Source: Gemmatimonadota bacterium (GTDB taxonomy: Bacteria > ARS69). Taken from it: DNA of 21,270 nucleotides. The stretch's first letter is position 1. Each line of letters begins with the position of its first letter. The DNA is taken from assembly GCA_030747075.1 (NCBI GenBank), contig JASLLL010000036.1, forward strand, positions 1-21,270, given 5' to 3'. The position numbers and the translations under genes are program-made. The notes beneath the pieces are model-generated. The model had not been told where the DNA came from. It saw nothing but the letters and a program-made list of their open reading frames with translations, and did not search any database. This document shows, in pieces, positions 1 through 21,270 of the stretch.

Positions 1-84
1 GGGTCTTGAGAGTGTGTGGGTGTGAGGGGCATGAGGGGAGTGGTGGCGATTCTGAGGCATGGCCCCGCCTTCGGTCGATTCCAC
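1..84 (-). CDS. Possible 5' end of a gene with His-rich N-terminus (partial, runs off window)
   Basis: On the minus strand a strong AAGGAGG (96-90) lies 5 nt before a GTG at 84, and the frame stays open for 28 codons to the window edge. The peptide reads VESTEGGAMPQNRHHSPHAP and continues with two more His in the next three residues, so five of 28 residues are His. An internal ATG at codon 9 is an alternative start. His-rich N-termini are known in some metal transporters and metallochaperones, such as cation diffusion facilitators, but nothing here proves a family. It follows the flippase-like gene on the same strand after a 113-nt gap. Because only 84 nt are visible, the evidence is the ribosome binding site and the open frame alone; it may be a chance open frame. 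Confidence 0.4.
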   Translation of the reverse strand, partial: MESTEGGAMPQNRHHSPHAPHTHTLSRP

Positions 85-89
85 CCCGT

Positions 90-96
90 CCTCCTT
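90..96 (-). promoter_or_regulatory. Strong Shine-Dalgarno AAGGAGG
   Basis: The minus strand reads AAGGAGG at 96-90, 5 nt before a GTG at 84. It is a full-length anti-16S complement and is the main reason for proposing a gene that starts at 84 and leaves the window on the left. Confidence 0.5.
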
Positions 97-130
97 GCCG
101 GGCGACCCTCTGACAAACCCTCGCGACGAA

Positions 131-146
131 CCCACCCGCCCACCCC
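131..146 (-). other. Putative G-quadruplex motif
   Basis: The minus strand reads GGGGTGGGCGGGTGGG: four G-tracts of at least three, separated by single-base loops. Single-nucleotide loops are the class known to fold most stably (parallel form). It would sit in the transcribed spacer about 35 nt upstream of the Shine-Dalgarno at 96-90, where an RNA quadruplex could affect translation or termination. High GC makes chance occurrence possible. Confidence 0.45.
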
Positions 147-197
147 GAACCGCGGACATGAGGGATTGTGAGAGAGACGGGCAAGACGGGCAGCGCG

Positions 198-1088
198 TCA
201 CTTCCGGCGGACGCCCGTCCCCGCGAAGAGCAGCAGCAGGAGCCCGCAGCCCAGCGAAAGGGCGGTGTGGAAGAGCGCCAGCGAAAAGCCCTGCGCCATC
301 GGGACGCTCATGCGGGAGAGTACCAGCGCGCTGATTCCATCCTGAGTGCCGAGTGGGAGCATACTGAGCGTTCCCCCGAGAATGCTCGAACCGGCGACCG
401 CGGCGGCCCCCGCAAACGACACCTCCGCGCCCCCGGCACGCAGGATGGCGTAGAGCGAAAGGTACTGAAGCAGCCAGAAGCACAGCGCCAGCGCCACCAT
501 GGCCGGGAGAATCCTCCGGCGGAGGAGGAGGGCCCCCAGCGCTTCGAGGTACCGGGCGACGGCCGGGCCGAATCGTGGGATTCTCCCGGCGGGTGCGGAC
601 AGTCGGGAAGCGGCCGGGCCGATTGCCAGCAGCACTCCGGCCAGCGCCGCCCCGCCTCCCCACACGGCGGGCGGGGCATGTCCGATACCGACGGCGAAGG
701 CCGGAAGGAAGGTGGCGAGAAGAAGGAGGAAGTGAAAGGTGCGCTCGGCGGTCAAGACGGAAAGCGTGGTGGCCAGCGGGATCTCGGAGGTCCGGGATAC
801 GAGGAGGGCCGTGGCCGGTTCGCCTGCCTTGGCGGGAGTCACATGGCCGAGCACAAAGCCCAGCGCGAGGGGACGGGCCAGCCTTCCTGCGTTCTTCGCG
901 CGGTTCCCGAGGAGGAGTTTCCAGGAGAGAATGCGGACGGCGATGGATGCGTAGTAGCATCCGATCGACAGAACCACCCCTTCGGGGCGGATGATCGTCC
1001 AGGTGTGCAGGACCTCGCGGAGTCCGGCCATCTTGACGAGGACGCCCAACACTGCCAGGGAGAGAAGAACGGTGAACCATTTGCGCAC
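198..1088 (-). CDS. Flippase-like / lysylphosphatidylglycerol synthase TM-region protein (PF03706 type)
   Basis: This is a 296-residue polytopic membrane protein of the LPG_synthase_TM/UPF0104 (AglD_2) family, whose members are integral membrane proteins linked to lipid or prenyl-sugar metabolism and often lie beside glycosyltransferases. The family pattern is visible: a long first helix (res 4-20), the segment GHVTPAKAGEPATALLV (81-97), TAERTFHF (113-120), and the C-terminal GGTLSMLPLGTQDG (238-251) before two last helices. The GTG start at 1088 is chosen because AAGGAG (1104-1099) lies 10 nt upstream. The frame stays open further upstream to 1889, but that part is antisense to the sulfatase-fold gene and has no family similarity. 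It lacks the soluble aminoacyl-transferase domain of MprF, so it should not be called an LPG synthase. It is divergently transcribed from the glycan operon. Exact substrate is unknown. Confidence 0.85.
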   Translation of the reverse strand: MRKWFTVLLSLAVLGVLVKMAGLREVLHTWTIIRPEGVVLSIGCYYASIAVRILSWKLLLGNRAKNAGRLARPLALGFVLGHVTPAKAGEPATALLVSRTSEIPLATTLSVLTAERTFHFLLLLATFLPAFAVGIGHAPPAVWGGGAALAGVLLAIGPAASRLSAPAGRIPRFGPAVARYLEALGALLLRRRILPAMVALALCFWLLQYLSLYAILRAGGAEVSFAGAAAVAGSSILGGTLSMLPLGTQDGISALVLSRMSVPMAQGFSLALFHTALSLGCGLLLLLFAGTGVRRK

Positions 1089-1184
1089 GGAACCGGATCT
1101 CCTTCCGGATAGTCGAGAAGGCCAGCATAGCCCACCCGGCCGCCGTGCGGAATCCCTGAGGAGCACCGCCGAAGCGAGGGTGCC
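1089..1184. promoter_or_regulatory. Divergent intergenic region, candidate bidirectional promoter
   Basis: This 96-nt region separates two divergent genes, and no other gap in the window exceeds 19 nt on the plus strand, so the promoter of the 20-kb operon should be here or inside the minus-strand gene. Weak -10-like hexamers can be seen: GATAGT (1108-1113, plus) and TATGCT (1129-1124, minus), each four of six to TATAAT, without a convincing -35. The functional assignment rests on gene layout, not on these matches. Confidence 0.35.
1099..1104 (-). promoter_or_regulatory. Shine-Dalgarno AAGGAG flanked by a direct repeat
   Basis: On the minus strand the sequence is ATCCGG-AAGGAG-ATCCGG (1110-1093). 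The ribosome binding site for the GTG at 1088 is therefore bracketed exactly by two copies of ATCCGG. It fixes the start of the flippase-like gene. The repeat may be accidental or an operator-like site. Confidence 0.55.
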
Positions 1185-2933
1185 GTGATCGCCATCCGAG
1201 CGTTGCTGTTGGCCGGGGCGCTGGCGGGGCTTGCGGACGGGGTGTCCCTGCTGTTCGAGAATCCGCGCTCGTTCGAAGGGTGGGGGGCGCGTGCGAGCTT
1301 CCTGGCGGCGTCCACGGTTCTCGTCGCGATTCCTGGCCTGGTGGCAGGCTGGGTGGTCGGACTGCCGGGTTGCCTTGGTTCCCGGAACCGGTGGGGAGGC
1401 CTTGCGCAGCGTCCGCGACTCCTCCTGGGTATCGCGGCGGCGCTGGGCCTCTTCCTCTGGGCGGGGGTCCGCGTGCATGTCCGGTTTCACTTCGGCGAAC
1501 CGCTTCTTTCTTCGACCGGCATTCGGTCGTCGGTACTGGTGGCGCTCGCTTCCGGGGTTGCCGCGTGGCTCCTGACTCGCGTCACCGGGAGCGCGATGGA
1601 GCGCGCGATCCGGTCGCGGGCCTTGCTGCCGATTGGCGGGTTCGCTCTTGCGATCCTGGCGTGGGTCGCGATGCCTGGCCCATCCCGCACGGAACCGCCG
1701 CCGCCGGGGCCCGGCGCGGAACCGGGTGCGCGCAGTGTCCTCCTGATCACGCTCGACACCTTCCGGGCGGACCGACTTTCGTGCGCCGGATATCCGCACC
1801 CGACGACGCCCGTGCTGGATCGGCTGGCACGCTCCGGTGCTCACTGGCAGACCGCCCGCGTGCCGATTCCCCTGACGAACCCCAGCCATGCGTCACTCTT
1901 CACCGGACTGGCGCCACCGGAACACGGCGTGCGGAATAACGGAATCGCTCTCCCGGCGAACATTCCGGCGCTGATTCCCGAGATGGCGGCTCGAGGCTGG
2001 GCGACGGGCGCTTTCGTCAGCGGGATTCCCCTGAAGGCCGGGCTCTCCGGCCTTGCGCGTGGTTTCAGTCACTACGACGACGCCTTCTCGCTTCTGGAGA
2101 AGATCCACCCCATGCTGACTTCGCTGGCCATCGTGCGAGCGGCCAATCGTCTGTTCCCGGTGGACCTCATCGAACGGCGGGCCAGGGACACGGCCCGTGC
2201 CGCGCGGGAGTGGATGCGGGAGGCGCCCGATCCGTTCATCGCGTGGGTTCACCTGTTCGACGCCCACTCCCCGTATGATCCGCCCCGACTGCTTCGAGAT
2301 CGCCTGGCGCTTCCTGACGGACGCCCCTGGCCGCACCCCGACTACGATGCGGAGCTTCGGGAAATCGATCGGCAGCTTGCGGGCGTCCTGCGCGACTTCG
2401 AGAGGCTTGCATCGGGGAGGGGGCTGGTGGTCGTGGTTGGGGATCATGGGGAGGGACTGGGCGATCACGGTGACCTCACGCACGGAAAGGAACTGCACGC
2501 GGAGGATCTGCGCGTGCCGCTGATCTGGAACGATGCGCGATCCGCCGCCTCGGGTCGCGTTCTCGCCGCCACCGTGTCCACGCTCGATGTGGGGGCAGCC
2601 ATCCTCCGGTCGGCACGGCCAGCCGGGGGGGACACCATGCTCCCCGAGTCGAGCGAGGCGGAGGTTCTGGCGTGGACCTTCGCCCCGGAGGGGCGGCATG
2701 ACCGCATGGCAATCGTGCATCCGGACGGCCGGAAGCTGATTCGCAATCTCGACACCGGCGAAGAGCAAGCGTTCGATCTGAAGGAGGATCCGGGCGAAGC
2801 TCGCCCCCTCGATCCGATCGACCCCCGGTGGGAGGAGTTGCGACTCGCCTCTCCCGGGGATCCTGCGGGGCACGCCTCCGACCTCGACCCGGAGACCGTC
2901 CGGAAGCTAAGGTCTCTCGGCTATCTTCACTAG
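1185..2933 (+). CDS. Membrane-anchored sulfatase-fold hydrolase/transferase with Thr in the nucleophile position
   Basis: The 582-residue protein has five N-terminal hydrophobic helices (about res 4-23, 38-62, 78-98, 115-133, 147-163), a Pro-rich linker, then an alkaline-phosphatase/sulfatase-superfamily domain facing the periplasm or exterior. Visible motifs are LITLDTFRADRL (187-198, metal Asp191), LTNPSHASLFTG (230-241), HLFDAHSPYDPP (356-367), VVGDHGEGLGDHG (417-429, metal Asp420/His421) and the family-typical C-terminal tail LRSLGYLH. In sulfatases the second motif is Cys-X-Pro-Ser-Arg; here it is Thr-Asn-Pro-Ser-His, so the formylglycine Cys and the Arg are both replaced. Thr is the nucleophile in LtaS and EptA, which also have five helices plus this domain. 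I infer a phospho-group transferase or hydrolase acting on lipid or glycan rather than a true sulfatase. The GTG start has GAGG at 1176-1179, 5 nt upstream. It is the first gene of the operon. Confidence 0.85.
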   Translation: MIAIRALLLAGALAGLADGVSLLFENPRSFEGWGARASFLAASTVLVAIPGLVAGWVVGLPGCLGSRNRWGGLAQRPRLLLGIAAALGLFLWAGVRVHVRFHFGEPLLSSTGIRSSVLVALASGVAAWLLTRVTGSAMERAIRSRALLPIGGFALAILAWVAMPGPSRTEPPPPGPGAEPGARSVLLITLDTFRADRLSCAGYPHPTTPVLDRLARSGAHWQTARVPIPLTNPSHASLFTGLAPPEHGVRNNGIALPANIPALIPEMAARGWATGAFVSGIPLKAGLSGLARGFSHYDDAFSLLEKIHPMLTSLAIVRAANRLFPVDLIERRARDTARAAREWMREAPDPFIAWVHLFDAHSPYDPPRLLRDRLALPDGRPWPHPDYDAELREIDRQLAGVLRDFERLASGRGLVVVVGDHGEGLGDHGDLTHGKELHAEDLRVPLIWNDARSAASGRVLAATVSTLDVGAAILRSARPAGGDTMLPESSEAEVLAWTFAPEGRHDRMAIVHPDGRKLIRNLDTGEEQAFDLKEDPGEARPLDPIDPRWEELRLASPGDPAGHASDLDPETVRKLRSLGYLH

Positions 2934-2942
2934 GGAGCGCGA

Positions 2943-4070
2943 ATGCGGGTTCTCCTCATTTCATCCGTGGAGCATCAGTCGGGGAGTGCCTTGCGCTTCC
3001 GGGGGATCGCGGGGGCGCTGGCCGCTCGTGGCCATGAAGTGCACCTTCTCGAACCCGCGTCGGCCGCGTCCGCACCCGAGACTCCCGCGGGCGTTCGGAG
3101 GCATCCGTGCGCGCGTCTGAGTGTGCCCCCTGCGCTGCAGGCGCCGTTGTGGCTTCTCGCGGGGTTCCTTGCGGTCGCACGCGTGCGTCCGGATGCGGTC
3201 TACGCGCTCAAGGCCCTCCCGAACTCCTGGCTTCCGGCGCGACTTGCTGCGTGGGGCGGCGCGAAGGCGCTGGTGGATCTCGACGACCTCGACGAGGCGT
3301 TCTACCCGCCCGGTCCTGTCCGGCAGCTTCTTGCCATGCTCTTTCGGAATGCGGTGCGACGGGCGGATCTGGTCACCGTTCACAACGAGGCTATGCGATC
3401 ACGGGTGGACGCCCTCCGCGAGGGGCGAACTCCGGCGCTCTTTGTGGATCAGGGGATTGATGTGGAGCGTTTTGCGCGGAGCGTAGCCGACGGGGCGCCG
3501 GGACTTCGCGAAGAGCTGGGTCTGGGCGACGGTCCGGTGCTGCTGTACGCAGGGCACCTGGGACCGGCCTCGGATCTGGAAGCGATCCTTCCGGCGCTGG
3601 CTCCCGTGGCGGCGCAGCGCCCGGATGTGCGCCTGTTGGTCCTGGGCGACGGCCGCGCCCGCATCCGTCTGGAGAAGGCGGCAGCGCGGCATCTGCCAGC
3701 GGGTTTCGCGGTGTTCGCAGGGGGAACTTCTCACCGGGAGGCGCCGCGGTATTTCGCGCTCGCCTCGGTGGCGCTCAACTACCTGCGCGACGCGGAGGCG
3801 AACCGGTTTCGGGCGTCCATCAAGGTCCGGGAGGCGCTGGCCGCCGGAGTTCCCGTGGTGACTTCCAGGACTGCGGACACGGAACGGTTTGCCGAGTTCG
3901 TTCATTTCCCGGACGGGGCGACTCCGGAAGCCTTTGCGGAAGCGGTCCTTCTCGAACTGGACTCGCCCGGAAGAGAGCGCGCGCGCCTCGGAGCGGAGCA
4001 TCTTGCGAGCAAGGGGACATTCGCCGCAGCCGCAGCCCCTCTTGCGAAGGCACTGGAGGCGTGGCGATGA
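2943..4070 (+). CDS. GT4-family glycosyltransferase
   Basis: This 375-residue cytoplasmic enzyme has the GT-B fold: an N-terminal acceptor domain beginning MRVLLISSVEHQSGSALRFR with the usual GHEVHLLEP strand, and a C-terminal donor domain starting near res 196 (GDGPVLLYAGHLGPASDLEA). The donor site region RASIKVREALAAGVPVV (290-306) stands where GT4 enzymes carry the EX7E element; the Glu at 297 fits its second acidic position. FVDQGIDVERF (167-177) is the standard linker strand. It transfers a nucleotide-activated sugar with retention; donor and acceptor are not predictable. AGGGAG (2932-2936) precedes the ATG by 6 nt. It follows the sulfatase-fold gene by 9 nt and overlaps the next gene by an ATGA. 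Confidence 0.88.
   Translation: MRVLLISSVEHQSGSALRFRGIAGALAARGHEVHLLEPASAASAPETPAGVRRHPCARLSVPPALQAPLWLLAGFLAVARVRPDAVYALKALPNSWLPARLAAWGGAKALVDLDDLDEAFYPPGPVRQLLAMLFRNAVRRADLVTVHNEAMRSRVDALREGRTPALFVDQGIDVERFARSVADGAPGLREELGLGDGPVLLYAGHLGPASDLEAILPALAPVAAQRPDVRLLVLGDGRARIRLEKAAARHLPAGFAVFAGGTSHREAPRYFALASVALNYLRDAEANRFRASIKVREALAAGVPVVTSRTADTERFAEFVHFPDGATPEAFAEAVLLELDSPGRERARLGAEHLASKGTFAAAAAPLAKALEAWR
4055..4059 (+). promoter_or_regulatory. Shine-Dalgarno GGAGG deciding the start at 4067
   Basis: GGAGG lies 7 nt before ATG 4067 but only 1 nt before the in-frame GTG 4061. It therefore supports the ATG, which also gives the ATGA overlap seen at several other junctions of this operon. Confidence 0.6.
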
Positions 4071-5050
4071 ACGATCGGCCGGCCGTCTCCGTGGTGGTGC
4101 CCGTCTATGACAATGCAGCCACGCTCGCTCGCCTCCTCCGGGCCTGTCGTCAGCAGGACCACCCGGGTGGCGTGGAGGTGATCGTGGTGGATGACGGGTC
4201 GCGCGACGACTCAGCCGGGATTGCGGAGGAGGCGGGAGTGCGCGTGATCCGGCAGGAAAATCGCGGCCCCGCCGCCGCCAGAAACCGCGGATGGAGAGAA
4301 GCGACCGCGGACATCATTCTCTTCACGGATGCGGACTGCGTGCCGCGAACCGACTGGGCGCGTCTCCTTGCGGAAGGAGTGGGAGGCGGCTTTGCGGCTG
4401 CGGGCGGAACTTACGGGATTGTGAATCCGGAGTCCGCGCTGGCCCGATCGGTTCATGCGGAGATCGTCTGGCGGCACTCCGGGTTCCCGGAAGAGATCGA
4501 CTTTGCGGGGTCATTCAATCTGGGCGTGAAGAGGGCGGCGATGGAAGAAGTCGGCGGGTTTGACGAGAGCTTTCCGCTGCCGAGCGGCGAGGACAATGAC
4601 CTGTCGTACAGGCTTCGGGATGCGGGGCACCGCATTCGATTCGTGCGGGAAGCGGTCGTCGATCATCACCACCCGGATTCCCTGGGTCGTTACCTTCGGG
4701 AACAGGCGCGGCATGGCGAATGGCGGGTCGTGCTGTACGCATCGCATCCTCGACGCGCAAGAGGGGATCGCTATGCCGGACCCGCGGACCTGGCCGCCCC
4801 CCCGGTGGCTGCGCTCTGCGCCGTCTTCGCGTTCGCGGCACCCTTTGCTCATCGGGCCTCCGCCGTGGCGCTGCTGTTGCTGGCGGTGCTTGCGCTCCTC
4901 CAGTGGCGGGCGTGCGCGGGGGCATCGCGAAGAGAGGGTTCGCCCGGTGCGGGGACGCTGCTGGCTCTCGGCATTGTGCGGGCCTTCGCCCGCGCATGGG
5001 GAATGACCCGCGGTGTGGTGCGTGTTCTCTTCAGCAGGAGAAACGCATGA
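4067..5050 (+). CDS. GT2-family glycosyltransferase with C-terminal membrane helices
   Basis: The 327-residue protein is an inverting GT-A enzyme. Motifs in order: VSVVVPVYDNAATL (7-20), VVDDGSRDDS (40-49), RGPAAARNRG (66-75), FTDADCVP (86-93, the DXD metal site), AGSFNLGVKR (147-156), GGFDESF (163-169) and GEDNDLSYRL (174-183, the acidic acceptor-side base region), then VVDHHHPDS. Two hydrophobic helices (about 243-262 and 264-283) and a basic tail follow, so it probably sits on the inner face of the membrane and acts on a lipid-linked acceptor. The start is ATG 4067, not GTG 4061, on ribosome-binding-site spacing. It overlaps both neighbours by ATGA. The sugar is unknown. Confidence 0.88.
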   Translation: MNDRPAVSVVVPVYDNAATLARLLRACRQQDHPGGVEVIVVDDGSRDDSAGIAEEAGVRVIRQENRGPAAARNRGWREATADIILFTDADCVPRTDWARLLAEGVGGGFAAAGGTYGIVNPESALARSVHAEIVWRHSGFPEEIDFAGSFNLGVKRAAMEEVGGFDESFPLPSGEDNDLSYRLRDAGHRIRFVREAVVDHHHPDSLGRYLREQARHGEWRVVLYASHPRRARGDRYAGPADLAAPPVAALCAVFAFAAPFAHRASAVALLLLAVLALLQWRACAGASRREGSPGAGTLLALGIVRAFARAWGMTRGVVRVLFSRRNA

Positions 5051-5763
5051 GAGTGCTGGCCATTGTCCCGGCGTTCAACGAAGAGGGAACCGTGGGGGGC
5101 GTGGTGCGGGAACTCCTGGCGCGTTGCGACGCGGATGTGGTCGTCGTGAACGACGGATCGACCGACGGGACTTCCGCCGAAGCTCGACGCGCGGGGGCGC
5201 GGGTCCTGGATCTTCCGCTGAATCTCGGAATCGGCGGGGCCGTGCAGGCGGGGTTCGTCATGGCGCTTCGCGAAGGATACGATGTGGCCGTGCAGGTGGA
5301 TGGGGACGGGCAGCACGATCCTTCCGGAATCGACGCACTGCTCGCCCCGATCGCAGCGGGAGAGGCCGACTTCGTGCTGGGTTCGCGATACGCCCAACCG
5401 GGGGACTACCGTGCGCCTATCGCACGAAGGCTTGGCATGGTAGTTTTCTCGGCGGCCGTTTCGGCCATGACCGGTCGGCGGCTCAGGGACACCACCTCGG
5501 GATTTCGCGCGTCGGGGCGGGAGGTCCTGGCCTACTGTGCGGAACATTACCCGCGCGATTATCCGGAAGTGGAGGCGCTGCTTCTTCTGTCGAGGGCCGG
5601 GTTCCGTATTGCGGAAGTCCCGTGTCCTTTCCGGGAGAGAACGGAGGGGCGCTCTTCCATCACGGGGGGGAAGGCCGCCTACTACATGGTCAAGGTTCTC
5701 CTGGCGCTGTTCGTCGGTCTCTTCCGGGGAACGCCCGAGCGATCGACCGGGGAGGATGCATGA
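5047..5763 (+). CDS. DPM1-like GT2 glycosyltransferase (polyprenyl-phosphate sugar synthase type)
   Basis: This 238-residue single-domain GT2 resembles dolichyl/polyprenyl-phosphate mannose synthases. Motifs: IVPAFNEEGTVGGVV (6-20), VVNDGSTDGT (33-42), LNLGIGGAVQAGF (58-70), VQVDGDGQHDP (82-92, metal site), LGSRYAQPGDY (111-121) and DTTSGFRAS (148-156), ending with EVPCPFRERTEGRSSI. It has no clear transmembrane helix beyond a hydrophobic stretch at about 213-227, so membrane contact may need a partner; the next gene, a small DUF2304 membrane protein, is translationally coupled. It would move a sugar from a nucleotide donor to polyprenyl phosphate for use outside. The frame is open further upstream, but AGGAG (5036-5040) 6 nt before ATG 5047 and the ATGA overlap fix the start. 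Confidence 0.87.
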   Translation: MRVLAIVPAFNEEGTVGGVVRELLARCDADVVVVNDGSTDGTSAEARRAGARVLDLPLNLGIGGAVQAGFVMALREGYDVAVQVDGDGQHDPSGIDALLAPIAAGEADFVLGSRYAQPGDYRAPIARRLGMVVFSAAVSAMTGRRLRDTTSGFRASGREVLAYCAEHYPRDYPEVEALLLLSRAGFRIAEVPCPFRERTEGRSSITGGKAAYYMVKVLLALFVGLFRGTPERSTGEDA

Positions 5764-6125
5764 TGGACCGAATCCAGCTTCTCTCGATTCTGGGCAGCGC
5801 TCTGCTCCTGGCCGTGGTCCTGGAACTGGTCCGCTCGCGAAAACTGAAGGAGGAGTACTCCCTCCTTTGGATTCTCACCGGGTCGGTTCTTCTGGGGCTT
5901 TCGATCTGGCGGGGACTTCTGGACCGGATTGCGCATCTCGCGGGCATTCATTACCCGCCGTCCGCGCTGTTTCTCGTGGGCTTCGGATTCTTCCTTCTAA
6001 TCTTTCTGCACTATTCGATTGTCCTGTCCGACCTCTCCGAGAGGACGAAGCGGTTGACGCGTGAGATTGCGCTTCTGCGCGAGAAGGAAGCGCGAGACGG
6101 GCAGAGTGGAGACACCGCGGAGTGA
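5760..6125 (+). CDS. Small DUF2304-type membrane protein
   Basis: The 121-residue protein has three hydrophobic helices (about 4-23, 35-50 and 67-90) followed by a charged, probably coiled tail (SERTKRLTREIALLREKE, 93-110). This layout, with the short LKEEYSLLWILTG segment (29-41), matches DUF2304 proteins, which are often encoded next to DPM1-like GT2 genes. Here it overlaps such a gene by ATGA, and the following GT-C gene by GTGA. No catalytic motif is visible. I infer an anchoring or regulatory partner of the upstream GT2, comparable in role to the small subunits of eukaryotic DPM synthase but not shown to be homologous. The start could be ATG 5760 or ATG 5763; GGAGG (5751-5755) is better spaced for 5763. 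Confidence 0.8.
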   Translation: MMDRIQLLSILGSALLLAVVLELVRSRKLKEEYSLLWILTGSVLLGLSIWRGLLDRIAHLAGIHYPPSALFLVGFGFFLLIFLHYSIVLSDLSERTKRLTREIALLREKEARDGQSGDTAE

Positions 6126-8269
6126 GCGGCACTCCGGCCTCCGCCAGCGGGGAGCGCGCGTGGCGGCGATGGTCCGCGCCGATCCTCCTCGGGGCGCTGG
6201 CGCTTCGGCTGCTCTGGCCGCTGGCGGACCCTCCGGCCCGGCTGTCCTGGTCGAACGGGATCTACACGGACCCCGCGACCATGGTGCACGCGGCCAGGAA
6301 TGCCGCTCTTTTCGGCGAGTGGATCCGCGACTACAACCGTGACCTCTTCGTCTTCCCGCTGGCGAATCTGCTGACCTTCCTCGTGTATTCGGTATTCGGC
6401 CCGGGACGCCTTCCCGCACAGGTGCTGTCGGCGATTCTGGGGACCATCACGGTGGGGGCGGTCGGGTGGGCGCTTCGGCGGGCTGCCGGGCCGAGGGCTG
6501 CGGTCATCGGTGTGCTGATTGGGGCGGTCTCATTCTGGCAGCTCCAGTTCTCCCGGATTCCGGTGGGCGAGAATGCGGCGGTCGCTCTCATGGCTCTGGC
6601 CGGAGTGGCGGTCCTGGGGCGAAAGAAGCGGGCGCTCTTTCTTGCGGGACTCCTGTCATCCGCGGCCGTGCTCTTTGGAAAGTACCACGCGATCGGGTTG
6701 CTCCCCGCTCTGGCGCTTCTGGTGACTCTTCGGTCGCGCTCCGTCCGCGCTCCGGCGATTCTCGCCTCAGGAGGAGTGGTGGCTCTCGCGGCGTGGGTGG
6801 TGGCGATCTGGCTGCCGCAACACGAGCACATCGCCGGGCATGTGGCGCGTCAGTCTACGGGGCTCCACGGTCCGATGCCCTTTGCCGAGTCAATCCGCGA
6901 GGGGTTGGGCGAGTTCCTCAACACCCTCCGCAGGGCGTGGCTCTTCTACCGGATGCCGGTGGAGGCCACGCTCGGCGGGCTGTTCGCTTTCTGGACGCTG
7001 GGGAATACCGCAGCACGCCGCCGCCGCACGGAAGACGGGACGGCGCTCTTCGCGTTCTGGTTTCTGGGGATGTGGTTCTACTACGCGCTCCTCCCGTACA
7101 AGGCCCCCCGGTATTTCGTCCTCCTGACGCCCGCGCTCGTGGGAGCGGCCGCAATCCAGATCGAGATCATGCTGCGGTCCCGCGACATCCGGCTCCGTGC
7201 ACCCTCCACCTGGGACACGCTGGCCCCGCTGGCGCTCTGGATCTACTGTTTTTCGTTCGGGATGCTGGACACGCTGAAACACTACGCCTCCATGAGCCTG
7301 GAGTACCTGACGATCCCCCCGTCGCGAATCACGCAGGAGGTCTTCCAGAGCGTTGTCGGGGTTTTCCAGCGCATCGACACCTTCCATCAGGGGCTGGCGT
7401 GGGCAGGCGGGATATCGATCGTGCTGTTTCTTTTGGCTCTCTGGAGTCCGGAGATCCTGACGCGGGTGCTGCGTCGATCCGATCGGGTGCCCGGGCGCGT
7501 CCTGAACCGGGCGGCGCGCGTGGCGGTGGGGCTGGCGGTTGCGGTGGGGTTGGGGCAGTACGCATGGTGGGCGACGCATCGCACCACTTTCATCCATGAT
7601 GTCATGGAGACCATGCCGGCCATGATCGGCGATGATGCGGTCGTCCTCGGGCCCATGGCCCCTCTTCTGTTTCAGGACACGAAATGCCAAATCCTGCCCT
7701 ATTTCGGGCCGATGGGGGAGAGGGGCATGCTGAGTCGGCATGGGGTGACCCATGTGCTGGTCTGCGGCTCCGGCGATGAGAGGAATCTGGACGATCGCTA
7801 CCCGCGTCTGCGTGACGAACTGGCGATGGTCCAGTCGTGGCCGGTCTCGACGCTGTTTTCGAGTACTCTGGCGCTGTACAGGCTGCCGGCCGCCGTGGAG
7901 GGCGTGCCGATTCACGATTACCGGCCGACCCTCTTCGAGGAGGGAGCCGCTGCGGTGGTGGCCGAGAAATGGGATGCGGCTCTTGAGAAGTTCGCGCAAT
8001 ATCGCGCATCAGGTGGCGAGGATCTTCCCGAGATCTTCGCCATGAAGGCGATCTGCCTGTGGAATCTGGGAGATCTGGACAAGGCGGGGGAACTCCTGGA
8101 AGAAGCCATCCGGCTTCGTCCCAAGGACCCTCTTGGCTACCAGAATCTGGGGGCACTGGCGTTGAAGCGGGGGGATCGGTCGCGGGCGTTGGAACTGTGG
8201 ATGTCTGCGCTCCGGCTCGACCGCGAGAACAAGGACCTTCAGGAGAAGGTCGTGGAGTTGTCCCGATGA
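6122..8269 (+). CDS. GT-C membrane glycosyltransferase (PMT/ArnT-like) with C-terminal TPR domain
   Basis: The 715-residue polytopic protein has about ten or more hydrophobic helices between res 18 and about 520, then a C-terminal TPR segment (about 604-705) of roughly three repeats, including AMKAICLWNLGDLDKAGELL and YQNLGALALKRGDRSRALEL. The first extracytoplasmic loop (WSNGIYTDPATMVHAARNAA, 43-62) sits where GT39/GT83 enzymes carry their catalytic Asp, here Asp50. LQFSRIPVGENAAV (141-154) matches the usual second conserved region of this superfamily. Members transfer sugars from polyprenyl-phosphate donors on the outer face. Such donors could be made by the DPM-like GT2 enzymes on both sides. 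The GTG start overlaps the upstream stop (GTGA). The acceptor may be protein, lipid or glycan. Confidence 0.82.
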   Translation: MSGTPASASGERAWRRWSAPILLGALALRLLWPLADPPARLSWSNGIYTDPATMVHAARNAALFGEWIRDYNRDLFVFPLANLLTFLVYSVFGPGRLPAQVLSAILGTITVGAVGWALRRAAGPRAAVIGVLIGAVSFWQLQFSRIPVGENAAVALMALAGVAVLGRKKRALFLAGLLSSAAVLFGKYHAIGLLPALALLVTLRSRSVRAPAILASGGVVALAAWVVAIWLPQHEHIAGHVARQSTGLHGPMPFAESIREGLGEFLNTLRRAWLFYRMPVEATLGGLFAFWTLGNTAARRRRTEDGTALFAFWFLGMWFYYALLPYKAPRYFVLLTPALVGAAAIQIEIMLRSRDIRLRAPSTWDTLAPLALWIYCFSFGMLDTLKHYASMSLEYLTIPPSRITQEVFQSVVGVFQRIDTFHQGLAWAGGISIVLFLLALWSPEILTRVLRRSDRVPGRVLNRAARVAVGLAVAVGLGQYAWWATHRTTFIHDVMETMPAMIGDDAVVLGPMAPLLFQDTKCQILPYFGPMGERGMLSRHGVTHVLVCGSGDERNLDDRYPRLRDELAMVQSWPVSTLFSSTLALYRLPAAVEGVPIHDYRPTLFEEGAAAVVAEKWDAALEKFAQYRASGGEDLPEIFAMKAICLWNLGDLDKAGELLEEAIRLRPKDPLGYQNLGALALKRGDRSRALELWMSALRLDRENKDLQEKVVELSR

Positions 8270-8952
8270 AAGTGCTGACGGTCATCATTCCCGTTCTCAA
8301 CGAGGAAAAGACGCTGGAGGAGATTGTCCAGAGGGTTCAGGACGCGCCGTTGCCGATGGAGAAGGAGATCCTCATCGTGAACGACGGGTCCACGGACGGA
8401 ACGCGGGCCATTCTGGATCGGTTGGAGGGCGGGAATGTGCGCGTCTTCCACCACACCGTGAATCAGGGCAAAGGGGCCGGTATCCGGACCGCGCAGCCTC
8501 ATGTCACGGGGGATCTCGTGGTGATTCAGGATGCGGATCTGGAGTACTACCCGGAAGAGTACGGACTTCTGGCCCAACCGATCCTCGACGGGCGTGCGGA
8601 TGTCTCCTACGGCACGCGCTTTCTGGGGACGCACCGCGTGTTCCTGTACTGGCACTATCTCGGGAACCGTTTCCTTACCTTCATGACCAACATTCTCTAC
8701 AACACCATGCTCTCCGACATGGAAACCTGCTTCAAGATGTGCCGCTCCGGGATCTTCCGCTCCATGACCATCCGAACGAATCGGTTTGGCTTTGAGCCGG
8801 AGTTCACGGCGAAGGTCTTCAAGGCGGGGCACCGTGTCTACGAAGTCCCCATTTCGTACAACGGAAGAGGGTATGAGGAGGGGAAGAAGATCACTTGGCG
8901 CGACGGAGTTTCCGCGCTGTATTTCCTGATCAAGTTTCGGATGCGGGATTGA
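8266..8952 (+). CDS. DPM1-like GT2 glycosyltransferase
   Basis: This 228-residue GT2 carries LTVIIPVLNEEKTLEEIV (4-21), LIVNDGSTDGT (36-46), VNQGKGAGIRTA (65-76), VIQDADLEYYPEEY (86-99, metal DXD), SYGTRFLG (114-121), DMETCFKMCR (151-160), GFEPEFTAKV (175-184) and the C-terminal ISYNGRGYEEGKKITWRDG (196-214). This set is typical of dolichol-phosphate-mannose-synthase-like enzymes found widely in bacteria and archaea. It lacks C-terminal membrane helices. It is a different branch from the DPM-like gene at 5047 (DADLEY versus DGDGQHD), so a different sugar is likely. GGAG (8254-8257) is 8 nt before ATG 8266, which overlaps the GT-C stop by ATGA. An open extension upstream is antisense-free but out of family and is discarded. 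Confidence 0.88.
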   Translation: MKVLTVIIPVLNEEKTLEEIVQRVQDAPLPMEKEILIVNDGSTDGTRAILDRLEGGNVRVFHHTVNQGKGAGIRTAQPHVTGDLVVIQDADLEYYPEEYGLLAQPILDGRADVSYGTRFLGTHRVFLYWHYLGNRFLTFMTNILYNTMLSDMETCFKMCRSGIFRSMTIRTNRFGFEPEFTAKVFKAGHRVYEVPISYNGRGYEEGKKITWRDGVSALYFLIKFRMRD

Positions 8953-8971
8953 TCCCGACGGGGGGTAGTTC

Positions 8972-10003
8972 ATGTCGAATGCGGTCCGGGTCGGTGTCGT
9001 GGGTGCTGGATACTGGGGACCCAATCTCATCCGCAATGTTGCAGGAGTTCCCGGAGCGGAACTTGCGGTAATCTGCGACGCAGATCGTGAGCGTCTGGAT
9101 GGTGTCGGGAAGAGCTATCCGGGCGTAGAACTGGTGGAGGACTTCGCGCGGGTGGTCGCGGACGATTCCATCGACGCGGTGGTGCTGGCCACCCCCGCGT
9201 CCACGCATCACAAACTGGGGATGGACGCGATGCGTGCGGGCAAGGACATCCTGGTGGAGAAGCCGCTGGCGATGTCTGTGGAGGAGTGCTCCGCGCTGGT
9301 GTCGTGCGCCAGGGAGCACGACCGCATCCTTATGGTGGGGCACACCTTCATCTACAATGCCGCAGTGAAGTACATCCACAATCTGGTGACGAAGGGAGAA
9401 CTCGGCGAGGTCTTCTATGTGTACTCCAGCCGCGTGAACCTGGGCCGGATCCGGCAGGATGTGAACGCGCTGTGGAATGTCGCGCCGCATGACATTTCCA
9501 TACTGAGCCATGTTCTCGGCGAGGCGCCCACGCGAGTGCGTGCCATGGGGCGCGCGTGTCTGCAGCCGGGGCTGGAGGATGTCGTATTCGCCGTGTTCGA
9601 GTACCCGAGCGGCGCGGTGGCGCATCTTCATTCCAGCTGGCTGGATCCCAGCAAGGTCCGGCGGACGACATTCGTGGGATCGGAGAAGATGGTCGTCTAC
9701 GACGATGTGGAAAGCGAAGGCAAGATCAAGATTTACGACAAGGGAGCCCGGCGCGAAGGCGCGGACTCCGAGTATGGCGAGTTCCAGATTCGTCTGCACT
9801 CCGGGGACATCCACATTCCGAAGATCACTTTCACGGAACCGCTGGCGGAAGAGTGTCGCCATTTCGTGGAATGCGTGCGTTCACGGGAGACTCCGCGAAC
9901 CTGCGGCGTGAAGGGGATGGAAGTGGTGGCGGCGCTCGAAGCCGCGCAGAAGTCCCTTGAGTCAGGTGGAGACTCCGTGTCCATTGAGGTTCCAGAGGTC
10001 TGA
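8972..10003 (+). CDS. Gfo/Idh/MocA-family NAD(P)-dependent sugar dehydrogenase
   Basis: The 343-residue protein has an N-terminal Rossmann fold with VGVVGAGYWGPNLIRN (7-22; GXGXXG at 11-16), the strand-end acidic pair CDAD (35-38), the family motif VEKPLA (95-100) and VGHTFIYN (122-129). The catalytic-region His is His173 in WNVAPHDISIL (168-178). This variant is common in surface-polysaccharide loci, where relatives such as WlbA/WbpB oxidise UDP-GlcNAcA at C3 before an aminotransferase acts. Here no aminotransferase or N-acyltransferase is visible, so the product could be a keto sugar or an epimer, or partner enzymes lie outside. It starts at ATG 8972, 19 nt after the previous gene, with only a weak GGGGG upstream. 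Substrate is inferred from context only. Confidence 0.88.
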   Translation: MSNAVRVGVVGAGYWGPNLIRNVAGVPGAELAVICDADRERLDGVGKSYPGVELVEDFARVVADDSIDAVVLATPASTHHKLGMDAMRAGKDILVEKPLAMSVEECSALVSCAREHDRILMVGHTFIYNAAVKYIHNLVTKGELGEVFYVYSSRVNLGRIRQDVNALWNVAPHDISILSHVLGEAPTRVRAMGRACLQPGLEDVVFAVFEYPSGAVAHLHSSWLDPSKVRRTTFVGSEKMVVYDDVESEGKIKIYDKGARREGADSEYGEFQIRLHSGDIHIPKITFTEPLAEECRHFVECVRSRETPRTCGVKGMEVVAALEAAQKSLESGGDSVSIEVPEV

Positions 10004-10017
10004 GGAGGTTCGGCTTC

Positions 10018-10977
10018 GTGAGTGAGAAGCCCCAGGTTTCCATTATCATCCCCGCCTTCAACGAGGAGGGGAATGTCGCGGAACTCTTCGAGCGGATCGC
10101 GGAGGGGTTTCGGCTGGCCGGGGTCACCGGGGAGACCGTTTTTGTAGACGACGGCAGTACCGACTCCACCTGGGCTCGCGTGGAGGAAGCCTGCAAAGCG
10201 CATCCCGGCATCGTCCCCGTCCGGCACCGTCGGAATCTGGGATTGAGCGAAGCGCTGAACACCGGCTTTCGCAATGTCAGTGGGGATCATGTGATCTTCC
10301 TGCCGGCGGACCTCCAGTCGGATCCGGCCGAGGACATTCCCACGCTGCACAAAGCTCTCTGCGACGACCACGATGTCGTGGTCGGCTGGCGCATCGGGCG
10401 TCGCGAGGGGAAGCTCTTCGTTTCGCTGATCTACAACTTTCTCTGTCGCCATCTCTTCGGGCTGGACGCCCACGATCTCAACTGGATCAAGGGATTCCGG
10501 CGAGAAGTCATCCAGGAGATCCACCTTCGCTCCGACTGGCATCGGTACATCGTGATCCTCGCCGCGCAGCGTGGCTTCCGCGTGAAGGAGGTCCGGACGC
10601 CCTATCATCCGCGGCACTCCGGCCGGTCCAAGTTCGGACGGAAGCGAATCATGCGCGGCCTTCTGGATCTTCTGGTGGTCAAGTTTGAGTTGTCGTTTAC
10701 CGACAAACCGATGCTTCTGTTTGGATCGTGGGGGCTTGGGTTCGTGGGGCTTGGAGCGGGAATCGGGCTGGCCCTTCTGGCATTGCGGGTGTGGACAGGC
10801 GTGGGGAATCGGCCGCTTCTCTTTCTGGTGATGCTTCTTGTTCTCGTGGGTGTGCAACTTCTGGGACTCGGGTTTGTGGCGGAGCAGATTGCGTCGCTCC
10901 GGGAGTCCGTTCGCGAAAGACGACGGGCGGAAGATTCCGATCGTGCGGAGGCTGCGGGGGATTCGTGGAAACACTGA
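10018..10977 (+). CDS. GtrB/ArnC-like GT2 with two C-terminal membrane helices
   Basis: This 319-residue protein combines a DPM-type GT2 catalytic domain with two C-terminal hydrophobic helices (about 233-258 and 266-290) and a charged tail, the layout of GtrB, ArnC and related undecaprenyl-phosphate glycosyltransferases. Motifs: VSIIIPAFNEEGNV (7-20), VDDGSTDST (43-51), HRRNLGLSEALNTGF (70-84), FLPADLQSDP (94-103), HDLNWIKGFRREV (152-164) and RHSGRSKFGRKR (199-210). In the metal-site segment the first Asp of DXD is Pro (PAD rather than DAD), a variant worth noting, with Asp98 retained. It starts with GTG; GAGGAGG (10002-10008) lies 9 nt upstream. It should make a polyprenyl-phosphate-linked sugar for use by the GT-C enzymes. 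Confidence 0.87.
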   Translation: MSEKPQVSIIIPAFNEEGNVAELFERIAEGFRLAGVTGETVFVDDGSTDSTWARVEEACKAHPGIVPVRHRRNLGLSEALNTGFRNVSGDHVIFLPADLQSDPAEDIPTLHKALCDDHDVVVGWRIGRREGKLFVSLIYNFLCRHLFGLDAHDLNWIKGFRREVIQEIHLRSDWHRYIVILAAQRGFRVKEVRTPYHPRHSGRSKFGRKRIMRGLLDLLVVKFELSFTDKPMLLFGSWGLGFVGLGAGIGLALLALRVWTGVGNRPLLFLVMLLVLVGVQLLGLGFVAEQIASLRESVRERRRAEDSDRAEAAGDSWKH

Positions 10978-11714
10978 TCGTCATTCCCACCTACAACGAA
11001 AGGGAGAACCTCGGCGACATCGTCCCGAAGGTGCTCGCGCTGGATCCGGGCATCTCCGTCCTCGTTGTGGATGACAACTCTCCCGACGGCACTGGAGACA
11101 TCGCGGAGGAACTCGCGGCTTCGACAGGACGCGTCCATGTTCTCCACCGGGCGGGCAAGATGGGGCTGGGGTCCGCCTATCGAGCCGGGTTCCGATGGGC
11201 ACTGGAGGCCACGGACGCGCAGTACATCTTCGAGATGGACGCGGATTTCTCCCACGATCCCTCCTTCGTCCCGGAGATGCTCGAGATCGCGAAAAGTGGG
11301 GACGCGGATCTTGTGGTGGGGTCGAGGTATCTGGCCGGAGCGAATGTGGTCAACTGGCCGATCCGGCGTCTCATTCTATCGTACACCGCCAATGTCTACG
11401 CGCGGGTCATCACCGGGCTGCCGCTCCGCGATTCGACGGGGGGGTTCAAGTGTTTCCGGCGCAAGGTGCTGGAGGCGATCGATCTGGGGTCCGTCCGGTC
11501 GGACGGATACGGATTCCAGATCGAGATGAACTACCATTCGTGGAAAGCCGGGTTCCGGATCCACGAGGTTCCGATCGTTTTTGTGGACCGGCACTCAGGC
11601 ACATCCAAGATGCACCGTCGAATCATTTACGAGGCGTTCGGGTTGGTATGGAAGCTACGGTTTCAGTCTCTGTGCAGGCGCGGGCGGCACGGCAGGACGG
11701 ACCGGGCAGCGTGA
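10965..11714 (+). CDS. Polyprenol-phosphate mannose synthase-like GT2
   Basis: The 249-residue enzyme closely follows the bacterial Ppm1/DPM1 pattern: LIVIPTYNERENLGDIV (4-20), VVDDNSPDGTGDIA (34-47), GKMGLGSAYRAGF (64-76), IFEMDADFSHDP (88-99), VVGSRYLAGANVVNWP (117-132), DSTGGFKCFRRKVLE (156-170), GYGFQIEM (181-188) and the HSGTSKM substrate loop (210-216). The DDNSPDGT and DADFSHDP forms are hallmarks of polyprenol monophosphomannose synthase, so GDP-mannose and polyprenyl phosphate are the likely substrates. It has no transmembrane domain. The GTG start overlaps the preceding stop by 13 nt, the largest overlap in the operon; a purine-rich GGGGGA lies 4 nt upstream and GGAGG 13 nt upstream. 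Its stop overlaps the next start (GTGA). Confidence 0.9.
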   Translation: METLIVIPTYNERENLGDIVPKVLALDPGISVLVVDDNSPDGTGDIAEELAASTGRVHVLHRAGKMGLGSAYRAGFRWALEATDAQYIFEMDADFSHDPSFVPEMLEIAKSGDADLVVGSRYLAGANVVNWPIRRLILSYTANVYARVITGLPLRDSTGGFKCFRRKVLEAIDLGSVRSDGYGFQIEMNYHSWKAGFRIHEVPIVFVDRHSGTSKMHRRIIYEAFGLVWKLRFQSLCRRGRHGRTDRAA

Positions 11715-13765
11715 AGCCTCCGGCGGTCAGTGTCGTCATTGTCAGCTACAACTCAAAGACGGATCTGAACCCATGCCTGCGGGCGCTGGAGGATCCCGGC
11801 AACGGGAGCGTCCGCGAAGTCATCGTGGTGGACAATGCCTCCGACGACGGGACTCCCGACATGGTGGAGTCTCACTTTCCGGGGGTGAGACTGATTCGTC
11901 ATGCCGAGAACCTCGGGTACTCGCGCGGCGTGAATCGGGCGATCCGGGAGGCGGGCGGAGAGTTCGTTCTTGTGCTGAACCCGGATGTGCGCGTGACGCC
12001 CGGTTCGGTGGATGCGCTGGCCGCATTCCTGGAGAGAACACCCGAGGCCGGGATTGCCGGCGGGAAGCTCCTCAACGAGGATGGGTCGCTCCAGCATTCG
12101 TGCCGTACCTTCTATACGCTTCGCACGCTTCTTCATCGACGCACGATCCTCGGGCGCATCTTTCCCGACAGCCGCGTGGTCCGCGATCACCTCATGCTGG
12201 ATTGGGACCATGAGACGATGCGCGATGTCGACTGGATGCTGGGCGCGTGCCTGATGGTGCGCGTGGACGCGATCCGGGAAGTCGGGTGGATGGACGAACG
12301 GTTTTTCATGTACTTCGAGGATGTGGACTGGTGCTATCGAATGAAACAGCAGGGCTGGCGTGTCGTCTATGTTCCTGAAGCGACGATGCACCACATCCAT
12401 CGGCGGGAGAGCGCGTCGGGCGGAGGGTTGAGAAACCGTCGGCTTGTGGCTCACCTGAACAGCATGTTCCGCTTCTTCGACAAGTGGAACACCCGGCTCT
12501 ACTCCCTGCGGCGGAATCGGGATCCCGTGCTGGCGGCGGGGCTTCTCGCGATGGATCTCGTGGCGGTGAATGTGGCGTTCCTCGGAGCATTCCATGCACG
12601 CCGGTTTGTCGGGGCGTATCTGGAGCGTCCCGTGTTCCCGCTGGAGGAGTATGGCGCGTATGCGTTTCTTCTCAATGGGGTCGTCCTTCTCGTGAATGGC
12701 ATTCTCGGGCTCTATCGACACCCGACTTCGCGGAATCTGCTGGACGATGCGTTCGACCTGGCAAGAGGCCTCGCCTTTGCGACGCTGATTCTCATGGCGA
12801 GCACCTTCCTCACGAAGTCCGCGCTCTACAGCCGGTTCATGGTGGCCGCCTTCGTGCCGCAGGCGTTTCTGCTGATGACTCTCGGCCGGTGGGGAGCCGG
12901 GGCGATTTCCGGATCGCTGCGCCGGAGCCGGTTCGACCTGACGCGAGTCGTGGTCCTGGGCGAGAAGGCGGAGGCAGAGAATCTGGCGGAGCGACTCTCT
13001 GCGCGTCCGGAAGCAGGCTACGATGTCGTGGCGGCGCTGGGCGACGGAGCGGGGGAAGGGGAGCCGGGGTTTGCCGACTTCTGGAATCCGGACGGTGTGG
13101 GGCCTCTCATTCGTCGGCACCGGGTGGGAGAAGTGCTGGTGGTGCACCCCACGCTTGCGGACAGCGACCTGGCGCGTCTCATTCTCCTGTTTCGCAGGGA
13201 AGGGGTTCGGGTCCGAGTCGTGTCCGGCGTTGCGGACTTCCTGCCGTCCCGGCTGACGGTGTCGACTCTCGTCGGCCGCCCCGTCGTGGATCTGGGAACG
13301 CTGACCGGCCGCTCCTCGGGGGTCACACTGCGGCGCGTCGAGGATATGGCGCTTGCGATTCCCCTCCTTCTGCTACTGGGGCCGCTGGGCTGGTTTCGCG
13401 CGGCCCGCTCCGGTCGGGAGGGAGATCCCACCTACGGCTACCGGGGTGAGGTCTTCCTGATGCGCCGGGGGCGTACCCGCTTCGATCAGCTTGCCGAGTC
13501 GGTCGGGCATGTATTGCGCGGGAATCTGGCCTTCGTCGGGCCGAGGCCCGTTTCCCCGGAGGAAGTGACCGCCGAGGAGACCCTTCCGGTGCTCTTCGAT
13601 GTCGTGCGTCCGGGAGTGACGGGAGCGTGGCGCACGCATGGCGAGGAGGGACTTTCGCTCAAGGAAGAGGTTTCCCTTTCGCTCTCCAACCTTCAGAATC
13701 AGTCTCCGGTGGAGGATCTGAAGATTCTCCTGAAGACTTTGTGCCGGAGGAACCGGAGTCGATGA
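11711..13765 (+). CDS. GT2 glycosyltransferase fused to a polytopic PGT-like module with degenerate catalytic core
   Basis: A 684-residue fusion. Res 4-260 are a rhamnosyltransferase-type GT2: VSVVIVSYNSKTDLNPC, VVDNASDDGTPD (39-50), NLGYSRGVNRAI (67-78), VLNPDVRV (88-95), MLGACLMVRV (176-185) and FFMYFEDVDWCYR (198-210). Four hydrophobic helices follow (about 274-295, 316-335, 352-370, 376-396), then a Rossmann-like domain (411-510, VVVLGEKAEAENLAERL). The end (540-684) resembles a WbaP/WcaJ-type sugar transferase: RRVEDMALAIPLLLLLGP, HVLRGNLAFVGPRP (600-613) and VRPGVTGAWRTHGEE (632-646). Between RGEVFLMRR and VGPRP the usual FRSM, D-R-T and SLDELPQ elements are missing or altered; the catalytic Asp-Glu becomes Asp-Gln at best (FDQLAES, 591-597). 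Start GTG 11711 gives a GTGA overlap; ATG 11648 is a possible alternative. Its PGT activity is doubtful, its GT2 activity likely. Confidence 0.85.
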   Translation: MKPPAVSVVIVSYNSKTDLNPCLRALEDPGNGSVREVIVVDNASDDGTPDMVESHFPGVRLIRHAENLGYSRGVNRAIREAGGEFVLVLNPDVRVTPGSVDALAAFLERTPEAGIAGGKLLNEDGSLQHSCRTFYTLRTLLHRRTILGRIFPDSRVVRDHLMLDWDHETMRDVDWMLGACLMVRVDAIREVGWMDERFFMYFEDVDWCYRMKQQGWRVVYVPEATMHHIHRRESASGGGLRNRRLVAHLNSMFRFFDKWNTRLYSLRRNRDPVLAAGLLAMDLVAVNVAFLGAFHARRFVGAYLERPVFPLEEYGAYAFLLNGVVLLVNGILGLYRHPTSRNLLDDAFDLARGLAFATLILMASTFLTKSALYSRFMVAAFVPQAFLLMTLGRWGAGAISGSLRRSRFDLTRVVVLGEKAEAENLAERLSARPEAGYDVVAALGDGAGEGEPGFADFWNPDGVGPLIRRHRVGEVLVVHPTLADSDLARLILLFRREGVRVRVVSGVADFLPSRLTVSTLVGRPVVDLGTLTGRSSGVTLRRVEDMALAIPLLLLLGPLGWFRAARSGREGDPTYGYRGEVFLMRRGRTRFDQLAESVGHVLRGNLAFVGPRPVSPEEVTAEETLPVLFDVVRPGVTGAWRTHGEEGLSLKEEVSLSLSNLQNQSPVEDLKILLKTLCRRNRSR

Positions 13766-16200
13766 TCCCAATGCGAAGATTCATCAGAACGCGTGCTTTC
13801 CGTCCGACCCAGACTCTCTTGCCTGCGCTCGGGCTCTTGGTGGCCTTCGCCGCTCCCGGGGTCCTTGCGGAGGAGGTGGGGTGGACGCTCTACCCGCCCA
13901 CCGGTGATGTGGCGGAGATCCTGATCTCGGGAGACACCGCATGGATCGGTGCCGGGGGCGGGGTGATTCAGGCGGACTTGACAGACATCGTGTCGGGTGA
14001 GCTCACGCAGACGCGGATTACCGATGATGACGGGCTGGTCTCGCCGGAGATCACGGCCATGGCCTTCGATGGGCTGGGGAATGTGTGGGTCGGGACGCGG
14101 GATGCCGGGATTTCGATCTTTGATCCTCAGGGTCGTCATCTGCGCAATATCAACTCCTTCGAAGCGCTTTGGAGCGATCTTGTGATCGGGATGTCGTCTG
14201 AAGGGAACCGGATGTTCGTGACCTGCGCCGACGATTACTCGGAGACCGGCACGATCGAGGGGGGCGGGTTTACGGTGATCGAGGTGGAGGGAACCGAGTC
14301 GGGCGGAATCGATATCAGCGTCGTGGGGATCGGTGTGCCGCTGGCTGTATGCCGAGAGGTGCTGGCGCTTCCGGGTGAGACCTGGTTTGGATCGAGCGCA
14401 AACGGTCTCTGGCGACGGGATGAGATCCTCGGTCTGGCGCCGGAAGAGGTGCTGACCACGGATGAAGGACTCCTGTCGGACAATGTGACCGGGCTCGCCC
14501 GGGGGCCGCATCCTGATCTCGGCGGGCAGGAGGTGCTCTGGATTGGAACGGCCATGGGTCTCCAGTACTGGGACGGTGCCGCGCTGGATACGGTCGTCAC
14601 TTTTCAGGATCATCCCGTTCACGATCTGGAGTTTGATGGATCGTCGCTTCATGTCATCGTCGAAGATCCTGCCAGTGTCATGGAGAGAGAGATCTTCTCG
14701 ATGAATCTTCTCTCGTCGCCGTTGACTCCCATTCAGGTGGATGCGGTGGCCTGCCTTCCGGACACCGCATATCTGCCTCGGGAAGTCGCCATGAGCGCCG
14801 CGGGGAACATGGTTCTCGGAACGAAGACTGCGGGTTATTCCGTTCATGACGGGGTGACCTGGGTCTGCCCGCGTCCGCTCGGCCCGCACTCGCCCCAGGT
14901 CGCGGATCTCGCCCTGGGGACGGATGGAACGCTATACTTCGGAACCGGAACGAAGGAACCGCCGAAGAAAGGCCGTGGTGTGGGCCTTTTCAGCGACGGC
15001 ATCTGGGGCGTGCTCTCGCGGCAGGATGGTCTCATTCAGGAACTGATCACCGAAGCGGTCGCGTGGCCCGACGGGACGATCTGGTTTGGTTCCAGCGTCA
15101 GCAAGGATGTGGGAGGGGTCAGTCGCTACTTCCCCGACCAGGGGACTTTCGTGAACTACCACAACACATCCTCGGACCCGAGCCATGTCACGCTCGGGAA
15201 GAATGTCGCGACACTGGAACTGGATGCGGCCGGGAACCTCTGGATTGGATATGGGCAACTCGACGGGGGAGTGACCGTCATCGAGTATCCCAGCCTTTCG
15301 ATAACCAACTACCATGTCGTGGACTTCACGGATGCGGGGAACGACCTCATCACCGATCTGGACTTCGACTCCCGGGGGCGCATGTGGATCACCACGAAGA
15401 ACACGGAGTTGAAGCCGGGGCAGTTGTATGTCTTCGATTTTGGGGGGACCCCCTCCGATCCAACGGACGATCTTCCCGCCACCTCCATGAATGTCGCCAA
15501 CGAGATTCACGATCTCGGAACTGTCCACGACATCGAGATTGACGCTTCGGATCGGATCTGGCTTGCGGGGGAGAAGGGGCTGGTACGGGGCGAGATGCTC
15601 CCTGACTTAGCCTCCGAGGCCCGCGCGGACTGGACGATCATGAATCCCACTTCGTCTCAGTCGGGGGGGCGCAATCCGCTGCCGTACCTCGTGGCCGCGC
15701 TGGACTGGAGCGACAACCTCTGGCTGGGCATGGAGACCTCGGGACTCGTGCGGGTGTCTTCGGATGGGTCGCAGTGGACCTGGTTTGACGAGATCGCGGG
15801 GGAACCGCTTCCTGACCAGGCCGTCACGGGGCTGTACATGGACCTCGCCTCGCGGGAGGTCTATGTGGGAACGAAGTCCTCCGGGATTGCCGTGATGGCC
15901 ATGTCGGTGACGGCGACCGGATCCGGTCGCGTGAGATCGTCGCGCCCGTTTCCGAACCCGTGGCGACTGGAGACCGATGGCGCGCTTCAGTTCCAGGGGA
16001 TTCCCGCCGGGGATGTCGTCACGATGAAGGTGTTTACACCCTCCGGGGAAGTCGTGCAGGTGTTCGAAGAACTCTCCGGCGTGAAGTCCTGGGATGGCAG
16101 AAACCGGAACGGCAGTCGCGTCAAGGCGGGCGTCTACATCATTACTGCCGAAGGGGTGGACGGGGTCGTCTACGAGGGTAAGGTGGCGGTACTCCGATGA
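13762..16200 (+). CDS. Secreted beta-propeller protein with FlgD-like C-terminal module
   Basis: The 812-residue protein begins with basic residues and a hydrophobic stretch, then a likely signal-peptidase site after Ala36 (APGVLA/EEVG). Res 40-710 hold repeated propeller blades of the two-component-regulator (Reg_prop) type: short strands such as GLGNVWVGTRDAGISIFD (about 106-123), VLWIGTAMGLQYWDG, GTIWFGSSVSKD, GNLWIGYGQLDGGV and DNLWLGMETSGLVRV. The last 98 residues (715-812) form a FlgD/FN3-like module with RPFPNPW, MKVFTPSGEVV, WDGRNRNGSRVKAGVYI and a final basic strand, the form used as a C-terminal sorting or anchoring domain in FCB-group secreted proteins. No kinase or enzyme domain is present. 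ATG 13762 overlaps the fusion stop (ATGA); ATG 13771 is an alternative. It may be a surface component or a substrate of the locus (inference). Confidence 0.85.
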   Translation: MIPMRRFIRTRAFRPTQTLLPALGLLVAFAAPGVLAEEVGWTLYPPTGDVAEILISGDTAWIGAGGGVIQADLTDIVSGELTQTRITDDDGLVSPEITAMAFDGLGNVWVGTRDAGISIFDPQGRHLRNINSFEALWSDLVIGMSSEGNRMFVTCADDYSETGTIEGGGFTVIEVEGTESGGIDISVVGIGVPLAVCREVLALPGETWFGSSANGLWRRDEILGLAPEEVLTTDEGLLSDNVTGLARGPHPDLGGQEVLWIGTAMGLQYWDGAALDTVVTFQDHPVHDLEFDGSSLHVIVEDPASVMEREIFSMNLLSSPLTPIQVDAVACLPDTAYLPREVAMSAAGNMVLGTKTAGYSVHDGVTWVCPRPLGPHSPQVADLALGTDGTLYFGTGTKEPPKKGRGVGLFSDGIWGVLSRQDGLIQELITEAVAWPDGTIWFGSSVSKDVGGVSRYFPDQGTFVNYHNTSSDPSHVTLGKNVATLELDAAGNLWIGYGQLDGGVTVIEYPSLSITNYHVVDFTDAGNDLITDLDFDSRGRMWITTKNTELKPGQLYVFDFGGTPSDPTDDLPATSMNVANEIHDLGTVHDIEIDASDRIWLAGEKGLVRGEMLPDLASEARADWTIMNPTSSQSGGRNPLPYLVAALDWSDNLWLGMETSGLVRVSSDGSQWTWFDEIAGEPLPDQAVTGLYMDLASREVYVGTKSSGIAVMAMSVTATGSGRVRSSRPFPNPWRLETDGALQFQGIPAGDVVTMKVFTPSGEVVQVFEELSGVKSWDGRNRNGSRVKAGVYIITAEGVDGVVYEGKVAVLR

Positions 16201-16958
16201 CATCCGGACCCGTGGTTCTGGACGGGCATATTCACTGGGGAAAATGGACGGCGGACCGGGATGGGTGGCCCCATTGCGACCTGCCGCTCATTCGGCGCGT
16301 CCTGGATCGATGCGGGATCGATGGCGCGGTCCTGTTCCCCACGGATGCCGCGGATAACGAAGGCCTTGCCCGGGCTCTGGCTCCGGACCCGACCGGGTTC
16401 CATATGTTCGCGTGGGTGGATCCGCACGACCCGGACGGAACGGGCGACTTTCTGGCCGGGCATGGATCTCGCATCGCGGGCCTGAAAATCCACCCGTCGC
16501 TGACTCGGCTTCGCGTGACCGATGACGCCTGGCGGCCGTTTCTGGCCTACGCCTCCCGGTGGCGCCTTCCGGTCATCGTTCACTGTGGCCGCTGGGAAGA
16601 GATGGCGGGGTGGCGCTTCGTTCTGGAAGTGGCGGAACAGTACCCCGACGCCTCCTTCGTGCTGGGCCACATGGGGGGGGACCTTCCGGCTTTCCAGAGG
16701 GACTGCGCGATGGAGATGGCGGAACGGGATCTCCCGAATGCCTTCCTCGGAACGGAGTCGATTCGAGAACACTACTCGTTGCGGTTTGCTCTGGATCGTA
16801 TCGGCCCGGAGAAGATCATCTTCGGAAGTGATTACCCGCTGGGCTGGCCGGCCGCGTACCTGGCTGTGCTGGAGGGAGCCGATCCCACCGAGGAGGAGCG
16901 AGAGCTTGTTCTCGGCGAGAACCTGCTTCGACTGATTCGTCGGCGCCGTGTGGACTGA
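16197..16958 (+). CDS. Amidohydrolase-family metal-dependent hydrolase (Amidohydro_2 type)
   Basis: This 253-residue TIM-barrel protein has the metal ligands of the amidohydrolase superfamily: LDGHIHWG (8-15, the HXH at 11-13), IAGLKIHPSL (93-102), VIVHCGRW (126-133), VLGHMGGD (155-162) and FGSDYPLGWP (209-218, catalytic Asp212). The combination matches PF04909-type decarboxylase/hydrolase proteins (ACMSD-like) of predicted TIM-barrel fold. It lacks a signal peptide, so it is cytoplasmic. Its role in a glycan operon is not obvious: sugar deacetylation, lactone opening or removal of an intermediate are possible but unproven. It overlaps the propeller gene by ATGA and is 18 nt before the next gene, so it is fully inside the transcript. 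An eight-G tract lies within its coding region (16673-16680). Confidence 0.85.
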   Translation: MTSGPVVLDGHIHWGKWTADRDGWPHCDLPLIRRVLDRCGIDGAVLFPTDAADNEGLARALAPDPTGFHMFAWVDPHDPDGTGDFLAGHGSRIAGLKIHPSLTRLRVTDDAWRPFLAYASRWRLPVIVHCGRWEEMAGWRFVLEVAEQYPDASFVLGHMGGDLPAFQRDCAMEMAERDLPNAFLGTESIREHYSLRFALDRIGPEKIIFGSDYPLGWPAAYLAVLEGADPTEEERELVLGENLLRLIRRRRVD

Positions 16959-16965
16959 ACCACTC

Positions 16966-16970
16966 GGAGG
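16966..16970 (+). promoter_or_regulatory. Shine-Dalgarno GGAGG supporting a TTG start
   Basis: GGAGG ends 6 nt before TTG 16977. No ATG or GTG is better placed, and the translated N-terminus LKFLHLCDQNWVG is exactly what a GT4 first strand should look like, so a TTG start is credible. Confidence 0.6.
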
Positions 16971-16976
16971 ATCCGC

Positions 16977-18080
16977 TTGAAGTTCCTCCATCTCTGCGAT
17001 CAAAACTGGGTCGGCATGGCATCCGCCTTTGTGGATGCTCACCGGCGGGCCGGACACGAGGCCCGACTGGTCACGATGGTGGAGTGCGCCAATGAGTTCG
17101 ACGAAGACATCTGCCTTCGCCTGCCGTTCCTGCAGGGAACGGCGCTGCATCTGGCCATGAAGAAAGGAATGGACGCGCTGCACGGGGGGCGCCCCCGCTT
17201 CACGGTGGAGGAAGATGGAGGAGTTCCCCAGTGGAAGCCCCGGGGGGCGGTGGAGCGACTCTTCTTCAAGGCGCGGGAGGAGATTCTCTGGAAACCACGC
17301 ATTGAGCGTGCCATTTGTCGGCATGGTCTTGGCGACTTCGATATCTACCACCTGGAGTCAGGGGTGGGTCTCTATCGGGATGCCCGGTTCCTGCGAGAAG
17401 CGAAGCAGCGTGGCGCGAAGATTGTCTGCTACTACCTCGGCACTGACCTTCGCGACCGGGGTGCCATTCCCGCTGTTCGGGAGATTGCCGATCTGTCGTT
17501 CACCTGCGAGTGGGACCATCTGGGAATCGATTCGTCGCTGGAGTACTTCTTCATTCCGTTTGACGCTTCCCGGTATGAGTACGCGGACCCGGACGCCGGG
17601 CCTCTTCGGATTTCCCACGCCCCCCGAAACCGATGGTACAAGGGAACCGAAACGATCCTCCGCGCGGTGGAACGGGCGCGGTCTCGCGTCGCGGTGGAGA
17701 TTGATCTGATCGAAGGGGTTACGCACGACGAGGCGATTCGTCGGAAGCGACAGTCCAATCTCCTGATCGATCAGGTGGGGAACCACGGGGCCACAGGCTA
17801 CGGCATGAACTCGCTGGAGGCGCTGGCGATGGGGATTCCGTGCATCACTTCCCTGACCTCCTCCCTGGAGCGGAAGCTGGGAGACCACCCGTTCCTGGTG
17901 GCCACGCCGGAGAGCCTGACCGATCTTCTGGTGGAGCTTGCGTCGGATCCTGATCGCCGACGGGAAGCCTCACGCAAGGGCCGCAGCTGGGTGGAGAGCG
18001 TGCATGACGCGGACGCCGTGGTTGCCGGTATCTACGCGCGGTATCGGGAACTCGGCTGGATGGGCGAGGGAGCGTCGTGA
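16977..18080 (+). CDS. GT4-like (GT-B) glycosyltransferase
   Basis: The 367-residue protein starts with TTG (GGAGG 6 nt upstream) and reads KFLHLCDQNWVGMASAFVDAH, followed by GHEARLVTM, as in the N-terminal domain of GT-B enzymes. The C-terminal domain shows RISHAPRNRWYKGTETILRA (211-230), the IEGVTHDEAI strand (245-254) and GYGMNSLEALAMGIPCITS (274-292), which corresponds to the nucleotide-sugar site with Glu281. The middle segment CYYLGTDLRDRG (151-162) is typical of GT4 members that lack strong overall similarity to characterised enzymes. It is more divergent than the GT4 at 2943 and its sugar cannot be predicted. No membrane helices are seen. Its stop and the flippase start share one base (TGATG). 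Confidence 0.82.
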   Translation: MKFLHLCDQNWVGMASAFVDAHRRAGHEARLVTMVECANEFDEDICLRLPFLQGTALHLAMKKGMDALHGGRPRFTVEEDGGVPQWKPRGAVERLFFKAREEILWKPRIERAICRHGLGDFDIYHLESGVGLYRDARFLREAKQRGAKIVCYYLGTDLRDRGAIPAVREIADLSFTCEWDHLGIDSSLEYFFIPFDASRYEYADPDAGPLRISHAPRNRWYKGTETILRAVERARSRVAVEIDLIEGVTHDEAIRRKRQSNLLIDQVGNHGATGYGMNSLEALAMGIPCITSLTSSLERKLGDHPFLVATPESLTDLLVELASDPDRRREASRKGRSWVESVHDADAVVAGIYARYRELGWMGEGAS

Positions 18081-19543
18081 TGCGCGCGAGCGTCACGGTT
18101 GCCCGGCATACGCTGGTCTATGCGAGCGGGTCTGTCGCGGGCGGCGTGACGCGCGCGATTCTCGTCCCCGTCATCTCCCGCATGCTGACGACTTCCGAGT
18201 ACGGCGTGTTCTCCCTGCTTCTGGCGGTCACGAACCTCCTGCATCTTGTGTTTGAGATGGGGTTCGTTACAGCACTCATCCGCTTCCATCATCGAACCAC
18301 GGATGAGGCCGAACGCCAGAGGCTTCGTTCGGCGGTTTTCCTGGCGGTGCCGGTGGCGGACATGCTGATTGTGGTCCCCTGCCTCCTGGCCGCGGCCCCG
18401 ATCTCGCGGATTCTGTTCGGGACTGCGGAGCATGCGCTCGGCGTTTCGCTGGCCGTCGGGACAGCGTTCTTCGCCGCGCAGTTCCAGCTGTTTCTCGGGC
18501 ACCTGAGGGCAGACGATCGATCCAGGGACTTCGCCGTTTTGATGGGGATCAAAGGGGCGGTGACGCTGAGCATCACACTCTATCTGGTGCTCGGGCGGGG
18601 GATGGGCGTCCCGGGCTTTCTGTTGGGGGGGCTGGCCGGACCCGCGGCGGTGGCAGTCATGGCGATCCCGAGGCTTCTTGTGAAGACCGGGGTGGACCTG
18701 CGTGGGGCCGGCGCCCGGCTGAGGGACATGGCGGGATTCGGATTCCCACTGGTTCCCTCAGCACTCGGGCTCTGGATGCTCACTTACCTGGATGTGTACT
18801 TCCTCCGGATTCTCGGAGACCTCTCGCAGGTCGGCGTCTATCAGTACGGAGCGGAACTCTGCCTGCCGCTGGTTCTCGTGATCACTTCCCTGTCGATGGC
18901 ATGGCCGAGTTTTTCGTTTTCCCGGGCACGGGAGGCGGACGGTCCCGAGACCATCGCGCAGGTCTTCCGACACCTGTTCGTGGTGCTCGTGGGAGTGGCC
19001 CTGGGGATTGCTCTCCTTCGCGGCGAACTTCTATCGGTGCTGGGCACGGAAGCCTATGCCGCTTCCGGGCGTGTGATCCCGTTGCTGGCTCTGGCGTCGG
19101 TGTTCTACGGGGCGTCCCAGGTGTTCTCCACGGGATTGCAGGTGGCGGGGAAGACCCGCGTGATGCCGAAGGTGATTCTCGCAGCGGCACTGGGAAATGC
19201 GGCATTGAATCTGGCGCTGATTCCGCAGCTCCACGAGGTGGGGGCGGCCCTGGCCACGGCAATCACCAATCTGCTTCTTTGCGCAGGGATGCTGGTCGGA
19301 TCCCGGCGAGTCTTCCCGATCCCCTTCGAGACAGGACGGCTTCTTCGGATTGTGGTGACGGCGGGGTTCCTTCTCTTCTGCGGGGATGCACTGGGCGCGC
19401 TTCCTCTGGCGGCAGGGATCGCGGCGCGGGTCGGGCTTCTGGCGCTCTTTGGGCCGATGCTTGTGCTGAGCGGGGGAATCTCGCGGGGTGAACTGCGATC
19501 AGTGCCGGGCGTGCTCGGCACCATCATCGGAGGGGACCGGTGA
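18080..19543 (+). CDS. Wzx-like oligosaccharide flippase (MOP superfamily)
   Basis: The 487-residue protein is hydrophobic throughout, with about 12-14 helices, and begins VARHTLVYASGSVAGGVTRAILVPVISRMLTTSEYGVFSLL, the standard opening of polysaccharide-biosynthesis MOP-superfamily exporters (first helix pair and the EYG turn; this segment spans about res 7-47). The conserved second-half pattern appears around GFGFPLVPSALGLWMLTYLDVYFL. It would flip a polyprenyl-diphosphate-linked glycan, or possibly another lipid-linked intermediate, across the inner membrane. ATG 18080 is preferred over GTG 18077 because AGGGAG (18067-18072) is 7 nt from the ATG. It overlaps the upstream stop by one base and the downstream start by GTGA. 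No Wzy or Wzz partner is visible in the window. Confidence 0.87.
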   Translation: MRASVTVARHTLVYASGSVAGGVTRAILVPVISRMLTTSEYGVFSLLLAVTNLLHLVFEMGFVTALIRFHHRTTDEAERQRLRSAVFLAVPVADMLIVVPCLLAAAPISRILFGTAEHALGVSLAVGTAFFAAQFQLFLGHLRADDRSRDFAVLMGIKGAVTLSITLYLVLGRGMGVPGFLLGGLAGPAAVAVMAIPRLLVKTGVDLRGAGARLRDMAGFGFPLVPSALGLWMLTYLDVYFLRILGDLSQVGVYQYGAELCLPLVLVITSLSMAWPSFSFSRAREADGPETIAQVFRHLFVVLVGVALGIALLRGELLSVLGTEAYAASGRVIPLLALASVFYGASQVFSTGLQVAGKTRVMPKVILAAALGNAALNLALIPQLHEVGAALATAITNLLLCAGMLVGSRRVFPIPFETGRLLRIVVTAGFLLFCGDALGALPLAAGIAARVGLLALFGPMLVLSGGISRGELRSVPGVLGTIIGGDR

Positions 19544-20478
19544 AGCTCTCGGTGGTGATCCCCACGCACGGGCGGCGGGACCTTCTGGAGCGGACGCTTC
19601 GGAGTCTGGATTCGGATGCGGACGGGCCGGAGGTCGAAGTGCATGTCGTGGACGATGGCGCCGACGCGGAACTCGATCAGTATGTGGCGGCACTGCCCAT
19701 CAGACTGCGCGTGGATGTCGTGTCTCATCCCGAATGCCGGGGGAGGAGTGTCGCACGGAACTCGGGGATCGACCGGGCCACCGGGGAGGTCCTGGTCTTC
19801 CTCGACGGCGACATGGAGGTGGTTCCCGGATTCCTTGCAGCACACGCTGCGGAGCATTCGGATGGGAACACCGTGGCTCTGGGGACGATCGTGACCACTC
19901 GAGAGATCCGGCACGATGCATTCGTGCGCTATGTGGATTCGCGAGGCGTTCGCAAGGTGAAGCCGGGGGAACGCATTCCCGGGCGGTACTTTCTGTCCGG
20001 GAACTCGTCCGTGTCGCGACCGCTTCTGGATCGTGCGGGGGGGTTTGATGAGGGATTCGCACAGTACGGCGGCGAGGATACGGAAATGGGGTATCGGCTT
20101 GAACAGTCCGGCGCGAGGTTTGTGCACGCAGCGGATGCGGTGTCGGTGCATCTCGACCTGAAGGGAGTGGTCGCGATGGCGCGTCGCCTCCGCGTTTATG
20201 GGGAAACCACGCTGCCCCTCCTCGTGCAGAAGGCTCCGCAGGCCGGGCCGGAACTTCGGCTGGACCTCGTCCACCCGGACTTGCGTGGCGAAAGCACGAT
20301 GGGGACGCGAATGCTCAGCCGGGTCGCCCGGATCTTCTGTCGCCGGACTTTCTGGGAACCGGCCGCACACCTGGCTGCGGTCCTTCCGGGCTTTGTCCGC
20401 GCGGACGCGCTTTTCGATTTCGTCCGGGCGTCCGCGTATCTGGATGGATACCGCCAGCATCTGGAGAAGACCCGGTGA
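19540..20478 (+). CDS. GT2-family glycosyltransferase
   Basis: This 312-residue GT-A enzyme has LSVVIPTHGRRDLLERTL (3-20), VVDDGADAE (36-44), ECRGRSVARNSGID (65-78), VFLDGDMEVVPGFL (86-99; DGD metal site), YFLSGNSSVSRPLLDRAGGFDE (150-171), and YGGEDTEMGYRL (176-187) with the acidic pair expected for the catalytic base region. A basic, partly hydrophobic C-terminal half (about 205-312) has no clear transmembrane segment, so it may attach peripherally to the membrane. The GTG start overlaps the flippase stop (GTGA) and follows GGAGGGG (19529-19535). Like the other GT2 of this operon it probably extends a lipid-linked glycan; its donor is unknown. Its stop overlaps the start of the last gene. 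Confidence 0.88.
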   Translation: MKLSVVIPTHGRRDLLERTLRSLDSDADGPEVEVHVVDDGADAELDQYVAALPIRLRVDVVSHPECRGRSVARNSGIDRATGEVLVFLDGDMEVVPGFLAAHAAEHSDGNTVALGTIVTTREIRHDAFVRYVDSRGVRKVKPGERIPGRYFLSGNSSVSRPLLDRAGGFDEGFAQYGGEDTEMGYRLEQSGARFVHAADAVSVHLDLKGVVAMARRLRVYGETTLPLLVQKAPQAGPELRLDLVHPDLRGESTMGTRMLSRVARIFCRRTFWEPAAHLAAVLPGFVRADALFDFVRASAYLDGYRQHLEKTR

Positions 20479-21270
20479 GACGAACTGCCGCGACGATCTT
20501 CCTGCTCTGCCTTGCGTTGTATGCCCCTTCAATGGGCCGGTTCTTTGTCTCCGATGACTTTCTGAACATGGAACGGAATGTGCTGACTGAGCTTGCGGAT
20601 GTCCGTGCGGCATTCGGAACGGAGGAAGTGGATTTCTACCGACCGATCCCGCGCCTTCACTTCGGCGTGCTCCACGCGGTGGCGGGAGACCGGGTGTTCG
20701 TCTGGAATCTCGTCGGAGTTTTGCTGCATGCCCTTTGCTCACTGGCTGTGGTGCGGCTGGCCTTGAGCCTTCTGGGGGCTGGCCGGGAACGGATCGCTGC
20801 CTGGACGGGCATTCTCTTTGCGGTCCACTTCATCCATGTGGAACCGGTGGTCTGGGCTTCCGGCGTGACCTCGCTCTTTGTGACCCTGTTTCTTCTGGAG
20901 GCGCTGACGGCGTTGCGGCGGTCCCGCGCCTCGGGGCGGATTCGGCACCTTGCGGGGGCTGCCGGTTGGTTTGCGCTGGCGCTTCTGTCAAAGGAGACGG
21001 CGGTGGCGTTTCTTCTTCTCGCCCCCTTGACGATGCTCGTGTGGCCCGTCCCAAGCGGCGGAGTGCGGCGGTTCGGGTGGATCCGGGAGGCGATCCCCTT
21101 TCTCCTGATTCTGGTCGTCTATCTGGCCATCGTTTCGACGGTGGACCGAGGCGGGAGCGCAAGCCCCTACCAGTGGATTCCCGGTGCCCATGTCGCGAGG
21201 AATGCGGCGTTCTTCCTGCTGGGGGGGGTGGCTCCGGTGCGATTCTGGGAAGTGCGCGATGTTCTGGCTG
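20475..21270 (+). CDS. GT-C family membrane protein, TMTC-like (partial, runs off right end)
   Basis: A GTG at 20475 overlaps the previous stop (GTGA) and opens a frame without any stop to the window edge (265 codons). The peptide has an N-terminal helix (about 7-20), FVSDDFLNM (24-32), FYRPIPRLHFGVLH (54-67), FIHVEPVVWASGVTSLFVTL and LLSKETAVAFLLL. The pairs SDD, YRP, HVEPV-W-SG and SKETA are the signature of TMTC-like/TPR-bearing GT-C proteins, which in animals are O-mannosyltransferases and in bacteria are widespread but mostly uncharacterised. Several further hydrophobic segments are present. In the family a C-terminal TPR domain usually follows; it would lie beyond the window. It would use polyprenyl-phosphate sugar made by the DPM-like enzymes of the operon. 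Confidence 0.8.
   Translation, partial: MRRTAATIFLLCLALYAPSMGRFFVSDDFLNMERNVLTELADVRAAFGTEEVDFYRPIPRLHFGVLHAVAGDRVFVWNLVGVLLHALCSLAVVRLALSLLGAGRERIAAWTGILFAVHFIHVEPVVWASGVTSLFVTLFLLEALTALRRSRASGRIRHLAGAAGWFALALLSKETAVAFLLLAPLTMLVWPVPSGGVRRFGWIREAIPFLLILVVYLAIVSTVDRGGSASPYQWIPGAHVARNAAFFLLGGVAPVRFWEVRDVLA

Follow-up and report, generated by a model that had tools for sequence, protein, structure and literature searches.

Gene and domain layout of the locus

The window, i.e. the whole stretch of DNA analyzed here, is one entire contig (G000:C36, 21270 bp) from a genome of 2.67 Mb in 61 contigs, and the gene cluster that it carries may therefore be incomplete. No tandem repeats or tRNAs were found in the 21270-bp window. 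We refer to loci with homologues by L and a number and to genomes by G and a number, G000 being the genome of the window. PGTs are membrane enzymes that normally initiate bacterial surface sugars, and the gene under study (11711..13765, + strand, GTG start and TGA stop) encodes a 684-aa fusion of a GT2 to a PGT-like module that appears to be catalytically inactive (GT2::pseudo-PGT). Its start overlaps the stop of the gene directly upstream (GTGA), and its 3′ end overlaps the gene downstream (ATGA). The upstream gene (10965..11714, +) encodes a 249-aa dolichol-P-mannose-synthase-like (DPM-like) GT2 with a DAD motif and without a fused membrane domain, the best PDB match of which is the dolichol monophosphate mannose synthase 5mlz (E 1.2e-32). 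The downstream gene (13762..16200, +) encodes a regulator-propeller protein whose end is weakly FlgD-Ig-like, and it is conserved 3′ of the fusion at 18 loci of the window's clade. A multi-pass PMT_2-like protein with a TPR end (6122..8269, +) is a candidate GT-C enzyme, its PMT_2 score of 24.6 lying slightly under the cut-off of 26.1. No GtrA-type flippase was identified in the 21270-bp window.

An earlier note on this DNA had described the fusion as a complete GT2, four membrane helices, a Rossmann-like domain and a WbaP/WcaJ-like end that keeps a Pro-containing membrane-inserting segment, VGPRP and PGVTG, and all of these elements could be located by Pfam, in the AlphaFold2 model or by their residues. 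From the N terminus, and all on the + strand, they are a GT2 domain of GT-A fold (11711..12475, residues 1–255; from Pfam, conserved columns and structure matches), a four-helix membrane bundle (12518..12925, residues 270–405; AlphaFold2 model), a Rossmann-like PF13727 (CoA_binding_3) domain (12941..13240, residues ∼411–510; Pfam and model), a β-hairpin linking the latter to the PGT module (13259..13291, residues 517–527; model), a re-entrant membrane helix (13313..13405, residues 535–565), in which D545 and P558 correspond to D11 and P24 of PglC, a shortened core (13406..13492) and the retained C-terminal half of the PGT (13493..13762). This last part contains GHVLRG, VGPRP (residues 609–613), PGVTG (residues 634–638) and DLKI, D669 in DLKI corresponding to PglC D168. 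The Pfam matches are Glycos_transf_2 at residues 7–123, CoA_binding_3 at 331–504 and Bac_transf at 588–677; the Bac_transf match spans only positions 85–174 of the 179 in the profile, with the first half of the PGT core unmatched, and the PF02397 score of the fusion is 50.6 bits against a curated cut-off of 27.

Predicted structure of the fusion

The full-length AlphaFold2 model (mean pLDDT 89) was computed from 51 aligned sequences. It places the membrane helices at residues 270–303, 311–331, 343–368 and 375–405 and ends in a small α/β PGT part that follows the hairpin and the re-entrant helix. Because a structure search with the whole protein was swamped by GT2 domains, the C-terminal residues 262–684 were modelled and searched separately (pLDDT 86). 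This model matched WbaP 8t53 (Z 16.6), PglC 8g1n (Z 15.5, rmsd 2.8 and 144 residues, covering model residues 270–422, i.e. residues 531–683 of the protein) and PglC 8e37 (Z 15.3), and the next-ranked match was to the Rossmann domain only (Z 10.2). Model confidence is high throughout the PGT module. The structural comparison with PglC and WbaP that had been proposed in the earlier note thus indicates that the module is predicted still to have their fold. The GT2 domain matched 6p61 and WrtF 9oml with Z about 22, and D41, NPD (residues 90–92), DE (195–196) and ED (203–204) are invariant or nearly so in 51 homologues. By its GT-A fold and its DxD-like and catalytic-base motifs, the GT2 half of the fusion is active-looking.

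The PGT active site is missing

In PglC, D93 and E94 form the dyad, K59, R88 and R111 orient the substrate, and D11, P24 and D168 are residues of the re-entrant helix or its support (PMC12802240); M63 touches the uracil, and a loop (residues 61–81) shuts over the UDP-sugar (PMC12550135). In the window protein, the stretch from D545, the Asp of the membrane helix, to G610, the Gly of VGPRP, measures 65 residues compared with 102–132 in nine canonical PGTs and is thus at least 37 residues shorter than in any canonical PGT measured. The mobile loop, KFRSM (and with it FRSM) and DPRxT are all absent. In an ungapped register, the dyad positions are taken by Q593-L594, and D592 lies one residue off; a one-residue gap would align D592-Q593 with D-E, and the Glu is missing in either alignment. 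D592 was considered as a surviving nucleophile and rejected, being one residue out of register and not conserved in the nearest relatives L007–L009. The report of a shortened core, in which the segment carrying FRSM, D-R-T and SLDELPQ is reduced and the Asp-Glu pair is broken, is therefore borne out. The window protein has an Arg at the R111 position (R612) and possibly one at the R88 position (R588), and the short-core proteins as a family are mostly without either. All four members of the window's own family share the helix sequence A-(E/D)-(S/T)-x-G-H-V-L-R-G and retain the VGPRP Arg.

A search of 60 relatives yielded three full-length homologues of the same family (59–63% identity) and one partial one. 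To place the window protein in a wider set, we compared 67 short-core fusions, the window protein included, with nine canonical PGTs. As summarized by PglC numbering, the residues that hold the re-entrant helix are largely kept in the short-core set (D11 in 60/67, P24 in 60/67 and D168 in 57/67), as are the glycines of VG (67/67) and PG (65/67). The active-site residues are nearly gone (D93 in 1/67, E94 in 1/67, K59 in 4/67 and M63 in 0/67), and the substrate-orienting arginines are rare (R88 in 3/67 and R111 in 13/67). A DE string within the expected stretch occurs in none of the 67 short-core fusions compared with all nine canonical PGTs, and the distance from D11 to the Gly of VG is 40–92 residues in the former and 102–132 in the latter. 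The loop that shuts over the UDP-sugar is missing or shortened, and no acidic pair was seen to be conserved throughout the core of the 67 members. The survey of homologues suggested earlier thus found a short core that is common to 67 fusions, none with a DE pair in the expected stretch.

Distribution and stages of core loss

We searched 386 genomes with a profile and scanned GTDB contigs, and in this way collected about 70 fusions; they belong to Eisenbacteria, Krumholzibacteria, Neomarinimicrobiota, Ignavibacteria, Bacteroidota, Balneolota, Rhodothermota, Calditrichota and KSB1; phylum-wise searches around the genomes with active fusions added few further genomes. One homologue (L112:5992-8070) is encoded by a cultured species, Gracilimonas mengyeensis. 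Six fusions (L053, L055, L057, L065, L210, and L211) keep a full core with the dyad. Two are half-lost, namely L078, with D-K at the dyad and a shortened loop, and L191, with D-L at the dyad, FRSQ and a near-full loop, which is the sister of the dyad-bearing L057. Five others (L017, L024, L130, L131, and L135) stop before the PGT part, and at L084, L085, L138, L145, and L119 the GT2 and an intact Lg-PGT are encoded by separate adjacent genes, an arrangement that is likely to be the starting state. All stages are therefore seen, from two genes through active fusions, half-lost dyads and short cores to forms without the PGT part. At L191, the D-L fusion (1492–3669, +) is followed by a small-PGT-like gene (3660–4370, +) with a V-E dyad, each gene of the pair being without a different half of the dyad. 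In the L011/L072–L077 subclade, the C-terminal helix motif is lost as well.

When a tree is built from the GT2-membrane-Rossmann part, full-core members fall in both major clades, and well-supported branches require the core state to have changed at least three times. As far as these sequences indicate, repeated loss would be the simplest direction of change, with regain of the core by recombination standing as a formal alternative. We noted that the PGT part is the fastest-evolving domain in most short-core pairs tested and the slowest in the dyad-bearing pair L053/L055. Many pairs are saturated for dN/dS; pN is lower than pS for the PGT part in every pair tested, and in L076/L080 a pN of 0.42 nears a pS of 0.56. 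This pattern fits a relaxed yet persisting constraint on the PGT module.

Neighbouring genes and initiating enzymes

A DPM-like gene lies directly upstream of 53 of the 68 inactivated or truncated fusions compared with none of the six active ones (Fisher p 2.9e-4), leaving 15 inactivated fusions without such a neighbour; corrected for phylogeny, the association comes down to three independent pairs, and the sign test is not significant. The DPM-like gene is also absent beside all five two-gene GT2 + Lg-PGT pairs. The link between DPM-like adjacency and inactivated fusions is thus suggestive, with few independent contrasts. Further upstream, before the DPM-like gene, loci of the window's clade often encode a YfhO-like protein, some of the Pfam scores lying below the cut-off. 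In the other major clade, RmlD is often found upstream and AccA (acetyl-CoA carboxylase alpha) usually downstream; at most Ignavibacteria/KSB1/Neomarinimicrobiota loci of that kind (e.g. L090, L105, and L129), AccA lies directly 3′ of the fusion. At L071, the fusion is immediately preceded by one 1044-aa ORF (2839–5970, +) that combines a weak YfhO-like part with a DPM-like GT2, which may reflect either a genuine GT-C::DPM fusion or an artefact of read-through. At L166 (2335–4845, −), L167 (2284–4776, −), and L168 (2267–4741, −), the gene directly upstream of the GT2::pseudo-PGT encodes a WecA-like (PF00953)::CoA_binding_3::monoPGT protein in whose monoPGT module YK replaces DE; the equivalent at L174 has an intact dyad. 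A downstream “PGT-like” cluster in Krumholzibacteria proved to be a CapD/PglF-type dehydratase with a CoA_binding_3 stretch and does not show an adjoining active PGT.

The suggestion that the operon lacks an initiating enzyme holds for this contig but not for the genome as a whole, other contigs of which carry three canonical dyad-bearing PGTs and three PF00953 proteins. Further PF02397 matches occur in 24 of the 25 fusion-bearing genomes examined (G005 having a truncated form), and in G332 (L152 and L176; 98% complete) the short-core fusion is the sole PF02397 match. The canonical dyad-bearing PGT at L003 (G000:C3:96455-97096) carries, ahead of KFRSM, an insertion several tens of residues long, and split PF02397 matches of this kind occur in several relatives.

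Discussion

The fusion shares with WbaP and other Lg-PGTs (TIGR03025, PF13727 + PF02397) the four-helix bundle, the PF13727 domain, which in WbaP has been termed a uridine-nucleotide-sensing DUF (PMC10942596), the hairpin, the re-entrant helix and the PGT fold; it differs from them by the added N-terminal GT2 and by being without the dyad, the mobile loop and the UDP-binding residues. Likewise, it resembles the small monotopic PglC in its core fold and in D11, P24 and D168 of the re-entrant helix but is without the D93-E94 pair and FRSM (M63). Bi-PGTs, in which a functional domain is fused to a monoPGT, are a described class, as summarized in PMC10942596 from O'Toole 2021. The window protein is built alike, and its PGT half is by contrast inactive by sequence; with the fusion present and a catalytic monoPGT core absent, it does not qualify as a Bi-PGT, and the six dyad-bearing fusions are the true Bi-PGT-like relatives. 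The literature searched, which excluded the O'Toole 2021 network paper, contained no description that we could find of dyad-less PGT modules or PGT pseudoenzymes.

Judged by sequence conservation and the structural models, the PGT module has the pattern of a pseudoenzyme in that its fold is kept, its catalytic residues are lost and it is conserved as such. We conclude that classical PGT chemistry has very probably been lost in the short-core module, and we favour, as the probable explanation of the fusion, that the non-catalytic module is kept as a platform. The proposal of a dead scaffold in the earlier note is thereby strongly supported by the loss of DE (0/67 against 9/9), the retained helix-holding residues and the PglC/WbaP fold.

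A single contig could by itself suggest that a frameshift or a collapsed assembly had deleted the core, a probability that is now negligible: the frame is open throughout, L007, L008, and L009 show this short core in separate assemblies, as do dozens of unrelated assemblies, and sequencing error, which had been named as a possible cause, is excluded because these relatives share it. The other possibility raised with the dead scaffold, that the module is a new catalytic variant whose rearranged active site transfers phosphosugars or some other group, is very improbable. The conserved helix of the window's family, with E/D596 and H600, and the retained Arg of VGPRP would leave room for a private new chemistry in that family, but no acidic pair in the core is conserved over the 67 members, the uracil-contacting Met is absent from all of them, and the UDP-sugar loop is missing or shortened.

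It is rather more conceivable, if still fairly unlikely, that the module is a decaying relic and that the GT2 with its membrane bundle is the sole functional part. The rapid evolution of the PGT part, the near-equality of pN and pS in L076/L080, the five proteins that end before it and the subclade without the C-terminal helix motif would all fit such decay; however, purifying selection continues, the fold and the helix-holding residues are kept in about 85–90% of 67 divergent members, and the module is modelled with high confidence. It is also unlikely that the chassis hetero-dimerizes with an active initiator, be it a canonical Lg-PGT or a WecA-like fusion, and so couples the first and second sugars. 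Lg-PGTs dimerize via a hairpin, which in WbaP is domain-swapped in the dimer (PMC10942596), and the predicted hairpin of the fusion (residues 517–527) sits at this position; at L166–L168 the adjoining gene joins a WecA-like enzyme to a further PGT module without the dyad, and nearly all fusion-bearing genomes have additional PF02397 matches. Against this, G332 has no other PF02397 match at 98% completeness, and a DPM-like gene rather than a PGT adjoins most inactivated fusions.

Returning to the module as a non-catalytic platform, we propose that the GT2 is carried on a large-PGT chassis composed of the four-helix bundle, the PF13727 domain and the monotopic PGT module and that the pseudo-PGT is likely to act as a membrane-interface and dimerization platform holding the GT2 at polyprenyl-linked acceptors. 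A plausible, putative role of the module is to offer the membrane lipid to the GT2. PglC R88 and R145 bind UndP in simulation (PMC10519829), and neither is conserved in most of the short-core set, which weakens the case for a specific lipid-phosphate-binding role. A tentative further step is that lipid activation, formerly provided by the PGT, now comes from the adjacent DPM-like enzyme, which would make a polyprenyl-P-sugar; the pseudo-PGT side would bind or present this lipid, the GT2 would add the next sugar, and the GT-C enzyme (PMT_2-like here and YfhO-like in relatives) would use the product after flipping. GT-A/GT-C pairs of the YfhO or PMT_2 type act via C55-P-sugar, as in the CsbB/GtcA/YfhO systems (PMC8035078); the window resembles these in having DPM-like GT-A and PMT_2-like GT-C genes nearby, as its relatives often do with YfhO-like ones, and differs in the extra GT2::pseudo-PGT directly 3′ of the DPM-like gene.

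More doubtful still is the generalization that there is a widespread class of pseudo-PGTs in which an Und-PP two-step route (PGT, GT2) was rewired to an Und-P route (DPM-like synthase, GT2). If true, the rewired route would supply lipid-monophosphate-linked oligosaccharides to GT-C enzymes, and the pseudo-PGT would be a polyprenyl-phosphate-sugar-presenting domain. The family ties a dead form of the PGT to a putative polyprenyl-P-sugar synthase, and this link is directly testable. Further, the natural series from two genes through active, half-dead and dead-core fusions to domain loss offers a means to probe what the chassis does beyond catalysis. Short-core proteins pass the PF02397 cut-off and may be labelled as initiating sugar transferases; for many uncultured phyla, this would lead to misleading pathway reconstructions. 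The DE pair together with FRSM provides a simple test that separates real initiators from pseudo-PGTs.
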